Source: Thermicanus aegyptius DSM 12793
GTDB taxonomy: Bacteria; Bacillota; Bacilli; Thermicanales; Thermicanaceae
Reading direction: 5' to 3'
Assembly (NCBI RefSeq): GCF_000510645.1
Contig: NZ_KI783301.1
Span: forward strand, 1,432,705-1,496,704
Length of the DNA stretch: 64,000 nt
Position numbers and translations under genes: made by a program
Notes under the pieces: model-generated
Told to the model about the DNA's origin: nothing
Database searches by the model: none
The model's input: the letters and a program-made list of their open reading frames with translations, nothing else
Shown here: positions 1-64,000 of the stretch, piece by piece
Layout: every line of letters begins with the position of its first letter
Position numbering within the stretch: the first letter of the stretch is position 1

Positions 1-176
1 GTGGCTTTTTGGGGTAACTTAGTTTTGGTGTTGACAACTTTGACAAGGATGACAATTGCGCCCGTTCCACATTTGGAGATTTGATCTACATAGAACCCCA
101 CACTCTTACAAAAATAACGTTAGACGTTGTTTTGTACTCTACTATTGCCTCCTCATCTTTACTGCTCATCACGCAT

Positions 177-640
177 TTAATTCACCACGCTTTTAATGCC
201 CCTTTGTTCAAAATCGGTCAGACAATCATTTTCCGGAGTTAAATCGGTTACGATCACATCAACCTGGCTTAAATTGGCGAATAAGCTGAATGCGGTTTTA
301 CCGAATTTAGTATAGTCAACCAAGTGAATTCTCTGTTCCGAATGAAACATCATTAATTTGCGAATTTTTGCCTCAAACACGTTTAAATCCTAAATGATCG
401 CTGGTACAAGAAACAAAGGCTTTATCGGCATAGTAAGAGGATAAGCTGTTTGTGGCTGCATAACCGACATAAGATAGCAATCTGGTTCTGAGTCATCCAC
501 CGATAATCACTAATTTTAAATTTTCTTGGTCGCTCAGTTCAATTTCAACCTTTTAATGCGTTCGTGATGATTTTCTTCGATTTTTTAGATACCGAGAAAT
601 ATAGAAAGATGTGGTGCTTGTGTCAGGCTTCATTTCCATT
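177..640 (-). pseudogene. Decayed DeoR-family regulator (C-terminal sensor part)
   Basis: The minus strand reads a DeoR-type effector domain in pieces. The last 67 codons are open and end at a TAA at 177-179; they contain the family-typical string KFGKTAF followed by VDVIVTDL and FEQRGI. Upstream, in other frames and with stops, are matches to the usual family order: TSTTSFYISRYL, VIIGG, then YADKAFVSCTS. No N-terminal helix-turn-helix is recognisable. The family represses sugar catabolic operons, so this is probably the lost regulator of a neighbouring sugar locus. Identification rests on motif recognition only. Confidence 0.6.
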
Positions 641-819
641 AGGGAGATGGGGCTATTTTAATTGTTGCATGATATAACGCAAAAAATGGTATCAATTTAA
701 TATTTTTGCGTCAATATATAGCTTTAATTTACATATAATTTACACTACTTTTACCCTGTTTTTACATCCGTTGATTAAAATATAGACGTAGCCAAAAATT
801 CATTGGGAGGGAAAACAGG
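641..819. promoter_or_regulatory. AT-rich upstream region of the sugar ABC operon with a 9-bp inverted repeat
   Basis: No coding sequence is evident. An inverted repeat ACGCAAAAA (677-685) / TTTTTGCGT (703-711) with a 17-bp spacer could be an operator or a weak bidirectional terminator. Further on, TTTACA occurs three times between about 730 and 770, and TTTACAT recurs in front of the LacI-type gene downstream, so these may be shared regulator sites. A clear -35/-10 pair is not obvious. Positions 1-176 hold nothing I can identify. Confidence 0.35.
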
Positions 820-1854
820 GTGAAGAAATTATTCGCTGCAATGATAGTGCTATCGTTATTCGCTTTGATGATTGGCTGTTCGGCAGGTGGAGGAGAGGGG
901 AAGAAGGTGGTTGTCTATTCCCCGCATGGTAAGGAAATCATGTCTGAAGTCTCCAAATGGTTCAAGGATGAAACGGGTATCGACGTGGCGTATCTGACGA
1001 TGGGTGGCGGGGAGCTTGTTGACCGAATTCGAGCGGAAAAAGAAAACCCCCAAGCCGATGTGATTTATGGAAATCCTTCTTCCGTCTTCAACCAACTTAA
1101 AAAGGAGGGACTTCTGTCGGAATTTGTTCCAACTTGGGCGGAAAAGATCGATCCACTCTTTAAAGACGTGGATCGCAAATGGTATGGGACAATCCAAACG
1201 CCGGTAGTGCTGTTTTACAATCACGATGCATTAAGCGCCGATAAGGCACCGCAGGATTGGTTCGATCTCGGTGATCCAAAATATAAAGGCCAAATTATTT
1301 TCCGAAGTACGACTTCTGCTGCTTCCCGTGCAACGCTCTCGGGTCTTATGGATTATTTTTATCAGAAGGGAACTCTTGAATCGGAGGGATGGAATTTCTT
1401 TAAAGCGATGGATAGTAATGTTAAGAAATATGTATCCGACTCTTCGATTATGTTCCAATCCCTCGCACGGCAAGAAGGATCTATCAGTTTCTGGACTTTG
1501 GATGGTGTTATTGACAATATTGAAAAAAATAAAATGCCTTTTACCATTGTGAGAGCAAAAAGCGGGAGCCCGATCATAACGGATGGAGTTGCTATCATTA
1601 ACGGTGCAAAGCATAAGGATGCCGCACAGAAATTTGTAGAATTCGTCGGAAGGGCAGATATTCAAGAAAAATTGGCGAACCAATTTAATCGTATGCCAAC
1701 GCATCCGGATGCAATGTCAAAGGCGCCCGAGTGGATGAAAAAATTTGATTATAAACCGATGAACATCAATTGGGATAACCTTGCGGAAAATCAATCGGAA
1801 TGGATTCAGTATTTCGAAGATAACATTCGGGATTCAGCAAAAGTGGATAAGTAA
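820..1854 (+). CDS. ABC transporter substrate-binding lipoprotein
   Basis: Extracellular solute-binding protein of the iron/phosphonate/polyamine-like family 1 type, 344 aa. It has a lipoprotein signal peptide with a lipobox ending at Cys20 (LMIGC), so it should be tethered to the outer face of the membrane. The mature protein keeps family hallmarks such as VVVYSPHGKE near the N-terminus and PQADVIYGNPSSV. The GTG start at 820 follows GGGAGG (805-810). It heads an operon with an ATPase (gap 57 bp), a fused permease and a sugar-phosphate isomerase-like gene. The substrate is not deducible; a sugar phosphate or phosphonate-like compound would fit family and neighbours. Confidence 0.8.
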   Translation: MKKLFAAMIVLSLFALMIGCSAGGGEGKKVVVYSPHGKEIMSEVSKWFKDETGIDVAYLTMGGGELVDRIRAEKENPQADVIYGNPSSVFNQLKKEGLLSEFVPTWAEKIDPLFKDVDRKWYGTIQTPVVLFYNHDALSADKAPQDWFDLGDPKYKGQIIFRSTTSAASRATLSGLMDYFYQKGTLESEGWNFFKAMDSNVKKYVSDSSIMFQSLARQEGSISFWTLDGVIDNIEKNKMPFTIVRAKSGSPIITDGVAIINGAKHKDAAQKFVEFVGRADIQEKLANQFNRMPTHPDAMSKAPEWMKKFDYKPMNINWDNLAENQSEWIQYFEDNIRDSAKVDK

Positions 1855-1911
1855 ATTGAGAGAGTTAGGGAGAGAAACTTCTTAATGTCTTCCGGGAGGA
1901 ATGGGTGAAAA

Positions 1912-2958
1912 GTGTCTAAAGTGGTTTTGCAACATGTAACCAAAAAATTTGACGTAATAAAAGCGGTTGATTCCCTTCAGCTTGAGGTGGAAGAAGGAGC
2001 ATTCTTTACCTTACTTGGACCGTCTGGTTGTGGAAAAACGACAACGTTGCGTATGATCGCAGGGTTCGTACAGCCGGACGAAGGCGAGATTTGGATCGGT
2101 CATGAACGGGTCACGTATATGGCACCTGAAAAACGGAAGGTTGGAATGGTATTTCAAAATTATGCACTTTTTCCTCATATGAATGTCTATGAGAACGTTG
2201 CTTATGGATTGAAATTAAGAAAGCACACGAAACAGGAAATCCGACAGCGCGTTCAAAAGTATTTACGTATGGTAGAGTTGGAAGGTTATGAGAATCGGAG
2301 AATTTCCGAACTCTCCGGCGGGCAGCAGCAACGGGTCGCATTGGCCCGTTCGCTCGCTTTGGAGCCACGAGTCCTCCTTTTAGATGAACCTTTGTCCAAC
2401 TTGGATGCGAAGTTGAGGGAAACGATGAGGGCTGAATTGAAAACGTTGCAAAAAGAACTTGGTATCACGACCATCTATGTGACACACGATCAGACGGAAG
2501 CATTAACCATGTCAGATGTGATCGCGGTTTTCCATAAGGGGGTATGTCAACAGGTTGGTTCGCCCAGGGAGCTCTACGATAAGCCCGTTAACGCGTTTGT
2601 TGCGGGGTTTATCGGTGAGACGAACTTGTTTCCTGTTCAAAAGGATGATGGAGGGTATACAATAGAAAACCGCATTCATTTAAAGGTGAATAATGCTCAC
2701 AAGGGAGCATATGCATCGATTCGCCCCACTTCTATCGTTCTTTCCAAAGATGCACGCCAGGTTCCAAATGAATGGGAGGGCGTTATCAAGTGGGAACAAT
2801 TTTATGGGAGCCATATGACTTTTATCGTGGACGTGAAAGGGATTCAGTTCAAAGTTCAGAAGCCGCACACCACGGGTTATGATGACGGTCTGGAAATAGG
2901 TCGGACGATTTTTTTATCTGTTGATCCCACTGCGATTCTCCTTGTGCCGGAGAATTAG
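1912..2958 (+). CDS. ABC transporter ATP-binding protein (PotA/FbpC-like)
   Basis: Cytoplasmic ATPase of the importer, 348 aa. Walker A GPSGCGKT is at residues 36-43, the signature LSGGQ at about 134-138 and Walker B VLLLDEP at about 154-160, followed by the D-loop and the switch His in THDQ. The C-terminal ~110 residues match the regulatory TOBE-type extension of the MalK/PotA group. GTG start at 1912 after a GGGAGGAATGGG purine stretch. It lies between the lipoprotein and permease genes and should power uptake through the fused permease. Confidence 0.88.
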   Translation: MSKVVLQHVTKKFDVIKAVDSLQLEVEEGAFFTLLGPSGCGKTTTLRMIAGFVQPDEGEIWIGHERVTYMAPEKRKVGMVFQNYALFPHMNVYENVAYGLKLRKHTKQEIRQRVQKYLRMVELEGYENRRISELSGGQQQRVALARSLALEPRVLLLDEPLSNLDAKLRETMRAELKTLQKELGITTIYVTHDQTEALTMSDVIAVFHKGVCQQVGSPRELYDKPVNAFVAGFIGETNLFPVQKDDGGYTIENRIHLKVNNAHKGAYASIRPTSIVLSKDARQVPNEWEGVIKWEQFYGSHMTFIVDVKGIQFKVQKPHTTGYDDGLEIGRTIFLSVDPTAILLVPEN

Positions 2959-2976
2959 GGAGGAGGCAAATGGAAG

Positions 2977-4653
2977 GTGTCTATGAGAAGAAAATTTGTC
3001 GTTTATCTTTCCTTATTACCTATTCTGTGGGTATTGGTGGGATTTATTCTATATCCGACACTTAGCACGATTAAAACCAGTTTAATTGTTGAGAATGGTT
3101 TCGATTTGGGTAATTACTTTCAGTTCTTCACTTATACGAAGAATATGGAGGCCTTTGTAAATACCATTGTTTTGGGTTTGGCTACCGTTATTGTTTGTGG
3201 TTTGATTGGTACGGCTTTGGCTTTTTTCGTTCATGGGTTTCAATTTCCGGGGAAAAAAATATTGGATATATTTTTACTAACGCCGATTATGCTTCCCGGT
3301 GTAGTGGCGACGCTTGTTTTTATGCAATTGTACGGAGAAAGCGGATTGGTAACGAAAAGCATTCAATTTTTATTTCATCTGCAAGAACCGCCTTTTATTT
3401 TACGGGGATTTTGGGGAATTTTGTTCATTCATGCTTACACTCAGTATATTTTCTTTTATGTTAATGTTTCAGCCGCTCTGAAACGAATCGATCTCTCTCT
3501 TATTGAGGCGGCAAAAAATATGGGAGCCGGTAATCTGAAGGTTTTTCTGAATGTGGTGCTTCCCCTTTTGACACCAGCAATCGTCGCATCTTCGATATTG
3601 ACATTCATGACGGCTGTAGGCTCTTTTGCTGCACCGGCATTGCTCGGAGATTCGTACCGCGTCATGAGCGTTCAGATCTTGATGTCGAAAGTGAATAATT
3701 ACTTTGGGCTGGCTGCCGTACAGGGGATTATGTTATCTTTAATCTCCGTCCTCTTTTTAATGGTGTTGCGTTGGTATGAAACGAAGAAAGATTACAGTTT
3801 GTCTCCAAAAGGATTCGTGATAGGGACCCTGCCCATTCGAAAACCGTGGTTAAAAGGATTGTTTATCGGTATTTCCATTCTGCTTATAGCGACGATCGCT
3901 CTTCCTATATTTACATTGGTATTGCTATCTTTTGTTAAAAGAGGAACATGGATCGCAGATATCTTCCCCAAGCACTTCAACCTTAACAACTATATCCTTT
4001 TCTTTTCTGAGCCGGGGGTCGCTCAGCCGTTCATCAACAGCATCAATATGTCTGTGATTGCCACATCACTCGCCGTTTTGGTCGGAAGCATCAGCTCATA
4101 CGTAATTGTCAAGACAAAGCTAAAGATCCGCTGGTTGATTGAGTTACTGGTCATGTTGCCTTGGGCATTGCCTGCAAGTACGGTTGCTATTAATATGATC
4201 AATGGATTTAACGTTCCAAATCCGTTCTCTTTGAACATGGTATTGGTTGGTACGTACTGGATTTTGCCGCTTACCTACTTTGTTGGAATGCTCCCATTAA
4301 TTGTTCGGTCAACGAACGCTTCCCTTCTTCAGTTACATCCATCCTTGGAAGAAGCGTCGCGCAGTTTAGGAGCTTCTTGGGTAGAAACGTTTATACGTGT
4401 TGTTGTACCGATTATACTACCGGGCATATTGGCAGGGGCGTTGCTCGGATTTGTCGGCGCGTTTGGGGATTATACCAGTTCCGCATTGATGTACACGGTT
4501 CATAATGTGCCTATATCCGTAGAGATGATCAATACAATGTACGACTTCGATATCGGGTTATCTATGACCTATGGTGTAATCCAGGTCGTAATTACAATGG
4601 TGATCATTATGCTTTTCCAAAATATTGGCAGATTTGGAGAATTCAAATTCTGA
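2977..4653 (+). CDS. ABC transporter permease with two fused membrane domains (FbpB-like)
   Basis: Inner-membrane permease of 558 aa, about twice the length of a single MetI-type permease domain. Two cytoplasmic EAA coupling loops are visible: EAAKNMGAGN near residue 177 and EEASRSLGAS near residue 460, each followed by hydrophobic segments. Both halves of the channel are therefore one polypeptide, as in FbpB-type ferric or phosphonate importers. GTG start at 2977 follows GGGAGGAG; an ATG at 2983 is an alternative. Its stop lies a few bases before the isomerase gene, implying co-transcription. Confidence 0.87.
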   Translation: MSMRRKFVVYLSLLPILWVLVGFILYPTLSTIKTSLIVENGFDLGNYFQFFTYTKNMEAFVNTIVLGLATVIVCGLIGTALAFFVHGFQFPGKKILDIFLLTPIMLPGVVATLVFMQLYGESGLVTKSIQFLFHLQEPPFILRGFWGILFIHAYTQYIFFYVNVSAALKRIDLSLIEAAKNMGAGNLKVFLNVVLPLLTPAIVASSILTFMTAVGSFAAPALLGDSYRVMSVQILMSKVNNYFGLAAVQGIMLSLISVLFLMVLRWYETKKDYSLSPKGFVIGTLPIRKPWLKGLFIGISILLIATIALPIFTLVLLSFVKRGTWIADIFPKHFNLNNYILFFSEPGVAQPFINSINMSVIATSLAVLVGSISSYVIVKTKLKIRWLIELLVMLPWALPASTVAINMINGFNVPNPFSLNMVLVGTYWILPLTYFVGMLPLIVRSTNASLLQLHPSLEEASRSLGASWVETFIRVVVPIILPGILAGALLGFVGAFGDYTSSALMYTVHNVPISVEMINTMYDFDIGLSMTYGVIQVVITMVIIMLFQNIGRFGEFKF

Positions 4654-4674
4654 TGTTATGTGGGGGTGAACCCG

Positions 4675-5532
4675 TTGAAGAAAGGGTATCATATTCCTCT
4701 TTTCTGGCAGGAGAAGGAGATTCGCAGTATGGGCGAAATCTTGTTGGGGATGGGCTATTACGAAGCGGTCGAAATCAAATACCCTTTTCATTTGCATGAT
4801 TTCGATCCGTCTTCTTATGTTGCGGGTATTCGCGGGCTAGTTGAGGATTTTCGCCCGGAGGTGACGATGCATATACCAACCAATTTAGATATCGGTCACG
4901 TTAACACGTTGATCCGTAGCGAAATAATCGATGAAATTAAGCGAGCAATTGAGTTTGCCGCCCAGTTGAAGGCCACTGTGTTACCTATTCATCCCGGTAC
5001 GATTGGAATGATGGATATTCCGTCGGAAGGATCATCGGTGGAAAAAAGGCACCTTATCGAAACGAGTGAGATACGAAAGTCCAAGGCTCGATCCCTTACA
5101 GTTGAAGCGCTTATGGAACTGTCGGATTTGATTGCCACATACTCCCCTATGATGAAGCTGGCAGTAGAAAACGTACTCCTTCCATCGGAAGTGGTCTACA
5201 CTGCGAGTCAATTGGATGGGATTCTTCAGGCGGTTGGACGTCCCAATGTGGGGGCGCTTTTTGATAGCGGACATGCATACCGCAATGGTATACGCCCAGA
5301 TGATTTCGTCAGAGCCCTTTTGTCCGATATCATTCATGTGCATATAAACGACAATGATGGTACTTGCGATTTACACTTAAGTATCGGAAAGGGTATGATT
5401 GATTTTCGTTCATTGTTTAAGGCCTTAAAAGAAAAGGGGTATTGTGGGATTATCGTTGTGGAAACAAGCTTTCAACGCTTTGAAGAACTCATAGAAGATT
5501 CGAGAAAAATAGATCTATTTTGGAATTCATAA
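4675..5532 (+). CDS. Sugar phosphate isomerase/epimerase-like TIM barrel protein
   Basis: About 285 aa, xylose isomerase-like/AP endonuclease 2 family. Likely metal ligands are spread over the barrel: AVENV near the middle, LFDSGHAY, HVHINDNDG and VVETS near the end. The family isomerises or epimerises sugars or cyclitols in the cytoplasm. I chose TTG at 4675 because GGGGGTG at 4661-4667 is well placed for it; an upstream in-frame GTG at 4660 is possible. It closes the ABC operon, so it probably processes the imported compound. The exact substrate is unknown. Confidence 0.72.
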   Translation: MKKGYHIPLFWQEKEIRSMGEILLGMGYYEAVEIKYPFHLHDFDPSSYVAGIRGLVEDFRPEVTMHIPTNLDIGHVNTLIRSEIIDEIKRAIEFAAQLKATVLPIHPGTIGMMDIPSEGSSVEKRHLIETSEIRKSKARSLTVEALMELSDLIATYSPMMKLAVENVLLPSEVVYTASQLDGILQAVGRPNVGALFDSGHAYRNGIRPDDFVRALLSDIIHVHINDNDGTCDLHLSIGKGMIDFRSLFKALKEKGYCGIIVVETSFQRFEELIEDSRKIDLFWNS

Positions 5533-5707
5533 ATAACCCCGGGATTGCATGTTAACCAACTTCATTCGGAGGGTCTAAGTCTTGCCTATGGTCGTTTATT
5601 TTACATTTGAAATCGATCTTTTTTCCCTGTTTGTTTGAATGTAAAAAGGTTGGGTTTTTCCTAAAAATAAGTTACATTATAATAAAACACAAATCTTGAG
5701 GTGAATT
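5533..5707 (+). promoter_or_regulatory. Promoter/operator region of the LacI-type gene
   Basis: An 8-bp perfect inverted repeat, TTTACATT (5600-5607) and AATGTAAA (5638-5645), lies upstream of a good -10 hexamer TATAAT (5678-5683); the -35 is weak. TTTACAT is also found upstream of the lipoprotein gene, suggesting that one regulator may act at both places. This is inferred from sequence repetition only. Confidence 0.4.
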
Positions 5708-6706
5708 ATGCCTACTTTGAAGGATATCGCGGATAAGGCGGGCGTTTCCGTTGCCACGGTATCAAGGGTGTTAAGTGGTAACGAAACGTATTCCTTCGCT
5801 CCGGAGACTGTGGAACGAATCTTACAATTGGCGGACGAATTAGGATATCGTCCTCCTCGTAATCGGAAAACGATAATCAATCGCCCGCGCTTCGCCATGA
5901 TCATGTGGTATCGGGAGGAAGAAGAACATCTCTATACTTATTATAGTGAAATACGTTTAGGCGCTGAGAAAAAATGTCGAAATGAGCATGTTGAGTTTCA
6001 AAAATATTATACAGTGGAATCTTTCTTACAAGGCCATCAGCCGAATTTATACGATGGAGTAATTGCAATTGGAAAATTTTCGGACTTAGAAGTGGTTCGT
6101 TTGGCAGAAAAAGCGGAACGGCTCGTGTTCGTAGATTCCTCGCCCGCCCCTCTTTTGTATGATAGTGTAATGGTAGATTTTTTTTCCGCCGTTTCGGATG
6201 TAATCAATTACTTGCTGAATAGAGGGCTACGGAAAATTGGTTTTATAGGAAAGAACGAATACGTGGGGAAGAACAAAGATCGCATTCCCGATCTTCGTAA
6301 AGAAAGCTTTTGCCTTTTGACCAAATATCATGGGATTTATGACGAGTCGTTGATTTTCATCACAGATGAACCGACACCTTCTTCCGGATATGAGGTGGCA
6401 AATCGGCTGATGGGTAAACCCATACCGGACGCATTTATCGTTTTTTCCGATACGGTGGCGCTGGGTGTATTGAGTGCTTTTCAGGAGGCAGGAATCCGCG
6501 TTCCGGAAGATGTTTCTATATTTAGTTTTGATGATCTGCCGATGGCGAGGTTCACTTATCCTTCATTGTCTACGGTCAAAATCTACACTGAGTATATGGG
6601 AGGGGCTGCTGTCGAGTTATTAATGGAGCAATTAAAGGAGCGACGTGAGCTCCCCAAGAAAGTGATTATTCCCCATAAGTTAATGATCCGTAAGAGTAGT
6701 CGTTAG
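5708..6706 (+). CDS. LacI/GalR-family transcriptional regulator
   Basis: Repressor-type regulator, 332 aa, the usual family length. Residues 1-50 are the LacI helix-turn-helix and hinge: TLKDIADKAGVSVATVSRVL, then the hinge around GYRPP. The rest is a periplasmic-binding-protein-like effector domain ending with the typical SIFSFDDLPMARFTYP region. ATG start with GAGGTG upstream. It follows the ABC/isomerase operon on the same strand but has its own -10 element, so it is the likely local regulator. The effector is probably the imported sugar or its phosphate; this is inference. Confidence 0.87.
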   Translation: MPTLKDIADKAGVSVATVSRVLSGNETYSFAPETVERILQLADELGYRPPRNRKTIINRPRFAMIMWYREEEEHLYTYYSEIRLGAEKKCRNEHVEFQKYYTVESFLQGHQPNLYDGVIAIGKFSDLEVVRLAEKAERLVFVDSSPAPLLYDSVMVDFFSAVSDVINYLLNRGLRKIGFIGKNEYVGKNKDRIPDLRKESFCLLTKYHGIYDESLIFITDEPTPSSGYEVANRLMGKPIPDAFIVFSDTVALGVLSAFQEAGIRVPEDVSIFSFDDLPMARFTYPSLSTVKIYTEYMGGAAVELLMEQLKERRELPKKVIIPHKLMIRKSSR

Positions 6707-6860
6707 AAAGATTAGACCCCACATTGCACGTAAAGAAAAAAGTATAAGATCTTGTACTTTGAAGGTGGAACTGAAGAAGAAATATTGGAGGGATTATTTC
6801 CTGTGCGGGAATCTGATCGCATCTGCAATATTGAGTAAAACGGGATATATTTAAGGAGTA
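6707..6860 (+). other. Short gap with an unrecognised coding remnant
   Basis: Between the LacI-type gene and the Fic pseudogene, one plus-strand frame (about 6745-6838) is open for some 30 codons, with strings such as YFEGGTEEEILEGLFPV, before a TAA. It has no start codon and a stop just upstream. It reads like the tail of a lost gene, but I do not recognise the family. Confidence 0.25.
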
Positions 6861-7183
6861 TTATTCCATTTTTAGGAATAGGATGCTTAGCAGTCGCATC
6901 ATTTCGTTCTCTGACTCCAGTACACATTCGGCAATAAAGTCCAAAATGGCCGATCATCACGATGGCTTTCTCCTCGAGTAAGCCTATATTCTCTTGTCGT
7001 AAAATTGGCGGAATCACGCCGTTCAAATACCCATCCTGTATGAGGGCTGTATTCATTAACAGTCGAGCAATTCTTCCGTTTCCATCGATAAAGATATGGA
7101 CTCAACTTTCGCAGTGCGTAAATTAGGTAAAACCCAGACAACGACTTCATTTTAAGCTAAAAAATTTATCTCTTGACAGAAAA

Positions 7184-7246
7184 GCACCTTTCCAATTTGG
7201 TAAAATGGAAGTAACGAACTGACCATCATTCCAAACAGAAAGGTGC
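7184..7246 (+). promoter_or_regulatory. Inverted repeat that would mask the transposase ribosome-binding site; internal promoter in its loop
   Basis: GCACCTTTC (7184-7192) is perfectly complementary to GAAAGGTGC (7238-7246), which contains the AAAGG Shine-Dalgarno stretch for the ATG at 7255. An extended -10 (TGGTAAAAT, ending 7206) lies between the arms, so transcripts starting there would lack the left arm. Read-through transcripts from outside would carry both arms and fold. Confidence 0.55.
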
Positions 7247-7254
7247 ATAGCAAT

Positions 7255-8610
7255 ATGTTACTACACAACTCTCCGTCTGAACAGTATAAGCAGCAACTTT
7301 CCTCTGTTTTTTCACATCTTAAAGTGGGCGAACTTTTGCGAAAGGCCGGTATCCGCAAGGCCTCTGGCATTTCCAGTTTTGCTGTTTTTCAAATCATCTT
7401 TCTGCTGGTCTTCCAAGGACGCAATCTATTTCGGTTACTAGGAAGCGGGAGAACGGAATCTCTCCCCGGAAAAGATGTGGTTTATCGATTCCTTAATGAA
7501 ACCCGTTTTAACTGGAGACGCTTTTTGCAATCCTTAAGTCTTAGGATTGTATCTGGCTTTGAGAAACTCATCTCCTCCCATCGCATCCGCGTTTTTATCA
7601 TCGATGACTCTGTCTTGCGCCGGGAACGGAGCAAAAAGGTAGAACTGTTGGCAAAAGTCTTTGATCATGTTTCGGGACATTTCGTTCGGGGATATAACCT
7701 ATTAACGCTGGGCTGGTCTGATGGGTATAGTTTTGCGCCGATCGATTTTACCTTGATGAGTTCTGCAAAAGCTTCAAACCGCCTTATGGAAATGCGTGAG
7801 GACTTAGACAAGCGCTCCAGTGGCTATAAGCGGCGGAAAGAAGCCGTGATGCACAAACCGGATGCGGCTATACAAATGCTTGACCGAGCACTCAAAGCCG
7901 GATTTACAGCGGACTACGTACTCATGGACAGTTGGTTTACCCACGAACCTCTTCTTCAGGAGATCATGAGCAAAGGTCTTCACGTCATTGGAATGGTTAA
8001 AGCGCTTAAACAGCGGTATATATTCAAAGGGAAGAAAGTAGGTTTGCATGAACTTTTTGAGATGATTCCTAAAAATCCAAAAGCAGAGATTCAAGGCTCT
8101 GTTATGGTTAAGACGCCTCAAGGCTTATCGCTTAAGATCGTCTTCGTCCAGAATCGGAACAACCGGAGAGAATGGCTCGCGATTTTGACAACAGACCTCT
8201 CCCTAGAGAATGCTGAAATCGTAAGGATTTATGGCATGCGCTGGAGCATTGAGACTTTCTTTAAAATGGCAAAATCGTATTTGAAATTAGGTTCTGAATT
8301 CCAAGGCCGCTCTTTTGACCTGATGATAAGCCATACAACCATTGTTTTTTCCCGTTATCTCGTTCTTGAGTGGGAACGAAGGCAAAATACAGATGAGCGA
8401 TCCTTCGGAGGGATGTTTTATCTTTTTGCTGATGAAGTAACGAATATAGACTTAAAAACGGCATTACGTCAGTTAATGGCTTTTGTTCAAGAGTTGCTCA
8501 AGAATCAACCGAAGGAAAGCACCGCTCTGCTATGTCAATTACAGAAGTGGATTAGCGAATTGCCCGGTTATATCAAGCGTTTATTCGTAATTCCGGGGTG
8601 CGAAAGTTGA
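7255..8610 (+). CDS. IS4-family transposase
   Basis: DDE transposase of 451 aa. The first catalytic Asp is in FIIDDSVLRRE, the second in VLMDSWFTHE, and the Glu in RWSIETFFKMAKSYLKLG, which also carries the family's YREK-like region. ATG at 7255 is preceded by AAAGGTG at 7240-7245; an in-frame GTG at 7243 overlaps that site and is less likely. The TGA stop (8608-8610) lies within the right terminal repeat. No frameshift is seen, so the protein could be active. Confidence 0.9.
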   Translation: MLLHNSPSEQYKQQLSSVFSHLKVGELLRKAGIRKASGISSFAVFQIIFLLVFQGRNLFRLLGSGRTESLPGKDVVYRFLNETRFNWRRFLQSLSLRIVSGFEKLISSHRIRVFIIDDSVLRRERSKKVELLAKVFDHVSGHFVRGYNLLTLGWSDGYSFAPIDFTLMSSAKASNRLMEMREDLDKRSSGYKRRKEAVMHKPDAAIQMLDRALKAGFTADYVLMDSWFTHEPLLQEIMSKGLHVIGMVKALKQRYIFKGKKVGLHELFEMIPKNPKAEIQGSVMVKTPQGLSLKIVFVQNRNNRREWLAILTTDLSLENAEIVRIYGMRWSIETFFKMAKSYLKLGSEFQGRSFDLMISHTTIVFSRYLVLEWERRQNTDERSFGGMFYLFADEVTNIDLKTALRQLMAFVQELLKNQPKESTALLCQLQKWISELPGYIKRLFVIPGCES

Positions 8611-9169
8611 GATATGGATAAATATAAATTTTTTATAGAGTTGAGCTCAAACTCGACCTAATGGTGCTTATCTCGATCCTTTGCTGCCCATTCAAATAAT
8701 CGATCAATTTCTTCCTGAATCTTTTCAACTTCGGTAACGGCATACTTGGATCCGGTAATGATTACAGGACGATTGCGGTATCGGCGGGCTTCTTTCGGGT
8801 CGATATCTTTGTAAAATATACGGTACATGGTTAGGACATCCGCCTCGGTGATCCGTCTGTTTCTAACCTAGGTGAACATGAAATCGTATGCTTGTGCATG
8901 TCCAAGGGCTTCAAAAGTGTTCCGAAGCGGTTTTCCTCCAACCGTTAACCCATCCTCAAGAAGGATTTTGGTTTCACTTTCAGTGAGGGTGTTGCCTTCG
9001 ATGGCAGTGCTTTATCATGTGAGCCAGATACGATAATAGGATTTAATTTCCTTCAGGAGCTCCTCTTCAAACGGGCGTTGAACATCAGGGATTTCAGACG
9101 GTTTATTTTTCAAAAATCGTCTGCGTTTTTTTTAAACAAATCTTATTGGCTGATCATCGTCCATATTGA

Positions 9170-9262
9170 AACTCAATCCTACTATCAGAGAATCCAATCG
9201 CTGCTGCGCTTCTCAGTAAAATGGGGTATACTGAAGAAGAGAATGAAGGACTTATTCCGTAA
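9170..9262 (+). pseudogene. Remnant of an Rpn-like (PD-(D/E)XK, transposase_31-type) gene
   Basis: One open stretch reads SENPIAAALLSKMGYTEEE and ends at TAA 9260-9262, resembling the conserved NP(V/I)AxALLxKMGYxEEE region of Rpn-family recombination-promoting nucleases. It has no start and a stop immediately upstream. The neighbouring bases hold no more of the family, so only a short fragment remains. Confidence 0.4.
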
Positions 9263-9346
9263 GTGAACCAATAATTGCGGTAGATGGTGTATCTGTGCGT
9301 TATTTTTGCAGGAACACATCAAAGGAGAATCATAAGGAGAATAGTG

Positions 9347-9898
9347 ATGCGTAGTGAAAAAGAGAAAATGTTAGCCGGTCAATTTTATTATGCGGGGGAT
9401 GAAGAATTAGTAAAAGAAAGAGAGTATGCAAGAAATTTGCTCTTTGAGTTTAACCACACGAGACCAAGTGAAAAAGAGAAACGTATGGAAATCCTTAAGC
9501 AATTAATTATTGCAAAAGGTTCTTTTTATATTGAAGCCCCCTTTTATTGTGATTATGGATACAATATTATCGTTGGGGATAACTTTTATGCTAATTTTGG
9601 TTGTACTATCCTTGATGTGAATAAGGTTACGATTGGGGATCATGTACTTTTAGGTCCCAATGTTCAAATATATACCGCTACTCACCCTATTGATCCCGTG
9701 GAACGGCTTACCGGTAAAGAATTTTCTAAACCCATTTTTATAGGGAATAATGTTTGGATTGGCGGCGGAACCATAATCTGTCCAGGCGTGAAGATTGGTG
9801 ACCATGTCACCATTGGTGCTGGAAGTGTTGTTACCAAAGATATCCCAGATCATGTAGTTGCTGTAGGAAATCCTTGCAAGGTGATCAGAGAGATATAA
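9347..9898 (+). CDS. maa: Maltose/galactoside O-acetyltransferase-like protein
   Basis: Left-handed beta-helix (hexapeptide repeat) acetyltransferase, 183 aa, the usual length. It transfers acetyl from acetyl-CoA to sugars in the cytoplasm. It opens with the Mac domain (EKEKMLAGQFYYAGDEEL), followed by hexapeptide turns such as IGDHVLLGPNVQIYTATHP (catalytic His in ATHP) and NVWIGGG, and ends with VVAVGNPCKVIREI. ATG 9347 is chosen because AAGGAG ends seven bases before it; an upstream in-frame ATG at 9284 lacks a site. It is one of the few intact genes in a zone of decayed genes. Confidence 0.88.
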   Translation: MRSEKEKMLAGQFYYAGDEELVKEREYARNLLFEFNHTRPSEKEKRMEILKQLIIAKGSFYIEAPFYCDYGYNIIVGDNFYANFGCTILDVNKVTIGDHVLLGPNVQIYTATHPIDPVERLTGKEFSKPIFIGNNVWIGGGTIICPGVKIGDHVTIGAGSVVTKDIPDHVVAVGNPCKVIREI

Positions 9899-10000
9899 AG
9901 GAATTGAAAAGGTGCTGGAAGTAACTTTGGATACCACCCATGCAGGGACTCCATCTACCATGGGAACCAATTGGACGTTTTGAATCGTGAGGTGATTCAA

Positions 10001-10189
10001 ATGGCTAGGACATTCCCAGTAATTGTTGAACAGGACGAAAGCGGGTATTTTATCGTGTTGAAAGGAGGCGAACGGAGAGTTGACCTTCTGGTAGAAACGA
10101 CGATCCAGGGGGTCGATCGGCTCCGGGAAAATACAGAATTACCGCTAGAGAAGATTGAAGAATTGAAAAAGTCGTTAGAAAGGACATAA
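10001..10189 (+). CDS. Small HicB-like protein (possibly truncated antitoxin)
   Basis: A 62-aa reading frame starting at ATG 10001 behind GAGGTGA. The first ~18 residues (ARTFPVIVEQDESGYF) match the start of HicB-type antitoxins, but the usual PELPGC core is missing; a charged helical tail (PLEKIEELKKSLERT) follows. This may be a deletion derivative or a fusion. No HicA-like toxin gene is adjacent. The preceding 100 bp holds an open frame without a recognisable family. Confidence 0.4.
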   Translation: MARTFPVIVEQDESGYFIVLKGGERRVDLLVETTIQGVDRLRENTELPLEKIEELKKSLERT

Positions 10190-10208
10190 ACAACGAAGGA
10201 AATTATGT

Positions 10209-10249
10209 CTTTGATCGCATATTTTTGATTGCATATTTTTGATCGCATA
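10209..10249. repeat. Three tandem ~14-bp direct repeats
   Basis: The unit TTTTTGATCGCATA occurs at 10236-10249, as TTTTTGATTGCATA at 10222-10235, and shortened (CTTTGATCGCATA) at 10209-10221. The array lies just beyond the 3' end of panD. No function is apparent. Confidence 0.75.
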
Positions 10250-10256
10250 GAAAAAG

Positions 10257-10640
10257 TTAAGATAAATTGCCGTGGATCTCTCCTCGTTTAATCTGGGCGA
10301 TGCTGTTATCTTCGTTCATAAAGAGCAGAATGGGTTGGTGCTCACGGGCTTCTTTTTCCTCCATGAGAGCATAGGAGATGATGATGATCGTATCCCCGGG
10401 TTGAACGAGACGGGCGGCGGCTCCGTTAAGGCAGATGATCCCGGAGTGAGGCGGGCCCGGGATTACATAGGTTTCAAAACGGGCGCCGTTGTTGTTGTTG
10501 ACGATCTGTACTTGTTCATTTTCCAGAATATCGGCGGCTTCCATTAAATCTTTGGCGATGGTGACCGATCCGACGTAGTTCAGATTGGCCTCCGTTACTT
10601 TGGCGCGGTGTATTTTTGATTTCATCATGGTTCGGAACAT
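10257..10640 (-). CDS. panD: Aspartate 1-decarboxylase
   Basis: Makes beta-alanine from L-aspartate for pantothenate synthesis. 127 aa, a normal length. The self-cleavage site is visible as YVGSVTI (Gly24-Ser25); cleavage gives the catalytic pyruvoyl group on the new alpha subunit. Active-site [10 protein letters not shown] and NGAAARL are present. ATG follows AAGAGGTGAACGA. It lies 105 bp downstream of panC on the same strand, with a hairpin in the gap, so it may be partly uncoupled from panBC. Confidence 0.95.
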
Positions 10641-10681
10641 CTTCGTTCACCTCTTACCATTCTGTCTGATAGGAGCATCTT

Positions 10682-10706
10682 ACACCCCCTGTTTTGACGG
10701 GGGTGT
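10682..10706. terminator. GC-rich hairpin between panC and panD
   Basis: ACACCCCC (10682-10689) pairs perfectly with GGGGGTGT (10699-10706) around a 9-nt loop. In the pan direction it is not followed by a T-run, so it is more likely an mRNA-processing or attenuating structure than a strong terminator. Confidence 0.5.
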
Positions 10707-10745
10707 TTATTGCATATAATGTAAGTTCTGAGCAATTTCTCCTTC

Positions 10746-11639
10746 TTAGGCTCCTCCATGTTCTCCTTCGTGTTTATGCATGTAGTGTAAATTTTGTGAG
10801 GGTTCCAAGAGAATGTTATCGATGAGACGGGTGGTCCCGAAACGGACAGCGACCGCTAGGATGGCGGGGTCAGTCACCTTGGTTACCTCATCAAGCGTCT
10901 TAAGGTGAACAAGGCGTACATATTCAATTTTCGCAGAGGGAGATTGTTCAATCTGCTCTTTTACCAGGTGAACCAAGGTATTTCCATCGATCTCTCCGTT
11001 TAAAAAAGCTTTCTCCGCTCGACGCAGCGCCTTATAGAGGATGGGGGCTTCTCGCCTTTCCGCCGGAGAGAGATACACGTTGCGGGAGCTCATGGCTAAT
11101 CCGTCTTCTTCGCGAATGATGGGGCAGCGGACCACCTTGATGGGGAAGTTGAGATCGGTTACCATCTGTTCGATAATCCGTACCTGCTGAATATCTTTTT
11201 GGCCGAAAAAGGCTTCATCCGGCTCGATGATGTGAAAGAGTTTTGAGACGACGGTGGCTACGCCGCGAAAGTGTCCGGGGCGGGTTAGGCCGCAGAGGGT
11301 GTCGGAGAGTTTCTCCACCGTTACATAGGTCAGGGATTTTTCCGGATACATCTCTTCGACCGAGGGGGCGAAGATGGCGTCTACCCCCGCTTCATCGGCT
11401 AATTTCTCATCCCGCTTCAGATCGCGGGGATAGCGGGCGTAATCCTCATTGGGTCCAAACTGAAGGGGGTTTACGAAGATGCTAAGGACCACGTAGTTTC
11501 CTCTCTCCTTCGCTTGACGGATCAGGGAGAGGTGCCCTTCGTGGAGGTATCCCATGGTGGGGACGAGCCCGATTTGTCTTCCTTTTTTCTTCTCTTCGTT
11601 TATATGATGACGGATCTCCCGGATGGTGGTAAAAATCAT
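10746..11639 (-). CDS. panC: Pantoate-beta-alanine ligase
   Basis: Condenses pantoate and beta-alanine with ATP in the cytoplasm. About 297 aa. Nucleotide-binding motifs include [14 protein letters not shown] near the N-terminus, [13 protein letters not shown], and the KMSKS-like AMSSRN. I place the start at 11639: its ATG overlaps the panB TGA (ATGA at 11639-11636), typical of translational coupling. An upstream in-frame codon would add 11 residues that are not family-like. A short His/Glu-rich tail follows the conserved core. Confidence 0.95.
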
Positions 11640-12490
11640 GCGTTTTCCATCTCCTTTAGCAATCGTTGCCATTCTTCTTTTTTCATGGTGTAAGTCTGTT
11701 CTGGGGTGGGAAATTGCCCGTTCCGAACCTCATTTGCGAATGCCCGGATTCCTTCCACCATGATGCGGTTTACGTCTGCATATCTTTTCACGAATTTGGC
11801 GACATGTCCTTGATGGATGCCAAGTAGATCGTGCATGACCAAGACTTGCCCGTCACAACCTGGTCCCGCTCCGATGCCGATGGTAGGGATGGATAAACGG
11901 CTTGTGATCCAGGCGGCCAGTTCGCCGGGTACAGACTCCAGAACGAGAGCAAAACATCCTGCTTCTTCGAGACGAAGGGCATCGTCGATGATCCGTTTTG
12001 CTCCCTCGGCTTCGCGTCCTTGAACTTTAAATCCCCCAAGGAGGTTAACGGATTGGGGCGTTAAACCGAGGTGTCCCATCACGGGGATTTGGGCTTCTAC
12101 CAATTGACGGATGGTAGGGATTCTCTCTCTGCCCCCCTCTAGTTTTACCGCATCTGCCCCCCCTTCTTGCAGGAGGCGGCCTGCATTTCGGATCGCTTCG
12201 GCAACGGTGACGTGGTAGGATAGAAAGGGCATGTCGGTGACGATCATCGTCTCTTTTGCCCCTCGGCGAACGGCTTTGGTATGATGGATCATATCCTCCA
12301 TCGTAACAGGCAACGTGGTCTCATATCCTAAGACGACCATGCCCAGGGAATCGCCCACGAGGATTACATCTACCCCGGCTTCTTCGGCTGCCTTAGCCCC
12401 CGGATAATCGTATGCGGTGATCATGACAATGTGTTCCGCTTCTTTTTTCATTTGTTGTAAGGATGAAGTGGTTGCCTTTTGTCTTGTCAT
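11636..12490 (-). CDS. panB: 3-methyl-2-oxobutanoate hydroxymethyltransferase
   Basis: First dedicated enzyme of pantothenate synthesis: adds a hydroxymethyl group from methylene-tetrahydrofolate to ketoisovalerate. 284 aa, TIM barrel. Conserved strings include [25 protein letters not shown], the Mg-binding Asp residues, [10 protein letters not shown] and [15 protein letters not shown]. It is the first gene of panB-panC-panD and is preceded by a long leader that can form several stems, suggesting post-transcriptional control. Confidence 0.96.
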
Positions 12491-12554
12491 TGGGTGCCGC
12501 CCCTTCCCTTCTTTTTTCTCTCTTATTACCCAGGACAGACGGAGAGCGTTTGGT

Positions 12555-12690
12555 GTTGAACGGCAGAACTCCCGACGGCGGAAATGCTCCTAGATTCCTA
12601 AGGCATTAGCCGAGTGGAGTCTCTCGTGGAGTTCACGTCAGAAGTTTAGAATAAAAATGGAGGGATGAACCGAACATTCTAAACGGAATT
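12555..12690 (-). ncRNA. Structured panB leader (candidate pan-motif-like cis element)
   Basis: Upstream of panB (minus strand), GAACTCC/GGAGTTC arms (12628-12634 and 12566-12572) enclose two further possible stems: CGAG/CTCG and a CCTTAG/CTAGG hairpin. Further out, GTTTAGAAT/ATTCTAAAC arms (12644-12652, 12676-12684) form another repeat, and a TATAAT-like -10 lies close by at about 12690. Known pan-motif RNAs precede panB in Bacillota; I see structure and position but cannot verify the consensus. Confidence 0.35.
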
Positions 12691-12858
12691 ATATCAAATG
12701 TTCGTCGGAATAGGAATGAGATCGTTGCACTAGAGATCGAAGCCTGCGGCCTGTATAGTGTATTATGGAAAGGATTAAAAACTCGAAGGGAGAAAGCACC
12801 GATTTTGGCCGTAACTTGGTAGAACAATTTATGAGTGAGTGTCGGAAAGGAAGGTACG

Positions 12859-13989
12859 ATGGATAGGACAAACAGACAAGAGATCAGTCCCGCCTACGAT
12901 CCGTGGGAATCGATCCATCACCGCATCGCGCATGGACGGGATCTGCTCACCAGCGTGGAATTTACCGTCACACATCAGTGTAACTTGCGCTGTGAGCATT
13001 GTGCGGTGGGGGAGGATTTACTTGTGGGAGAGCCGGATGGGAGAATTCCTCTTCACCTCTTGTTGGAGAGGCTTGATGAAATAGAGCATCTTGAGACGAT
13101 CAGCATCACCGGAGGGGAACCTCTGTTTAATCATGAGATGGTTAGGGATTATGTGGTTCCTTTACTGCGGTATGCCCATAACCGGGGTGCGAAGACGCAG
13201 CTGAATTCGAACCTGACGCTTGCGTTGGATCGGTATGAGGAGATTCTTCCCTTTCTAGATGTGATGCACATTTCGTTTAATTATGTCTCTGCCGAAGATT
13301 TTTATCGGATTACCTTTGCCCGGATGCCCCATAAAGTTTCTTATTCCCAGGCGGAAAAAATCTTTCATCGGCTTGTGGAGAATACTCGCAAGTTGGCGGA
13401 TATGGGGGTTTTCGTGTCGGCCGAGTCGATGATCAGTATTCGGACGAAGGAGAAGATTTGCGAGATTCACAGGTGGGTCTATGAGATGGGGTGCCGAAGG
13501 CATGAGGTTCACCCCTTGTATCCCAGCGATTTCGCGAGGGATATGCCTCTGTTATCTTTGGAGGAATTAAGGGATGCGTATCATAGACTGCTCGATGCTC
13601 ATATTCCCAACCTGTGGATCTTGTTCGGCACTTTGCCCTTTTATCCCTGCAGTGGGATTGATGAGGATCTCCAATTGATCAAGAGGATTCATCGGACGCC
13701 TCATGTGACGGTTAGGAACGACCCGGATGGGCATATTCGCTTAAATGTGAATGTTTTTTCCGGGGATGTGATTGTGACCGATTTTGGTGATGTGGGTCCT
13801 CTGGGGAATGTAAAGGAGGACCGCCTGGAGGACTGCCTTCTTCGCTGGCAGTCGCATGAACTCTTTCGCCCGTATCGTTGTTTCTGTCCCCAGTCCCGTT
13901 GCAATGGACCTAGTCTGTTGGTGGCAAAGACCTATTATCCGGATGTAGATTTTTCCGTGAGGAAAGGAATCTCGATTTCTTCCGATTAA
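12859..13989 (+). CDS. yfkAB: Radical SAM protein, YfkAB type
   Basis: About 376 aa. The radical SAM cluster motif is CNLRCEHC (CxxxCxxC) near residue 40, in SVEFTVTHQC. A second Cys-rich motif, CFCPQSRC, near the C-terminus is the CxCxxxxC signature naming this family. It should bind one or more Fe-S clusters; the substrate is unknown. ATG 12859 is preferred because AAGGAAGG sits just ahead; a GTG at 12835 is in frame. It stands alone, divergent from panB. Confidence 0.85.
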   Translation: MDRTNRQEISPAYDPWESIHHRIAHGRDLLTSVEFTVTHQCNLRCEHCAVGEDLLVGEPDGRIPLHLLLERLDEIEHLETISITGGEPLFNHEMVRDYVVPLLRYAHNRGAKTQLNSNLTLALDRYEEILPFLDVMHISFNYVSAEDFYRITFARMPHKVSYSQAEKIFHRLVENTRKLADMGVFVSAESMISIRTKEKICEIHRWVYEMGCRRHEVHPLYPSDFARDMPLLSLEELRDAYHRLLDAHIPNLWILFGTLPFYPCSGIDEDLQLIKRIHRTPHVTVRNDPDGHIRLNVNVFSGDVIVTDFGDVGPLGNVKEDRLEDCLLRWQSHELFRPYRCFCPQSRCNGPSLLVAKTYYPDVDFSVRKGISISSD

Positions 13990-14001
13990 ACCGATTCACG
14001 C

Positions 14002-14386
14002 ATGATTAAACTCATAGAGAAAAAACACTCTCTTCTTCACCTTGCTTTTCATTCCTTCTGTGGTCGGGAGGGGGAGATTTTGCTCGCACCCCTGGATGTT
14101 CATTTTGATCAAGAGAACATCGTACGGCCGGACCTCATTTACATCAGACTCGAACGTATGGAGATCATCCGGGACGGTTATGTATTTGGCGTGCCGGACC
14201 TTGTGATGGAAATCATGTCGGAAAGCACGGGAAAAAGGGGTAAGACGATTAAAAAGTTATACGAACGTTTCGGCGTGAAGGAATACTGGGTGGTCGATCC
14301 TGTGTATCGCCTTGTGGAGCCATTTATGCTGGACAATGGCCGCTATTTGTTGGAGGCCATTTTGACCGAACAGGATAGACGAACAA
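14002..14386 (+). pseudogene. Truncated Uma2-family copy fused to foreign sequence
   Basis: From about 14034 the reading frame is nearly identical in DNA to the intact Uma2-family gene at 15161-15727. It lacks that gene's first ~45 codons and one Lys codon in the KTIKK run, and stops matching right after the shared TEQDR. The PD-(D/E)XK-like residues (PDLIYI, VPDLVMEIMS, KEYWVVDP) remain. Both ends are replaced by unrelated sequence, so it is a recombination remnant. Confidence 0.75.
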
Positions 14387-14387
14387 T

Positions 14388-14873
14388 TTGGGCATCCACA
14401 AGTTTGACTTGATCCGTTTTCTTCTGGAGGAGGATGTGGCGGAGGTATCCGCCTTTCGGGGAACGTTGGATAAGAAATATCCGGATGGGTCTCCTGTGAA
14501 TGTGAGCGATAATATGGTGGCCATTCTGCGGATGAAATCGGGAGTGTTAGGAACGGCCACCTTTAGTTGGACCTATTATGGAAATGAGGAGAACGGTACC
14601 ATCCTCTACGGGGATGAGGGGGTGATGCGCATCTATGAAGATCCGGTCTACTCGATTCGCATCGAGAAGCGAAACGGCGAGAGGATCGATTATAAAGTGG
14701 ATGCCATCCAGACGAATGACAATCAGACGAAGAGCGGGGTAATCGACGCCTTCGTGGAGAGCGTCTTAAGCGGAACCCCTTCTCCGGTGACGGGGGAGGA
14801 CGGGCTGAAGGCGCTCCAAATCGTCCTCGCCGCCATCGAATCCGCCGATACGGGGAGACACGTGGTTCTTTGA
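14388..14873 (+). pseudogene. C-terminal fragment of a Gfo/Idh/MocA-family oxidoreductase
   Basis: 161 codons open from MGIHKFDLIRFLL, which in intact family members follows the NAD-binding domain and the (D)xGIHxxD motif. The Rossmann domain with its GxGxxG motif is entirely missing. The fragment begins directly at the broken end of the Uma2 copy, with a frame change across the junction. The C-terminal half (TATFSWTYYGNEENGTILYG ... GLKALQIVLAAIESA) is otherwise well preserved. It is unlikely to be catalytic without the NAD domain. Confidence 0.75.
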
Positions 14874-15160
14874 ATCATAAAATCGATAGTCTCTACTTAC
14901 CATGCTCCCGTTTGCGTCTAGTTTGTCCCATTGGCAATCTAGACGCATTTGTGTTCCTTGTATTTTGATTGGAATTATGACAAAATAAGGTTACGAATGA
15001 CGCGAGGCGGTTTCAATGCCTCAGATAGGACCGATTACTCATTTAAGAAACACTAATTAATTTCAGAATTATACATAAAAATGAAGAGCTTTATGACGCC
15101 TGTAATTATCTGGATATTTTTAGGATGAAGATCAGACGAAGGGCGGGAAGGTGATATGGT
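14874..15160. other. AT-rich gap between MocA fragment and intact Uma2 gene
   Basis: No reading frame with a recognisable family and no strong hairpin with T-tract is seen. It probably carries the promoter for the Uma2-type gene, but no convincing -35/-10 pair was identified. Confidence 0.4.
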
Positions 15161-15727
15161 TTGAGCCATGACAAGACATCGAAAAGAGATAATAGCATCA
15201 AAGAACAGCAGGGCGATTACGAGATTTCCGAGCGTTATGAAATCATTAATGGTATTCGCTATGATTTCTTATCTTCTCCTAAATATGTTCACCAGAAATT
15301 GCTATCGAATTTGCACCTTGCTTTTCATTCCGCCTGTGGTAGTGAGGGGGAGATTTTGCTCGCACCCTTGGATGTTCATTTTGATGAAGAGAACATCGTA
15401 CAGCCGGACCTCATTTACATCAGACGTGAACGTATGGAGATCATCCGGGATGGTTATATATTCGGCGTGCCGGATCTTGTAGTGGAAATCATGTCGGAAA
15501 GCACGGGAAAAAGGGATAAAACGATCAAAAAAAAGTTGTACGAACGGTTCGGCGTGAAGGAATATTGGGTGGTCGATCCGGTGTACCGCCTTGTGGAGCA
15601 ATTTGTGCTGGACAACGGACGCTATCTGCTGGAGGCCATTTTGACCGAACAGGATAGATTAAATGCGCGGACGGTTCATTGTCTCACGCTAGATTTGAAG
15701 GAAATATTCCCGCAGGAAGATCAATAG
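15161..15727 (+). CDS. Uma2-family endonuclease-like protein
   Basis: 188 aa, PD-(D/E)XK fold family (DUF820/Uma2), common as scattered paralogues; the biological role is unclear. Conserved elements are YEIINGIRYDF, PLDVHF, QPDLIYI, VPDLVVEIMS with the catalytic Asp/Glu, the Lys-rich KTIKKKLYERFGVKEYW and VVDP. TTG start with AAGGTGA six bases ahead. It is the intact partner of the truncated copy about 1.2 kb upstream. Confidence 0.8.
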   Translation: MSHDKTSKRDNSIKEQQGDYEISERYEIINGIRYDFLSSPKYVHQKLLSNLHLAFHSACGSEGEILLAPLDVHFDEENIVQPDLIYIRRERMEIIRDGYIFGVPDLVVEIMSESTGKRDKTIKKKLYERFGVKEYWVVDPVYRLVEQFVLDNGRYLLEAILTEQDRLNARTVHCLTLDLKEIFPQEDQ

Positions 15728-15965
15728 ATGCAAAAGATGGCACAAATGAAGTAATCTCCTGACTCGAAACTCCTGAATTTTGCCCATCAGCTAGGGATTT
15801 TTTTTTATGAGCGGATTTTTATTTCCAAAAGTTTTTTGAATGAGATGGGATGTAGTTCCAAAAAGGTGAATCTTATCGTCTACGGGTAGAACGAAGCGGT
15901 TTGGCGGAGAGATCGGACTGCGGCTTCGTGAAGAGAGGTGTGTGCATTCCAGACCAAATCTTCTC

Positions 15966-17202
<1,237 letters not shown>

Positions 17203-17224
17203 CGGTGGGAAGGAAGAGATTCGG

Positions 17225-18136
17225 ATGAAGGTGATCCAGGATATCCGTGAATTGATCGGCAACACGCCGCTCCTGCAATTGAACCATATCGGCGTACCCT
17301 CTAAGGTTAAGCTGTATGCGAAGCTGGAATTCGTAAATCCCGGCGGCAGCGTGAAGGATCGCATCGGCATGGAGATGCTGAGGCGGGCGAGGGAAGAGGG
17401 GCAGATACGCCCCGGTTCGGTCATCATCGAACCGACGGCGGGAAATACCGGTTTGGGCTTAGCCATAGCCGCCCTCCATGAAGGATACCGCCTTCTTCTC
17501 ATCGTACCGGAAAAATTTTCTCAGGAAAAACAGATCCTGATGAGAGCGTTGGGAGCGGAGATCATCCATGTTCCGGAGGAAGAGGGAATCGAGGGGGCGA
17601 TCGCCAAGGCGGAAGAGCTTCACCGGCAGATCCCCGATTCCTATATCCCTAACCAATTTCGGAACTTGGCCAATGTAGAGGCGCATCGTAAGACCGGAGA
17701 GGAGATCTACCGGCAGCTCAATGGGAAGGTTGATTTTTTTGTAGCCGGAGCAGGATCGGGAGGGACCTTTACGGGAATCGTTTCTTATCTGAAGGAGCAG
17801 AATCCCGATTTGAGAGCCGTATTGGCCGACCCCTACGGGTCGACCCTCGGAGGGGGGGAGAGCGGTTCGTACCGGATCGAAGGGATTGGAAATCATTTTA
17901 TTCCCGATGTATTTGATGCCGCTCTGGTGGACGAGGTGATCAAGGTTTCCGATGAAGAAGCTTTCGAATACGTAAAGCGGCTCGCCCGAGAGGAAGGGCT
18001 ATTCGTCGGTTCCTCTTCCGGAGCCAATATGGCGGCTGCGGTTAGGCTGGCGGAACGGGAAGGGATTTCCGGCAATATGGTAACCGTTTTTTCCGACCGG
18101 AGCGAACGGTATTTCAGTAAAAACATTTATGGGTGA
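17225..18136 (+). CDS. mccA: Cystathionine beta-synthase / cysteine synthase family
   Basis: PLP-dependent enzyme joining homocysteine with an activated serine (O-acetylserine in the B. subtilis homologue) to give cystathionine. 303 aa. The PLP lysine is in NPGGSVKDR near residue 42; the phosphate loop appears as GSGGTFTG and the substrate loop as EPTAGNTGLG. Together with the upstream lyase it converts homocysteine to cysteine. A plain cysteine synthase cannot be excluded by sequence alone; the context favours MccA. Confidence 0.85.
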   Translation: MKVIQDIRELIGNTPLLQLNHIGVPSKVKLYAKLEFVNPGGSVKDRIGMEMLRRAREEGQIRPGSVIIEPTAGNTGLGLAIAALHEGYRLLLIVPEKFSQEKQILMRALGAEIIHVPEEEGIEGAIAKAEELHRQIPDSYIPNQFRNLANVEAHRKTGEEIYRQLNGKVDFFVAGAGSGGTFTGIVSYLKEQNPDLRAVLADPYGSTLGGGESGSYRIEGIGNHFIPDVFDAALVDEVIKVSDEEAFEYVKRLAREEGLFVGSSSGANMAAAVRLAEREGISGNMVTVFSDRSERYFSKNIYG

Positions 18137-18147
18137 GGGAGGGGAGG

Positions 18148-18807
18148 ATGATGCAGGATCCTGTTCGTTTCCAAGAGATTTTTAATCAGTGGGCAGAGAC
18201 CTATGATGAATTCGTGTACAGTAACGAGGGGGAGTATGCAGAAGTTTTCCAAGGATATGACCGCATCCTGGAGAGGACGGTGGAACTTCTCGGGCAAAAG
18301 CCGGGAGATACGATTCTGGATATTGGCGCAGGGACGGGAAATCTGGCTTATGTCGCTTGGAAGAAGGGATATCGGGTGATTCCCATCGAACCGAACCAAG
18401 CGATGCGGGCAAAGGGAGAGAAGAAGTACCCTGAACTTCCTTTTCAAGATGGGAATTTTTTAGATCTTCCTTTCCCCGATGGGTCCGTTCAGGGAATCAT
18501 CAGCAGTTATGCTTTTCATCATTTGACGGATGAAGAAAAGGGGGAGGCGATACTTCTCTTTCGCCGGCTCTTGTCCCACGGGGGAAGGGTGGTCATCGCC
18601 GATACCATGTACGAACGTGAAGAGGTGAAGGAGAGTCTGCTCAAGGAAGCAAGGGCCAAAGGGTTCAGGAATCTGGCGGAAGATTTGGAGCGGGAGTTTT
18701 ACTCCACCCATGCGGTCCTTCGTTCTCTTTTCGAACAGGCGGGTTTCTCCGTATCTTTTGAGCCGATGAACCGCTTCGTATGGATATTGCAGGCGGAAAA
18801 AAGATGA
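18148..18807 (+). CDS. yrrT: Class I SAM-dependent methyltransferase, YrrT-like
   Basis: About 219 aa. The SAM-binding glycine loop is DIGAGTGNLAYVA, followed by PIEPNQAM (acidic end of beta-2) and a late FHHLTD stretch typical of YrrT-like proteins. In B. subtilis yrrT lies with mtnN, mccA and mccB. Here mtnN (the SAH/MTA nucleosidase) is absent from the cluster. Start at 18148 follows a GGGAGGGGAGG purine tract that overlaps the mccA stop, indicating coupling. The methyl acceptor is not known. Confidence 0.8.
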   Translation: MMQDPVRFQEIFNQWAETYDEFVYSNEGEYAEVFQGYDRILERTVELLGQKPGDTILDIGAGTGNLAYVAWKKGYRVIPIEPNQAMRAKGEKKYPELPFQDGNFLDLPFPDGSVQGIISSYAFHHLTDEEKGEAILLFRRLLSHGGRVVIADTMYEREEVKESLLKEARAKGFRNLAEDLEREFYSTHAVLRSLFEQAGFSVSFEPMNRFVWILQAEKR

Positions 18808-18897
18808 TCCCCATTTGCCTCCCAAATAGGCTTATTTCCCATACACCTTCTAGGCTCTCACACATAACGTGAAAAGAGAAAGCCTAAGGAGGTTATC

Positions 18898-19716
18898 GTG
18901 GTGTCTGACTCGGCATATCGTCAATCCGCTTCGTTTGAACACCGCTTTTGGTTACAGATATTGGGGGATCACAGCCGTTTTATTTTTCATTCCTTCTCTC
19001 CGAAGGAAGTCCATCTGGTTCAACGAGCCGGCCACTTGCTTCGAACATTTGATGCTTTATTGGAGGATGCCCGTCGGTCTCTTGCGGATGAAGAGCTGGT
19101 TTCTCTAAGCTGGAATAGTCTCCGCTCGGCCCAGGAACTAAGGGATTTTAAATTGGAACTGATCAAGCGTCATCTGGTAGGAAACGTATCGATCAACCTC
19201 CCGCCCACTTTTCTCAACCATATGGTGAATGAGCTTGAGGAATATCTGCGCATTCTTCGTGATTTAACCATTGGGGAGGTTCCCCGGGAGGTTCATCCTG
19301 TTCATCACCATTTGTTGTGGCTTTCCGATGCAGCAGGGCATTCCGCCACGATGACCGATCTCTTTGATCCCACGGAAAAAAACGTAAAGAAGAAGAGCGA
19401 GCAGTTTACTCAGCAGTTTGAGCATTTTTATTTAAAAGCGGTGGAACTGGCCGGGTATCTTCGTACTCATCTCGCCCATTTCCCGGCACTCAACCGTTTT
19501 AATCATGACGTGGAGCTGGAGATAAAACTCTTCCAAACCTTTTTGTCCGAGTTGGAAGAGTTGCGGTTAAACGATGAGGCGCTTGGGGTATTCGATCCGT
19601 TAATGGCCGATCATATGTTTAGGGAAGAGTGTTATTATTTGACGAAACTTTCTCAAAGCGCCCATGTGAAACAGCCCGTTTGCGATCCTGCGAAGCCAAG
19701 GGTGGAAACGGAGTAA
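18898..19716 (+). CDS. DUF2935 family protein
   Basis: 272 aa, mostly helical. Two related halves begin with the pattern FEHRFWLQILGDHSRFIFH and HHHLLWLSDAAGHSATMTD; these His/Glu/Asp-rich repeats suggest metal binding in a helical bundle. Known in Bacilli and Clostridia without an assigned function. GTG start behind a strong AAGGAGGT. Single-gene unit followed by a terminator. Confidence 0.8.
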   Translation: MVSDSAYRQSASFEHRFWLQILGDHSRFIFHSFSPKEVHLVQRAGHLLRTFDALLEDARRSLADEELVSLSWNSLRSAQELRDFKLELIKRHLVGNVSINLPPTFLNHMVNELEEYLRILRDLTIGEVPREVHPVHHHLLWLSDAAGHSATMTDLFDPTEKNVKKKSEQFTQQFEHFYLKAVELAGYLRTHLAHFPALNRFNHDVELEIKLFQTFLSELEELRLNDEALGVFDPLMADHMFREECYYLTKLSQSAHVKQPVCDPAKPRVETE

Positions 19717-19763
19717 GAACTCCAATATTTGTTTTTACAATGACGTGGATAACAATCCGTATT

Positions 19764-19794
19764 CTCATATCCATTCAGGATATGGGATTTTTTT
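19764..19794 (+). terminator. Rho-independent terminator after the DUF2935 gene
   Basis: CATATCC (19766-19772), a 5-nt loop and GGATATG (19778-19784) are followed by a run of seven T. It ends the plus-strand unit before the convergent glycan cluster. Confidence 0.8.
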
Positions 19795-19921
19795 GATCGG
19801 AGTGGGGATCTTTTCGCACGTTGCAGATGAAATGGATTGGAGAATGTTGAGCAAATGCGTGCTAATTCTGTGATACAGCGTGTATGAACGGATGATTTAA
19901 CCGTTGTTGTGGAGCCCGGGC

Positions 19922-20971
19922 TTATTGCTTCGCGGTGGAGAGGACCGTTCGATATGCTTGGATGTAACCGTCGACCATCCGGTCTACTGTAAAGTGGTTG
20001 GCTACGCGTTCACGGATCCGCTGGCGGTTTAGTTGATCGATATTTGTCAATGCTCGCTCCGCTTCTTCCAGGTTTTGCACGACAAATCCGCCTTGCCCTG
20101 GACCGACCACTTCCCGCACGGCGCCGCGGTCCAAGCCGATGACCGGGGTGCCTGTGGCCATCGCTTCAATTAACACTAAACCAAACGGCTCCGGCTGACG
20201 CACCAGGTGCAAAAGGGCATAGGTTTCTCGGAACAGGTGCTCTCTACCCTGGGCATCCACTGTCCCTACATAGATGATCCTTTGTCCATCGAGATGAGGG
20301 CGGATTTTCTGCTCAAAAAAATCTTTTTCCGATGCTGGAACGGGCCCTGCGATGATCAATCGCCGCCCGCTGCGTCGCGCCAGTTCTATGGCGTGATCCG
20401 TGCCTTTTGCGGCGCTGACCCGTCCCAAAAAGAGAAGCGACTCGCCGCCCTGTGGGAAAAAGGGAAAGAGGGAGAGATCGATCCCGTTGTACACATTGGC
20501 GACATAGTTTAAGGTGGGAACGGCAGTGCGTTCCGCATGACTGATGGAGACGTAGGGCAGGTGGCGGTAACGTTCAAAGACCATACGGGAGTCATCTTCG
20601 AGCATCGCCGCCCCATGCAATGTGGTGAGCATCGGCACCGATAAAAGGGATGCAAAAGGAAGTGGCCAAAAGTTAAGATGGTTGTGCAAGAGATCGATCT
20701 TGAGCGCATGCACTGCGCTGAGGGTTTCCCCGATATGGATCTGCTCCCAAGCCCGAGCCGGCCAGCTCGTATGCTCCGCTAAGGCCCCCGGAACCACGGC
20801 GTGAAGGTGCGCCGATGTCTTGGCATCGACGGTGGCGAATAAGGTGACCTTGATGCCGCGGGATACAAGCCCTTCAGCCAATTGGGACGCGATCAGCTCC
20901 CAGGGACCGTAGGAGTTGGGGGGAATGCGATGGGTGATCGGGGCGAGGATTCCGATATGCATAGTTCGCAC
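19922..20971 (-). CDS. Glycosyltransferase family 4 (GT-B fold)
   Basis: 349 aa; transfers a sugar from a nucleotide donor. N-terminal Rossmann half opens with the acceptor-side loop after MHIGILAPITHRIPP; the C-terminal half holds FLGRVSAAKGTDHAIELARR and the EX7E motif in FGLVLIEAMATGTPVIGLD. No signal peptide, so cytoplasmic or membrane-peripheral. Last gene of a four-gene minus-strand operon, 10 bp after the six-hairpin-like gene. Donor and acceptor are unknown; the adjacent ManC-like gene hints at mannose or a related hexose. Confidence 0.85.
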   Translation of the reverse strand: MRTMHIGILAPITHRIPPNSYGPWELIASQLAEGLVSRGIKVTLFATVDAKTSAHLHAVVPGALAEHTSWPARAWEQIHIGETLSAVHALKIDLLHNHLNFWPLPFASLLSVPMLTTLHGAAMLEDDSRMVFERYRHLPYVSISHAERTAVPTLNYVANVYNGIDLSLFPFFPQGGESLLFLGRVSAAKGTDHAIELARRSGRRLIIAGPVPASEKDFFEQKIRPHLDGQRIIYVGTVDAQGREHLFRETYALLHLVRQPEPFGLVLIEAMATGTPVIGLDRGAVREVVGPGQGGFVVQNLEEAERALTNIDQLNRQRIRERVANHFTVDRMVDGYIQAYRTVLSTAKQ

Positions 20972-20981
20972 CTCACCTTGT

Positions 20982-22121
20982 TCAGAGCGATTGCGTTTCT
21001 TCCTCGATCGTTACCGTATCCTCTCTCTCCGCGTTGAGGAGGAGTCGGTGAGAAATCTTTTTTTGTGCGGCAATCCAGATGGCTTCCGTCATCAGATAAC
21101 TGAGCAAAGCTTCCGCCCCAGCGTTGGCATTTGGCCCATTGGGCGTCAGTCCATCATAGGCTGCGCCCTCTGCTTCATTGATCATCATCACGCCACGTGT
21201 GTTTTGTCCATAAAACCATCCGTGCGCCAGTTGAATCACTTGCCAATAGCGGGATTCTCCCGTTTGCTCCCAAGCGGCACTCGCCGCCAAAGCGATCTTA
21301 AAAATTTCTAACGGCTGTTGGTCCCAGGATGCCATCTTGGTTCGATCCCCCCAACCGTCGTTCCCTACCGGTCTTAAATGCGGCGGGTCTCCTGTCGTCA
21401 TCACGCCGATCAGAAATTCGAGGCTCTCTTTTGCCGCATGCCGGACGGCTTCATTGTCGAGAAGCATTTGGGCTCGCCATAAACCCCAGGGTAAGAGAGC
21501 GTTGGCGTACGTGAGAAGGGGTTCAAACCAACGCCAATGCTGATCATGATTTTCTTCATAGAGTCTGAGCAGGCGAGAGGAAAGCGTCTCAAGCAGTTGA
21601 AAGCTCAACGTACGCTCGGTCTGTGAGAGGTCTCCGGGGTCGGTTTCGAGCAAGGTGCCGACAGTGGCCAAGGCATAAGCCATGGCCCGCGGCGCTTTGA
21701 AATGAAAGGCGTGGGGAAGTGCCTTGAGGTACAGCTCACGACTGAGCTCCCGATGGGCCTGGTGAGGCATTTTATAGCGGGCGTGTGCCAGGGCGTAGAG
21801 CGCGCGAGCGTCGCAATCATCGGAGGGGTGCTCCGGTTCTTTTTCGCGAGCGTAAGAAAAGTTATTATGAAAGCGGCCATCTTCTCGTGCGGCCCAAGCT
21901 AAGAAGGCTAGATACCGTTCGGACAATGCGAGGAGACGATCGCGCAAAGACGAAGGGGGCAGAAGGTCGGCCCACGTAAGCACGGTGAGCAGGGCACGGG
22001 CGTTATCATCGGTGGTATATCCTTCGCCGCGTCGTGGCAGAAGGTAGTGCCCGTGTTCCAAAATTCCCACATCGTCCGTCAAACGAAAGAGATGCCGAAA
22101 ACGGATGCTCCATTTACCCAT
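20982..22121 (-). CDS. Six-hairpin-like protein of a glycosyltransferase cluster
   Basis: 379 aa, largely alpha-helical, with repeated aromatic/His-rich segments such as RRGEGYTTDDNARALL, DDCDARALYALAHARY and MRPVGNDGW-like GNDGWGDR. This pattern suggests an (alpha/alpha)6 barrel as in glycoside hydrolase or phosphorylase-like proteins, and similar genes sit beside GT4 genes in other bacteria. Whether it is a hydrolase, a transferase partner or a regulator is not clear. Its ATG overlaps the preceding GT4 stop by 8 bp. No signal peptide is seen. Confidence 0.6.
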   Translation of the reverse strand: MGKWSIRFRHLFRLTDDVGILEHGHYLLPRRGEGYTTDDNARALLTVLTWADLLPPSSLRDRLLALSERYLAFLAWAAREDGRFHNNFSYAREKEPEHPSDDCDARALYALAHARYKMPHQAHRELSRELYLKALPHAFHFKAPRAMAYALATVGTLLETDPGDLSQTERTLSFQLLETLSSRLLRLYEENHDQHWRWFEPLLTYANALLPWGLWRAQMLLDNEAVRHAAKESLEFLIGVMTTGDPPHLRPVGNDGWGDRTKMASWDQQPLEIFKIALAASAAWEQTGESRYWQVIQLAHGWFYGQNTRGVMMINEAEGAAYDGLTPNGPNANAGAEALLSYLMTEAIWIAAQKKISHRLLLNAEREDTVTIEEETQSL

Positions 22122-23274
22122 GTCGGATCAAGGCTCCCCTGTGGTTCATGAGCTTTTGCAACATGGTGAAAAAAAGGCGTCCCACAAAAGGCCAGCGCAT
22201 CGTTCGTCCCAACAACTGCATGCGTTGTTCGATGGACCGATGAACTTCCTGATCCGTCAACAGCTCGATGATTTTCTCCGCCCATTGCCGTTTGGCCCCA
22301 TAGGGAATGGTGAGATCGGGAAAATCCCGCAGCACATCACGGGCATAGGCGTATGGGGTGGTGACGATCGGACGCCCTAAACCGACTGCATAGGCCAGGG
22401 TGCCGCTGGTGATTTGCGCCATCCCCGGATAGGGACTGATATACAGATCGGTGACGGTGAGCAGCTCGGTCAGTTCTTCCTCGCTGAAAAAGCGGTTGAT
22501 AAAACGCACATGATCGTTTAAATGCAAGGATTCGATGCGATCTTGCAGTTGTTGGCGATAGGCTTCTCCTTCCCTTTTTTTCACTTCAGGATGGGTAAGA
22601 CCTGCGATCACGTAAAGAACATCCGGCGCATAAGGCACGATCATGCTTAAGATGTCCAGAAATTGATCGATGCCTTTGCCGGGGCTTAAAAGCCCAAAGG
22701 TTAAAAGGACTTTTCGTCCTTGCAACTTCCATTTGCTTCGCAAATGCGCCGGATCGACGTGAAGCGGCTCCGGTGCCCCGTGTGGGAGGTAATCAATAAG
22801 AGATTCGTCCACGCCAAATACTTTCTTAAGCCAGTCGATGCCTAAGCGGTTCATCACCACGATGCGAGTGCTGCGCTCTAGAATCTCTCTTTGTACCGGC
22901 GTGTAGGGAAGCCTCTCTTCCGGAAAGACCGTATGAAAGGTGGTGACCACCGGCTTTTTGAGGGCATCGAGAAAATGGAGAATGTATTCCCCGGCTTCAC
23001 CGCCAAAAATGCCAAATTCGTGCTGCAGACTAACCACATCGATGTCGCTGGCGTTAACCCACTCGGCTGCGGCCCGGTAACCGGAGAGGTCTGTTTTGGA
23101 CAAGGGGGTAATCTCCGGGGTAGAGAGGGTCCACTGCTCCGGGTAGACCGACAATACAGGCAGTGCGCTCGCCGGTAAGGCTTTGGAGCGCATCATGCCG
23201 GAACGCAGGTGTTTCGTGTAGGTGGCAATGCCGCATTTGGTAGGTGGATAGGTGCTGACAAAGAGGATTTTCAC
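22114..23274 (-). CDS. Glycosyltransferase family 4 (GT-B fold)
   Basis: 386 aa. Opens with MKILFVSTYPPTKCGIATY, the usual GT4 acceptor-side loop, and has LLTFGLLSPGKGIDQFLD plus a GTLAYAVGLGRPIVTTPYAYA donor-binding region. In the EX7E position the sequence reads ITSGTLAYAVG, so the first Glu is not evident. GTG start overlaps the nucleotidyltransferase stop (GTGA at 23274). Likely adds a sugar to the same glycan as the other GT4 of the operon. Confidence 0.83.
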   Translation of the reverse strand: MKILFVSTYPPTKCGIATYTKHLRSGMMRSKALPASALPVLSVYPEQWTLSTPEITPLSKTDLSGYRAAAEWVNASDIDVVSLQHEFGIFGGEAGEYILHFLDALKKPVVTTFHTVFPEERLPYTPVQREILERSTRIVVMNRLGIDWLKKVFGVDESLIDYLPHGAPEPLHVDPAHLRSKWKLQGRKVLLTFGLLSPGKGIDQFLDILSMIVPYAPDVLYVIAGLTHPEVKKREGEAYRQQLQDRIESLHLNDHVRFINRFFSEEELTELLTVTDLYISPYPGMAQITSGTLAYAVGLGRPIVTTPYAYARDVLRDFPDLTIPYGAKRQWAEKIIELLTDQEVHRSIEQRMQLLGRTMRWPFVGRLFFTMLQKLMNHRGALIRHG

Positions 23275-24374
23275 GGTTGAACCACCGCTTTCTGCGCGAT
23301 CGAAGCGTCGGTAGATGGAAGGTCCAAGGAGGGCTTCGAGAACTTTTTGCGAGCGCGTTTGATCACTCCTCCGGAGATCACAAGACCCTCGCCCATCACC
23401 GTCGCATCCCCTAGGATGCTATTTTTAATTTGGCAGTGGGCAGACACACGCGCGCCATTCCAGACGATCGTCCGCTCTAGAGTCGTTCCTTCCCCTACCA
23501 CGACGTTCGCACCGACAACGGCATAAGGGCCGATCACAGCGTTGTCGCCGATCACCGTTCCGTCGCCGATCATCACCGGGGGGCTAAGACGCACCCCTTT
23601 GCCGAGGCGGACCTTATGCCCTAAGCGAATGCCGGCATTTCGTTCGGGAGGAAGCTCTGGGATGACAAACTTCCCATCTAAAAGATCCCAATGGGCAATC
23701 TTATACCGTTCGGGCGTGCCCATATCCAGCCAGTAGCCTTCGATGCGGTGTCCAAAGACGCCTTCGCCTTGAGCGATCAGGTTGGGAAAAATCTCGCGTT
23801 CGATGGAGACTTCCCGGCCTATTGGGATGTAGGATAAAACTTTATGTTCTAATACATAGGCGCCGGCATTTACAAAATGGGAAGGCGCCTGATCACGTCG
23901 CGGTTTTTCCACGAAGCGTTCTATGGCTCCATTTTCCTTCAGGGATACGACGCCGTAAGCACTGGGATCATCGACTTCGGTTAGGGCAATGGTAACCGCG
24001 CCGCCGTGATCAAGATGTCGCTCCATCATCGCGCCGACATCTAAGAGATGGACCACATCTGCGTTGATCACGATAAAACGTTCTTCCAAAAAGGGTTCAG
24101 CATTTTTGATGGCGCCTGCAGTACCTAGAAGCCTCTCTTCTTTGGCGTAGACGATTCTCACGCCAAAACGTTCGCCGTTGCCAAAATGTTGTTCGATGAT
24201 CTCCGGGAAATGCTTCACCGTCATTACGATGCTTTGCACTCCGGAAGCTTTGAGGTGGGTGACGAGAGATTCCAACCAAGGGCGATTGCCAAGGAGTGCC
24301 ATGGGTTTCGGCAGATCGTCCGTAAGCGGTTGGAGTCTCGTTCCCAAACCACCGGCCAACAACAAGACCTGCAT
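23271..24374 (-). CDS. Sugar nucleotidyltransferase with left-handed beta-helix domain (ManC/GMP-like)
   Basis: About 367 aa. The N-terminal NTP-transferase domain starts LLLAGGLGTRLQPLTDDLPK (signature GGxGTRLxPLT...PKP) and keeps VINADVV for metal binding. After ~240 residues comes a hexapeptide-repeat stretch (MIGDGTVIGDNAVIGPYAVV). Family members make GDP-mannose or other activated hexoses. I start at 24374 because GGAGGGAG precedes that ATG and the product then begins with the conserved core; an upstream frame adds 17 non-conserved residues. First gene of the glycan operon, supplying donor sugar. Confidence 0.82.
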   Translation of the reverse strand: MQVLLLAGGLGTRLQPLTDDLPKPMALLGNRPWLESLVTHLKASGVQSIVMTVKHFPEIIEQHFGNGERFGVRIVYAKEERLLGTAGAIKNAEPFLEERFIVINADVVHLLDVGAMMERHLDHGGAVTIALTEVDDPSAYGVVSLKENGAIERFVEKPRRDQAPSHFVNAGAYVLEHKVLSYIPIGREVSIEREIFPNLIAQGEGVFGHRIEGYWLDMGTPERYKIAHWDLLDGKFVIPELPPERNAGIRLGHKVRLGKGVRLSPPVMIGDGTVIGDNAVIGPYAVVGANVVVGEGTTLERTIVWNGARVSAHCQIKNSILGDATVMGEGLVISGGVIKRARKKFSKPSLDLPSTDASIAQKAVVQP

Positions 24375-24564
24375 ACTGGCTCCCTCCTCCAACATCCTTA
24401 GTATGTTATGCATAGACATATACATAAATAATTATGATCATAAGATTTTTTTCCGTCAAGATTCCGTGAAGCCTCCATACTCGTTCACTTTCCGCTTTGG
24501 ATTTGGTACTTTGACCTGTAGAGACGTTCAGGGAATCGCCGAGTGTGCCAACTTTTTGCACAGG
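24375..24564. promoter_or_regulatory. Upstream region of the glycan operon, ending in the ISLre2 target repeat
   Basis: Non-coding, divergent spacer that should carry the minus-strand promoter of the glycan operon; an AT-rich stretch around 24415-24450 is the likely site, but no clear hexamers were assigned. Its right end, TTGCACAGG (24556-24564), is the left copy of the ISLre2 target duplication. Confidence 0.4.
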
Positions 24565-24616
24565 GTTAGAGTAAAATAATCATTGGTTGAGATGCAGGAA
24601 AAAGGTCTTAAAATGT

Positions 24617-24660
24617 CGAAAAGAGACCTTGTACACCCTTGTTAAGGAGGTCTCTTTTCG
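24617..24660 (+). promoter_or_regulatory. Hairpin masking the ISLre2 transposase ribosome-binding site and start
   Basis: CGAAAAGAGACC (24617-24628) is perfectly complementary to GGTCTCTTTTCG (24649-24660). The right arm and the adjoining AAGGAGG (24644-24650) contain the Shine-Dalgarno sequence and the first base of the GTG start. A competing hairpin can form further upstream: AAGGTCT (24602-24609 region) with AGACCTT (24624-24630). Confidence 0.6.
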
Positions 24661-26104
24661 TGGAATTATTTAATTACATTAACAGTTTATCGCAACAAGC
24701 CGCAGAAGGCAAGATAGACTTTATACAATTTGGAGAAGGAAATCTTCAAGATGGTCAAAGTATTTGGTGCTTTGTTGATGGAAGAAATACTTGAACAAGC
24801 CGATGAGCTCATTTTTCAAAGTGAAGAACGAGATGGGAAAAGTGGAGGCATACGCCCAATGGGTATACAAACGCTCTTTGGAGAAATCCTGTATCGGCGG
24901 AGGATCTATCAAACAAAGGGGGGGGTGGAGCTACCCACTCGATGAAAAATTAGGGATTGAAAGCAAACAAACCGTAAGTCCTACGTTAAGTCAGATATCG
25001 GCATTTTTAGCCACACAGAACTCCTATCGCCAAAGCGCTCGTATCCTAGGACAACTTGAGCTTCATGTAAGTCATCAGCGAATTCACAAAGCGGTCCAAG
25101 AACAAGGAGAACGAATCAACAAACACAGAGAACAAATGCCGGAGAACGAAAAGAAGCGGGAAGCCAAGATCGTGCTCGTTGAATCGGATGGGGTCTATGT
25201 AAGCCTGCAAGGAAAAGACCGGAAGAAATATGGAACAACCCTGGAAATCAAAAACGGATGTATTTATGAAGGTTGGGAAGCGAAAAACCCGATCAAAAGA
25301 GAATACCGGCTTAAGAATCCAAAGGTGATCGCCACCACCAACTCCTCCAAAGAATATTGGCAGAAAGTAGACAACTATCTCCAAAAGACATATGAAATAG
25401 AAAAAGTGGGGCTATTCGTTTTTGGCAGTGACGGATCATCCTGGGGAAAAGAAGGGGCTGAGTTTTATGCAGGATCCCTACATCAGATCGACAAATTCCA
25501 CTTTCATCGATGGGTTAAACAAGTCTTTGGATTTGGGGAGCCTGCAATGCTGGATACGCTAGAAGCCATGATTGAAGGAGATGACAAAGAAGGGTTTAAA
25601 AAATGGATGGAAACCAAGAAAAGGGAGGCGAAAGATAGTGAAAAGAGAAAAGAGAGCCAGAAGCTAGAAAAAACGATTCTGAAGAACTGGGAAAGCCTCA
25701 AAGACTACCGGAATCGAAGTGACAAAGTACCCGAGGAAGCGCGAGGGATAGGAAACATCGAAAACTTCAATGACCATCTTGTAGCAGACCGAATGAAAAA
25801 AAGAGGGATGAGCTGGAGCAAAGAAGGGGTAGAAAACCTGCTGCAAGTTAGAGCGGCTGTCCTCAATGGGGAATGGGAAGGGATTGAAAAGTGGATCTTT
25901 AATCTCGGCAAAAAAGAAGACCCTCAGCAAACCAACAAGGTAGACGAAACAGAACAAAAAGGTCCAGGGAGGCCAAAAAGGGGCGAACGTCGTCAGGAAG
26001 AGACGGGAGAGTGGTGTCAGGCGCACATGCCTGGTCTGACCGGTCCAAAAGCATGGCTTAGGGAATTTGGACGGAAGATCAATGAGACGATCTCAGCATT
26101 ATAA
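24660..26104 (+). pseudogene. ISLre2-family (UPF0236) transposase, frameshifted
   Basis: Begins at GTG 24660 after AAGGAGG. The frame changes at an extra T in the run 24729-24731, and again at the eight-G run 24918-24925; each needs a one-base insertion relative to the family. Beyond that a 400-codon frame is intact, with family strings VESDGVYVSLQGKD (first catalytic Asp region), VFGSDGSSWGKEGAEFY, YAGSLHQIDKFHFHRW and the Lys-rich central region. Both shifts lie in homopolymers, so sequencing error must be considered against true decay. As read, no full-length transposase is made. Confidence 0.85.
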
Positions 26105-26197
26105 AGAAATAAGAACATATAATCTATATATTTTGATGAGTCTAGGCAAAGAGATTTTGTGGATAGGTAAGCGGTTTGTGGCAGAAAACGAATAAGG

Positions 26198-26374
26198 TGA
26201 GTCGTGCCCGAAGGGTCGGAGTGAAGCTAGCGATGTGGAGAGCCTTTACATGGAGAGGCGCCCCTCATTAAGCGATTGCGAAGGCGGGCGCCCCCGAAGG
26301 GGGATTATTTCGCCCGCCAGCGTTTTTGGGGAGTATGAGGGGGCGCAGAGGCTCCATGTCAAGGCCACGACTCA
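26198..26374 (+). ncRNA. Multi-stem structured segment near the right end of ISLre2
   Basis: Nested complementary arms: TGAGTCGTG (26198-26206) with CACGACTCA (26366-26374); ACATGGAG (26248-26255) with CTCCATGT (26352-26359), flanked by GCCTT/AAGGC; GCGCCCCTCAT (26258-26268) with ATGAGGGGGCGC (26335-26346); inner GGCGGGCG with CGCCCGCC; and a CCCCCGAAGGGGG tip. There is no reading frame. It may be a folded RNA or a palindromic mini-element inserted in the IS. Known function: none that I recognise. Confidence 0.45.
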
Positions 26375-26439
26375 TAAAAATAAAAAAAACAAGGGGAAAA
26401 GCCAATGAGATATTGACAGTAACTTGCACAGGCCGTCAT

Positions 26440-26469
26440 TTGACACCCCCTTCCATCCTTTGTTATACT
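26440..26469 (+). promoter_or_regulatory. Sigma-A promoter of the opuA operon
   Basis: TTGACA (26440-26445) and TATACT (26464-26469), spacer 18 bp (17 if the -10 is read one base earlier). It begins 7 bp after the right ISLre2 target repeat. The transcript should start near the 5' end of the riboswitch aptamer. Confidence 0.8.
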
Positions 26470-26475
26470 GATCAT

Positions 26476-26615
26476 GTGCTTAATTTCCGTGAAAAACGGA
26501 AAACGGGGGAACCAAGTTTTGGGGCGAATCAGCAGACCGTAAGGCTGTGTAGGGAACCATCTTTCCCGAGTCCGTCAGCTAACCTCGTAAGCGTTAGATG
26601 GGGTTATTTTTTTTT
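26476..26615 (+). ncRNA. ydaO/yuaA-type c-di-AMP riboswitch with overlapping terminator
   Basis: Class hallmarks are present in order: GGGGGAACC, GGGGCGAATC, then CCGTCAGCTAACCTCGTAAGC. The outer stem pairs TGCTTA (26477-26482) with TAAGCG (26588-26593). AACCTC (26581-26586) can instead pair with GGGGTT (26600-26605), followed by nine T: a terminator sharing bases with the aptamer's 3' side. The class senses c-di-AMP and lowers osmolyte and potassium uptake when it is abundant, which fits opuA downstream. Confidence 0.9.
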
Positions 26616-26669
26616 ATTTTCTTCATGATCTTCCTTTCTTTGATTTTTAAGAATAATATTTTTATCTTT

Positions 26670-26727
26670 ACCCCTCATCTAAGGCTGGAGGTTTCTCCCT
26701 GCTTTGTGATGGGGGTTTTGATTTTTT
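26670..26727 (+). terminator. Second hairpin with T-rich tail in the opuA leader
   Basis: CCCCTCATC (from 26671) pairs with GATGGGGG (to 26715) around a loop holding its own GGAG/CTCC stem, and is followed by TTTTGATTTTTT. It looks like an intrinsic terminator 50-100 nt beyond the first. RBS AAAGGAG and the opuAA GTG follow at 26745. Confidence 0.65.
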
Positions 26728-26744
26728 AGAAAGGAGTTTTATCC

Positions 26745-27941
26745 GTGGAAAAAATCGTGGTTAAGGGGCTTACGAAGATCTTCGGGCCTAGGCCGGAGGA
26801 AGCCCTGGAACGCCTAAAAAGGGGAGAAAAGAAAGAGAAGATTTATGCGGAGACGGGGATGACGGTCGGGGTGAACCAGGCTACTTTCGAAGTAAACGAA
26901 GGAGAATTTTTCGTGATTATGGGGTTATCGGGAAGTGGAAAGTCAACCTTGATTCGTCTCATGAACCGTCTCATCGAGCCCACTGCCGGTCAGATTCTGA
27001 TCGACGGAGAAAATGTGGTAGAGATGGGGAAGAGGGAGCTTATTGAATTACGAAGGAAAAAGGTGGGGATGGTCTTCCAGCATTTTGCCCTCTTTCCCCA
27101 CCGATCGATTTTAAAAAACGTCACCTATGGTTTGGAAGTGCAAGGAATCCCGAAGCATGAGCGGGAGGAGAAAGCCTTAGCCGCTTTAGAAACGGTCGGA
27201 TTAAAGGGATATGAAGGGAGCAAGCCGGATGAACTGAGCGGCGGAATGAAACAACGGGTGGGCCTCGCCAGGGCATTGGCGAATAATCCGGACATACTTC
27301 TGATGGATGAAGCCTTTAGCGCCCTTGATCCTCTCATTCGTAAAGAACTGCAGGAGGAGATGATTCAGCTTCAGGAACGGCTTCATAAGACGATTCTCTT
27401 TATTACCCACGATCTGGATGAGGCGTTAAAACTGGGGGATCGGATCGCCATCATGAAGGATGGGGAGATCGTCCAGATTGGCTCTCCGGAGGAGATTTTG
27501 AAGAATCCCTCCAACGAGTATGTGGAGAAATTCGTCCAAGATGTGGACCGTTCGAAAGTCTTATTAGCCTCCCATGTGATGAAGAAACCGGACGTGGTCG
27601 CCACCTGGAGGGAGGGACCTCGGGTGGCGATTCACAAGATGGAGGAGCAGGGGATCTCCAGTATTTTCGTGGTAGATAAGGAAAGGAAGTTAAAGGGATT
27701 GTTAACCATCGATAACGCCTTGCGAGCCGTTCAAGAAGACCGGTGGGTGGATGAGTACCTGATCGATGAATTCCCGACCACTTCGCCGGATACACCCCTT
27801 CGGGACCTGATCGGTGTGGCGGTCAAGACAAAGTACCCGATCGCGGTGGTGAAGGAGGAGCGGCTGGTGGGCATCATCGTCCGTGTCTCCATTCTTTCAG
27901 GGCTTGCACTTGGCATGGAAGAGAAGGTGGAAGCGAAATGA
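26745..27941 (+). CDS. opuAA: Glycine betaine ABC transporter ATP-binding protein
   Basis: 398 aa. Walker A GLSGSGKST near residue 65, signature LSGGMKQRVGLARA and Walker B ILLMDEAFSALD are visible, then the switch His in THDLDEA. The C-terminal ~120 residues carry tandem CBS domains (VATWREGPRVAIHKMEEQGI and PLRDLIGVAV), the ionic-strength sensor of OpuA. GTG start after AAAGGAG. It drives betaine import with OpuAB and OpuAC and is controlled by the c-di-AMP riboswitch. Confidence 0.95.
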   Translation: MEKIVVKGLTKIFGPRPEEALERLKRGEKKEKIYAETGMTVGVNQATFEVNEGEFFVIMGLSGSGKSTLIRLMNRLIEPTAGQILIDGENVVEMGKRELIELRRKKVGMVFQHFALFPHRSILKNVTYGLEVQGIPKHEREEKALAALETVGLKGYEGSKPDELSGGMKQRVGLARALANNPDILLMDEAFSALDPLIRKELQEEMIQLQERLHKTILFITHDLDEALKLGDRIAIMKDGEIVQIGSPEEILKNPSNEYVEKFVQDVDRSKVLLASHVMKKPDVVATWREGPRVAIHKMEEQGISSIFVVDKERKLKGLLTIDNALRAVQEDRWVDEYLIDEFPTTSPDTPLRDLIGVAVKTKYPIAVVKEERLVGIIVRVSILSGLALGMEEKVEAK

Positions 27942-28777
27942 ATTTTTTTGAACTGCCATTGGCCGATTGGACCAATGCATTTGTAGAGGATTGGCTCATC
28001 CCTGTTCTGGGTGGCTATTTTAATGCGATCGGGAGTTTCATCTCTTTACTCCTGGAGGGTTTCCAGTCCTTTTTAATGGGAATCCCGCAAGTGATCATGG
28101 CCCTGCTCCTGATCGTTCTGGCATGGCGGACGGCGGGGAAAGGAGTGGCGGTATTTACTTTGGTGGGTCTGCTTTATCTCGGGTCGGTCGATCTCTGGGA
28201 AGAAGGAATGCAGACCCTCGCCATCGTCCTGGTTGCCACCCTCTTTTCACTAGTCATTGGGATTCCTGTGGGGATTTGGAGTGCGAAATCGGATTGGGTG
28301 GAACGGGTGGTTCGTCCGATCCTGGACTTTATGCAGACACTTCCTAGTTTTGTCTATTTGATTCCGATGATCCTCTTGTTTGGAATTGGCGGTGTTTCTG
28401 CGGTGATGGCCACCTTCGTTTTCGCCACGCCTCCCGCGGTTCGACTGACCAACCTTGGCATCCGCCAGGTACCCTCCGATGTGGTGGAGGCTGCTCAAGC
28501 TTTTGGTTCAACCCCTTGGCAAATCCTCACCAAGGTGCAACTCCCCCTTGCCCTCCCCACCATGATGGCCGGGGTGAACCAGACGATCATGATGGCTCTA
28601 TCCATGGCCGTCATTTCTGCGATGATCGGGGCGTCGGGTCTAGGCTCGGTGGTTCTCTCAGGGATCTCCCGGGTGGATGCGGGACTGGGCCTCACCGGCG
28701 GGTTGGGGATCGTGGTGCTTGCCATTATTTTAGACAGAGTGACGGAAGGGTTGGGGAGAAAGAATCAATCATCATAA
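27938..28777 (+). CDS. opuAB: Glycine betaine ABC transporter permease
   Basis: 279 aa; about 7-8 hydrophobic segments. The EAA coupling loop is VVEAAQAFGSTPWQILTKV. N-terminal segment carries the ELPLADWTNAFVEDWL region usual for OpuAB. Its ATG overlaps the opuAA stop (ATGA at 27938), indicating coupling. It forms the channel for glycine betaine uptake under osmotic stress. Confidence 0.94.
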   Translation: MNFFELPLADWTNAFVEDWLIPVLGGYFNAIGSFISLLLEGFQSFLMGIPQVIMALLLIVLAWRTAGKGVAVFTLVGLLYLGSVDLWEEGMQTLAIVLVATLFSLVIGIPVGIWSAKSDWVERVVRPILDFMQTLPSFVYLIPMILLFGIGGVSAVMATFVFATPPAVRLTNLGIRQVPSDVVEAAQAFGSTPWQILTKVQLPLALPTMMAGVNQTIMMALSMAVISAMIGASGLGSVVLSGISRVDAGLGLTGGLGIVVLAIILDRVTEGLGRKNQSS

Positions 28778-28793
28778 AAGGAGTGTTGCAGGT

Positions 28794-29696
28794 ATGAAGA
28801 AAAGTTGGAACAAAGCGGTGTTACTCGGATTAGGGCTTTTTCTCTTTTTGGCCGGCATCGTAACCGGGTGCGGTTCAAACGGTGGGAATGTTCAAACGGG
28901 AGCAAGCGGCGGCTCCTCCGGAACGAAGCCGACCATCACCTTTGGCGTAACGCCATGGACCAGTACCATTCCACCCACGCAGGTAGCAAAGGCGATTTTG
29001 GAACAGATGGGCTACACGGTGAAATTGCAGGATGCCGATGCCGGGGTGGTTTATGCCGGATTGTCCAAAGGGGATATTGATGTATTCATGGATGCCTGGC
29101 TCCCCGATATGCATAAGAATTATATGGAGAAATATCAGGGTTCCATCGAAGATGTGGCCGTCAGTTATCCCGATGGGGAGTTGGGCTGGGTGATTCCCGC
29201 TTATGTGGAAGGAATCGAGTCGATTGAAGATCTAAAAGGAAAAGAGGAGTTATTCGGGAAGAAAATCTATGGGATTGAAGAGGGGGCGGGGATGACCATC
29301 ACCTCCCGGGAGATGATTCAGGCGTATGGGTTGGATCTGGAGTACCAGGCTTCCAGTGAGCCGGGCATGTTAACCCAGGCGAAGCGGATGATTTCCGCGA
29401 AGAAACCGATTCTATTCCTAGGGTGGAGGCCCCATTCCATGTTCGTCCGGTGGGATCTGAAGGTGCTCAAGGACCCGAAGGACTTCTTTAAAACCTCCGA
29501 GGTCCATGTGCTGGTCCATAAGGGATTTGATCAAAAGGCTCCTGAGGCGTATCAGTTCCTGAAAAGATGGAGCATTCCCGTCGAGGATGTGGAAAAGATG
29601 ATCCTCAACATTGAGGATGGAGCTAAGCCGGAAGACGTCGCGAAGGAGTGGATCAAGAATAATCAGGATAAGGTAAACCAGATGATGGGAAAATAA
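28794..29696 (+). CDS. opuAC: Glycine betaine-binding lipoprotein
   Basis: 300 aa. Lipoprotein signal peptide with lipobox AGIVTGC, then a Gly/Ser-rich linker. Family strings include ITFGVTPWTSTIPPT, DVFMDAWLPDMHKNY, and GWRPHSMF with the aromatic cage for betaine. Anchored outside the membrane, it delivers glycine betaine to OpuAB. The ATG follows GGAGTG, 16 bp after opuAB. A hairpin follows the stop codon. Confidence 0.94.
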   Translation: MKKSWNKAVLLGLGLFLFLAGIVTGCGSNGGNVQTGASGGSSGTKPTITFGVTPWTSTIPPTQVAKAILEQMGYTVKLQDADAGVVYAGLSKGDIDVFMDAWLPDMHKNYMEKYQGSIEDVAVSYPDGELGWVIPAYVEGIESIEDLKGKEELFGKKIYGIEEGAGMTITSREMIQAYGLDLEYQASSEPGMLTQAKRMISAKKPILFLGWRPHSMFVRWDLKVLKDPKDFFKTSEVHVLVHKGFDQKAPEAYQFLKRWSIPVEDVEKMILNIEDGAKPEDVAKEWIKNNQDKVNQMMGK

Positions 29697-29700
29697 AGGA

Positions 29701-29741
29701 AGAAAGGAGGACAGATTCACTCTAATCTGTGCTCCTTCTTT
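29701..29741 (+). terminator. Terminator after opuAC
   Basis: A long imperfect stem, inner ACAGATT (29711-29717) with AATCTGT (29724-29730) and GGAG with CTCC, is followed by a T-rich stretch. It ends the opuA operon. Confidence 0.7.
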
Positions 29742-30012
29742 CTGTCCGTTGCAACCTGATATATCGAAACCGATCATCGGTATCGTATGGTTGGTAACTA
29801 CCCTGTTATTCTCGCTTTCGTCGATTCTGATGGTGATAATGAAAGATTGGTGGTTTCTATTCGGTTTCATTGGGGTATTGCTCTCACAAAAACTTTATCG
29901 ATTATCATAACGGATGATTTGATTGAACCGCAAAGGTTGGCGAGTTGGCTTTCTTTTGGTAGAATATTTATGCTTCTCCCTATATTTAGCATCAACTTGA
30001 AGGAGGGTTATT
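29742..30012 (+). promoter_or_regulatory. Gap upstream of the zinc-ribbon gene, with promoter
   Basis: Mostly without recognisable genes. TTGGCG (29937-29942), 17 bp, TAGAAT (29960-29965) is a plausible sigma-A promoter for the zinc-ribbon gene starting at 30013. Confidence 0.5.
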
Positions 30013-30774
30013 ATGAAGTGCGAGGTATGTGGTCATGATAATGCGGAGAATGCCGTATTCTGCGCTCAATGCGGCACATTGTTGAGAGATGCGGGAAGTG
30101 ATGGGGTTCGCGAAGAGGTTGGTAAAGGAAGTGGCGAAGTACCAAAGGGCAACCAATGGACGGATGAAGCGAAGCGTATCTCGAGGAATTTTTTCGAGTT
30201 CTGTATGGGTAATTTAAGAAGCCCTTCCCAATTTGTGAAAGAAGTGGATCGGAACCAGCTTCTCAACGGTATTATTGTCATGATTCTCTTATCCCTCATC
30301 CCGCCGCTTTTTATGTACCTGTCAATGGTAAATACGCCATTTCGATCATTTGTTCGCATTTCCTTTTTTAATGTGGTGATTCAACCGTCCGTCTTTCTAT
30401 TCCTCTTCTTCTTACTGATCACCGGGCTATTGTTCGTCGCTGTCAAGATGAAAGCGTTGGCCGATTTCCAAACGGTTATGGCCCGCTTCGGTGCCTCTCT
30501 AGTCTTGCCGGCCGCTTTTTCTCTTGCTGGTCTTGTTCTTGGCATTCTTTCAGCGCAGTTAACCATGTTCTTCATGGGATTCGCCTATATCGGTATACTT
30601 CTATCGATCTACATCACGTTGCAATCCTTTCAGCGGAATATGGTAAGCCGTCCCATCGATGACCTCTACTACTTTTTTGCCATTATCCTTGTTCTCATCA
30701 TCATCGCAAGTATGTTCGCACAATCGATGGTCAAACATATTATTGGCCAGATCATGGTCCCATCTTTGTTCTAA
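30013..30774 (+). CDS. Zinc-ribbon membrane protein
   Basis: 253 aa. Residues 3-20 form a rubredoxin-like zinc ribbon: CEVC then CAQC, spaced 10 residues apart. A short charged linker follows, then about five hydrophobic helices in the last 170 residues (e.g. IVMILLSLIPPLFMYLSMV and YYFFAIILVLIIIASMF), resembling Yip1/YIP-type or DUF-type membrane domains. ATG after GGAGG. Function unknown; it may sense or recruit a partner at the membrane. The dioxygenase gene follows within 20 bp, so the two may be co-transcribed. Confidence 0.7.
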   Translation: MKCEVCGHDNAENAVFCAQCGTLLRDAGSDGVREEVGKGSGEVPKGNQWTDEAKRISRNFFEFCMGNLRSPSQFVKEVDRNQLLNGIIVMILLSLIPPLFMYLSMVNTPFRSFVRISFFNVVIQPSVFLFLFFLLITGLLFVAVKMKALADFQTVMARFGASLVLPAAFSLAGLVLGILSAQLTMFFMGFAYIGILLSIYITLQSFQRNMVSRPIDDLYYFFAIILVLIIIASMFAQSMVKHIIGQIMVPSLF

Positions 30775-30794
30775 ATTGTATGGAGGATGAAGGG

Positions 30795-31562
30795 ATGGTT
30801 CAATCGTTGTTCTTAGCGCATGGCGCTCCCACGTTGGCGTTGGAGGAGAATGCGTACACCCGTTTTTTGGAGGAGTTAGGCCGGAAGATGGGAAAACCTG
30901 ATGCCGTTGTGATCTTTACGGCTCATTGGATAAGCCCTGTGCTATCCGTAACTTATCGGGATGATGCTTACGAAACCATCCACGATTTCGGCGGATTTCA
31001 GGAAGAGTTATACGCGATGGAGTACCCGGCGAAGGGTTCAACGGAAACGGCCTCCAGACTGAAGAATATATTTGAACAGGTAGGTATTCCTGTAAAACTG
31101 GATTCTTCACGAGGATTGGATCATGGATCTTGGGTGGTATTGCGCCGCATGTATCCTGCCGCCGACATTCCCGTGGTACAGGTCTCCGTCAACCCGGCAT
31201 TGCCGATGAAGGAACAATATTTCATCGGAGAGTGCATCCGTCAATTAAGGGAAAAGGATATATTGCTCATCGGGAGTGGGGGGACGGTTCATAATCTGTT
31301 TAGCATCGAATGGGGAAGACGGACACCGGTTAGCTGGGCGGTGGAATTTGATGATTGGTTGGTGGAAAAAGTGCTCGCCAAAGATCTGGATGCTTTATTT
31401 CATTATGATCAATATGCTCCACACGCCCGCCGCGCCGTACCAACCCCTGAGCATTTCATTCCGCTTTTCATTGCGATGGGAAGCGGAGGACGGGAGACTC
31501 CGGAGCTCCTGCACCGAAGCTACGATTTCGGAAGCCTTAGCCACATCTGTTTTTCGTTCTGA
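30795..31562 (+). CDS. LigB/DODA-type extradiol dioxygenase family protein
   Basis: About 255 aa, matching YgiD-like 4,5-DOPA dioxygenase/aromatic ring-opening enzymes. Likely metal-binding His residues are in FLAHGAPTLAL, FTAHW and LDHGSWVVL; HAMSGG-like GSGGTVHNL follows. ATG 30795 is preferred since GGAGG lies 8 bases upstream; an ATG at 30780 overlaps it. The true substrate is unknown. It is followed by a terminator. Confidence 0.82.
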   Translation: MVQSLFLAHGAPTLALEENAYTRFLEELGRKMGKPDAVVIFTAHWISPVLSVTYRDDAYETIHDFGGFQEELYAMEYPAKGSTETASRLKNIFEQVGIPVKLDSSRGLDHGSWVVLRRMYPAADIPVVQVSVNPALPMKEQYFIGECIRQLREKDILLIGSGGTVHNLFSIEWGRRTPVSWAVEFDDWLVEKVLAKDLDALFHYDQYAPHARRAVPTPEHFIPLFIAMGSGGRETPELLHRSYDFGSLSHICFSF

Positions 31563-31579
31563 GGCTGCAATGGATCGAT

Positions 31580-31624
31580 AACACCCGCCGGCATCTTACG
31601 GGGAGATGTTGGTGGGTGTTTTAT
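31580..31624 (+). terminator. Terminator after the dioxygenase gene
   Basis: AACACCC (31580-31586) pairs with GGGTGTT (31614-31620), with inner CATCT/AGATG and small symmetrical internal loops, followed by TTAT. Confidence 0.75.
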
Positions 31625-31967
31625 CTTCATTCTCTTCTTCCTCTTTCTTATTGCTCACCAGATATTGAATTCCCCTTTGTTCAAATTCCGTCATCCATTT
31701 GCGGAAAGCTTAAAGCGACTCCCTGACTACCCTTGTAGAAGGGGCCTCCAACCGGTCGGATGATCCGTTTTCCCCTTCGTAGAAAAACCTATATATTCTC
31801 ATCCTTCCTGTACTATAATAAAAACGAATTATAAGTTAAAGGAAGGTTGCGGACAAATTTCCCGAAATCACAGACTTTGACGGTTCAAATCAGGATCATC
31901 CTTCCGCAATGAGGGACAGATGTCCTGGTAGCATTGTGTAGAATCCGGTATGATAGGAGTGGAAAGC
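31625..31967. other. Gap upstream of the Crp-like gene
   Basis: The minus strand at about 31625-31710 reads WMTEFEQRGIQYLVSNKK without a start and with a stop just ahead; it resembles the tail of DeoR regulators (compare the remnant at 177-640) but is too short to prove. A TATAAT at 31814-31819 is a likely -10 for the Crp-like gene; its -35 is weak. Nothing else was recognised. Confidence 0.4.
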
Positions 31968-32663
31968 GTGTTGCACCCTGAAATTCATGAAGTGATGGAG
32001 CGTTATCCCGAGCTCTACGAGATCCTTAAGCATTGCCCCTATGAGGTTTTACGGGAGTGGGAGTTTTACCAATATGAGCCAGGCAGATTGATCTGCCAAC
32101 AAGGAGAGGTGCAAGACCGTCTTTTCATCGTCGTCGAGGGATTGCTCGACATTCATATCTTGGCTGAGAATGGAAGGAAATATACCCAGGCTGTTTATCG
32201 ACGAGGAGATATTGTTGGGGAATTGGAAATCTTTGAGGGAAAGCCTTTTGTCAGCAATGTGGAAGCGCTGACAGAGGTAAAATTGATCGGATTACCCCGG
32301 GACCTTTTCCTCAAATGGATCGAGTTGGATCATCATTTCACCCTTTATCTTCTGCGAAAAGTGACGCGCCTCTTCTACGATCTGTCGCAAAAAGCGGGAG
32401 AAGATAAGCTTTATTCCCTCTACCACCGCATCTGTCGCCATCTGCTCTCCCATGTGGAGGGAAGAAGGCAGAATGGGGAGGAGATCAGGGTTGTAATGGA
32501 CAAGCAGAAGCTCAGCCAGCAGTTGGCGGTTACACCCCGCAGCATCAACCGGGTCTTGCAAGAATTGAAGCAGAAAGGGATTCTTGAATTGGACAGCCAC
32601 ACGTTGAGAGTGAAAGACATTGAAAAGTTAAGAAAAGAGGAGATGCTCAGCAAATATGATTAG
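31968..32663 (+). CDS. Crp/Fnr-family transcriptional regulator
   Basis: About 231 aa. N-terminal cyclic-nucleotide-binding beta barrel (GRLICQQGEVQDRLFIVVEG, then GDIVGELEIFEG) and a C-terminal winged helix with recognition region QQLAVTPRSINRVLQELKQ. No Fnr-type Cys cluster is seen. GTG 31968 is well placed behind AGGAG; an ATG at 31950 would overlap it. The regulator directly precedes the phosphorylase and ECF genes (gap 16 bp) and probably controls them. Its effector is unknown. Confidence 0.83.
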   Translation: MLHPEIHEVMERYPELYEILKHCPYEVLREWEFYQYEPGRLICQQGEVQDRLFIVVEGLLDIHILAENGRKYTQAVYRRGDIVGELEIFEGKPFVSNVEALTEVKLIGLPRDLFLKWIELDHHFTLYLLRKVTRLFYDLSQKAGEDKLYSLYHRICRHLLSHVEGRRQNGEEIRVVMDKQKLSQQLAVTPRSINRVLQELKQKGILELDSHTLRVKDIEKLRKEEMLSKYD

Positions 32664-32679
32664 TGAGAGGGAGAAAAGC

Positions 32680-33423
32680 ATGCACGTTGAAGTACAACCG
32701 CACATTCGCATTGGGGAGATCGAAGCGAAGTATGCAGTGCTTCCGGGAGATCCCGGCCGTGTGGAACGAGTGGCGCGGTATTTGGACGATCCTCGGGAGG
32801 TGGCCTACAACCGGGAATACAGGTCTATTCTGGGGAGGTACAAAGGAATTCCGGTGTTGGTGATCTCGACAGGCATTGGCGGGCCTTCCGTAGGCATTGC
32901 CGTGGAAGAGCTGCGCCGCATCGGGGTGACCACCATGATCCGGATCGGCAGCTGCGGCGCATTGCAACCGGGTATGCGGTTGGGAGACTTGGTGATTGCA
33001 AACGGTGCCGTGCGCAATGACGGGACATCGGATACCTATATTGAACGGGGATATCCTGCCATTCCCAATACGGATCTTCTCATGACGCTCCTTGAGACGG
33101 TGAAAGGGATGGGATTTCCTTATGTGTGCGGGCTTGTGCGCAGCCATGACAGTTTCTACACCGACCTGGAGGAAGAGATTGATCGCTTCTGGGGTGCGAA
33201 AGGAATCGTCGCCTCCGATATGGAGACGGCTGCCCTGTTTGTCATCGGCGGTTTAAGGAAACTCCGCGTCGCTTCCATTCTCAATGTGGTCGTGGAGGCG
33301 GAAGGAGAACTGGAAAGGGGGATCAATCAATATGTAGAAGAAGGGAACATGTCGGTTGTCGGGGAGGAAAGGGAGATCCAACTTGCCTTGGAGACGATTT
33401 TCGCAGATGCGAATCAAAAGTAA
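32680..33423 (+). CDS. Nucleoside phosphorylase, uridine phosphorylase-like
   Basis: About 247 aa. Cleaves nucleosides with phosphate to base and ribose-1-phosphate. Conserved strings are LPGDPGRVERVARYL, IGGPSVGIAVEEL, RIGSCGALQPG and SDMETAALF near the end, all typical of Udp-type enzymes. ATG 32680 is preferred because GAGAGGGAG precedes it; an earlier ATG at 32656 overlaps the regulator stop region. Adjacent ECF transporter genes suggest it acts on the imported nucleoside. Confidence 0.88.
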   Translation: MHVEVQPHIRIGEIEAKYAVLPGDPGRVERVARYLDDPREVAYNREYRSILGRYKGIPVLVISTGIGGPSVGIAVEELRRIGVTTMIRIGSCGALQPGMRLGDLVIANGAVRNDGTSDTYIERGYPAIPNTDLLMTLLETVKGMGFPYVCGLVRSHDSFYTDLEEEIDRFWGAKGIVASDMETAALFVIGGLRKLRVASILNVVVEAEGELERGINQYVEEGNMSVVGEEREIQLALETIFADANQK

Positions 33424-33443
33424 AAGCAAAGGAGGAACTGAAG

Positions 33444-34052
33444 ATGAAAAGGAGAAGTGTATGGTCATTTCAATTCACGACGGCTGCCCTGGTCTTAATT
33501 CCTGCGGCGGTGGGGATTAACTACATCGGCAAGCTGTTTGCCGGCGTCCTGAAACTCCCGCTCTGGCTTGATTCGATCGGAACCGTGTTGGCGAGCATGT
33601 TGGCCGGTCCGATCATCGGCGCCATTTCGGGGGCGATCAATAACATCATCTACGGGCTAACGATGGATCCCATCTCTTTCGTATACGGGATTACCAGCAT
33701 CTTCATCGGTCTGGTCGCTGGGATTATGGCCTACAAGGGCTGGATCGAAAATTGGGGTAAAGCGATCGTTGCGGGGCTTGTGGTCGGTTTGACGGCCGTG
33801 ATCATCTCAACGCCGCTTAATGTATGGTTTTGGGGCGGACAGACGGGGAACTTCTGGGTAGATGCACTCTTTGCCGCAGTCATGGCTAACACCAATTCGA
33901 TCTGGCTTGCCTCTTTTCTCGATGAACTGGTCGTGGATCTCGTAGACAAAGTATTGGTCGTATTGGTTAGCTACGCGATTTATAAAGGGTTGCCTCGCAG
34001 CATTCTGCAACTTTATACCGGCGACCATCACGTGGAGAGCTTGGACAAATAG
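33444..34052 (+). CDS. ECF transporter S component (substrate-specific)
   Basis: 202 aa integral membrane protein with about five or six hydrophobic segments (e.g. LVLIPAAVGINYIGKLFAG, LDSIGTVLASMLAGPIIGAI, ISFVYGITSIFIGLVAGIM). Its pattern LDSIGTVLASMLAGPIIGAISG is typical of S components. It determines specificity; with the phosphorylase gene upstream a nucleoside is likely. AAAGGAGG RBS. The energising genes T-A-A follow. Confidence 0.85.
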   Translation: MKRRSVWSFQFTTAALVLIPAAVGINYIGKLFAGVLKLPLWLDSIGTVLASMLAGPIIGAISGAINNIIYGLTMDPISFVYGITSIFIGLVAGIMAYKGWIENWGKAIVAGLVVGLTAVIISTPLNVWFWGGQTGNFWVDALFAAVMANTNSIWLASFLDELVVDLVDKVLVVLVSYAIYKGLPRSILQLYTGDHHVESLDK

Positions 34053-34082
34053 GTGGATGGAAAGGGAGGGGTGTAGGTAGAC

Positions 34083-34850
34083 GTGAAATCGATCAGCTTA
34101 TACGTCGATCGGCAGTCGTTCTTGCATCGCATTGATCCTATATCCAAAATTTATTACATTATCGTGGCGATCCTCGTTCCCATTTTATTCCCCTCCCTCA
34201 CCGTGGCCTTTGCGGTGATGGTCATAAGCCTTATTCTGCTCTTTCTGGGGAAAGTGGTTCGACAGACATTGCCGGTCTATGGGTTTGTCTTCTTCATCCT
34301 GATTACCGTCCTTATCATACAGACGCTCTTTTACCCCGGCAACGAAACGCCCGCCTACCGCATCGGTCAGATCGTGCTTTACCGGGAAGGATTCCTCTAC
34401 GCCCTTACCATTTCCTTTCGGGTGATCAATATCGTTACTTCGTTTCTGATCCTCGTCTTTACCACGAAGCCCGCCGATTTGGTGGAATCACTGGTACGGA
34501 AAGGATTGTCGCCCCGTTTCGGATATGTGATCGCCTCCGTCTTCCAAATCGTACCGGAAATGATGTCCACCATGGGAAGGATTACCGATGCCCAGCGTTC
34601 CAGAGGAATGGAGACGGAAGGAAAATTAAGCGTCCGCATGAAGGCTTTCCTCCCCCTGATCGGTCCGGTTGTGCTAAGTTCCCTCCTCAACGTGAAGGAG
34701 CGGGCCTTGGCTTTGGAGGTAAGGGGCTTTAACGCAAAGGGAAAGAAGACGTTCCTGAATGAGGAAAAAAACTTTCTCGCTCCGACGGCGGTCCAATGGA
34801 GCCTCCTCGCCGTTATTCTCATCGCGATCATTTGGAGGATCATTCAATGA
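34083..34850 (+). CDS. ecfT: ECF transporter T component (EcfT)
   Basis: 255 aa transmembrane scaffold of ECF importers, CbiQ/EcfT family. Hydrophobic N-terminal half, then coupling helices with the Ala-Arg-Gly-type motif in TDAQRSRGMETEG and RALALEVRGFNAKGKKT. GTG start after GGGAGGGGTG. It links the S component to the two ATPases. Its stop overlaps the first ATPase start. Confidence 0.87.
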   Translation: MKSISLYVDRQSFLHRIDPISKIYYIIVAILVPILFPSLTVAFAVMVISLILLFLGKVVRQTLPVYGFVFFILITVLIIQTLFYPGNETPAYRIGQIVLYREGFLYALTISFRVINIVTSFLILVFTTKPADLVESLVRKGLSPRFGYVIASVFQIVPEMMSTMGRITDAQRSRGMETEGKLSVRMKAFLPLIGPVVLSSLLNVKERALALEVRGFNAKGKKTFLNEEKNFLAPTAVQWSLLAVILIAIIWRIIQ

Positions 34851-35689
34851 AGAAGGTCATGGTAGAGCATTTGAAATATCGCTATCCGGGTACTGAGAAA
34901 CTCGCCCTCGATGACGTATCCTTTGAAGTGGAGGAGGGGGAGTTGATCGGGATCGTGGGGCGGAACTTGTCCGGCAAATCTACTTTGGCGCAGGCGATCG
35001 TGGGGCTGGTACCCCACTTTTACCGCGGCGCGTATGGCGGCAAAGTGATCGTCGACGGGATCGAGGTGCTGCATAGCACGGTGAGCGATATCTCGCGGAA
35101 GGCGGGTATCGTCTTCCAAAATCCGTTTACGCAGGTGACCGGTTCAAAACTTACGGTTTATGAAGAGGTCGCCTTCGGGCTGGAAAATCTGGGCGTGCCC
35201 AGGTCCGAGATGATAGAACGGATCGATGAAGCCTTAACTCTTCTGGGGATTTATGATTTCCGCCATGCCAATCCTTTCGACCTGTCCGGAGGGCAAATGC
35301 AGCGCATGGCGATTGCCAGTATCATCGCCATGCGTCCGGAAGTGATTATTCTCGACGAACCTACTTCGCAACTCGATCCGCAGGGAACGGAAGAGGTGTT
35401 CCAGGCGGTGCAGCGCTTAAGCCGAGAGGGAATGACGGTGCTGCTCATCGAGCATAAACTGGAGAAAGTGGCCCGTTATGCGGATAAAGTCCTATGGCTC
35501 GACGAGGGGAAAGTGGTGGCATATGACACCCCTTCCAAAGTCTTCTCTAGGGATGACTTGGAAGAACACGGCCTTGCGGCGCCCATCTATACGCAGATCT
35601 GCAAGGCGCTCAAACGTAAATCGCCGGACGGCGAGACCTATCCGGTTACGCTCGAAGGGGCTTATGAGGTGCTGAAGAGATGGAATTGA
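34847..35689 (+). CDS. ECF transporter ATPase 1 (EcfA)
   Basis: About 280 aa. Walker A GRNLSGKST, signature LSGGQMQRMAIASIIAMRP, Walker B VIILDEPTSQLD, switch His in LIEHKLEKV. The Walker A reads GRNLSGKST where GxNGSGKST is usual, but the essential GK(S/T) is kept. ATG 34847 overlaps the T component stop (ATGA). It pairs with the second ATPase. Confidence 0.88.
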   Translation: MKKVMVEHLKYRYPGTEKLALDDVSFEVEEGELIGIVGRNLSGKSTLAQAIVGLVPHFYRGAYGGKVIVDGIEVLHSTVSDISRKAGIVFQNPFTQVTGSKLTVYEEVAFGLENLGVPRSEMIERIDEALTLLGIYDFRHANPFDLSGGQMQRMAIASIIAMRPEVIILDEPTSQLDPQGTEEVFQAVQRLSREGMTVLLIEHKLEKVARYADKVLWLDEGKVVAYDTPSKVFSRDDLEEHGLAAPIYTQICKALKRKSPDGETYPVTLEGAYEVLKRWN

Positions 35690-36489
35690 TTCGTGTAGAA
35701 GAAGTATCATTTGCCTATCTTCCCGGCAAACCGGTTCTGGATCGGGTCACTCTCCGCTTCGACCGCCGCTCCACGGCGATCATCGGACAAAACGGAGCGG
35801 GGAAAACGACGTTGGTCAAGCTGATGAAAGGGTTGTTAAAGCCCTTTGACGGCGAGATCCTGATCGGAGACCTTTCCGTGAAAAAGGTGACCGCCGCATC
35901 TTTGGCCAAACGGATCGGCCTTATCTTCCAAAACCCCAATGACCAGATCTTCAAAGGGAATGTCTTGGAAGAAGTGATGTTTGGTCTCCTAAACATCGGC
36001 GTGGAACGGGAGGAAGCCAGGGCAAGGGCGATCCGGGCCTTGGAGATGGTGGAGCTGGAAGGGAAGAGGGATATGAATCCCCATGACTTAAGCCTGTCGC
36101 AAAAGAAACTGGTTTCGATCGCGGCGGTCGTGGCGATGGATCCGGAAATCATCATCTTTGACGAGCCGACGATTGCCCAGGATCATGCCGGCAAAGAGCG
36201 GATTAAGGAGATCATCCGCCATCTCGATGAGAAGGGGAAGCTGGTCATGACCATCATCCACGATATGGACTTTGTCGCCGAATGTTTTGAACGGACCGTG
36301 GTGATGAATCGGGGGAGAGTTCTGTTAGATGGCCCGACGAGAGAGGTTTTTTCCAGGGAGGAGGTACTAAAGGAGGCTTATCTCGAACCGCCGGCGGTGG
36401 CGCAGCTCGGCAAGCTGCTTGGTCTTTCGGAAACATTCCTGACGACGAAAGAGTTTATCGCCCACATGGAGGGACGAAAAAAGGGGTAA
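35680..36489 (+). CDS. ECF transporter ATPase 2 (EcfA') with degenerate signature
   Basis: 269 aa. Walker A GQNGAGKTT and Walker B IIIFDEPTIAQD are intact, but the signature reads LSLSQKKLVSIAAV where LSGGQ(K/R)QR is expected, so the second nucleotide site may be handled asymmetrically. The switch His is in TIIHDMDFVAE. ATG overlaps the preceding ATPase stop by 10 bp. Downstream is a terminator, so this is the last gene of the nucleoside operon. Confidence 0.86.
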   Translation: MELIRVEEVSFAYLPGKPVLDRVTLRFDRRSTAIIGQNGAGKTTLVKLMKGLLKPFDGEILIGDLSVKKVTAASLAKRIGLIFQNPNDQIFKGNVLEEVMFGLLNIGVEREEARARAIRALEMVELEGKRDMNPHDLSLSQKKLVSIAAVVAMDPEIIIFDEPTIAQDHAGKERIKEIIRHLDEKGKLVMTIIHDMDFVAECFERTVVMNRGRVLLDGPTREVFSREEVLKEAYLEPPAVAQLGKLLGLSETFLTTKEFIAHMEGRKKG

Positions 36490-36533
36490 TTCCCCTTCAT
36501 GCCGGCATGGGGTTTGCGATCATCGATAGAAAT

Positions 36534-36556
36534 GCCGCCCAGCAGGCGGCTTTTTT
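36534..36556 (+). terminator. Rho-independent terminator of the ECF operon
   Basis: GCCGCC (36534-36539), loop CAGCA, GGCGGC (36545-36550), then six T. Confidence 0.9.
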
Positions 36557-36630
36557 AAAACTTTCATGTAGCGGAAACTTCAGATAGACGTTCATCGGTA
36601 CAAAAACACATCCCTTGCTTTTTTCTATCC

Positions 36631-36786
36631 TTACAAGGTATGGGAATTTCCTCTCACGAACAGATCCTTGAGGGTAAAATGAACACAGGGGGCGGTTGGA
36701 GAATCAACTTCCTCCTTCTCCTCAAAGGCCTGATGGAGCTGAAAGTGGAGGTTTTGGGGCGGTTCTTCTTTCTCTTCTTTTCTCAT
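36631..36786 (-). CDS. Possible small charged protein (51 aa)
   Basis: A minus-strand frame beginning MRKEEKEEPPQNLHF and ending RGNSHTL, with GGAAGGCGGGAG ahead of the ATG at 36786. Rich in Glu/Lys in its N-terminal part, then VHFTLKDLFV. No family is recognised. It is supported only by its ribosome-binding site and a continuous frame. Confidence 0.35.
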   Translation of the reverse strand: MRKEEKEEPPQNLHFQLHQAFEEKEEVDSPTAPCVHFTLKDLFVRGNSHTL

Positions 36787-36903
36787 TTTCTCCCGCCTTC
36801 CATATAAAGATAATTCGATTCTATCATGGGTGGAATGAACCGTTAAGGGAGCAGGGGAAGCACTTCGTTTGAGGAGCGGGGAATTTTGCATGCTCAAACC
36901 GGA

Positions 36904-36957
36904 TTGACAAACCTTTGATGGAGATCTATGATGGATAGTGAAAGTGGTACTGACCAC
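36904..36957 (+). promoter_or_regulatory. Sigma-A promoter and GntR/HutC-type operator for the amino-sugar operon
   Basis: TTGACA (36904-36909), 17 bp, TATGAT (36927-36932). Just beyond the expected start lies the near-palindrome GTGGTACTGACCAC (36944-36957), close to the TGGTCTAGACCA-type sites of NagR/DasR-like HutC-subfamily repressors. The position is suited to autorepression of the adjacent gntR gene. Confidence 0.7.
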
Positions 36958-37028
36958 ATGACGACATGATAAACAAGCTGCATCCTGTTACGATTATAGG
37001 ACAGTCGAATCGGAGTGTGATCCTTCTG

Positions 37029-37757
37029 ATGGCCACCATCGATAAAAACAGTCGAATCCCGCTTTATTATCAATTGATGGAGATTATTATTGAGGAAATA
37101 GAGTCGGGAAAACTTCAGGAACATGATCAATTGCTGCCGGAGAGGGAACTTTGTGAAAAATACGGGATTAGTCGCGCTACCGTGAGACAAGCGATTCAAG
37201 AATTGGAAAAAGAAGGATATCTTTATAAACGGCACGGAAAAGGGACGTTTATCTCTCCCAAAAAAGTGAAACAAGACTTGATCCGTTTCTACAGCTTTAC
37301 CGAAGAGATGAAGAAACTTGGGAAAACCCCTTCCTCGAAAGTGATTGATTTTGAAATTCTTGAAAGCGACATTCATATTGCGAAAAAAATGAATATATCA
37401 GAAGGGGAAAAAGTATATAAATTTACACGCCTACGGATGGCCGATGATCAACCGATGATGCTGGAGACGACCTATCTACCGTTTCAACGCTTTCCCGACA
37501 TTACGCAACAGGAGCTTGAACAAAAGCCCTTATATGATATCTTGTCCGAACGATTTAAGGTAAGCTTTACAATGGCGGAGGAAAGTTTTCAACCCGTCAA
37601 TACGAGAAAAAACGAGGCAAAGCTTCTCGATTATGGAGATCACCTTCCCAGTATGCTGATTGAAAGAATCACATACGATAAATTGGGCATTATTGAATAT
37701 ACGAAGGGAATTGCTAGAGGAGACCGATTTAAATACAGGGTGGTGTTAAATTATTAA
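37029..37757 (+). CDS. GntR-family regulator, HutC/UTRA subfamily
   Basis: About 242 aa. Winged helix in residues 1-75, with LCEKYGISRATVRQAIQELE and the wing GYLYKRHGKGTFIS. A UTRA effector domain follows (typically binds amino-sugar phosphates). I place the start at ATG 37029, which opens the conserved ATIDKNSRIPLYYQ; an earlier ATG at 36966 would add 21 non-conserved residues. It probably represses the following PTS/aga genes in response to an imported sugar phosphate. Confidence 0.87.
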   Translation: MATIDKNSRIPLYYQLMEIIIEEIESGKLQEHDQLLPERELCEKYGISRATVRQAIQELEKEGYLYKRHGKGTFISPKKVKQDLIRFYSFTEEMKKLGKTPSSKVIDFEILESDIHIAKKMNISEGEKVYKFTRLRMADDQPMMLETTYLPFQRFPDITQQELEQKPLYDILSERFKVSFTMAEESFQPVNTRKNEAKLLDYGDHLPSMLIERITYDKLGIIEYTKGIARGDRFKYRVVLNY

Positions 37758-37870
37758 AATAAAGGACATGATAAAAAAAGGAGAAGACAAAGTAGATGGT
37801 TTTTAAGTGATAATGAGGTCATGACGAGTGGATGTCCTATTCACTTTCATAGGAGAAGGAGAGGGTAACG

Positions 37871-39070
37871 ATGCAGGCAGTATTGGGATATGATGACGCC
37901 CGTTTGAAGGAGATTCAGGGATTCGCAACGGCCAAGGAAATTGAGCAACAGCCGAGAGTTTGGAAAGAAACCGTGGAGATCGTTAAGAGAAATCGTGGGA
38001 AAGTCAAACCTTTCCTAGATAAGGTATTAAGTCTGGAGAATATTCGGGTGATCTTTACAGGTGCAGGAACATCCGCTTATATTGGGCACACCCTCGTTCC
38101 TTATCTAAACAAAAAATTTGCCCTACGAATGGAAGCGATTGCTACGACGGAGATCGTCTCTGATCCGGAGAGCTATTTACTCCCAGATGTCCCTACGTTG
38201 CTCATATCCTTTGCCAGGTCCGGCAACAGTCCGGAAAGCGTGGCGACGGTAAACTTGGCGGAGCAAATGATAAAGGAGCTTTACCAGATTGTGATTACCT
38301 GCAACCCTGAAGGGGAGTTGGCTAAAAAGACGGAAGGCAATCCCAACAAGATCCTGCTCTTAATGCCGGAGGATTCAAACGACCAAGGTTTTGCCATGAC
38401 CAGCAGTTTTAGTTCTATGGCGATGGCTGGCCTGCTCATCTTTGAAAACCTTGATGAGATCGAGGAGGTGATCGATCGCATCGCAAAGGATGGAGCGCGG
38501 GTGCTGGAGAGGTACTCGGCCCCTCTTAAAGAACTGGTGAAGGAAGATATAGAACGCGTCGTCTTTCTCGGCTCTTCCGTCCTTAAAGGCCTCGCCACCG
38601 AATCGGCGTTAAAAGTGTTGGAATTGACGAGGGGAAGAGTGGTAGGAGTATATGAATCTCCATTAGGGTTAAGGCATGGCCCTAAAACGATTATCAACGA
38701 AAAGACGCTTATTTTCTCCTATCTTTCGACTCATGAATATACCCGTCGGTATGAGATGGATTTGCTGAAAGAATTATCGTCGGAGAAAAAGTATCTCAAA
38801 CTGGTTGCGATTGCTCCCGGCCCAAATGACGAAATCGAGCGTATGGTTGATGCATTCTGGCCTATCCAGGACGAGACGCCAACGTATAGGGACGATGTTT
38901 ATCTGATCTTCAATTATGTATTATTCGCCCAGATGTTCGCTTTGTTTAAATCGATCCAATTGGGAATCACACCGGATAATCCTGATCCGGAGGGGAGTGT
39001 GAACAGGGTCGTCAAAGGGGTGATCATCCATCCTTTTACGCCCGACATCCCCAATAGGCAACCATCATAA
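37871..39070 (+). CDS. agaS: SIS-domain amino-sugar isomerase/deaminase, AgaS-like (copy 1)
   Basis: 399 aa with two SIS folds. Family strings are TAKEIEQQPRVWKET, FTGAGTSAYIG and FARSGNSPESVA (phosphosugar-binding Ser/Thr loop), then ESPLGLRHGPKT and PDNPDPEGSVNRVVKGV at the C-terminus. AgaS homologues isomerise/deaminate galactosamine-6-phosphate to tagatose-6-phosphate. ATG after GGAGAAGGAGAGGG. It opens the block of PTS genes. Confidence 0.82.
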   Translation: MQAVLGYDDARLKEIQGFATAKEIEQQPRVWKETVEIVKRNRGKVKPFLDKVLSLENIRVIFTGAGTSAYIGHTLVPYLNKKFALRMEAIATTEIVSDPESYLLPDVPTLLISFARSGNSPESVATVNLAEQMIKELYQIVITCNPEGELAKKTEGNPNKILLLMPEDSNDQGFAMTSSFSSMAMAGLLIFENLDEIEEVIDRIAKDGARVLERYSAPLKELVKEDIERVVFLGSSVLKGLATESALKVLELTRGRVVGVYESPLGLRHGPKTIINEKTLIFSYLSTHEYTRRYEMDLLKELSSEKKYLKLVAIAPGPNDEIERMVDAFWPIQDETPTYRDDVYLIFNYVLFAQMFALFKSIQLGITPDNPDPEGSVNRVVKGVIIHPFTPDIPNRQPS

Positions 39071-39140
39071 GGCATCGGCATCAGGCTTTTACGTCCTTTG
39101 TGTTAGACTTTCCAAGGCCAATCAATGAGGGGGGATTTTT

Positions 39141-39614
39141 ATGGGTACGCCAAACATTTTACTGACACGCATTGATAATCGACTGGTCCACGGGCAAGTG
39201 GGGGTGACGTGGACCACGTCATTGGGGGCCAACTTATTGGTGGTCGTCGATGATCAAGTGGCAAAGGATCCCTTGCAGCAGCAATTGATGGCGGTTACAG
39301 CAGAATCTGCGGGGGTGGGAATCCGTTTTTTTACCGTGGAGCATACGATCAATATCATTCATAAAGCGGCACCCTCACAAAGAATCTTTATCATCTGCCG
39401 AACACCGGAAGAGGTAAAAAAATTGGTAGACGGGGGGGTGCCGATCAAAGAAGTAAACGTGGGCAATATGCATTTTTCCCAAGGGAAACGGCAAATCAGC
39501 AAAAAAGTTTACGTCGACGACAAAGATTTGGAAACTCTTCGCTACCTTCAATCAAAAGGTGTTCATGTGTTTATCCAGGATGTTCCTGGTGACCCCAAAG
39601 AGTATATCGAATAA
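39141..39614 (+). CDS. PTS system mannose-family IIB component
   Basis: 157 aa cytoplasmic phosphocarrier. The phosphorylatable His lies in RLVHGQV (His17). Family strings VVDDQVAKD and VNVGNMHFSQGKR follow. It accepts phosphate from IIA and passes it to the sugar bound by IIC/IID. The AgaV/AgaB type fits the AgaS context, suggesting an N-acetylgalactosamine or galactosamine permease. GGGGGG-type RBS; the IIC gene follows after 12 bp. Confidence 0.88.
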   Translation: MGTPNILLTRIDNRLVHGQVGVTWTTSLGANLLVVVDDQVAKDPLQQQLMAVTAESAGVGIRFFTVEHTINIIHKAAPSQRIFIICRTPEEVKKLVDGGVPIKEVNVGNMHFSQGKRQISKKVYVDDKDLETLRYLQSKGVHVFIQDVPGDPKEYIE

Positions 39615-39626
39615 GGAGGGATTCGC

Positions 39627-40421
39627 ATGCATGACATTACGTTGATGCAAGGAATTGCATTAACGATCATGGCCATCATCGTGGGTGTCGATTTCTGGTT
39701 AGAGGGTTTATTTATCTTCAGGCCTATTATTGTAAGCACTTTAACCGGAATCATTTTAGGGGATTTGCAGACGGGTTTAATCGCCGGGGGATTGACCGAA
39801 CTTGCCTTTGCCGGACTTACACCTGCAGGGGGGACCCAACCGCCTAACCCCATTTTGGCCGGTGTGATGACCGTAGTGATCGCATACACAACGGGAATTG
39901 ATGCAAAAACAGCCATAGGTCTGGCTCTTCCTTTCAGTTTCTTAATGCAATATATCATCCTGTTTTACTACTCCAGCTTCTCCCTCTTTATGGCGAAGGC
40001 TGATCGATATGCGGAAGAGGCAAATACGAAGGGTCTCGTGCGGCTCAATATCTTGACCACCTCGATTGTAGCCGTAACCTATGGTGTCGTCGTATTCCTC
40101 AGCACCTATGTGGCCCAGGATCTTATGAGGGCTTTGGTGACCTCCATGCCCGCATGGTTAACCCATGGATTCGAAATTGCAGGAGGAATTTTGCCTGCCG
40201 TCGGTTTCGGAATGCTCTTAAAAGTGATGTTGAAAGGTCAATATGTCCCATATTTGATCGTAGGATTTCTCATTGCCTCCTTTATCCCTTTCTCCAATGT
40301 GTTGCCCGCAGCATTGGCAGGAACCGCTTTCGCATTATACGAATATTACACCTCAAGGGATAAAGCCGCACCTGCGCAGAAAATGGCCGTAGAAGGGGAT
40401 GATTACAGTGAAGGAATCTAA
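39627..40421 (+). CDS. PTS system mannose-family IIC component
   Basis: 264 aa integral membrane subunit with about seven hydrophobic segments; the N-terminal part holds LTGIILGDLQTGLIAGGLTE-like conserved G-rich stretch (GDLQTGLIAGGLTELAFAG region) typical of AgaC/AgaW. It forms the translocation channel with IID. Its 3' end overlaps the start of the IID gene. Confidence 0.9.
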   Translation: MHDITLMQGIALTIMAIIVGVDFWLEGLFIFRPIIVSTLTGIILGDLQTGLIAGGLTELAFAGLTPAGGTQPPNPILAGVMTVVIAYTTGIDAKTAIGLALPFSFLMQYIILFYYSSFSLFMAKADRYAEEANTKGLVRLNILTTSIVAVTYGVVVFLSTYVAQDLMRALVTSMPAWLTHGFEIAGGILPAVGFGMLLKVMLKGQYVPYLIVGFLIASFIPFSNVLPAALAGTAFALYEYYTSRDKAAPAQKMAVEGDDYSEGI

Positions 40422-41208
40422 GAAAGTTCTTACCAAGAGGGATATAACGAAGTTGGGACTGATCTCTTCCTTTCTGCAAGCCAGTTTTAACTATGAAAGG
40501 ATGCAAGCAGGCGGTTTTACCGCTGCCCAGCTGCCGTTCCTAAAGAAGATTTACAAGGACGATAAAAAAGGCCTCTCTGAAGCCATGAAGGATAATCTGG
40601 AATTTATTAATACCCATCCCAACTTTGTTGGCTTTTTGATGGGACTGCTCCTCTCACTGGAAGAAGGGCGTGAGGACAGAAGCCTGATCAAAGGGTTGAA
40701 GGTGGCATTGTTTGGACCCTTGGCCGGAATTGGGGACGCGATATTCTGGTTTACCATTTTACCTATCGTTGCCGGTATCAGCGCCTCTTTTGCAGAACAG
40801 GGGAGCATATTGGGCCCCATTCTCTTCTTTTCCGTCTATTTGACCATATTTATCTTACGCATTGTGTGGACTCACCTCGGATATAATTTGGGGGTGAGGG
40901 CGATTGAAAAAATTAAGACAGGTTCCCAGACGATCTCCAGAGCGGCAACCATTCTAGGCGTTACGGTGATCGGGGCCTTGATCGCTTCTTACGTTCACAT
41001 CACCGTTCTTTCTGCGATTCCCATCAATCCGGAGCACACGGTATCCTTGCAGAAAGATTTCTTTGATAAAATATTCCCCAATATTTTGCCCATGGCATAT
41101 ACGTTGCTGATGTTTTATTTCCTGAAAAAGAGAAGGGTGAATCCGACCGTTTTAATTGTTGCGACCTTTATCTTTGCCGTCCTCATGTCTTTCTTGGGAG
41201 TGCTATAA
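40399..41208 (+). CDS. PTS system mannose-family IID component
   Basis: 269 aa membrane subunit. Family landmarks are FLQASFNYERMQAGGF near the N-terminus, FLMGLLLSLEEGREDRS and GPLAGIGDAIFWFTI, with hydrophobic helices toward the end. The start is ambiguous: ATG 40399 overlaps the IIC gene by 23 bp, and a GTG at 40408 has a better-spaced GGGG. It partners IIC in sugar uptake. Confidence 0.9.
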   Translation: MITVKESKKVLTKRDITKLGLISSFLQASFNYERMQAGGFTAAQLPFLKKIYKDDKKGLSEAMKDNLEFINTHPNFVGFLMGLLLSLEEGREDRSLIKGLKVALFGPLAGIGDAIFWFTILPIVAGISASFAEQGSILGPILFFSVYLTIFILRIVWTHLGYNLGVRAIEKIKTGSQTISRAATILGVTVIGALIASYVHITVLSAIPINPEHTVSLQKDFFDKIFPNILPMAYTLLMFYFLKKRRVNPTVLIVATFIFAVLMSFLGVL

Positions 41209-41209
41209 G

Positions 41210-41647
41210 ATGAAGACGATCCTGATTCTTTGCGGGCATGGGAAGTACGCCTCAGGGGTAGGCTCGACGCTGGAAATGTTGGCGGGGCATCATGATGATT
41301 TACACTATCTGGATTTCACGGAAGATGAGACCGATGTGACCTTGAAGGAGAAAATGATCCGTATCGTGAAGGAACACGATGGGGCGCAAGTTTTGTTTGT
41401 CTGCGATCTTTTGGGCGGTACGCCTTATAAGGTTTCGGCAGAAATTGCAAATTTTAATCCCCATATGGAGGTGGTGGCCGGCTGTAATATCGCCTCCATC
41501 ATGGAATCCCTTTTTCAAAAAGATGCTTTTCCAATTCAACAGTTGGCAGATTTCATCGTAGATGCCTCAAAACAAACGACGGTGAGGTTCCGAAAGTTAA
41601 CGGGGAAAGAGGCAACCTTCGAAACGAACAACGAAGAGGGAATCTAA
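41210..41647 (+). CDS. PTS system mannose-family IIA component
   Basis: 145 aa. The phospho-His is in CGHGKYASG (His10), with FVCDLLGGTPYKVSAEI and VVAGCNIASIMES as further family marks. It takes phosphate from HPr. ATG 41210 follows the IID stop by one base; upstream in-frame codons lie inside the IID gene and are rejected. A 15-bp hairpin follows before the second SIS gene. Confidence 0.88.
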   Translation: MKTILILCGHGKYASGVGSTLEMLAGHHDDLHYLDFTEDETDVTLKEKMIRIVKEHDGAQVLFVCDLLGGTPYKVSAEIANFNPHMEVVAGCNIASIMESLFQKDAFPIQQLADFIVDASKQTTVRFRKLTGKEATFETNNEEGI

Positions 41648-41655
41648 AGGGAAAA

Positions 41656-41695
41656 AACGGCAGGGTTGTTTAAACCATAGAACAACTCTGCCGTT
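41656..41695 (-). terminator. Strong hairpin inside the operon, T-tract on the opposite strand
   Basis: AACGGCAGGGTTGTT (41656-41670) pairs over 15 positions (one wobble) with AACAACTCTGCCGTT (41681-41695), loop 10 nt. On the minus strand the stem is followed by six T, so it looks like an intrinsic terminator facing opposite to the operon; on the plus strand it has only A after the stem. Confidence 0.6.
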
Positions 41696-41714
41696 AAAAA
41701 TGAGGTGCGTCCGG

Positions 41715-42890
41715 ATGAGAATTTTAGGGATAAACATTGAAGAACTCAAGAGAGTGAAGGGTTACCATACCTGTTTTGAGATGGCGAACCAGCCTGATTT
41801 ATGGCGGGAAGGGGTGAAGATCGTCGGAGAATATAAAGAGAAGATCGAATCCTTTTTGAATCAAGTAAATGGGGTGGAAGGATTAAAAATCTATTTGGTC
41901 GGTGCGGGCAGTTCTGCCAAAGCCGCCTCCATTGTGCAAAATTACCTGCAACGGGTTACGGAGAAGGAAGTGGTCTCTGTTCCATCCACTACGTTCATCA
42001 CCCATTCGGATCATTACATTCGGAGTGACACCCCCTTATTGTTGGTTTCATTTAGCAGCTCGGGAAATACGACGGAAGCGTTGGAAGCCATACGCATTTT
42101 TAAAGAGAAAAGCAGGAAGGTGTATCAACTATTACTTATTTGTTCTGAGGAGGGGGAAATTGTAAAAAAATATGCCCGGGAGGAGGGGGTTTTGTATGTT
42201 CCTATCCCCAAAGGGACAAAGGGAAGGAGTTTTGCCGCAACGGGAGAATTTACCTTATTGATCCTATATGCGTTGATGATTTTTGATATTCATCGATACG
42301 ATTATTATAAAAAAATGTTTGATCCTATTATATCGGACGCCGAGAGGTTCTTCCGGGAAGAGATCTATAAAGTGCATGCCGTTGCCAACCGGAATTACGA
42401 TACGATCGTTGGCCTAGGGTCCGGCGCATTGCTTTACTTGGCCTCAGAGATGTGCTTAAAAGTTAGCGAATTGACCGGAGGTCTTCAGAGCACCGAATAC
42501 CATTCCATCTTAGAATTTAGACATGGACCGAAATTAATCATGAATTCCCGTTCATTGCTCACCTTCTTTTTTAGCCCGGATCCCCATGCCAAGCGGTATG
42601 AAGTCGATATGCTCAAGGAATGCTACCGGGATAAAAAAAATAGCTATATTGCGGCGCTCTCCATGGACTACGACGAAGAAATTGATGAGAATAGCGATAT
42701 ATATATTTACTTCAACGAAGGGAAGTTTGCGTACGTGGATGAATCCCATGTGGTCTTCCAATATTCCTTATATTTGCAGGCTCTCGCGATCTTGAAATCG
42801 ATTCAGCTTAATATCTCCCCCGATCAGCCGGACCGCACCGGCGCAGTTCATAAGGTTGCACAGGGAGTAAACCTATATAGAAAAGAATAA
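41715..42890 (+). CDS. SIS-domain amino-sugar isomerase/deaminase-like protein (copy 2)
   Basis: About 391 aa, distantly related to the first SIS gene of the operon: GAGSSAKAASIVQNYL, SFSSSGNTTEALEAIR, SILEFRHGPK and SPDQPDRTGAVHKVAQGV match its landmarks. It may act on a different phosphosugar or form a complex with copy 1. ATG 41715 is preferred because GAGGTG is 7 bases upstream; an ATG at 41700 lies closer to the hairpin. The exact reaction is unknown. Confidence 0.8.
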   Translation: MRILGINIEELKRVKGYHTCFEMANQPDLWREGVKIVGEYKEKIESFLNQVNGVEGLKIYLVGAGSSAKAASIVQNYLQRVTEKEVVSVPSTTFITHSDHYIRSDTPLLLVSFSSSGNTTEALEAIRIFKEKSRKVYQLLLICSEEGEIVKKYAREEGVLYVPIPKGTKGRSFAATGEFTLLILYALMIFDIHRYDYYKKMFDPIISDAERFFREEIYKVHAVANRNYDTIVGLGSGALLYLASEMCLKVSELTGGLQSTEYHSILEFRHGPKLIMNSRSLLTFFFSPDPHAKRYEVDMLKECYRDKKNSYIAALSMDYDEEIDENSDIYIYFNEGKFAYVDESHVVFQYSLYLQALAILKSIQLNISPDQPDRTGAVHKVAQGVNLYRKE

Positions 42891-42903
42891 AGGGGAGTTG
42901 AAG

Positions 42904-44692
<1,789 letters not shown>

Positions 44693-44724
44693 AGAGGGGA
44701 TTGTCAGAGGGAGAGTTCGCTTAG

Positions 44725-44759
44725 GAAGGCCAACCTGATTCATGGGTTGGCCTTCTTTT
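44725..44759 (+). terminator. Terminator after the aldolase gene
   Basis: GAAGGCCAACC (44725-44735) pairs with GGTTGGCCTTC (44745-44755), followed by TTTT. It isolates the amino-sugar operon from the sigma-54 activator gene. Confidence 0.9.
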
Positions 44760-44764
44760 CCCGG

Positions 44765-44793
44765 TTGCACCTGCTGAAAAATTGGCGTATGAT
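44765..44793 (+). promoter_or_regulatory. Sigma-A promoter of the sigma-54 activator gene
   Basis: TTGCAC (44765-44770), 17 bp, TATGAT (44788-44793). Its position supports the start codon at 44875 rather than an upstream in-frame ATG at 44782, which would lie within the promoter. Confidence 0.75.
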
Positions 44794-44874
44794 GACTATA
44801 AATCGGCGGAATCAGCCGAATCTTTCGACTCATCGGCCATGATACCATGGGGAGCAAGAAGTGGGGGAGATCAA

Positions 44875-46317
44875 GTGAAATCGGCGATTTCTGAAGTGAT
44901 GATGCGTGCCATCCTAAACACGATCGATGAGGGAATTCATGTGGTGAACGCGAAGGGAGTAACCATCTTTTATAACCGAGTGGCTGCTTCCCACGACAAT
45001 CTCTCGGTGGAAGAGGTGATTGGACGGCCGATTTTGGAAGTTTTTCCCTCTTTAAGCAAAGAAACCAGTACATTGCTCCAGGTGGTCAAAACGGGCATTC
45101 CCATACTAAATCAGCAACAAAGCTACACCAATCTGAAAGGTGTCCGCATCACAACCGTAAACACGACGCTCCCCTTATGGGTAGATGGAAAGTTGATGGG
45201 AGCAGTGGAGATCGCCAAAGATATTACAAAGATCAAGGAATTGTCGGAAAAGTGGATCGATTTGCAGGTGAAGCTTCAAACGAAGCAACCCCTGAAAAAA
45301 AGAGGGAAGCTTCCTTCCCAAGCCCCCTTTACCTTGCAGGATCTGATCACCCAAAATCCGGAGATGATCCGGCTGAAGGAACGGGCGGCGAAGGCGGCCG
45401 AGACCTCATCTCCCATCCTGATCAGCGGGGAGACGGGGACCGGGAAAGAATTAGTTGTCCAAGGGATCCATAACGCCTCAAAGCGAAGGGATGGGCCTTT
45501 TATCGCCCAGAATTGTGCTGCCCTTCCCGGTACACTTCTGGAAGGCATCTTATTTGGGACGGTGAAGGGCAGCTTTACCGGCGCGGAGAACCGCCCCGGC
45601 CTCTTTGAATTGGCGGATGGGGGAACCCTCTTTCTCGACGAGTTAAATTCGATGCCGATGGACCTGCAGGCAAAATTTCTCCGTGTCCTGCAGGAGGGAA
45701 TGGTTCGTCGCATCGGTGGGACGCAGGTTACGCCGGTCGATGTGCGGGTGATTGCCGCGATGAATCGAGCTCCCCAGGAAGCTCTTTCCGCCGGGGAGTT
45801 GAGGATGGACCTCTTCTACCGCATCCAGGTGGTTCACCTGGAGCTGCCGCCCCTCCGCAGGCGAAGGGAGGATATTCCCCTTCTCATCGATCATTTTCTG
45901 AGAAAGTTCAACCTCTTGTTTAACAAGGGGGTGACGGGTGTGGAAAAAGAGGTGATGGAGCGGCTCGTGGCGTATCATTGGCCTGGGAATGTGAGAGAAT
46001 TGGAGAACCGGATTGAATCGGCCATGAACTGGGTGGAAGGGGAGATCTTGTTGCGAGAGCATTTCCCTGCGGAAATCATGGGAGAGGACACAGAGGAGAA
46101 ATCCCGTCAGGAAATGGGAAGCGGTCCATATGGAGCCCCTCTTTCTGCGGAAACGCTTCATTTACGGAATGCCCTTCAAGAGACGGAAGAGAGGTTCATC
46201 GGGCAGGCGATGCGCATCGCCAAAGGGAATGTGCAAAAAGCCGCCATCTTGCTTGGAATTCCCAGACAAACCTTGCAATATAAGCTGAAGAAATGGAAGG
46301 GGAGGATTGATCGTTAG
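44875..46317 (+). CDS. Sigma-54-dependent transcriptional activator of lysine fermentation
   Basis: About 480 aa. PAS domain first (AILNTIDEGIHVVNAKG, then FYNRVAASHDNLSVEEVIG), then an AAA+ core with Walker A GETGTGKE, the sigma-54 contact loop GSFTGAE, Walker B GGTLFLDELNSM and arginine fingers in REDIPLL. A Fis-type HTH ends the protein (RIAKGNVQKAAILLGIPRQTL). GTG 44875 follows GGGGGAG. RocR/KamR-like activators with a sensory PAS fit control of the operon downstream. It probably senses lysine or a pathway intermediate; this is inferred. Confidence 0.88.
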   Translation: MKSAISEVMMRAILNTIDEGIHVVNAKGVTIFYNRVAASHDNLSVEEVIGRPILEVFPSLSKETSTLLQVVKTGIPILNQQQSYTNLKGVRITTVNTTLPLWVDGKLMGAVEIAKDITKIKELSEKWIDLQVKLQTKQPLKKRGKLPSQAPFTLQDLITQNPEMIRLKERAAKAAETSSPILISGETGTGKELVVQGIHNASKRRDGPFIAQNCAALPGTLLEGILFGTVKGSFTGAENRPGLFELADGGTLFLDELNSMPMDLQAKFLRVLQEGMVRRIGGTQVTPVDVRVIAAMNRAPQEALSAGELRMDLFYRIQVVHLELPPLRRRREDIPLLIDHFLRKFNLLFNKGVTGVEKEVMERLVAYHWPGNVRELENRIESAMNWVEGEILLREHFPAEIMGEDTEEKSRQEMGSGPYGAPLSAETLHLRNALQETEERFIGQAMRIAKGNVQKAAILLGIPRQTLQYKLKKWKGRIDR

Positions 46318-46338
46318 GGATCTCCTTATCGAATTGGG

Positions 46339-46364
46339 ATGCCGAAAAGTCGGCATCTTTTTTT
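46339..46364 (+). terminator. Terminator after the activator gene
   Basis: ATGCCGA (46339-46345), AAAG loop, TCGGCAT (46350-46356), then a C and seven T. Confidence 0.9.
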
Positions 46365-46417
46365 ATGCCTTTTTGCGGAATGGGTTCAGTTTTCTTCGCT
46401 TTTCCTTCATTTCATGT

Positions 46418-46433
46418 TGGCATGATTCTTGCT
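46418..46433 (+). promoter_or_regulatory. Sigma-54 (-24/-12) promoter of the lysine-fermentation operon
   Basis: TGGCATG-ATTC-TTGCT matches the TGGCACG-N4-TTGC(A/T) consensus with only one difference and the required spacing. It lies 56 bp before kdd and just downstream of the activator terminator. No clear enhancer repeat is evident nearby. Confidence 0.9.
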
Positions 46434-46473
46434 GGAGACAGAATGAAGAACGGCGAGAGAAAGGGGTGTTTCT

Positions 46474-47514
46474 TTGCAAAGGGGAGATCGATTTGGCAGG
46501 CACCGGGTTTTGGAGCCGAAAGGGGTTCTGCCCCAGCCTGCATGGAAGCTGGATGCCGATTCGCCTCTTTGGGATAATGAGCTTCTCATCGAGGTGGAGC
46601 GGCTTACCATCGATTCCGCCTCGTTCCGGCAGATTGCGGAGGAAGCGGGTGGGGACCGGGAGAGAATGAGGGAGATCATCCGACGGATCGTAACGATCCG
46701 GGGAAAGATGCATAATCCCGTCACGGATTCGGGAGGCATGTTGATCGGCAGGGTGAAGGATATCGGCCCTCTCTTTCCCGGAAAAGGGTTGGAGCGAGGA
46801 GACCGGATCGCCACCCTCGTCTCTCTTTCCCTGACTCCCCTCCGGTTGGAAGAGATTGTAGAGATTGATCTGGCCGGTTCCCAGGTGGTGGCGAGGGGGG
46901 AAGCGATCCTCTTCGAAACCGGCCTGTGGGTGAAGTTACCGGAAGACCTGCCGGAGAAGGTCGCCCTATCCGCCCTGGACGTCTGCGGGGCCCCTGCCCA
47001 GGTGGCTCGTCTGGTAAAAAGGGGAGACCGGGTCCTGGTCACGGGAGCAGGAGGGAAATCGGGACTTCTCTCCCTTTACCAGGCCAAAAAAATGGCTGGG
47101 AATGAGGGTCTGGTCATCGCCCTGGAGAAGGGAAAAGAGGCATGTGAGGATCTCAGAAAGCTTTCCATCGCCGACCGGGTCTTGGAGGCGGATCTCCAGG
47201 ATGCCGTATCGGTGATGGAGAAGGTGAGTGAGGTGACGAAGGGAGAATTTGTCGATTTGGTCATCCAATGCGTCAACGTTCCCGATGCGGAGATGGCGGC
47301 TATTTTAAGCGTCCGGGACGGCGGGAAAATCTATTTCTTCAGTATGGCCACCCGCTTTACCGCAGCTGCCTTGGGGGCTGAAGGGGTGGGCAAAGAGGTG
47401 GAGATGCTCATCGGCAACGGCTATACTCCGGGGCACGCGGAGCTTGCCCTGGAGATCTTCAGGGAATCGCCCCCCTTACTGGAGCTCTTCAAGAGGAGGT
47501 ACGGAGGGAAATAG
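46474..47514 (+). CDS. kdd: L-erythro-3,5-diaminohexanoate dehydrogenase
   Basis: Oxidatively deaminates 3,5-diaminohexanoate to 3-keto-5-aminohexanoate in lysine fermentation. 346 aa. The nucleotide-binding loop GAGGKSGLL is visible near residue 190, and the family opening RHRVLEPKGVLPQPAWKLD supports the TTG start, which follows AAGGGG. KMHNPVTDSGGMLIG and a helix-turn GTRG-like region are also typical. Related ornithine-pathway dehydrogenases act on 2,4-diaminopentanoate, but the lysine gene context favours kdd. First gene of the operon. Confidence 0.87.
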   Translation: MQRGDRFGRHRVLEPKGVLPQPAWKLDADSPLWDNELLIEVERLTIDSASFRQIAEEAGGDRERMREIIRRIVTIRGKMHNPVTDSGGMLIGRVKDIGPLFPGKGLERGDRIATLVSLSLTPLRLEEIVEIDLAGSQVVARGEAILFETGLWVKLPEDLPEKVALSALDVCGAPAQVARLVKRGDRVLVTGAGGKSGLLSLYQAKKMAGNEGLVIALEKGKEACEDLRKLSIADRVLEADLQDAVSVMEKVSEVTKGEFVDLVIQCVNVPDAEMAAILSVRDGGKIYFFSMATRFTAAALGAEGVGKEVEMLIGNGYTPGHAELALEIFRESPPLLELFKRRYGGK

Positions 47515-47589
47515 AAAAGGCTTCGTTATCGGCGAGTGTTTTGATCCGGTGGATCAATCGTCGAAAAAATTTGAAATGGAGGGATGAAA

Positions 47590-48939
47590 TTGCGTCACTG
47601 GAAAGAGATTCCCCTGTGGAACGATGTGGCGGAAGAAGAATGGAACGATTGGATGTGGCAGCTGACGCATACGATCAGAAAGGTGGAGGATTTAAAGCAG
47701 GTCGTCAACCTTACTCCGGATGAGGAGGAAGGGGTGCGCATCTCGACGATGACCATTCCTCTCAATATTACGCCCTATTATGCTTCTCTGATGGATCCGG
47801 ATGATCCCACCGATCCGATCCGCATGCAGTCGGTGCCCATCTCCCATGAATTGCTACGCACTCCCTATGACATGCCCGACCCACTTCTTGAAGATACCGA
47901 CTCGCCGGTTCCGGGGATTACCCACCGCTATCCCGACCGGGTTCTCTTCCTCATCACCAATCAGTGTTCCATGTATTGTCGTTACTGCACTCGGCGCCGT
48001 TTCTCCGGCCAAATTGGGCTAGGCGTCTCCCGGCAGCAGATGGATCGGGGAATCGCCTATATCCGGGAGCATCCGGAGATCCGCGATGTTCTCTTATCGG
48101 GCGGGGATGCCCTTTTGGTGAATGACCACATCCTGGAGTATTTGCTGAAAAATCTCCGCGCCATCCCTCATGTGGAGATCATCCGCATCGGGACCCGGGC
48201 TCCGGTGGTCTTCCCCCAGCGGATCACGGAAAACCTCGCTTCCATCTTGAAAAAATATCATCCGATCTGGCTCAACACCCATTTCAACCATCCGAAGGAG
48301 ATTACCAAGGAGGCGGCGGAAGCCTGCGATCGGCTTTCCATGGCAGGGATCCCGTTAGGGAACCAGTCGGTCATCTTGGCCGGCATAAACGATGACCCTT
48401 ACATCATGAAAAATCTGATGCATGAGCTGGTAAAGATCCGGGTTCGCCCCTATTACATTTATCAATGCGATCTTTCGGAAGGAATCGGTCATTTTCGTGC
48501 TCCTATCTCCAAAGGATTGGAGATCATCGAATTCCTTCGAGGGCATACCAGCGGTTATGCGGTCCCCACTTTCGTGGTGGATGCTCCGGGAGGAGGCGGA
48601 AAAATCCCCTTATCTCCCACCTATATCCTCTCCCAAAGCCCTACGAAAACGGTTCTTCGCAACTTCGAAGGGGTGATCACCTCTTATCCGGAGCCGGAAT
48701 TTTATAAACCGACGAAAAAGTATTATAAAGAAGAGATTTACCGGAAGGGAAAAGAGAGACACGCGGTGGGGATCGCATCGATTCTCCGGGATGAACGGAT
48801 CAATCTGGAGCCGGGGGTGTTAGACCGGAAAGAACGACGCACCGGGATGGGATTAAAGACAAAATCGATGGATATCTTGGCCCAAGAGGCGGAAGAGCGG
48901 GCGGAACGGGCGAAATCGGGCGCCCCTTCCGTTCGCTGA
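47590..48939 (+). CDS. kamA: L-lysine 2,3-aminomutase
   Basis: Radical SAM and PLP enzyme converting L-lysine to L-beta-lysine. About 449 aa. The SAM/Fe-S motif is CSMYCRYC near residue 125, and the PLP-lysine motif PGGGGK precedes IPLSPTYILS. N-terminal HWKEIPLWNDV opens the family. A TTG at 47590 has GGAGG at the right distance, while an ATG at 47584 directly abuts that site; either may be used. The product feeds the kamDE mutase. Confidence 0.93.
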   Translation: MRHWKEIPLWNDVAEEEWNDWMWQLTHTIRKVEDLKQVVNLTPDEEEGVRISTMTIPLNITPYYASLMDPDDPTDPIRMQSVPISHELLRTPYDMPDPLLEDTDSPVPGITHRYPDRVLFLITNQCSMYCRYCTRRRFSGQIGLGVSRQQMDRGIAYIREHPEIRDVLLSGGDALLVNDHILEYLLKNLRAIPHVEIIRIGTRAPVVFPQRITENLASILKKYHPIWLNTHFNHPKEITKEAAEACDRLSMAGIPLGNQSVILAGINDDPYIMKNLMHELVKIRVRPYYIYQCDLSEGIGHFRAPISKGLEIIEFLRGHTSGYAVPTFVVDAPGGGGKIPLSPTYILSQSPTKTVLRNFEGVITSYPEPEFYKPTKKYYKEEIYRKGKERHAVGIASILRDERINLEPGVLDRKERRTGMGLKTKSMDILAQEAEERAERAKSGAPSVR

Positions 48940-49033
48940 GGGAGTTACCGGGCAAAAAGGGTTTTTGGGAAAATCGTCTGGGTTCGGTGAGTGGGCAGGG
49001 AACCCAGGTTTTCGGGCAAAAAAGGTTGAGGAA

Positions 49034-50089
49034 ATGGGGTTGGTGCTGCGAATGAGGATCTCGGAAAGTTTCCCACCCGGGATACGAACGGTAAGCATCA
49101 TCGGAATGAGCAAAAATGCCGGAAAGACCACTCTCTTTAATCAATTGCTGCAGGAATATGGGGAGGGAAAGCGGGTCGTCGGCTTGGTGAGCGCAGGAGT
49201 GGACGGGGAGAAGTTTGATGTTTGGAATGCATTGCCGAAACCGGCCGTTCTCCCCCATCCCGGGAGTTTGGTGGCGACCAGTAAACAAGCGATCGAAGAA
49301 GCGGAAGCTCGGTTCGAGATCATCGAAAAGGTGAAGGATTCTTCGATCGGCCAGGAGGTTCTCCTGGCTAGGACCCTACGGAGCGGGGCGGTAAAATTGA
49401 TCGGCAATCCTTCACGACGGGATTTGCGGCGTGTGCTTCAAGCCTTCCGAACCTATCGGACGGAGGTGAACCTGATCGACGGCGCCTATAACCGCATCGC
49501 TTCCGCCGACCCTTCCTTCACCGACGGAATGTTGCTCGTCGCCGGCGCTTCATACCATCCCTCTCTCCCTCTCCTCCTCGATCATTTGCGGGACCTAATC
49601 TTTCAGTTTACCCTGCCTTCCCTTACTCCCGGACCCTGGATCGCGTCGGCTCTTCCTGATCTGGAAAGGGGGAATGCCGTCTTTCTCCCGTCTCCTGAAG
49701 CAGAACCCCTGGCGCTGGATTATCCTTTTCGCGGAGACTGGGTTAGGCAATCGCTGAAGGGAACGGGAAAGAGGGAAGGGGCTTATCTCTTCCTGCCGGG
49801 GGCCTGTACTCCTTCGGTCCTGGATCAAATCATGGAGATGAGCCTTCTGCCCCACCTTGTACTCTTCGATCCCACGAAATGGTTCGTTAGGGGGGGAAAG
49901 GGGGCCGCCTATTTACAACGGGGAGGAAAGATCGCGGTTCTTCGTCCTGTACGTCTATTGGGCATCGGGGTAAATCCCTTTTCCCCCGACGGCTATACGT
50001 GGGATGGGGAAGAGATGCTGGTCCGGGTGAAGGAGTTAAGCCGGACGACGCCTGTCTTCGATGTCGTTCGGGGACGTCTGGAGAAGTAA
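49034..50089 (+). CDS. kamB: KamB-like P-loop protein of the lysine fermentation operon
   Basis: About 351 aa. Walker A-like GMSKNAGKTT opens the protein (TVSIIGMSKNAGKTTLFNQL), followed by VGLVSAGVDGE. No other enzyme domain is recognised. Position between kamA and kamD matches the KamB family; KamB/KamC have been proposed to reactivate the B12-dependent mutase. The usual MutS-like KamC gene is not present next to it. ATG 49034 is chosen with GAGG ahead; the reading frame is open further upstream. Function is inferred from family context. Confidence 0.72.
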   Translation: MGLVLRMRISESFPPGIRTVSIIGMSKNAGKTTLFNQLLQEYGEGKRVVGLVSAGVDGEKFDVWNALPKPAVLPHPGSLVATSKQAIEEAEARFEIIEKVKDSSIGQEVLLARTLRSGAVKLIGNPSRRDLRRVLQAFRTYRTEVNLIDGAYNRIASADPSFTDGMLLVAGASYHPSLPLLLDHLRDLIFQFTLPSLTPGPWIASALPDLERGNAVFLPSPEAEPLALDYPFRGDWVRQSLKGTGKREGAYLFLPGACTPSVLDQIMEMSLLPHLVLFDPTKWFVRGGKGAAYLQRGGKIAVLRPVRLLGIGVNPFSPDGYTWDGEEMLVRVKELSRTTPVFDVVRGRLEK

Positions 50090-50148
50090 TACGAAATAAT
50101 AAAGTTTATTCAAAGAGTTTAATCAATTTATAAGAAAAGGAGGAAAAG

Positions 50149-51777
50149 ATGGGAAAGTTAAATCTTGATCCGGAGATGATTCGTCGGGCCCGGCAGATCG
50201 CCGGGGAGGTGGCCGAGGAGCTGGACCGGTTTATCGGGGAGCGGACCACGGTCGCCATTGAGCGGACGGTGGTGCGGCTCATGGGAGTGGATGGGGTGGA
50301 TCAAGAGGGTGTTCCCCTTCCCAATCGGGTGGTAGATCAGATTGAAGCCGAAGGCGGACTGGGGTGGGGAGCGTATGGATGGCTGGCCAATGCGGTGCTC
50401 AGGCTGCATCTTACTCCCCAGGAGGCGGCGGAAAAGGTAGCGGGCGGGGAGCTTGATCTCTGCTCCCTTCCCCTTCTCTCCCGGGAAGCGTTGAGGGCGT
50501 CGGCGCCAGCTTTTACGTCTCCGGCATTGGAGCGGATCACGGCCAACCGTAAGATGAGGGAGAATCTGATTTCCCGTCTGGGGGAAGGCGAGAAGCCTTA
50601 CCTCTATGTGATTGTGGCGACGGGAGATATTTATGAGGATGTGATTCAAGCCAGATCCGCCGCCCGACAGGGGGCCGACATCATCGCCGTGATCCGCAGC
50701 ACAGGACAGAGTCTCCTCGACTATGTCCCCTACGGCGCCACTCGGGAAGGGTATGGGGGAACCTATGCCACCCAGGAAAATTTTCGCATCATGCGGAGCG
50801 CCCTGGATGAAGTGGGGGAAGAGTTGGGGCGGTATGTCCGCCTCTGCAATTACTCTTCCGGTTTATGCATGCCGGAGATCGCCGCCATGGGCGCATTGGA
50901 ACGACTTGATGTGATGTTGAACGATGCCCTGTACGGAATTCTCTTCCGGGATATTAATATGCAGCGAACGCTGATCGATCAGTATTTTTCCCGCATGATG
51001 AATGCCTATGCGGGAATTGTGATCAACACCGGGGAGGATAATTACCTCACCACCGCCGATGCCGTGGAGGCGGCCCACACCGTTCTTGCCTCTCAATTTT
51101 TGAACGAACAGCTGGCTTACCGATCCGGTTTAAAAGCCGAACAGTTGGGATTGGGCCATGCCTTCGAGATGGATCCGGATCTGGAAGACGGTTTTCTTCT
51201 CGAACTGGCCCAGGCGGAGATGGCAAGGGAGATCTTTCCGGATGCTCCCCTGAAATATATGCCTCCTACCAAGCATATGACGGGGAACATCTTTAAAGGG
51301 CATGTTCAGGATGCACTTTTTAACATGGTAAGCATTATGACGGGGCAAGGAATTCAATTATTGGGCATGATGACGGAGGCGATGCATACCCCCCATATTC
51401 ATGACCGCTATTTGGCCATCGAGAGCGCCTCATATATCTTTCGTAACGCCCGCCATCTGGCCGAGGAGATACGTTTTGCCCCGGGGGGACGGGTGGAAAG
51501 GCGGGCCCAGAAGGTTTTGGAGCAAGCGGTGAATACCTTGGAGCAGATCCGCCGCATCGGGCTCTTTGCCGCCTTGGAGCAGGGGATCTTCGCCGATGTG
51601 AAGCGCTCCTTCACAGGGGGACGGGGGCTTCGGGGAGTTGTGGAGAAGGAGGAAGGGTATCTTAATCCCTTCGAAGATGGGTTGCGGCAGGAACTAGGCT
51701 TGCCTCCCCGTGAGGTTGGGGGATCAAGGAGTTTGGATGATCGGCATCGGCCCCATGGAAGGGAGGGGAAAGGATGA
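50149..51777 (+). CDS. kamD: Lysine 5,6-aminomutase alpha subunit
   Basis: 542 aa, slightly long for the family. Together with kamE it converts beta-lysine (or D-lysine) to 3,5-diaminohexanoate using adenosylcobalamin and PLP. TIM-barrel strings include VRLMGVDGVDQEGVP, TREGYGGTYATQENFRIM and PPTKHMTGNIFKGHVQDA. ATG follows AAAGGAGG. The stop overlaps the kamE start. Confidence 0.93.
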   Translation: MGKLNLDPEMIRRARQIAGEVAEELDRFIGERTTVAIERTVVRLMGVDGVDQEGVPLPNRVVDQIEAEGGLGWGAYGWLANAVLRLHLTPQEAAEKVAGGELDLCSLPLLSREALRASAPAFTSPALERITANRKMRENLISRLGEGEKPYLYVIVATGDIYEDVIQARSAARQGADIIAVIRSTGQSLLDYVPYGATREGYGGTYATQENFRIMRSALDEVGEELGRYVRLCNYSSGLCMPEIAAMGALERLDVMLNDALYGILFRDINMQRTLIDQYFSRMMNAYAGIVINTGEDNYLTTADAVEAAHTVLASQFLNEQLAYRSGLKAEQLGLGHAFEMDPDLEDGFLLELAQAEMAREIFPDAPLKYMPPTKHMTGNIFKGHVQDALFNMVSIMTGQGIQLLGMMTEAMHTPHIHDRYLAIESASYIFRNARHLAEEIRFAPGGRVERRAQKVLEQAVNTLEQIRRIGLFAALEQGIFADVKRSFTGGRGLRGVVEKEEGYLNPFEDGLRQELGLPPREVGGSRSLDDRHRPHGREGKG

Positions 51778-52580
51778 TGCGGGGAAAGGGAGAGGGAATG
51801 GAGGCAGTGAGGGGATTTCATCCGGACTTGACAAACGTGAAGCCCTATGGAGATACCTATGGGGATGGAATGGTCCAGGTAAGCTTTAGTCTGCCTGTCC
51901 CTTTCGGGGAGGAAGGAAGGGAGGCGGCGCGGCAGCTCGCCCTGAAGATGGGGCTTTCGGAACCTCAGGTGTATCACGGAAAGGATTTGGGAGAGGGGTT
52001 CTCCTTTTATATCCTCTATGGGAAACTGATTCATACCGTCGATTATACGTCGATCACGGTGCAAAAGATTAACCGCCGTCGCTTGAGCAGGGAGGAGATT
52101 GATCGGTTCATCCGGGAGAAGATCGGGCGAAAAGTGGTGGTGATCGGCGCTTGCACGGGGACGGACGCCCACACGGTGGGCATTGACGCGATTATGAACA
52201 TGAAGGGGTATCACGGGGAGTATGGATTGGAACGATATGAGGAGATCGAAGCGATCAACCTGGGAAGCCAGGTGCCCAATGAAACGTTGATCGAGGTGGC
52301 CCGGGAGAAGAAGGCGGATGCTCTGCTCGTCTCCCAAGTGGTGACGCAAAAAGGGATCCATCTCCATAATCTGACCGAATTGATTGACCTCCTGGAGGCG
52401 GAAGGGATCCGGGACAAGATGCTTCTCATCTGCGGCGGCCCCCGCATCACCCATGAGATCGCTTTGGAATTGGGCTTTGATGCCGGTTTTGGTCTGGGAA
52501 CCCTGGCTCCTGATGTGGGGAGTTACATTGTGCAGGAGATGGTGGCCCGAAAAATGGAGAGGGGGATGTGGGAGGAATGA
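51774..52580 (+). CDS. kamE: Lysine 5,6-aminomutase beta subunit
   Basis: 268 aa. The C-terminal Rossmann domain binds cobalamin through the His in [11 protein letters not shown] (DxHxxG), and [18 protein letters not shown] is part of the same domain. The N-terminal region contains the PLP-side segment [17 protein letters not shown] at 51774 overlaps the kamD stop (ATGA); an internal ATG at 51798 is also possible. The stop overlaps the kal start. Confidence 0.92.
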
Positions 52581-52963
52581 AAGGGATGATACGGGTGCGC
52601 ATGAGCTCTGAAGATGCCCATTATGGCGGAAACTTGGTGGACGGAGCGAGGATTCTCGCCCTTTTTGGCGATGTGGCGACGGAGCTCTTAATCCGGCGTG
52701 ATGGAGATGAAGGATTATTTGCCGCCTATTCCAGCATTGAATTTCTGGCGCCGGTTTATGGAGGCGATTATGTGGAGGCGGTGGGGGAAATAACCCGGGT
52801 GGGCAATACGTCGCGAACCATCTCCTTTGAAGCGTACAAGGTGATCCAGGGAAGCCGGGATCCGGACCACCCTTCCCGAGCGGAGGTGGTCGATCCTCCT
52901 CTCTTGGTATGCCGGGCGGTGGGAACCTGTGTGGTTCCGAAGGAAAAGCAAAGGAAGGGATAG
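52577..52963 (+). CDS. kal: 3-aminobutyryl-CoA ammonia lyase
   Basis: 128 aa hot-dog-fold protein that removes ammonia from 3-aminobutyryl-CoA to crotonyl-CoA. Strings [20 protein letters not shown] and [15 protein letters not shown] are typical. ATG 52577 follows GGGAGGA and overlaps the kamE stop as ATGA. The TAG stop lies within the stem of a downstream terminator. Confidence 0.86.
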
Positions 52964-52987
52964 GCATGGAGGGACCTATCCCTTTTT
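52955..52987 (+). terminator. Intrinsic terminator overlapping the kal stop codon
   Basis: AAGGGATAGG (52955-52964, includes the TAG stop) pairs perfectly with CCTATCCCTT (52975-52984) around a 10-nt loop, and the T-run extends to 52987. It lies between kal and kce, so kce expression may be attenuated or coupled to translation. Confidence 0.85.
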
Positions 52988-53094
52988 GCGGCATCACGGG
53001 CTGGCCATCCGCAATCATTGCCGGGAATCTTCCGTCCTTTATCGGGTGGAGGTTTCTATAGAGGAACCATTTAGATCAGAGGAGGAAATGAGAG

Positions 53095-53946
53095 ATGGAA
53101 CCGCTTATCATTACGGCCGCCTTAGTCGGCGCTGAGCTCACCCGGGAGGATACCCCCTATCTCCCCCTTACGCCCGAGGAGATTGCCGAAGAGGCGTACC
53201 GGGCCTATCAGGCAGGCGCGACAATCGTCCATGTTCACGCTCGCAAAGAAGATGGAAGCCCGTCCCAAGAGAAGAGAATTTATCGGGAGATCATCGAACG
53301 CATCTCGGCAAAGTGCGATATCATTATCCAGATCTCCACCGGGGGGGCGGTGGGAATGAGCGCTGAGGAGAGGGAAGAGCCTCTCTCCCTCGCGCCCGAG
53401 ATGGCCACTCTAACCACCGGAAGCGTTAATTTTGGCCGGGATGTTTTCCTGAATCCGCCGGCGATGATCGAGGAGTTCGCCGAGAAAATGGCGGCCTATG
53501 GTGTTCAACCGGAGTTCGAGATCTTCGATGTGGGCATGGTGGATAACGCGTTACGTCTGGTGCGAAAAGGGTGGATAAAGACTCATCTCCATTTTGATTT
53601 CGTCATGGGGGTTCCGGGAGGCATACCGGCGACGGCGAAGAATCTCCTTCATCTCATCGACCTGTTGCCGCAGGGAGCGACCTGGAGCGTGGCGGGCATC
53701 GGACGGCACCAGCTTCCCATGGCTCTATTGGGGATCACGTTGGGTGGTCATGTTCGGGTAGGGTTGGAGGACAATATTTATTATCGCAAAGGGGAATTGG
53801 CGACCTCCAACGCCCAATTGGTGGAGCGCGTCGCCCGCATCGCCCGGGAATTGGGGCGGGAGGTGGCTTCGCCGAAAGAAGCCCGCCGGTTGCTGCGGCT
53901 GGGAAAAAGGGAGAGCGGAGATTCGTCATCCATCGAGATTTCTTAA
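53095..53946 (+). CDS. kce: 3-keto-5-aminohexanoate cleavage enzyme
   Basis: 283 aa, BKACE family TIM barrel with zinc. It converts 3-keto-5-aminohexanoate and acetyl-CoA to acetoacetate and 3-aminobutyryl-CoA. Family marks are VHVHARKEDGSPSQ (Zn-binding His pair), ISTGGAVGMSAEER and NVRVGLEDN-like HVRVGLEDNIYY. ATG follows GAGGAGGAAATGAG. It sits 130 bp beyond the kal terminator; no separate promoter was seen. CoA-transferase genes for the acetoacetate product are not in the window. Confidence 0.92.
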   Translation: MEPLIITAALVGAELTREDTPYLPLTPEEIAEEAYRAYQAGATIVHVHARKEDGSPSQEKRIYREIIERISAKCDIIIQISTGGAVGMSAEEREEPLSLAPEMATLTTGSVNFGRDVFLNPPAMIEEFAEKMAAYGVQPEFEIFDVGMVDNALRLVRKGWIKTHLHFDFVMGVPGGIPATAKNLLHLIDLLPQGATWSVAGIGRHQLPMALLGITLGGHVRVGLEDNIYYRKGELATSNAQLVERVARIARELGREVASPKEARRLLRLGKRESGDSSSIEIS

Positions 53947-53992
53947 AGAACTGAAGCATTTCCACCAATCTTTTCAGTTCGTCATTTCTGAG

Positions 53993-54010
53993 GGGCATTT
54001 ATGCCCTTTC
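53993..54010 (+). terminator. Possible terminator after kce
   Basis: GGGCA (53993-53997), TTTA loop, TGCCC (54002-54006), then a T-rich tail. A second inverted repeat GAACTGAA/TTCAGTTC (53948-53955, 53973-53980) precedes it. Confidence 0.45.
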
Positions 54011-54126
54011 TTCCGTTTTACAAACGTATTTTCTCAAACTATCGCAAATCGAATCATGATTTGTTAAAATAAAGGCATGATCTACGAAAGGAAAGAGAAA
54101 GGGAGACTGGGGAGGGGAAAAAGGGA

Positions 54127-54630
54127 ATGCGCATCTTAGGGATCGATCCCGGTCTTGCCTTGGTCGGGTACGGGGTGATTGAGGTTCGGGATGGGAGACT
54201 CCGCCCGGTTCAATTCGGCAAGTTGGAAACGTCGAAAGAACTGAGCGTTCCTTCCCGATTGGAGAAGATTTACCGGGGGATGAAGGAAATCCTGCAGGAA
54301 TATAAACCGGATGAAGCGGCGGTGGAGAAGCTTTATTTCAATACGAACACGACCACCGCCATTGCCGTGGCGGAGGCCCGGGGGGTGATCCTCCTCGCCA
54401 GCGAGGAGGATCACATCCCTGTCTATGAATATACTCCCTTGCAGGTGAAGCAGACGGTGGTGGGATACGGGCAGGCGGAGAAGAGGCAGGTCCAGATGAT
54501 GATCCGTGTTCTTTTGGGGCTTAAGGAGGATCCGAAGCCTGATGATGTGGCCGATGCCTTAGGGATCGCCATTACCCATGCCCATTTTAGCCGATGGAAG
54601 AGGAAAGAAGGGAATGGGGACTTTGTTTGA
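54127..54630 (+). CDS. ruvC: Holliday junction resolvase RuvC
   Basis: 167 aa. Cuts Holliday junctions during recombinational repair. First catalytic Asp in LGIDPGLALVGYGVIE (Asp7), Glu in EKLYF, and the C-terminal Asp cluster in KPDDVADALGIAI. Start ATG at 54127 is preceded by GGGGAGGGG. Many Bacillus species lack ruvC and use RecU, so its presence next to ruvAB is of interest taxonomically. Its last codons overlap the ruvA start. Confidence 0.95.
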   Translation: MRILGIDPGLALVGYGVIEVRDGRLRPVQFGKLETSKELSVPSRLEKIYRGMKEILQEYKPDEAAVEKLYFNTNTTTAIAVAEARGVILLASEEDHIPVYEYTPLQVKQTVVGYGQAEKRQVQMMIRVLLGLKEDPKPDDVADALGIAITHAHFSRWKRKEGNGDFV

Positions 54631-55252
54631 ATACATAAAGGGAAAACTAACTTGGACGGATCGGGAATATGTGGTGGTGGAGGCGGGGGGGATCGGATAT
54701 TGCATTTTTACCGCAAATCCGGCAGCTGTGATCGCCCGTGAAGGGGAAGAGGTAACGCTTTACCTCCATCAGGTGATACGGGAAGATGCCCACTTGTTGT
54801 ACGGGTTCCCTTCTCGGGAAGAGCGGAGCATGTTTCGCCATCTCCTGGGAGTGAACGGGATCGGGCCGAAAGGAGCTCTTTCTATCCTTTCCAGTCTGTC
54901 ACCGCAACAAATCGCCCTCGCCATCGTCCAAGAAGATGTAAAACGTTTAAAGTCTCTCCCCGGCATTGGGCAAAAGACAGCCCAACGCCTCATCTTGGAT
55001 CTGAAGGACAAGCTGAAGGGAGGGGCAGGCGATATGGGGCCGGACGGCGGTCTTTCCGGTGCCCCTCCCGATGGGAATGGGGGCGGTTCCGTTAAGCTCA
55101 ATGAAGCCCTTGAAGCTCTCATGGTATTGGGATACCATGAATATGAAGTGTTGCCCTCCTTGCGGAAGTTATATCAGGCCTCTCCCGATTTGCCGACAGA
55201 GGAGTATATACGCCGAATTCTCGCCGAAGCGGATGGGGGAAGATCAAGGTAA
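54614..55252 (+). CDS. ruvA: Holliday junction branch-migration protein RuvA
   Basis: About 212 aa. Tetramer that binds four-way junctions and recruits RuvB. Starts MGTLFEYIKGKL, the conserved opening; helix-hairpin-helix motifs appear as LLGVNGIGPKGALSIL and LKSLPGIGQKTAQRLILDL. A Gly/Pro-rich linker precedes the RuvB-binding domain. ATG 54614 lies within the ruvC 3' end; earlier in-frame codons are not family-like. Confidence 0.95.
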   Translation: MGTLFEYIKGKLTWTDREYVVVEAGGIGYCIFTANPAAVIAREGEEVTLYLHQVIREDAHLLYGFPSREERSMFRHLLGVNGIGPKGALSILSSLSPQQIALAIVQEDVKRLKSLPGIGQKTAQRLILDLKDKLKGGAGDMGPDGGLSGAPPDGNGGGSVKLNEALEALMVLGYHEYEVLPSLRKLYQASPDLPTEEYIRRILAEADGGRSR

Positions 55253-55354
55253 GAAAGAGAACCGATCGTCCATGAACAGCCATGAACGTTGGACGGTGAG
55301 GGGCCCGTAAAGTAAGCCCTGTTTCCTTCGGTTTGAACCGGGGAACGGAATGGA

Positions 55355-56425
55355 GTGGACGATGTTGAAGTCGTGCCGTATCGTTGTGCTGCGAAGGCAG
55401 AATATGAGGTGAAGGAGGATGCGCCTGTGGAGGAAGGGATTGTTACCGCCCAGTATACGCCGGAGGATATGGAAGAGTTTAGTCTACGTCCTCGTTATCT
55501 CTCCGAATATATCGGACAGCGTCAGGTGAAGGAGAATCTCCGCATCTTCATCGAAGCGGCGAAGATGAGGAAAGAACCCCTGGACCATGTTCTCCTTTAC
55601 GGCCCTCCCGGGTTAGGGAAGACCACCCTCTCCCAGATCATCGCCAATGAGATGGGGGCGAAAATCAGGGTTACCTCCGGTCCCGCCATCGAACGGGCGG
55701 GGGATTTGGCGGCGATCCTCACCAATCTCCAAGAGGGAGATATTCTCTTCATCGATGAAATTCATCGCCTCCATAAGGCGGTGGAGGAGGTATTATACCC
55801 CAGCATGGAGGATTTCTGCCTCGATATCGTCATCGGGAAGGGACCTGCCGCCCGTTCCCTCCGTCTCGATTTACCCCGCTTTACCTTGGTCGGGGCGACG
55901 ACCCGGGCCGGTCTTCTCTCCTCCCCTCTCAGGGATCGCTTTGGAGTGGTACAAAGGTTGGAATATTATGAGGTGGAAGATCTCGTCCATATCATACTCC
56001 GGGCTGCGGAGATCCTGGATGTAGTGATCACCCAGGAAGGAGCCCGGGAGATTGCTTCCCGTTCCCGGGGGACCCCCCGCATCGCTAATCGCCTCTTGAA
56101 ACGGGTGCGTGATTTTGCCCAAGTGGAGGCGGAAGGGAAAATCACCCAAGAGGTGGCCCATGCCGCCCTGGAGAGACTCCAGGTGGACCGAAGGGGGCTT
56201 GACGCGGTTGATTATAAGATCTTAACGGCGGTTATGGATCTTTATAAGGGAGGGCCGGTTGGGCTTGAGACGTTGGCCGCTTCGATTGGCGAGGAGGCCC
56301 ATACGATTGAAGAGGTGAATGAACCCTATTTAATGCAGATCGGCTTTCTGCAGCGCACGCCCAGAGGGAGGGTCGCCTCCCCTCTTGCTTACCGTCACTT
56401 TGGAAAGGAGTATCCGAAGACATGA
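55355..56425 (+). CDS. ruvB: Holliday junction branch-migration ATPase RuvB
   Basis: 356 aa including an N-terminal extension of uncertain length. Hexameric AAA+ motor. Walker [10 protein letters not shown], Walker B IDEIHRLH, sensor 1 GATTRAGLL, sensor 2 in [13 protein letters not shown]-terminal winged helix ends with [17 protein letters not shown]. The start is uncertain: GTG 55355, or a GTG further in that would give a more usual N-terminus. A 102-bp gap with small hairpins separates it from ruvA. The stop overlaps the next start. Confidence 0.93.
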
Positions 56426-56643
56426 ATCCTGTGTCGAAAGGGTTGATTTTCTTAGGTCTTCTCTTGATCCTGGTGGGGTTCATTTGGCAGTTTTGGGGGA
56501 AATGGCTCCCTTTAGGGAGGCTCCCGGGAGATATTGTCATTGAAAAGGAAAATTTTCGCTTTTATTTCCCGCTGGCGACCTCGATCTTGATTAGTCTCCT
56601 TCTTTCCCTCCTCTTCTATCTGTTTCGCCTCTTTCGAGGGTAA
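56422..56643 (+). CDS. DUF2905 small membrane protein
   Basis: 73 aa with two predicted membrane helices ([18 protein letters not shown] and [18 protein letters not shown]) flanking the conserved [20 protein letters not shown] loop. Function unknown. ATG overlaps the ruvB stop (ATGA). This placement is conserved in many Bacilli. Confidence 0.88.
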
Positions 56644-56714
56644 GGGGAAATGGGGGTGTGTTCTGGTGAGGTGGAATCCGGGGGTTTTTACAAGAAAGGA
56701 GTTGGTTTTTCCCA

Positions 56715-58817
56715 ATGCGCATACGGAAATGGATCGTGATCCTCATCGTGCTGGCCCTTCTCATCACGATGATCCTCCCGTTTTTATCGGCAGGAGCCCA
56801 AGGAAAGGAAAACCCCACTATTCGGGTCGCTTTATTCCTGGATACAACAATCTATCATAATACGAAAGAGACGGTCACGTTAACGGGAGCAAACGGTTTT
56901 ACCCTTAAGGATTCATCGGGGTTTGCGATCGCCTCCCATAGTCCGGGGGAAGAGGTCCGTTTCAGCCCTTATCTATACCGGATCTTGGTAAAGGAGACGG
57001 GTAATGCAGGGGAAGCCCAGAATCTGGTGCAAAGGTTGGAGCAGGCAGGTTTTTCCGCGCAGCTCATGACGGTGACCCGACGTGGCAATCCGGTTTACCG
57101 GGTGGAAACAGGGCAAGCCAACTCCCTTTCGTCAGCCCAAAGTTTATTGGCGAATCTCCAGGGACAGACGGGACTTTCCGGCGAGATCCTGGGGATGAAT
57201 GCATGGGAAGCCGGACTGTTTGCCAAAGAGGCGGAGGCTTTAGCCCGCGTTAAGGCCATTCAGGACGCAGGCTTTGATGCCCATCTTGCCCTCCTTCCCA
57301 AGAACGGGTCCGACCCTTCCTTTATGGTCTTAGCGGGGAATGAAGGGACCGAGGCGGAGCTCGTCTCCTATTCTCAGGAGTTTACCGCTTCCCTTCCCGG
57401 CATCACGCTTACTCCCCTTACCCACAAGAACTATGTGATCAAGGAGACGGATCCCTTCATCGGAGAGGGAGAAGGGGCAGGCATAGCCCATTACTATTAC
57501 CCTTCCGGGATGAAGATCATTGCTGAGCCGATAGCCGGCGATTCTCTTGCCGCCTTGACGGTGGAGGAGAAGGGGAATACATACCGGGGGAGAATGGAGT
57601 TTTCGGTTTCGAACGGGCGGCTCGCTTTGGTGAACGAGCTTCCCTTGGAGGAGTATCTTTATGGAGTGGTCGGGGCAGAGATGTCTACAGGCTGGCCCAT
57701 GGAAGCGTTGAAGGCACAGGCCGTCATCGCCCGCACCTTTGCCGTCGGCAGAGGGAATAAATGGGGCATCGCCAACGTGGTAGATTCCACCTTGGATCAG
57801 GCCTATTATGGAATAAAGCGGGAAGGAACAGATATTATCCAAGCGGTAAATGAAACCTCAGGCCTCGTCCTTACGTATGAAGGGAAGATGATCGAAGCCC
57901 TTTATTCTTCCAACACCGGGGGGATGACCGCCGATGGAAGCGAGGTATGGGGGAATCCCGTTCCTTACCTTCGTCCTGTCTCAAGTCCGGATACCTTGCC
58001 GCTGCAGAAAGCGGCCACGTGGTACCGGATCGCCCGGGAGAACGGTCAGATCGGCTATGTCCATTCCGACTATATTACGTCCACCGAGGAAAAGAACAGA
58101 ATCGACCTTCCCTATGGTGTGGTCAATACGGATTCCTTAAATTTTCGTTCCGGACCCGGCACCAGCCATGATGTGATCGGAAAACTTACCTATGGGGAAT
58201 ATGTAACCATCCTGGAGACGGTGAAGGAAGACAATGCCTATTCGTGGATCGGCGGCCCTGCCGACGGGATCGAGTTGATGAATGCATTCAACGGCAGCTT
58301 AGGAAGCGCTCAATCCATGCCTTTTACCCAACCGATCACATCCCTCAGCGTGATGGCCAAAGGACCTTCCGGCCGTGTCATCCAAGTGATGGCCAATGGG
58401 TTGCCGGTACAGGTGAAATATCCGGACAGCTACCGCTCCCTCTTTCGAAACGTGATGGATTCCCGTTATGACAGCACGAAGTTTGAGATCGAGGAGATGG
58501 GAAGGTATACGATCTTGGGTGCGGGGGGGAAAAAGGTTGCTTATCCGGAGGAGAGCCATCCCCTTACAGCGATCGGAGCAGGAGGGAACATGGCAGAGCC
58601 AAACCGGAGCGGTGATCAGTTTATTCTCTATAATAAAGAAAAGGAATTACGGGTCGTTTCGAAGGAACCTCTTTTCCGCTTGCGCGGATATGGGTACGGG
58701 CATGGATTAGGCTTGTCCCAGTACGGAGCCAAAGCCCTCGCGGAACAAGGGAATGATTATCTTGAGATCTTGAAACACTATTATACGGATCAAGTCGTTC
58801 TTTCACCCCTTCGGTAA
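56715..58817 (+). CDS. SpoIID/LytB-domain cell-wall protein with SPOR and SH3-like insert
   Basis: 700 aa, secreted or membrane-anchored by the N-terminal helix WIVILIVLALLITMILPFL. SPOR-like repeats (about residues 70-185) suggest peptidoglycan binding. The SpoIID core has ELPLEEYLYGVVGAEMSTGWPMEALKAQAVIARTFAV and SSNTGGMTADGSEVW. An SH3_3-like domain (NFRSGPGTSHDVIGKLTYGEYVTIL) then interrupts the core, which resumes with RGYGYGHGLGLSQYGAKALAEQG near the C-terminus. SpoIID enzymes cleave denuded glycan strands. ATG 56715 has GAAAGGAG upstream. Confidence 0.85.
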   Translation: MRIRKWIVILIVLALLITMILPFLSAGAQGKENPTIRVALFLDTTIYHNTKETVTLTGANGFTLKDSSGFAIASHSPGEEVRFSPYLYRILVKETGNAGEAQNLVQRLEQAGFSAQLMTVTRRGNPVYRVETGQANSLSSAQSLLANLQGQTGLSGEILGMNAWEAGLFAKEAEALARVKAIQDAGFDAHLALLPKNGSDPSFMVLAGNEGTEAELVSYSQEFTASLPGITLTPLTHKNYVIKETDPFIGEGEGAGIAHYYYPSGMKIIAEPIAGDSLAALTVEEKGNTYRGRMEFSVSNGRLALVNELPLEEYLYGVVGAEMSTGWPMEALKAQAVIARTFAVGRGNKWGIANVVDSTLDQAYYGIKREGTDIIQAVNETSGLVLTYEGKMIEALYSSNTGGMTADGSEVWGNPVPYLRPVSSPDTLPLQKAATWYRIARENGQIGYVHSDYITSTEEKNRIDLPYGVVNTDSLNFRSGPGTSHDVIGKLTYGEYVTILETVKEDNAYSWIGGPADGIELMNAFNGSLGSAQSMPFTQPITSLSVMAKGPSGRVIQVMANGLPVQVKYPDSYRSLFRNVMDSRYDSTKFEIEEMGRYTILGAGGKKVAYPEESHPLTAIGAGGNMAEPNRSGDQFILYNKEKELRVVSKEPLFRLRGYGYGHGLGLSQYGAKALAEQGNDYLEILKHYYTDQVVLSPLR

Positions 58818-58853
58818 AAAAAAACAAATTGGAATAGGAGATTGGCGGACGGT

Positions 58854-59888
58854 ATGGATGTTGAGTTGTTTAATTTTTCGCTGCCGGAGGAACTGATCGC
58901 ACAGCGGCCGTTGCCGGAGCGGAGTTCCTCCCGCCTTATGGTGGTGGATCGGAAGACTCGCCAAATCGCCCATCATCATTTTCGTGATCTTCCCTCTTTC
59001 CTCCGGAGAGGGGATGTGCTGGTGATGAACGATACGAAAGTCCTCCCGGCTCGCCTTCATGGGGTGAAAGAGGGGGGAGGAGCAGTCGTTGAGATCCTTC
59101 TCTTAAAGAATATCGAAGGAGATCTCTGGGAAACGTTGGTTCGCCCCGGGAAGAGGGTGAAAGAGGGGACCAGACTCCGCTTCGGCAATGAAGAAGCGGA
59201 AATGACAGGAATTTGTGAAAAGGTTACACCGGAAGGGAACCGCCTGATTCGCTTTTCATATAAAGGGATCTTTCAAGAACTTCTCGCCAAATTAGGGGAG
59301 ATCCCCCTGCCGCCATATATTCGCGAGAAGTTGGAGGACCCCTCCCGTTATCAGACCGTTTATGCCCGGGAGGAGGGCTCTGCGGCTGCCCCTACGGCGG
59401 GCCTTCATTTTACCCGTGAGATCTTGGAGAGAATAAGGGCAAAAGGAATCAAGACCGCCTATCTCACCCTTCATGTCGGGTTGGGTACCTTTCGCCCCGT
59501 CTCTGTGGAAAAAGTTGAGGATCATACCATGCATGCGGAACACTATGAATTAAATCAGGAGAATGCCGCCATCATTCAGGAGGCCCGGGAAAATGGTGGA
59601 AGGGTGGTGGCGGTAGGAACAACCAGCTTACGTACGCTGGAGACGATCGCAGGCAAGGCGAATGGGAAGATCATCAGCGATCAGGGATGGACCGATATCT
59701 TCATTTATCCCGGCTATACCTTCCGGGGTGTGGATGCCCTCATCACCAATTTTCATTTGCCCAAGTCTACCTTGATCATGTTGGTGAGCGCCTTTGCGGG
59801 TCGGGAGTTTATTTTGGAAGCATATCATGAGGCGATCCGGGAGCGGTATCGATTCTTTAGTTTTGGAGATGCCATGCTCATTCTCTAG
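58854..59888 (+). CDS. queA: S-adenosylmethionine:tRNA ribosyltransferase-isomerase
   Basis: About 344 aa. Transfers ribosyl from SAM to preQ1-tRNA, making epoxyqueuosine. Family strings are [40 protein letters not shown] and [24 protein letters not shown] 58854 begins the conserved core; a TTG at 58842 is in frame. It precedes tgt. Confidence 0.94.
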
Positions 59889-59939
59889 TGGAGGATTGGA
59901 TGACGGTTCATTTGGGAAAGGATGTAGGAGGATGTATAG

Positions 59940-61076
<1,137 letters not shown>

Positions 61077-61123
61077 TCCCGATTTTCAAATTCTAAAAGA
61101 TGGAGAAAGGAGTAGGTTAGATC

Positions 61124-61453
61124 ATGTGGAATCAACCCGTTTACTTATCTGCGCCCGCCAATCCTGCAGATGCTTATGCCCAATATTCCAGTTTGATAAT
61201 GATCGTTCTTCTGTTCGTTCTTTTCTATTTCCTTCTGATACGGCCGCAGCAAAAGCGGCAAAAAGAACGGAATCGTATGCTGAATAACCTGGAGAAAGGA
61301 GACAAGGTGATTACGATCGGGGGACTTCATGGCACCATTGTGGAATTGAACGATCGGACGGTCGTTTTGAAGGTGAGCGACTCGGTCCGCCTCACCTTTG
61401 ATAAACAGGCGATCAATGCGGTTTTGACGGAATCGGAAAAGGAAAAGGCATAG
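61124..61453 (+). CDS. yajC: Preprotein translocase accessory subunit YajC
   Basis: 109 aa. One N-terminal membrane helix (SSLIMIVLLFVLFYFLLIRP) followed by the conserved RPQQKRQKERNRMLNNLEKGDKVITIGGLHG. It associates with SecDF. ATG preceded by GAAAGGAG. Confidence 0.92.
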   Translation: MWNQPVYLSAPANPADAYAQYSSLIMIVLLFVLFYFLLIRPQQKRQKERNRMLNNLEKGDKVITIGGLHGTIVELNDRTVVLKVSDSVRLTFDKQAINAVLTESEKEKA

Positions 61454-61484
61454 AGAGGGAGCCGGCTCTCCCTTTTATGTCTGG

Positions 61485-61856
61485 TTATCTATTTTTCCAA
61501 TTTACCCCAAAGATCCCTCCAATGGCCGAGCTGGCGAAGGCTCCCAGCAACATGGCCAGAGTTCGGGGGCTAAAACCTTGATCAAAAGCGAGGAAAGCGA
61601 CCAAGGAAAGGAGAAGGGCGTAGAGGAGGCCGGTAACCCCTCCATAGATCCATCCCTTTCCTTCCGCATTTCTTCCGGCGGCAAATCCTCCTGTCAAGGT
61701 ACCGACCAGGTGGATTCCGTACGTAAAATAGGGTAATCTCTCTTCCGGGATGGGAGTGTACTGCAAGAGCAAAGCGGTCATGAAGGAACCGACAAAAAGA
61801 ATGACGATCATATAAAGAAGCCCGTGTAACACGGGGGTGGCTGCGGTCTGCCTCAT
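61485..61856 (-). CDS. TIGR04086-family membrane protein (YrzE-like)
   Basis: 123 aa, four hydrophobic segments. Opens MRQTAATPVLHGLLYMIVILF and contains TGGFAAGRNAEGKGWIYGG, as in YrzE. Function unknown. It faces the yajC gene and lies beside the next plus-strand transporter. Confidence 0.82.
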   Translation of the reverse strand: MRQTAATPVLHGLLYMIVILFVGSFMTALLLQYTPIPEERLPYFTYGIHLVGTLTGGFAAGRNAEGKGWIYGGVTGLLYALLLSLVAFLAFDQGFSPRTLAMLLGAFASSAIGGIFGVNWKNR

Positions 61857-61966
61857 CTTTTCCCTCTCCTTTATGAACAGGTTCGTCCCGTTTTCTGATA
61901 CAATCTATGAGAAAAGAAAGGCATTTATGCTAGGCATCGGTTGCGAAATCTACTGGATAAGAGCTT

Positions 61967-63334
61967 ATGGGCAAAAAAGGGGGCATTTGCTTGGAGACCT
62001 TACATGCCGCTTCAACCGGACAGATTTATATGGCGGTTGCTATTTTTTTGATCACCTATGCCATCATCATTACCGAAAAAGTTCATCGGGCTGTGATCGC
62101 CCTCTTAGGGGCCGTTTTGGTCGTCGCCTTAGGGATTGTTCCTCTTGAAAATGCCTTTACGATTCATATCGATTGGAACACCATCACGCTCCTGATCGGC
62201 ATGATGATTCTGGTGGGGATTACGAACCGGACAGGCGTTTTTCAGTTTCTGGCGGTCCGTTCCGCCCAGATGGTAAAGGGGAATCCTGCCAAGATTTTGC
62301 TCATCCTCTCTCTCCTCACCGGGATCTTCTCCGCCTTTCTGGATAATGTGACCACCGTACTTCTCATCGTCCCGGTCACCTTTTCCATTACCCGGATTCT
62401 AAAGGTAGATCCTTTTCCCTTTCTTATCGCCGAGGTGCTTGCTTCCAATATCGGGGGAACCGCCACACTGATCGGGGATCCTCCCAACATTATGATCGGA
62501 CAGGCAAATAAACATCTAACTTTTAATGCCTTTCTCTTTCATCTCACCCCTCCCGTCCTTCTCATTCTATTGGTGACCATCGGCTTAATTTACCTTTTCT
62601 ACCGGAAGAAGCTTAAAGTAACTCCCGAAAGACAGGCGGAGGTGATGAAGCTGGATGCCTCCGGCTATATTACGAATCGTCCCTTGATGTTAAAATCTTT
62701 AGCCGTTCTTTTTCTCACCATTGCAGGTTTTTTCCTTCACTCGGTGATCCATGTCGAGACTTCGGTAATCGCCTTGGCGGGGGGGACGCTCCTTATGCTG
62801 ATCGGGGTGAAGGAGCATGAAATTGAGGATGTTTTCCATTCCATCGAGTGGGGAACGATCTTCTTCTTCGCCGGTCTTTTCACCTTGGTAGGCGCCTTGG
62901 TGGAGACGGGGGTGATCCAGGATTTGGCCCGGGGAGCTTTGGAGTTGACGGGGGGCACGGTGGAGTCCATTCCCCTTCTCTCCATGTTGATCTTGTGGGG
63001 TTCCGGTTTCGCCTCGGCCACGGTGGATAATATCCCCTTTGTAGCCACCATGATTCCTCTCATCAAAGATATCGGGATGGGAATGGGTCTTCCTCCCGAT
63101 TCCCCCATTCTCGATGTGCTCTGGTGGTCTCTGGCTTTAGGGGCCGACTTAGGCGGAAACGGAACGTTGATTGGAGCCTCCGCCAATGTGATCGTAGCAG
63201 GGCTGGCTGCGAAGGAAGGGCATCGCTTCGGTTATATGGATTTCCTAAAGCTCGGGGCTCCCCTCACCTTCATCGCCCTCATCCTTTCTACCATCTACAT
63301 CTTCTTCCGCTATTTACTTCCGTTTTTGGTGTAA
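61967..63334 (+). CDS. ArsB/NhaD-family ion transporter
   Basis: 455 aa with about 11 predicted membrane helices. Typical of the ArsB/NhaD/SLC13-type family: NIGGTATLIGDPPNIMIGQAN and GADLGGNGTLIGASANVIVAG are the two inverted signature loops. Substrate may be arsenite, sodium/proton or dicarboxylates; sequence alone does not settle it. The start is uncertain: ATG 61967 or a TTG at 61991 behind AAGGGGG. Confidence 0.85.
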   Translation: MGKKGGICLETLHAASTGQIYMAVAIFLITYAIIITEKVHRAVIALLGAVLVVALGIVPLENAFTIHIDWNTITLLIGMMILVGITNRTGVFQFLAVRSAQMVKGNPAKILLILSLLTGIFSAFLDNVTTVLLIVPVTFSITRILKVDPFPFLIAEVLASNIGGTATLIGDPPNIMIGQANKHLTFNAFLFHLTPPVLLILLVTIGLIYLFYRKKLKVTPERQAEVMKLDASGYITNRPLMLKSLAVLFLTIAGFFLHSVIHVETSVIALAGGTLLMLIGVKEHEIEDVFHSIEWGTIFFFAGLFTLVGALVETGVIQDLARGALELTGGTVESIPLLSMLILWGSGFASATVDNIPFVATMIPLIKDIGMGMGLPPDSPILDVLWWSLALGADLGGNGTLIGASANVIVAGLAAKEGHRFGYMDFLKLGAPLTFIALILSTIYIFFRYLLPFLV

Positions 63335-63360
63335 CTTCCCCGCCTTTTCCGGGTATACCC

Positions 63361-63401
63361 CCCCTTTCTTCTCCCCACACTAGGGAAGAAGAAAGGGGAG
63401 G
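63361..63401 (+). promoter_or_regulatory. Strong hairpin masking the yrbG ribosome-binding site
   Basis: CCCCTTTCTTCTCCCC (63361-63376) pairs with the complementary arm GGGAAGAAGAAAGGGG (63383-63398): 15 of 16 positions, one C-A mismatch, loop ACACTA. The right arm supplies the GGGG of the GGGGAGG Shine-Dalgarno site (63395-63401) for ATG 63412. No T-tract follows, so it is not a terminator. Confidence 0.65.
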
Positions 63402-63411
63402 CTGATCGATC

Positions 63412-64000
63412 ATGAACGATTTTTGGATCATGATGTTTCGCACCTTGATCTTATATTTCTTTATCATGTTCTCCATGCGGATCATGGGGAAGCGGGAGAT
63501 CGGCAAGCTCTCTGTCTTTGACTTGGTGGTCTCCATCATTATTGCGGAAATTGCCGCTTTTACCATTGACGATCCGAAACTCGAATTTTACAAAGGGATC
63601 TTCCCCATCCTCCTTCTCGTGACCATTCAGATTCTCATTTCTTACCTTTCTTTAAAGAGCAAGAGCTTTCGGGAGATTGTTGAGGGGAAGAGCACGATTC
63701 TCATCGAGAAGGGAAAGATTAACGACCGGGAGATGGCCCGCCATCGGTATAATATGGACGACCTCCTGATACAGCTGCGGGAGAAGAACATCAGCAATCT
63801 GTCCGACGTGGAATTTGCCTTTTTGGAACCTTCAGGAAAGCTAAGCGTCATAAAAAAGCCGGAGAAAATGCCCGTTACCCTCTCCGACCTGGGACTTCCT
63901 CCGAAAGAGGAGGGCATGCCTCTTCCGGTCATCGTGGACGGAGAGGTGTTGGATGAGAATCTGGAGAAATTAGGGAAAACCCGCCTCTGGTTGAAGCAAC
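63412..64000 (+). CDS. yrbG: DUF421/YetF-family membrane protein (YrbG-like), truncated at the window end
   Basis: At least 196 codons are open from ATG 63412 and run off the window. The N-terminal half holds about three membrane helices (FRTLILYFFIMFSMRIMGKR, the conserved LSVFDLVVSIIIAEIAAF, FPILLLVTIQILISYLSL). Then the cytoplasmic YetF domain: SKSFREIVEGKSTILIEKGKI and NMDDLLIQLREKNISNLSDV. Order beside yajC and TIGR04086 matches yrbG of Bacillus. Function unknown, though family members occur in spores and stress responses. Confidence 0.88.
   Translation, partial: MNDFWIMMFRTLILYFFIMFSMRIMGKREIGKLSVFDLVVSIIIAEIAAFTIDDPKLEFYKGIFPILLLVTIQILISYLSLKSKSFREIVEGKSTILIEKGKINDREMARHRYNMDDLLIQLREKNISNLSDVEFAFLEPSGKLSVIKKPEKMPVTLSDLGLPPKEEGMPLPVIVDGEVLDENLEKLGKTRLWLKQ

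Follow-up and report, generated by a model that had tools for sequence, protein, structure and literature searches.

The window, a 64,000-nucleotide stretch of the Thermicanus aegyptius genome, contains an ISLre2-family insertion sequence (IS) at 24565–26423 (+ strand, 1859 bp) with both ends intact. The inverted repeats of this element, GTTAgaGTaaAATAatCATTGG, are present at both ends, and flank reading identified a 9-bp target-site duplication, TTGCACAGG, on the left (24556–24564) and on the right (26424–26432). Its assignment to ISLre2 is based on a PF06782 transposase, related inverted repeats, and the 9-bp target repeats. The transposase open reading frame (ORF) lies at 24791–26104 (+ strand) and encodes 437 amino acids in the window copy, with the N-terminal part in a different frame (24730–24945); within 24661–24945, the frame is split near a G run at ~24919–24926. 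In a sister copy at G000:C1:2439566 the frame is intact and encodes 496 amino acids. A long tail extends from the transposase stop (26104) to the right inverted repeat, and it is here that a 177-nt hairpin is located (26198–26374, + strand). With 26423 as the last position of the right inverted repeat and TTGCACAGG on both flanks, this segment falls within the IS, as an earlier note on this DNA had proposed. Beyond the element, 7 nt separate the end of the target site from a TTGACA (26440–26445) that is paired with TATACT (26464–26469), so the promoter on the riboswitch side was left intact; a c-di-AMP (ydaO/yuaA) riboswitch at 26467–26608 (85.7 bits) precedes a glycine-betaine type ABC transporter (26745 onward).

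The hairpin consists of 9-bp closing arms (TGAGTCGTG, 26198–26206, and CACGACTCA, 26366–26374, by sequence inspection), an additional small hairpin near 26207–26220, a core, and an inner stem with the tip CCCCCGAAGGGGG (26291–26303, + strand), which belongs to a lineage-specific inner part. Folded as RNA, the + strand reaches −89 kcal/mol compared to a shuffled mean of −65.2 (z −5.6, 0/200), and the − strand gives a z of −6.8. The closing arms, stacked stems, and tip described in the earlier note are therefore real. A covariance model of the putative ssoA-like folded promoter core, R1, matches 26235–26372 (+ strand, 61.8 bits). Within this match, a −35-like TTTACA (26245–26250) opens the 5' arm TTTACATGGAG (26245–26255), TAAGCG occupies the −10 position (26269–26274) after an 18-nt spacer, where the family consensus is TAGSCT, and the 3' arm CAGAGGCTCCATGTCAA (26346–26362) includes the asymmetric internal-loop strand AGAGG (26347–26351), all on the + strand.

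A genome-wide search of T. aegyptius recovered three identical copies of the 177-nt segment, all in ISLre2, together with one further partial match (70 bp, 93%). Flanks were read for two of these three copies, yielding TTGCACAGG in the window and GGTATAAAG as the 9-bp target repeat of a second ISLre2 copy with identical ends. By inspection, no target repeats or terminal repeats of the kind that mark a MITE flank 26198–26374 itself in ISLre2. The suggestion of a nested mini-element thus holds in part: the hairpin is a folded, separable module, and homologous cores occur elsewhere without ISLre2, some of them solitary with terminal repeats and 7–8-bp target repeats, but the 177-nt segment has no target repeats of its own.

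The core (TTTACATGGAG ... CAGAGGCTCCATGTCAA) was found in at least 98 of 400 Bacilli genomes and at least 61 of 145 genera, figures that are an undercount because the census scored no more than eight candidates per genome. Searching with the 17-mer CAGAGGCTCCATGTCAA returned at least 119 GTDB genome stretches, nearly all from Bacillota, and a distant BLAST search against plasmids located the 3' arm with a matching 5' arm in plasmids of Macrococcus, Bacillus, Brevibacillus, Priestia, and Planococcus. Deduplication of the GTDB, plasmid, and viral matches left at least 106 distinct stretches with a 5' arm at no more than three mismatches, at least one of which (L132) is a chance match. A phage collection searched with one typical copy gave no match.

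All-against-all comparison revealed a shared core of ~105 nt within larger units that differ. These are IS256, IS3, IS110-like, IS30, and ISLre2 elements, as well as solitary units of ~200–260 bp; element ends were fixed by comparing copies within one genome, and families were named by Pfam for ISLre2 and by reading sequences and target repeats for the other ISs. The solitary units are MITE-like, with terminal repeats and 7–8-bp target repeats (L066, L086, L109, L130, L149), and their terminal repeats vary between families while the core is constant. Target repeats enclose a hairpin near the transposase stop in IS256 copies (8 bp; GAAGGTTG, CAAGATGA, ATATAACA), in IS3 copies (3 bp; GTT, TAC, CTG), and in an IS30-like element (13 bp). 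Among 186 hairpins, a transposase stop facing the hairpin within 200 nt belonged to 16 IS256, 13 IS3, 5 IstA-like (IS21-like), 5 ISLre2, and 4 IS30 elements. The hairpin is on the same strand as the transposase in 12/13 IS3 and 5/5 ISLre2 elements and on the opposite strand in 4/4 IS30 elements; IS256 hairpins are divided (5 same, 11 opposite).

The hairpin is an optional passenger. It was carried by 1/30 ISLre2, 1/30 IS256, and 3/30 rve loci sampled, most ISLre2 and IS256 relatives being without it, and it adjoined the transposase at none of 60 IS4/5 and IS200 loci sampled; L359, with its hairpin ~1.1 kb away, was left out of these counts. These samples weaken the idea that it is a constant part of copy-out-paste-in families, and with 5/90 loci versus 0/60 they are too small for the two groups to be separated. 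IS-type copies were located on large plasmids, with none among them forming the origin of a small plasmid that replicates by rolling circle. Individual carriers showed further arrangements. In L237, the hairpin lies between two ORFs resembling IS66 orf1 and orf2. In L104 and L222, it overlaps the end of an IstA-like ORF, and in L104 an IstB-like ORF follows downstream, as if the hairpin were placed between istA and istB. Two ISLre2 relatives (L347 and L330, G074) have a different hairpin in the transposase tail, GTCAAGGGCGG ... CCCTTGAC; its arms are TTGAC, and the loop of the L347 hairpin contains TAGCGA. An exact-pattern search of the T. aegyptius genome did not find a hairpin of this type. 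Different folded modules may replace one another in the ISLre2 tail.

Fifty aligned copies yielded one fold, and RNAalifold returned the same fold unaided. From a variable base of 3 bp it passes through an arm of 11 positions and an internal loop of 2/5 nt to a spacer stem of 10 bp; arm position 3 is mismatched, T.C in 62 of 77 copies. The stems covary, the behavior that the earlier note had put forward as a check on their conservation: 12 pairs have two-sided changes, 97.4% of cells are paired, the covariation score was reached in 0/500 shuffles, and both controls support the fold. G.T pairs outnumber A.C pairs by 43:12 (p 3e-5) in one sample and by 78:23 (p 4e-8) in the other, which identifies the + strand as the folding strand and points to selection on the folded + strand. 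It was also observed that in many copies, L046 and L092 among them, the sequence following the −10 (GCGATGC, AAGCCAGC) has two possible downstream partners, one of GCATCGC type and one of ATCGCAA type; the two resulting folds around the presumed start would exclude each other.

The 5' arm has the form of a sigma-A promoter (TTKACA, 17 nt, TG-N-TAnnnT). We assessed this layout in 77 copies obtained via the 17-mer and in 78 nonredundant copies obtained via the model, and found T-12 in 94% and 96%, A-11 in 95% and 94%, and T-7 in 95% and 97%, respectively; selection by the 17-mer biases the first sample toward the 3' arm, and the model behind the second favors these same letters, so the two samples are not fully independent. 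TG at −15/−14 is present in about 90–94% of the two samples, and the 17-nt spacer in 67/77 and 70/78 copies. At the −35, T1 and T2 are kept in 77–78 of the 78 nonredundant copies, and 75 of the 78 have A at position 4. Sigma reads A-11 and T-7 on the open strand. The promoter positions rank among the most conserved of the hairpin, T-12, A-11, and T-7 being near-fixed while most of the adjoining spacer stem covaries. The window copies carry G at −7, where their relative L112 has TAAGCT and thus T-7, and this loss suggests that the window copy is a weakened one. Other ISLre2-type copies (L239, L286, L288) have the complete −10 consensus, and L286 and L288 have a compensated arm (TTGAG/CTCAA).

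No known class had come to mind in the earlier note, a view that has to be revised because the core matches the RNA polymerase-recognized ssoA hairpin of rolling-circle plasmids. The hallmarks of ssoA are the RSB TTATGCCGAGAAAATTT and the CS-6 TAGCGT (PMC4598088); ssoA folds when single-stranded, and RNA polymerase primes on the folded ssDNA (PMC5703833). Two Macrococcus plasmids, L007 and L011, bear both marks of ssoA: TTTATGCCGAGAAAACTTT, the RSB, lies immediately before the hairpin, and TAGCGA, the CS-6, lies in its loop. The copies used to build R1 came from ISs, MITE-like units, chromosomes, and large plasmids, with no RSB-bearing origin included. It finds the ssoA of SAP064A, pSALNCL1.4, pACK4, and pC194 in register right after the RSB and on the correct strand, with scores of 50–55 bits for Macrococcus ssoA, 36.5 and 34.3 bits for S. 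aureus ssoA (L169 and L171), 34.7 bits for pACK4, and 28.2 bits (E 4e-6) for pC194. Matches to pT181 ssoA (9.5 bits) and pE194 are in the right place and not significant, and R1 gave no credible match on pUB110 or on the ssoT-type origins of pTA1060/pTA1040. The RSB TTATGCCGAGAAAATTT occurs in 0/121 nonredundant copies, and CS-6 (TAGCGA/T) in only 7/121 with 2.3 expected by shuffling. A CS-6-like TAGCGA in the window copy (26228–26233) was dismissed as chance, since its close relative L112 is without it. What the family has in common with ssoA is a folded hairpin with promoter elements and a sequence-structure relation to known examples. Given that the IS copies are without RSB and CS-6, we infer from sequence that the hairpin works like ssoA and do not claim that it is ssoA. 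Searching the literature for the motif string, and for single-strand origins in ISs or MITEs, returned nothing relevant, with thin coverage of subscription papers, including the primary ssoA papers.

The IS probably carries the segment as a passenger that acts as a folded single-strand-DNA promoter of ssoA type. This reading is directly supported by the fold, its covariation, the promoter layout, the + strand bias, the cross-recognition of known ssoA, and the position in intact-ended IS copies; RNA polymerase binding, primer synthesis, and a benefit to the IS are predicted. Conjugation, DNA uptake, and rolling-circle replication of the carrier could each present the + strand in single-stranded form, as could strand displacement in transposition. 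Its arms would then pair and rebuild a sigma-A promoter in which TTTACA faces TGTCAA as a double-stranded −35, the spacer is paired and contains the conserved asymmetric internal loop, and the −10 (TAnnnT) lies at an open junction. RNA polymerase would initiate within the hairpin and copy the 3' arm side, and the resulting short primer could support complementary-strand synthesis, as at ssoA. Counted against this reading are the missing RSB, the scarcity of CS-6, G at −7 in the window copies, the 9.5 bits of pT181, the variable orientation to the transposase, the majority of relatives without a hairpin, and the location of IS-type copies on large plasmids.

A folded RNA, also raised in the earlier note, would be the 3' part of the transposase mRNA or a separate small RNA, its fold regulating transposition or protecting the transcript. 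Covarying stems and + strand bias suit RNA as well as ssDNA, and the IS3 and ISLre2 copies lie on the sense strand just past the transposase stop. We nevertheless judge an RNA unlikely because it leaves the conserved TTKACA-17-TGnTAnnnT layout unexplained, with A-11 and T-7 fixed while neighboring paired bases covary, and because the IS30 and most IS256 copies are antisense. No Rfam family matches: at the gathering threshold the window contained only the neighboring c-di-AMP riboswitch, and a permissive search with the segment and 17 related loci gave no family. There is also no terminator-like T run. An intrinsic terminator was rejected on the same ground (7 and 9 of 121 copies versus 11% at random).

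Less probable again is a palindromic mini-element that spreads alone or with MITEs and sits in ISs by chance, in which the fold would serve mobility and play no part as a promoter. The solitary ~200–260-bp units with terminal repeats and 7–8-bp target repeats speak for it, as does the occurrence of homologous cores in several IS families. Against it, what the target repeats bracket in ISLre2, IS256, and IS3 is the entire IS and not the hairpin, the MITE-like terminal repeats differ by family around an unchanged core, and the promoter positions are among the most conserved. An ordinary double-stranded promoter, directed outward or antisense into the IS with an incidental palindrome, would account for the −35/17/extended −10 layout. 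We regard it as highly improbable, as it does not account for the covarying pairing of spacer and 3' arm, and both the G+C-rich −10 (TAGSCT) and the T.C mismatch kept at −35 position 3 (62/77) argue against it.

Within the ssoA-type reading, the carriers suggest a more specific role. A published list places ISLre2, IS3, IS21, IS30, and IS256 among the circle-forming copy-out-paste-in families (PMC9333248), and the figure-eight intermediate of this pathway is converted to a double-stranded circle by host replication (PMC7780238). It is conceivable, if doubtful, that a copy-out-paste-in element in Bacillota brings along a single-strand origin of its own, which would prime the second strand on a single-stranded transposition circle or strand and so give the IS its own start of replication, and that MITEs keep it likewise. 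This idea fits the carriers, but the hairpin is rare per family and takes no fixed orientation relative to the transposase; help in conjugation, DNA uptake, or rolling-circle replication of the host plasmid would explain the hairpin equally well. Single-strand origins have so far been known from rolling-circle plasmids and some ICEs. If an ssoA relative does occur repeatedly in unrelated ISs and MITE-like units of Bacillota, small transposable elements would be equipped for a single-stranded stage or actually go through one. The ssoA-like reading, if true, would also predict which strand is single-stranded and bear on the step from the figure-eight intermediate to the double-stranded circle. 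The family further provides a large natural sequence set for what RNA polymerase needs on folded ssDNA.

Among known systems, ISLre2 insertion sequences are the host element, 29 of 30 ISLre2-type loci sampled being without the hairpin. The sso1 of ICEBs1 and the ssoT-type origins of pTA1060 and pTA1040 are comparable as single-strand origins in a Bacillus mobile element (PMC4595007), but differ in sequence, have three stem-loops, and, for pTA1060 and pTA1040, are not matched by R1. Frpo/ssi of the conjugative plasmids F and ColIb-P9 likewise recreate an RNA polymerase promoter from folded ssDNA (PMC8708921, PMC11541004); they belong to E. coli plasmids, lie in leading regions ahead of genes, and are likened to the hairpin by description, not by sequence. 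Unlike the ssoA (palA) of pC194, SAP064A, and the Macrococcus plasmids, the hairpin has no RSB upstream and no CS-6 in the loop, its inner part is lineage-specific, and it is carried by ISs, MITE-like units, and chromosomes. With these ssoA it nonetheless shares the −35 stem, the asymmetric internal loop with GAGG, the paired spacer, TAnnnT at 16–18 nt (TAAACT, TATACT), and recognition by R1.
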